A stretch of DNA of 5,083 nt, taken from T1SED10-198M sp003554345 [NCBI: Candidatus Sumerlaeota bacterium]. Lineage in GTDB: Bacteria; Sumerlaeota; T1SED10-198M. Shown piece by piece: positions 1 through 5,083 of the stretch (position 1 is its first letter; every line of letters starts with the position of its first letter). Below the pieces are notes generated by a model. The model did no database searches. It was not told the DNA's origin and worked only from the letters and a program-made list of their open reading frames with translations. The DNA lies in contig PWGE01000444.1 of the NCBI GenBank assembly GCA_003554345.1, forward strand, positions 1 to 5,083, written 5' to 3'. Position numbers and translations under genes: made by a program.

Positions 1-285
1 CTCCGGGTAGACCTGTTTTCCCTGAATGGGGACGTGCTCTTCAACGCCATTACCCTTGCCCCCGGAGCCGGCTGGGAGCGCTTCTTTGATACCAATAATC
101 CCCAGGGCAGCTATGATATGGATAAGTGGTTTGGGAGTTTTTGGTATGGAAGGTTTGAACCACAAAGACACAAAGTACACGAAGGTAAGAACGAAGAAGA
201 ATGGTTTTTTGCTCTGCTGGGTAAGACACCAGAGCAAAAGGCTTCCAGCCTGACGGCTATTATCCCGCAGGGATGGCAAGCTTAA
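1..285 (+). CDS. ATP-grasp protein (TupA-like), C-terminal fragment with repeat-derived tail
   Basis: This reading frame is open from the first base and stops at TAA 283-285, so only the last 94 codons of a longer gene are visible. Residues 1-48 resemble the end of TupA-like ATP-grasp ligases: an RVDLF strand at residues 2-6, then F-N-A-I-T at 14-18, PGAG at 21-24, and a closing YD...G..W. They align by eye with the end of the giant gene in this window (RVDLY, FGEIT, P..G, FD...G..W). TupA-family proteins are thought to ligate amino acids to surface glycans. The glutamate usual in FGEIT, expected to bind Mg2+, is replaced here (FNAIT), so activity is uncertain. Residues 53-94 are encoded entirely by repeat unit 1, so the native C-terminus was probably replaced or extended. 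Family assignment from about 48 residues is moderately secure; the rest of the protein is outside the window. Confidence 0.6.
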   Translation, partial: LRVDLFSLNGDVLFNAITLAPGAGWERFFDTNNPQGSYDMDKWFGSFWYGRFEPQRHKVHEGKNEEEWFFALLGKTPEQKASSLTAIIPQGWQA

Positions 286-350
286 TTTCTTAACTTTGTG
301 CCCTTCGTGCCTTCGTGGTTCAGAACTCTTAATGCCGTCATGGTTCAAAA
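158..350. repeat. Palindromic repeat unit 1
   Basis: The left arm at 158-184 (AACCACAAAGACACAAAG...) is imperfectly complementary to the right arm at 294-320 (...GTGCCTTCGTGGTT). Over the outer 34 bases, 27 positions pair by Watson-Crick rules. The right arm is built of three CTTyGTG blocks. Between the arms lie an inverted repeat at 207-214/232-239 (TTTTGCTC/GAGCAAAA), a mini-hairpin AGCC-TGAC-GGCT at 247-258, and the hairpin ATCCC-GCA-GGGAT at 262-274 followed by GGCAAG. A half-size extension, CTTAATGCC...GGTTCAAAA, follows at 328-350. The left arm is 27/27 identical to that of unit 3, at 940-966. This unit overlaps the 3' end of the upstream gene and ends just before the nuclease gene. Confidence 0.9.
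207..239. repeat. Copy-specific hairpin of repeat unit 1
   Basis: TTTTGCTC (207-214) is complementary to GAGCAAAA (232-239), and an inner TGG/CCA can also pair. It lies inside the coding tail of the upstream gene. Its sequence is unrelated to the hairpins of units 2 and 3. Unlike those, it lies upstream of the GGCAAG-associated hairpin rather than downstream. Confidence 0.6.
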
Positions 351-357
351 GAAAAAT

Positions 358-744
358 ATGCATATAGAAGCCATAGGCAAGAACATAGTCCACTGCTCAA
401 TCAAGGTACACAAAACCCTCGGCCCTGGGCTCCTGGAATCAGTATACCAGAAATGCCTGGCATACGAACTGGAGCAACTCGGACATAAAGTGCAGTGCGA
501 AGTGATGCTTCCTATCAAATATGGTCCTATCACGCTGGAAGAAGGCTACAGGGTGGACATGCTCATTGATGACCTGGTGATAGTTGAAAATAAAGTAAGC
601 GAAGCGATTCTGCCCATACACGAAGCCCAGCTCTTAACCTACTTGAAAATGAAGAAGCTGAGCCTGGGATACCTCCTCAACTGGAACGTACCTGTAATGA
701 AGCAGGGTATAAAACGAATTTTAAATGATTACTGGCCTGAATAG
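358..744 (+). CDS. GxxExxY protein, PD-(D/E)XK nuclease superfamily
   Basis: This encodes 128 residues from ATG 358 to TAG 742-744. The family signature is G24-L-L-E27-S-V-Y30, preceded by KVHKTLGPG. The putative nuclease core is Y64-R-V-D67 followed ten residues later by E77-N-K79, matching the D...ExK pattern of PD-(D/E)XK enzymes. HEAQLLTYLK and a GYLLNWNVP-like strand complete the usual fold, and the length is typical of the family. No membrane segment or signal peptide is seen. ATG 358 is preferred because family homology begins there. In-frame ATG 340 and GTG 298 lie within the repeat right arm, and no strong ribosome binding site precedes any of them (only AAAAGAAAAAT before 358). The gene sits between repeat units 1 and 2. 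The family's cellular role is, to my knowledge, not established; nuclease activity is inferred from the motif only. Confidence 0.9.
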   Translation: MHIEAIGKNIVHCSIKVHKTLGPGLLESVYQKCLAYELEQLGHKVQCEVMLPIKYGPITLEEGYRVDMLIDDLVIVENKVSEAILPIHEAQLLTYLKMKKLSLGYLLNWNVPVMKQGIKRILNDYWPE

Positions 745-756
745 AGGAAAGGAATG

Positions 757-926
757 AACCACAAAGGTAGTTTATATCCCGCAGGGATGGCAAGTTTAAG
801 CTTGCTGGTATGAACCATTGAAACTGCCTTGCATTTCAATGGTTCTACCCCAGAAAACTTAATTCTTAACTTTGTGCCCTTCGTGCCTTTGTGGTTCAAA
901 ATTCTTAATGCCTTTGTGGTTCAAAA
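757..926. repeat. Palindromic repeat unit 2 (left arm truncated)
   Basis: The left arm is cut to AACCACAAAGG at 757-767, directly after the nuclease gene. It jumps into TATCCCGCAGGGATGGCAAG at 775-794, which is identical over 20 bases to 261-280 in unit 1 and contains the ATCCC-GCA-GGGAT hairpin at 776-788. A 12-bp copy-specific hairpin follows at 812-845. The right arm at 870-896 has the three CTTyGTG blocks and ends in GTGGTT. The half-size extension CTTAATGCCTTTGTGGTTCA begins at 904. This unit and unit 3 fill the 387-base gap between the nuclease gene and the giant gene, where I see no coding sequence. Confidence 0.9.
812..845. repeat. Perfect 12-bp hairpin in repeat unit 2
   Basis: GAACCATTGAAA (812-823) and TTTCAATGGTTC (834-845) are perfectly complementary around a 10-base loop. 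GGTA (807-810) and TACC (846-849) can extend the stem past a single bulged T. No U-run follows, so it does not look like a standard intrinsic terminator. Confidence 0.85.
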
Positions 927-939
927 AAAGAAAAAGATT

Positions 940-1112
940 AACCACAAAGACACAAAGTACACGAAGATAAGAACAAGGAAGAAGGTGTAATCACTTAACC
1001 CGAAGGGTTGGCAAGTTTTATCTTTGCGGTATCCCCGCAAAGATAAATTTCTTCCTTTGTGCCCTTAGTGCCTTCGTGGTTCTAAATTCTTAATGCCTTA
1101 GCGGTTTAAAAA
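940..1112. repeat. Palindromic repeat unit 3
   Basis: The left arm at 940-966 is identical over 27 bases to the left arm of unit 1. The small hairpin here is AACCC-GAA-GGGTT (997-1009), again followed by GGCAAG. A 13-bp copy-specific hairpin follows, then the right arm at 1055-1081 with three CTTnGTG blocks and the half-size extension CTTAATGCCTTAGCGGTTTA from 1089. The unit ends 19 bases before the start codon of the giant gene, so it forms nearly all of that gene's 5' region. Confidence 0.9.
1017..1047. repeat. Perfect 13-bp hairpin in repeat unit 3
   Basis: TTTATCTTTGCGG (1017-1029) and CCGCAAAGATAAA (1035-1047) are perfectly complementary around a 5-base loop. The following TTTCTTCCTTT is pyrimidine-rich, so weak terminator or attenuator activity before the giant gene is possible, but the stem base is AT-rich and there is no clean U-run. 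Confidence 0.85.
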
Positions 1113-1122
1113 CATAATCATT

Positions 1123-1130
1123 GGAAGAAG
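1123..1130 (+). promoter_or_regulatory. Ribosome binding site of the giant gene
   Basis: GGAAGAAG lies immediately upstream of ATG 1132, with four bases between GGAAG and the start codon. The spacing is short but usable, and it lies outside the repeat. It supports ATG 1132, where homology to the FkbM-like N-terminus also begins. No convincing -35/-10 promoter pair is visible between 1082 and 1131. Confidence 0.6.
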
Positions 1131-1131
1131 C

Positions 1132-2376
1132 ATGGCAGATACTTGGAAAGTCAAAATTAAAGACAACCTCCAGATAGTAGTCCCCGCAGATATAAGCAAC
1201 CAGACCACCTACGTCCTCTTAGAGCAGGAAGACTGGTACGAGCCGGAGATTGAGTTCATCCGTATCCTCTCCGAGCCTGACTTTACAGCTCTAGATATGA
1301 ATACCGGCTGCGGGATATATGCCTTGACCCTGGCCAATGAGATGGATGGCAGGGGCAAGGTTGTTGCACTGAATCCTGACGAACATTTTCAGCAAAGCGT
1401 GGAAGCTAACAAACTTCAGGGGTTGATAAGCACGGAGCAGGGAGAAGGTGGGTTTGACTTTATTCGCTTAGGGGATACAGAACCTGACAGAGATCTGCTC
1501 TCCCAAGGCGACCCCCTGATAATGTTCCCCGCCACAGAGAACAATATCCGTTTCTTTCAAGACCAAGGCTTAAAGTTATACAAACATATCCCAGCCCTGA
1601 ACATACTTGCACCCTACACAGAAGACTATACTCCTTCCATCCTGTTCGCCTGCAGCCAGGAGAGAGCAGCCAGGCTGGAGCAGGACGAACTTCTGGTATT
1701 CCAGCCAGAGCAGGAAGTCCCAGCACATCTCAAATGGCAGGATGTAATGCATGCTTGGCCTTTCGCCAGAGGGCAGATGCAGAGATGGCAGGGCGAAGCA
1801 GTAGATACCGAATACCAGACAGCCCTGAACACCTTTCTGTCTTCCATGGATAAGGACCATGACTTATCAGCCCGATACTCACTTCTGAAGCAAAGCCTCA
1901 ATCTTTTTAACGCCCTCCAGGATGAACATATAGCCAACACCTTGGCTTTAATCCGAATCAATTCAGACCTGGGCTACAGGGAACAGGCCGCTACACTCGC
2001 TAACCAGTTCCTTCAAGGCATCGGCAAAACGCTGACCCTGAAAATGGACCGGCCTTTTGTGTCACCTTCCAGTGCCTTTGATCTTAGGCCAGTGAAAGAA
2101 GACCTTGGTAAGTGGCTCTCAGCTGCGATTATGTACGCCTTAGAGACCCAAAGAGCCTATACAAGTTATCATAATCCCCAGGAGCACATCCCGGTCCTCA
2201 GCCAGGCAAACAAGCTGCCTGACACCCCCCTGGAGATACAGAGAAGACTGGCCTTGTGCGCTATGCGTATAGGGAAGAATGTGAATATTCAGCCTAGTAG
2301 TAGGCTTTTGACTGATGAGCATATGAACCCTGGGGTTTGGAGAGAATTGGGTGGTGTGGCTCCCACAGATAACAAT
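1132..2376 (+). other. Domain 1 of the giant protein: degenerate FkbM-like module plus helical tail (residues 1-415)
   Basis: The N-terminus has YVLLEQEDWYEPEIEF at residues 30-45, as I recall it from FkbM-type methyltransferases linked to glycan genes. The SAM-binding loop is at D55-M-N57-T-G59-C-G61-I-Y, where FkbM enzymes usually show D-x-G-A-N-x-G-x-Y. The next strand reads VVALNPD with N81, where an acidic residue normally binds the SAM ribose. The usual D-x-E-G-x-E is replaced by D115-T-E117-P-D. LFACSQERAARL (171-182) ends the fold. Residues about 190-415 are largely helical, with a TPR-like stretch around INSDLGYREQAATLANQFL. I infer a non-catalytic or altered domain, perhaps for scaffolding or acceptor binding. 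Confidence 0.7.
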
Positions 2377-5083
2377 ATCCAAGAACATAAGCCCCAGACA
2401 CCTAGTTCTGACTGCCTCAATATAGCCATGATCACTCCTTTTTTTTGGCCTGCCCAGGCTGGCATGGAGATGTTTTTTCATAATCTGGCTACAGAGTTCA
2501 CTAAAAAAGGTCATAATATCAGTCTCTTTGCTCCTGAATATAAAAGCAACTACAAAGAAATTGATGCCGATTATCAGCTTATACGCTTTGAAAAAGTAGA
2601 TGACTTGGCCAGGAACTTCAGCAAAATCCACCAGCAAAGCAGGTTTGACGTAATTCTGGTCCAGTCTGCCTGGCAGGCGGCAAGTATCGCACTGAAGCTG
2701 AAAGAAAAGTTTGGTGTGCCGGTAATTCTCAGAACACACGGCTTAGACATTCAGAAAGATGCAGAGGTCGGCTACGGATGGAGGCTGGACCCGGAAAAAG
2801 ACAAAGTGATTTGCGATAATTTGCGAAGAGTTGATGCCTGTATTGCCATAAGCAGTCATGTCAAAAAAGAAATACAGGAAATAGACTCATCAATTCCCGT
2901 CGAAGTAATAAATAACGGTGTGGATACAGAGTACTTCAACCCTGAGAAGAACAACTGGGTATCAAATAAGTTCAATATACCCAGGAAGCATTTTAAAATT
3001 CTTATGGTGGGCAGAAATAACAAAAAGAAGTCTTTCCACCTGGGGTTGGAAGCTTTTGCTCTGGCCCTAAAGCAAAATCCAGATATGACTTTAATTCATG
3101 CCGGGCAACAGGAAAACGGTGTTGACCTAAAAAAGCATGCCAGACAGCTGGGGATATCAGATAACTTTGTACAGACTGGTAAAGTTGATTATTACCAGAT
3201 TAACAAACTGTATCAAAGCTGTGACATCTTCCTCTTTCCCTCCAAGGCCGAAACATTCGGCAGCGTGACTATAGAGGCAATGGCGTGTGGGTTACCGTGC
3301 ATAGAGTTTGATTATGGGGCTAACTGGGATAAAATTGAGCATGGTGTTAACGGCTTTATTATCCCTTATGGGGATACAAACAGCATGTCTGAGCGTATTC
3401 TGGAGTTGGTGTCTGATAAGGACAAGTATAGGGAGTTTTCAGAGAAGGCACGGGAGTATGTGGTTGAGAACTTTAGTTGGGATGCTATTTCGGAGAAGTA
3501 TTTTAGAGCGCTGAAAACATTCGCGAAAAAACAAGATTTTGAAATAAAAGACACTCTGAATTTGAAACAGTGGTTGATTGATACAGAAATTAAATATAGC
3601 GGGTATATTAATAAATTAAAAAGAAGAAAAGTGAGCTCAAGCGATCCACGCACGCCAGAGCAACTTAAAATAGGTGGGATGGTAGGCGGGGACAGGATGA
3701 GTGATTATCATCATGGATATGGTAAATATTATGCTAAATATCTATATCCTTTACTTAACAAAGAAAATCTTACCATTGTAGAATGTGGTGTACTCAAAGG
3801 TACGGGTTTAGCTATCTGGTCAGACTTATTCCCAAAAGCCAGAATAATTGGTTTAGATATAGATTTATCGCATATAAAAGAGAATATAGATTTCTTAGAA
3901 AAGCAAGGTGCATTTCAAAACAATAATATTGAGTTGCATGAGTTTGATCAATTCTTAGACAATAAAAATTTTTTTTCGAAATTATTAGCAAACGATAAAA
4001 TAGATATATTCATAGATGATGGTTGCCATTTTGACGAAGCAATTTTAAAGACCTTAAAATCAGCATCTCCTTTTTTAAATACGAATTTTGTGTATTTTAT
4101 TGAAGACAATAAAGAAGTTCACAAAAAAATAAAGAAAGATTTATCAAATCATAATATTAAAAATTATGGTAAATTAACGATAATATTCCCACAATGTTCA
4201 ACATATGAACATAATATTAACAGCAACCGATCTGATAATAACAAAGAAGAACTTGTTAAAGTACAAGAAAGATTAAAAAATATTTATCAGGAAACAGAAC
4301 GTGCTGCGAAATTGCTTGGGTATGTACCAGATATATTGTCACCATGTTCATTTAACGAAAAGTTGTTGTGGAAGAAATTTTTTGACAGAAATCCACTCTT
4401 ACCCAAAACTGCTGATAAAGTGCTGGTGAAAGATTTTGTCAACGAAGTTTTAGGTAAGAACAAAGCTCAAGAGATATTAGTTCCTACATTATATGCTACC
4501 AAGGACCCATCTACTATTCCATTTGAAAGATTAAAACTACCATATATAATAAAGACAAATCACTCTTCAGGTTTAAACATAATAATTGATAAAGAAAGGA
4601 AGGTCGAGCCAGCCAAGATAGTAGAAAAATTAAAAAACTGGCTTAGTATTCAATATGGTCAAGTAAAATTTGAATGGTTATATAAGCATATCACACCTCA
4701 GGTAATCATTGAACCTCTTTTATTAGACAAAGATGGACAAGTACCTTTTGATTATAAGTTTTTCATTTTTCATGGAAAATGTAAGCTTATACAGGTTGAT
4801 TTTGATAGGTTTACAAACCATTCGAGGTCGTTATTTGATGAGTACTGGAATTGGCTAGATGTAAGCCTAAAGTTTAAAAAAGGACGATGGATAAAAAGAC
4901 CGGATTATTTGAATGACATGGTCAGCATAGCAGAATCACTAGGTAAACATTTTGATTTTGCCAGAGTAGATCTATACATCCTGGAAAACAAAATATATTT
5001 TGGAGAAATTACACACTATCCAGCCTCAGGCGCTGGGCAATTTACGCCTAAATCTTTTGACTTTGAATTGGGTAAGAAATGGA
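1132..5083 (+). CDS. Giant multidomain protein: FkbM-like / GT4 glycosyltransferase / SAM methyltransferase / TupA-like ATP-grasp (3' end outside window)
   Basis: One frame stays open for 1317 complete codons and continues past the window. Four domains can be read in order. Residues 1-190 are a degenerate FkbM-type methyltransferase fold with a helical tail to about 415. Residues 429-795 are a GT4 GT-B glycosyltransferase with E707-x7-E715. Residues 844-1020 are a second class I SAM-methyltransferase-like domain. Residues 1060-1317 are a nearly complete TupA-like ATP-grasp domain. No signal peptide or transmembrane helix is evident, so it should be cytoplasmic. The combination suggests transfer of a sugar, its methylation, and ATP-dependent addition of an amino acid or other acyl group during surface glycan assembly or protein glycosylation; acceptor and donor are unknown. 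The start is chosen from the Shine-Dalgarno and the onset of family homology. The ATP-grasp domain reaches its usual last motif, so the stop is probably close beyond 5083 unless another domain follows. GC drops sharply after residue 795. Confidence 0.92.
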   Translation, partial: MADTWKVKIKDNLQIVVPADISNQTTYVLLEQEDWYEPEIEFIRILSEPDFTALDMNTGCGIYALTLANEMDGRGKVVALNPDEHFQQSVEANKLQGLISTEQGEGGFDFIRLGDTEPDRDLLSQGDPLIMFPATENNIRFFQDQGLKLYKHIPALNILAPYTEDYTPSILFACSQERAARLEQDELLVFQPEQEVPAHLKWQDVMHAWPFARGQMQRWQGEAVDTEYQTALNTFLSSMDKDHDLSARYSLLKQSLNLFNALQDEHIANTLALIRINSDLGYREQAATLANQFLQGIGKTLTLKMDRPFVSPSSAFDLRPVKEDLGKWLSAAIMYALETQRAYTSYHNPQEHIPVLSQANKLPDTPLEIQRRLALCAMRIGKNVNIQPSSRLLTDEHMNPGVWRELGGVAPTDNNIQEHKPQTPSSDCLNIAMITPFFWPAQAGMEMFFHNLATEFTKKGHNISLFAPEYKSNYKEIDADYQLIRFEKVDDLARNFSKIHQQSRFDVILVQSAWQAASIALKLKEKFGVPVILRTHGLDIQKDAEVGYGWRLDPEKDKVICDNLRRVDACIAISSHVKKEIQEIDSSIPVEVINNGVDTEYFNPEKNNWVSNKFNIPRKHFKILMVGRNNKKKSFHLGLEAFALALKQNPDMTLIHAGQQENGVDLKKHARQLGISDNFVQTGKVDYYQINKLYQSCDIFLFPSKAETFGSVTIEAMACGLPCIEFDYGANWDKIEHGVNGFIIPYGDTNSMSERILELVSDKDKYREFSEKAREYVVENFSWDAISEKYFRALKTFAKKQDFEIKDTLNLKQWLIDTEIKYSGYINKLKRRKVSSSDPRTPEQLKIGGMVGGDRMSDYHHGYGKYYAKYLYPLLNKENLTIVECGVLKGTGLAIWSDLFPKARIIGLDIDLSHIKENIDFLEKQGAFQNNNIELHEFDQFLDNKNFFSKLLANDKIDIFIDDGCHFDEAILKTLKSASPFLNTNFVYFIEDNKEVHKKIKKDLSNHNIKNYGKLTIIFPQCSTYEHNINSNRSDNNKEELVKVQERLKNIYQETERAAKLLGYVPDILSPCSFNEKLLWKKFFDRNPLLPKTADKVLVKDFVNEVLGKNKAQEILVPTLYATKDPSTIPFERLKLPYIIKTNHSSGLNIIIDKERKVEPAKIVEKLKNWLSIQYGQVKFEWLYKHITPQVIIEPLLLDKDGQVPFDYKFFIFHGKCKLIQVDFDRFTNHSRSLFDEYWNWLDVSLKFKKGRWIKRPDYLNDMVSIAESLGKHFDFARVDLYILENKIYFGEITHYPASGAGQFTPKSFDFELGKKW
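2416..3516 (+). other. Domain 2 of the giant protein: GT4-type GT-B glycosyltransferase (residues 429-795)
   Basis: The domain opens with LNIAMITPFFWPAQAGMEMF, equivalent to the P..GG.E loop of GT4 enzymes but with AG in place of GG. It continues with KKGHNISLFAPE, R534-T-H-G-L-D539 and N595-G-V-D598 at the start of the second Rossmann half. G627-R628 with K632/K633 are the expected nucleotide-diphosphate contacts. E707-T-F-G-S-V-T-I-E715 is the retaining-GT4 E-x7-E motif, followed by AMACGLPC. VENFSWD near 775 marks the end of the fold. All catalytic landmarks are intact, so this domain is likely active as a retaining transferase using a nucleotide sugar. The sugar cannot be named from sequence. 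Confidence 0.93.
3661..4191 (+). other. Domain 3 of the giant protein: class I SAM methyltransferase-like (macrocin O-MT / CmcI type)
   Basis: Residues 844-1020 begin with a DRMSDYHHGYGKYY approach helix typical of sugar O-methyltransferases of the macrocin/mycinamicin type. Motif I is I-V-E884-C-G886-V-L-K-G890-T-G892, followed by FPKARIIGLDID with D909/D911 at the ribose-binding position. I-D-D962-D963-G964-C-H966 corresponds to the IDDGSH metal/catalytic region of that family. Unlike domain 1, the key residues are kept, so activity is plausible. A likely role is methylation of the sugar handled by the preceding domain; this is inference. Cephalosporin-hydroxylase-type (CmcI) proteins share the fold, so the exact reaction is open. 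Confidence 0.75.
4309..5082 (+). other. Domain 4 of the giant protein: TupA-like ATP-grasp (residues 1060-1317, end not reached)
   Basis: The landmarks occur in the family order: F1074-N-E-K near the start, D1095-K1096, Y-I-I-K1141-T-N-H-S-S-G1147 as the ATP-binding lysine and glycine-rich strand, D1207-Y-K-F-F, F-D-R, R1278-V-D-L-Y1282, and F1290-G-E1292-I-T-H-Y-P. These match the TupA-like ATP-grasp family (Pfam ATPgrasp_TupA as I recall it), named for a teichuronopeptide synthesis protein. Such enzymes activate a carboxylate with ATP and join it to an amine. The metal-binding E1292 is present, in contrast to the fragment at 1-285. A charged helical linker (residues about 1036-1060) separates it from the methyltransferase domain. 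Confidence 0.88.

Follow-up and report, generated by a model that had tools for sequence, protein, structure and literature searches.

The GxxExxY nuclease gene and the repeat arms flanking it probably constitute an autonomous small DNA element, in which the nuclease would act on the arms and solitary arm copies would be derivatives. It would then be a small mobile element of an undescribed kind, a reading drawn from sequence comparisons; we recognized no published description of GxxExxY genes with repeats in the open-access PMC literature. The window, i.e., the whole stretch of 5,083 nucleotides that was analyzed, comes from a Candidatus Sumerlaeota bacterium. Within it, the nuclease gene sits among three long imperfect palindromes, A (154-323), B (752-900) and C (936-1083), which together form a small cluster. 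A full arm consists of three near-copies of a 7-nt, CACNAAG-like unit (CACAAAG, CACGAAG and once CACTAAG) separated by spacers of 1 and 2 nt. The arms reported in the preliminary description are therefore real, but they are not the single 27-base sequence it had proposed. A degenerate extra arm follows every right arm, and the left arm of the middle palindrome, B, is down to one of its three units. The features are as follows.

154-196, plus strand: left arm of palindrome A, three CACNAAG units at 161, 169 and 178
207-239, no strand: hairpin inside the loop of A (inverted repeat I15)
283-323, minus strand: right arm of palindrome A, three units at 294, 303 and 311
328-350, minus strand: degenerate extra right arm after A, ending ~8 nt before the ATG
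358-744, plus strand: GxxExxY PD-(D/E)XK nuclease gene (128 aa; TIGR04256 and PF13366 profile matches)
752-767, plus strand: left arm of palindrome B, single unit left, at 760
812-845, no strand: hairpin inside the loop of B (inverted repeat I18; DNA fold)
858-900, minus strand: right arm of palindrome B, units at 870, 879 and 887
904-925, minus strand: extra right arm after B
936-973, plus strand: left arm of palindrome C, units at 943, 951 and 960
1017-1047, no strand: hairpin inside the loop of C (inverted repeat I12)
1049-1083, minus strand: right arm of palindrome C, units at 1055, 1064 and 1072
1087-1112, minus strand: extra right arm after C (D1 family; unit at 1097)

The last upstream arm bases lie at ~350, with the ATG at 358, and the stop codon ends at 744, with the next arm beginning at ~755; these distances are near the 8 and 13 bases given originally. 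Across the gene, the right arm of B pairs with the left arm of A (inverted repeat I1; 43 nt, 81%). The palindromes of the window are not due to chance. Five three-unit arms were observed against none in 300 Markov-1 shuffles, the best inverted repeat scored 16 whereas none in 100 shuffles exceeded 13, and the DNA folding z-scores amounted to -4.0 (854-978), -6.9 (936-1084) and -8.1 (752-900). Together with the profile matches of the gene, shuffles and z-scores bear out the initial observation of three imperfect palindromes around an intact PD-(D/E)XK gene. Rfam yielded no RNA family at gathering score in the window.

The open reading frame is intact and exceeds the cut-offs of both families, TIGR04256 (E 7.5e-39, 132.7 bits; curated cut-off 35) and PF13366 (PDDEXK_3; E 2.5e-37, 128.3 bits; curated cut-off 22). 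Pfam assigned PDDEXK_3 and nothing else to the protein. The name-giving motif is G24-x-x-E27-x-x-Y30, and conservation beyond it extends to D67, E77-x-K79 and Q91; G24, E27, Y30, D67, E77, K79 and Q91 are all invariant in an alignment of 46 rows. The putative catalytic residues are those typical of the PD-(D/E)XK superfamily. A predicted model of the nuclease (pLDDT 93.7) has PD-(D/E)XK proteins as its nearest folds, including Cas4 SSO0001 (Z 9.5) and Hjc (1gef, Z 7.6), with Z values that are middling. Foldseek returned no match for the model at E 0.001 or better, and the PDB held no sequence relative at E 1. Judging from the TIGR and Pfam profiles, the gene is not an S23 four-helix-bundle ORF, and no transposase of a known class is among its family matches; nor is it a HUH tyrosine (Y1) transposase, given PDDEXK_3 and the PD-(D/E)XK fold. 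Its downstream neighbor is protein-coding, and the window copy does not lie in 23S rRNA. GxxExxY genes showed a median dN/dS of 0.077.

Arms accompany GxxExxY genes across bacteria. In named genomes from many phyla, matched inverted arms span the gene at 71 of 76 loci at our threshold (score 13 or more), compared to 7 of 54 control stretches 2 kb away; at the stricter score of 20, the counts are 46/76 and 0/54. Among the relatives of the window's genome, arms (score at least 13) were present at 37 of 45 loci versus 6 of 30 for a ParE gene control. Five of the 76 and eight of the 45 loci stayed under the threshold. Inverted repeats reach a density of 0.83 per kb up to 200 bp from the gene versus 0.035 per kb farther away, and periodic tracts 1.30 per kb up to 100 bp versus 0.09 per kb. 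Our first reading, that most loci lack repeats, was wrong: the arms mostly sit on opposite sides of the gene, and it was the failure of stringent hairpin detection (9/30) that made the loci look repeat-free. Most GxxExxY genes examined have repeats nearby, although they are not always repeat-flanked as had been asked; the genome of the window has two further GxxExxY genes, and neither showed arms when searched. Typically, an arm contains three near-identical 7-nt units whose spacing is particular to the locus, and both arms at a locus have unit sequence and spacing in common. At tandem sites, the gene is co-directional with the host operon (55 vs 7). Such a bias is unusual for a transposon acting at the DNA level alone; selection to be expressed, or a step through RNA, may lie behind it. 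Operon neighbors seen by eye at the flanks were leuC/leuD, pyrB/pyrC and nuoC/nuoD.

The type of arm depends on the family of the gene it flanks. The best repeat period is 8-10 in 80 of 87 GxxExxY arms and 7-8 in all 21 S23 arms, and CRCNNAK units occur in 70/87 versus 0/21. Genes for S23 four-helix bundles possess arms of another kind, built of 7-nt units, in 27 of 28 cases. Arm type is thus specific to the adjoining gene family. Arm sequences differ strongly from locus to locus, yet they track the protein tree, also within phyla. The AG/AT unit ending requires 2 changes on the tree versus 11.5 when shuffled, the CAC/CGC arm class 17 versus 27.1, and the named set shuffled within phylum 11 versus 18.9, with 0 of 300 shuffles as low in each case. 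Such co-variation would be equally expected if the arms simply travel linked to the gene. We do not claim residues that decide between CAC and CGC because the strong alignment columns rest on only four well-supported independent pairs and are not separable from clade history. Spacer lengths are the same on both sides of the gene in 45 of 46 readable loci (16.1 expected). Units at mirrored positions are barely more alike than those at other positions (0.815 vs 0.801), and mirrored base pairing between the arms is unsupported at the unit level although the spacing is mirrored.

Beyond the gene, arm copies are dispersed in genomes and follow its presence. They were detected in 112 of 161 Flavobacterium genomes having a GxxExxY gene versus 3 of 38 lacking it, and among the window's genome and 60 relatives in 24/36 versus 1/25; genomes devoid of the gene thus have the repeats less often. 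The arm pattern used gave nothing in 49/161 and 12/36 genomes with the gene, respectively. In the 61 genomes, arms were found in 22/28 with both S23 and GxxExxY genes, 2/8 with GxxExxY only, 1/9 with S23 only and 0/16 with neither; because S23 genes co-occur, GxxExxY cannot be singled out by the correlation across genomes on its own. Gene-less arm palindromes are scattered through the gene-carrying genomes of relatives. In three genomes, the arms are the main multi-copy DNA within 1.7-3.7 kb around the gene. Between arms next to a gene and their copies elsewhere in the genome, similarity amounts to 87-97%. When the genome of the window was scanned, a pattern close to the arms gave five matches, all of them the window's five arms, and a looser pattern nine, adding four on contig C80; this amounts to two arm clusters only. 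Confinement of the repeat to the window locus, as suggested by the close pattern, was dropped, as relatives vary in arm sequence and keep the architecture. One orthologous Flavobacterium site carries gene and arms in 12 of 30 species. No target-site duplication was recognized by eye at 12 filled Flavobacterium sites and four copies in genome G026. Spread by plasmids (7 of 72,556 plasmid records with one query) or phages (20 pattern matches in viral contigs included no relative, although distant relatives can escape such a scan) was rejected. The proposal that nuclease and repeats form one element is supported and generalizes, with arms at most loci and copies that track the gene; of the two refuting outcomes named in the preliminary description, neither was seen.

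Homing offers a different account of the dispersed copies. The nuclease would cut gene-less palindromes as its target and repair would copy the gene in, so that the loop of the palindrome houses the gene at a filled site. PD-(D/E)XK enzymes occur among homing endonucleases, the high similarity between arms beside the gene and copies elsewhere fits, and in two Flavobacterium species the orthologous site contains arm DNA but no gene. However, 16 of the 18 gene-less species at this site showed no element DNA (BLAST with the element, E 1e-3). Moreover, arm matches far exceed genes in many genomes (67 vs 4 in genome G127, and 54 vs 1 in the Flavobacterium genome G175), so that most copies would be empty under homing, which we consider unlikely. 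We likewise regard it as unlikely that the element works at the RNA level as in 23S rRNA intervening sequences (IVS), with the arms pairing in the operon transcript, the ORF in the loop, RNase III trimming it out and any mobility proceeding via RNA. The anatomy equals that of the S23-coding IVS of Coxiella (PMC4990558), and the co-directionality with host operons is in line with it. RNA pairing should, however, give an excess of G-U over A-C among arm mismatches, and its absence (64:72 and 29:33) weakens this account and leaves an RNA stem of the arms without a pairing signature. The near-equal match of mirrored and other units and the dispersal of gene-less copies speak against it as well.

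Very unlikely, in our view, is a passenger role, where another enzyme (e.g., a RAYT or IS transposase) mobilizes the arms and the GxxExxY gene hitch-hikes or is favored for an unrelated reason. Joining of DNA is, by established chemistry, beyond hydrolytic nucleases acting alone, and two genomes without a detected GxxExxY gene have arm matches (29 in G047 and 19 in G199). Yet the arm type is specific to the adjoining gene family and tracks the GxxExxY tree within phyla, and arms are scarce where the gene is absent. Finally, arms abutting start and stop, with the ATG immediately after the arm in some loci, could be operator or terminator sites of a nuclease gene acting in defense or repair, the dispersed copies being unrelated intergenic repeats, but this leaves matched two-sided arms, dozens of other copies and orthologous presence/absence unexplained and is extremely improbable.

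If gene and arms act as one DNA element, a multimer of the protein would bind the unit array in both arms, one unit per 8 to 10 bp, a spacing close to a helical turn. The nuclease might then cut or nick DNA at the arms or beside them, and the host would repair the break, templated either by the element or by a solitary palindrome, by which arms would be copied to new places. Solitary palindromes would be non-autonomous derivatives served in trans, and the gene seems to be expressed mostly by read-through from the host operon it falls into. More tentatively, and at somewhat less than even chance, there may be a large, previously unrecognized class of bacterial mobile elements, each consisting of one small protein gene on its own, enclosed by arms in which a unit is iterated about three times or more. 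It would comprise a GxxExxY nuclease branch (8-10 nt units) and a sister S23 branch (7 nt), with the classical 23S rRNA IVS as one displaced case; each protein would recognize a code, specific to its clade, in the sequence and spacing of the units, and the nuclease branch would spread palindromes by cut-and-repair without a transposase. If true, our reading gives the widespread GxxExxY family a role, explains a class of intergenic repeats (CACAGAG, CGCAAAG, CACGAAT and similar) and ties a second orphan family, S23, to a like architecture. Protein clades and their target codes occur as natural pairs across the arms, which makes specificity directly testable. Should the nuclease spread the arms, this would be a REP-like partnership without strand-transfer chemistry.

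Among known systems, Cas4, lambda exonuclease and the archaeal Hjc resolvase share the PD-(D/E)XK superfamily fold predicted by our model; none of them is known to go together with dispersed repeats. IS elements have a gene between inverted ends, and MITEs are non-autonomous copies keeping these ends. Likewise, inverted ends surround the GxxExxY gene and gene-less copies have equal ends. In contrast, the GxxExxY element has no known-class transposase and no recognized target-site duplication, and its ends are iterated units that are strongly unlike between loci. The Coxiella IVS has, according to PMC4990558, a 28-bp stem of terminal inverted repeats with a small ORF between them, excision by RNase III and tandem heptamers before the start. 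An ORF between inverted repeats containing tandem short units is also what GxxExxY loci show, and S23 genes in the genomes searched have 7-nt-unit arms too. GxxExxY is, however, an unrelated family with mostly 8-10-nt units, and the window copy lies outside rRNA. In the general picture of REP sequences and RAYTs, a gene adjoins palindromes whose copies are scattered. The parallel drawn in the preliminary description, REP/REPIN with RAYT (TnpAREP, the 'REPtron'), holds for the palindromes beside a gene with further copies scattered in the genome, as in PMC3116915 and PMC2817692, and such an arrangement was seen in relatives of the window's genome. It is an analogy only because the enzyme is of another class: TnpAREP belongs to the HuH superfamily (PMC8266576), whereas GxxExxY falls among the PD-(D/E)XK proteins. 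A REP is one small palindrome, in many cases bearing a GTAG or CGTC tag (PMC3733652), whereas in a GxxExxY arm some three units are arrayed with a spacing code.

The window's contig (C120), part of a draft genome of 2.55 Mb, encodes at positions 358-744 a 128-aa protein with matches to TIGR04256 (GxxExxY) and PF13366 (PDDEXK_3) far over the cut-offs. The gene lies among three imperfect palindromes, whose arms are iterations of the units CACAAAG, CACGAAG or CACTAAG:

154-323: palindrome A, imperfect, with units at 161, 169 and 178 and at 294, 303 and 311
358-744: GxxExxY gene
752-900: palindrome B, imperfect, with units at 760 and at 870, 879 and 887
936-1083: palindrome C, imperfect, with units at 943, 951 and 960 and at 1055, 1064 and 1072

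The left side of palindrome B retains one of three units, and a weaker extra arm follows every right arm. Moreover, the left arm of A (154-196) pairs across the gene with the right arm of B (858-900) over 43 nt at 81%. Three-unit arms occur five times in the window and in none of 300 Markov-1 shuffles, which, together with the profile matches, confirms the intact gene among three palindromes of the preliminary description. The loops of A, B and C have TATCCCGCAGGGATGGCAAG or a variant in common (261-297, 775-811 and 996-1032) and each carries a different hairpin, which precedes this motif in A (207-239) and follows it in B (812-845) and C (1017-1047), as though hairpins could be exchanged. An upstream frame (1-285) enters palindrome A and terminates in its loop, so that the unit looks as if inserted at the 3' end of this gene. 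Downstream, an open frame of at least 1317 aa (1132-5082) contains GT4 glycosyltransferase and TupA-like ATP-grasp domains and probably serves a surface polysaccharide role.

The protein model has a mean pLDDT of 93.7, and its nearest folds in structure comparison are Cas4 SSO0001 (Z 9.5), an REase-like protein (8.5) and archaeal Hjc (7.6). Foldseek returned no match at 0.001 or better, and a PDB sequence search no relative at E 1. Residues E27, D67, E77, K79 and Q91 do not vary across 46 rows; by analogy with the superfamily we take them to be catalytic. The family is not solely bacterial, since passages in two reports describe a GxxExxY protein in an algal virus and an expansion of PF13366 in Arctic microalgae (PMC12085832, PMC9756366).

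The family is present in 36 of 61 genomes, i.e., the window's own and 60 relatives. In 40 stretches of up to about 20 kb around GxxExxY genes plus the window, 14 inverted repeats (loop ≤150) were located at most 200 bp from a gene (0.83 per kb) compared to 18 in the 515 kb beyond (0.035 per kb). Short-period tracts, an independent measure, numbered 11 at distances up to 100 bp (1.30 per kb) as against 45 in the remaining 524 kb (0.09 per kb). On reading, flanks lacking stringent matches usually have one arm on each side of the gene. Arms across the gene were therefore scored by local alignment of the 220-nt flanks. Among 47 loci of the relatives, including the window, two (L053 and L060) were dropped for short flanks; 37 of the remaining 45 scored at least 13, and 27 lay above the cross-locus 99th percentile. 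Cross-locus pairings reached 13 in 66 of 360 cases, a control rate inflated by the family resemblance among arms. ParE toxin genes, employed as a further control, gave 6/30 and 3/30, respectively; at one ParE locus (L119) a ATCCTGTTAA-type palindrome was seen nearby. The second set, from named genomes of many phyla, comprised the best 80 of 576 relatives from one scan, which favours one clade because conserved peptides of that clade served as the query; 76 were scored after four were dropped for short flanks. Here, 71/76 scored at least 13 (7/54 for stretches 2 kb out, 133/456 cross-locus) and 46/76 at least 20 (0/54 and 15/456). One named locus (L140) shares its contig with a locus of the relatives (L048); it was included in the named-set arm scores, the mismatch counts, the tree tests of unit start and end and the period and unit comparison, and excluded from the orientation count, the both-side spacing comparison and the tree tests of spacing and middle bases.

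Within the window's own genome, a close arm pattern (≤3 mismatches) matched the five window arms only, and its reversed control nothing. A looser pattern found nine matches, these five and four clustered arms of a CACAGAG version on contig C80 (positions 948-1211 of stretch L342), where the family search of the genome found no GxxExxY gene. In addition to the four-arm cluster, this contig contains an S23 gene (see below) and six or more tracts of 7-nt repeats. The two other GxxExxY genes, one on C319 and one, interrupted by an internal stop, on C8, show no arms in their flanks. Thus, the proposal that GxxExxY genes are repeat-flanked holds for most loci of both sets but for only one of three genes in this genome, and the generalisation is drawn from other genomes.

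For comparison we chose S23, a four-helix-bundle family (TIGR02436), because the 23S rRNA intervening sequence likewise has a small ORF between inverted repeats. Two of 30 S23 loci were dropped for short flanks; arms at 13 or above were found in 27/28, and 21 exceeded the cross-locus 99th percentile. Using arms with a score of at least 15 under a stricter alignment, the best period was 8-10 nt in 80/87 GxxExxY loci (50/57 named, 30/30 relatives) and 7 or 8 nt in 21/21 S23 loci (7 nt in 17). CRCNNAK units occurred at least four times per arm pair in 70/87 versus 0/21, while no ParE locus (0/30) reached a score of 15. The tandem ~7-nt units of the S23 arms are highly diverse, e.g., CCGGGGT, AGTGGCG, GGGATCA and AGGCATT. 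This 7-nt class agrees with Coxiella S23, for which a passage in PMC4990558 describes a terminal stem of 28 bp, with heptamers repeated in tandem ahead of the start.

The arm code follows the protein tree (125 GxxExxY proteins; 20 unlabelled loci and six with rarer labels, four CACNNCG and two others, were left out of the start and end tests). Unit endings AG or AT (82 vs 12 loci) required 2 changes compared to 11.5 after shuffling (0/300 shuffles reaching the observed value), and unit starts CAC or CGC (45 vs 37) 17 compared to 27.1 (0/300). Restricted to the named set (34/28) with within-phylum shuffles, unit start gave 11 versus 18.9 (0/300). Spacing (27 vs 34.2 changes, 75 rows, 0/500) and the two middle bases (29 vs 40.0, 72 rows, 0/500) track the tree too, with faster change. 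Both flanks show a clean three-unit arm in 46/126 loci; in 45 of these the left and right spacers were equal, with 16.1 expected if independent. Middle bases matched at 0.801 between different positions, 0.815 between mirrored positions and 0.451 between loci; the arms thus match because one consensus and one spacing are common to all units of a locus, rather than through kept base pairing. An array read by a fixed-geometry protein would be expected to show this pattern; alternatively, equal spacing might come from shared descent of both ends.

Comparison of the gene's surroundings against the respective genome shows arms as the principal repeated component (scoring covered 40 first-look candidates per genome, so counts are lower bounds). 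In G007 (3.3 kb), all of at least 15 other matches are arms, at ≥14 places, and in Flavobacterium sp. JAS (1.7 kb) all but a few of at least 77. In G054 (3.7 kb), arms make up 14 of at least 18 other matches, at ≥13 places; at least four lie outside the arms, one of them within the gene. Such repeated DNA outside the arms would fit a passenger relationship, in which some other enzyme mobilises the arms, an alternative we consider quite improbable. In G026, three copies at unrelated places have ~165 bp around the palindrome in common; a fourth matches them over the left part and the palindrome.

As the preliminary description anticipated, the repeats track the gene: a strict arm pattern occurred in 24/36 genomes with and 1/25 without it (p 6e-7; same phylum only, 21/32 vs 0/8, p 0.001), and another pattern in 112/161 vs 3/38 of 199 Flavobacterium species (p 1.4e-12), these p values being too small because species are related. 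Among Flavobacterium genomes of up to 4.3 Mb the arms were in 66/114 vs 3/38. Over all 199 species, matches numbered 1,824 with the gene and 22 without, 19 of these in G199; the reversed pattern gave 5 in total. S23 presence is a confounder among the 61 genomes, as arms occurred in 22/28 with both genes, 2/8 with GxxExxY only, 1/9 with S23 only and 0/16 with neither. In G047 (L265-L269; 29 arm matches), as in G199, no GxxExxY gene was detected; G047 has 19 S23-like matches, many of them paired divergently at distances of about 25 to 285 bp.

The gene lying upstream of the element in Flavobacterium sp. JAS could be located in 187/199 species; for comparison of the best 30 loci, BLAST was combined with inspection by eye. 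Gene and arms are both present in twelve (in one of these the gene has an internal stop), arm DNA but no gene in two (L313, L323), and in sixteen the element BLAST finds nothing; for the 19 closest loci the numbers are twelve, two and five. An extra palindrome adjoins the element in at least four of the twelve (L310, L311, L314, L317). The median dN/dS of eleven intact genes was 0.077 (51/55 pairs), hence the protein is under strong selection. No target-site duplication was seen by eye. At the same site, several species lacking the GxxExxY unit (L315, L316, L320, L327, L328 and others) carry another arm family, CTAAGATT/CTAAGGTT (~8 nt), surrounding a stretch where no GxxExxY gene was seen by eye.

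Preservation of the arms as an RNA stem should make G-U mismatches exceed A-C on the sense strand, but they were not commoner (64 vs 72 in named loci, 29 vs 33 in relatives; S23, 27 vs 20, not significant), and the counts are compatible with DNA hairpins. A purely DNA-level view is opposed by gene orientation: where flanking genes share direction, the nuclease gene is co-directional in 55 and opposed in 7 (120 loci; the longest open frame served as a crude ORF call). Selection for expression by read-through would explain this most simply. By eye, elements lie in sense direction within conserved operons at L051, L055, L058 and L065, i.e., leuC/leuD (two genomes, different families), pyrB/pyrC and nuoC/nuoD. 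At L049, a similar C-terminal S4-like coding end is seen by eye on each side of the element, perhaps the result of a partial duplication.

To the observed architecture, specificity, code, dispersal and presence/absence we attach a reading that we regard as reasonably probable: gene and arms form one small DNA element, the nuclease acting on arms that host repair copies. A nuclease multimer would read the unit arrays of both arms and break the DNA at or by them, and host repair would copy the arms, at times the gene too. PD-(D/E)XK enzymes are unable to join strands, so joining must fall to host repair. A search of open-access PMC retrieved no recognised description of GxxExxY genes with repeats. 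The unit resembles the intervening sequence in look and REP/RAYT in working, and fails a defining feature of each; the main difference from REP/RAYT is that joining would here be left to host repair.
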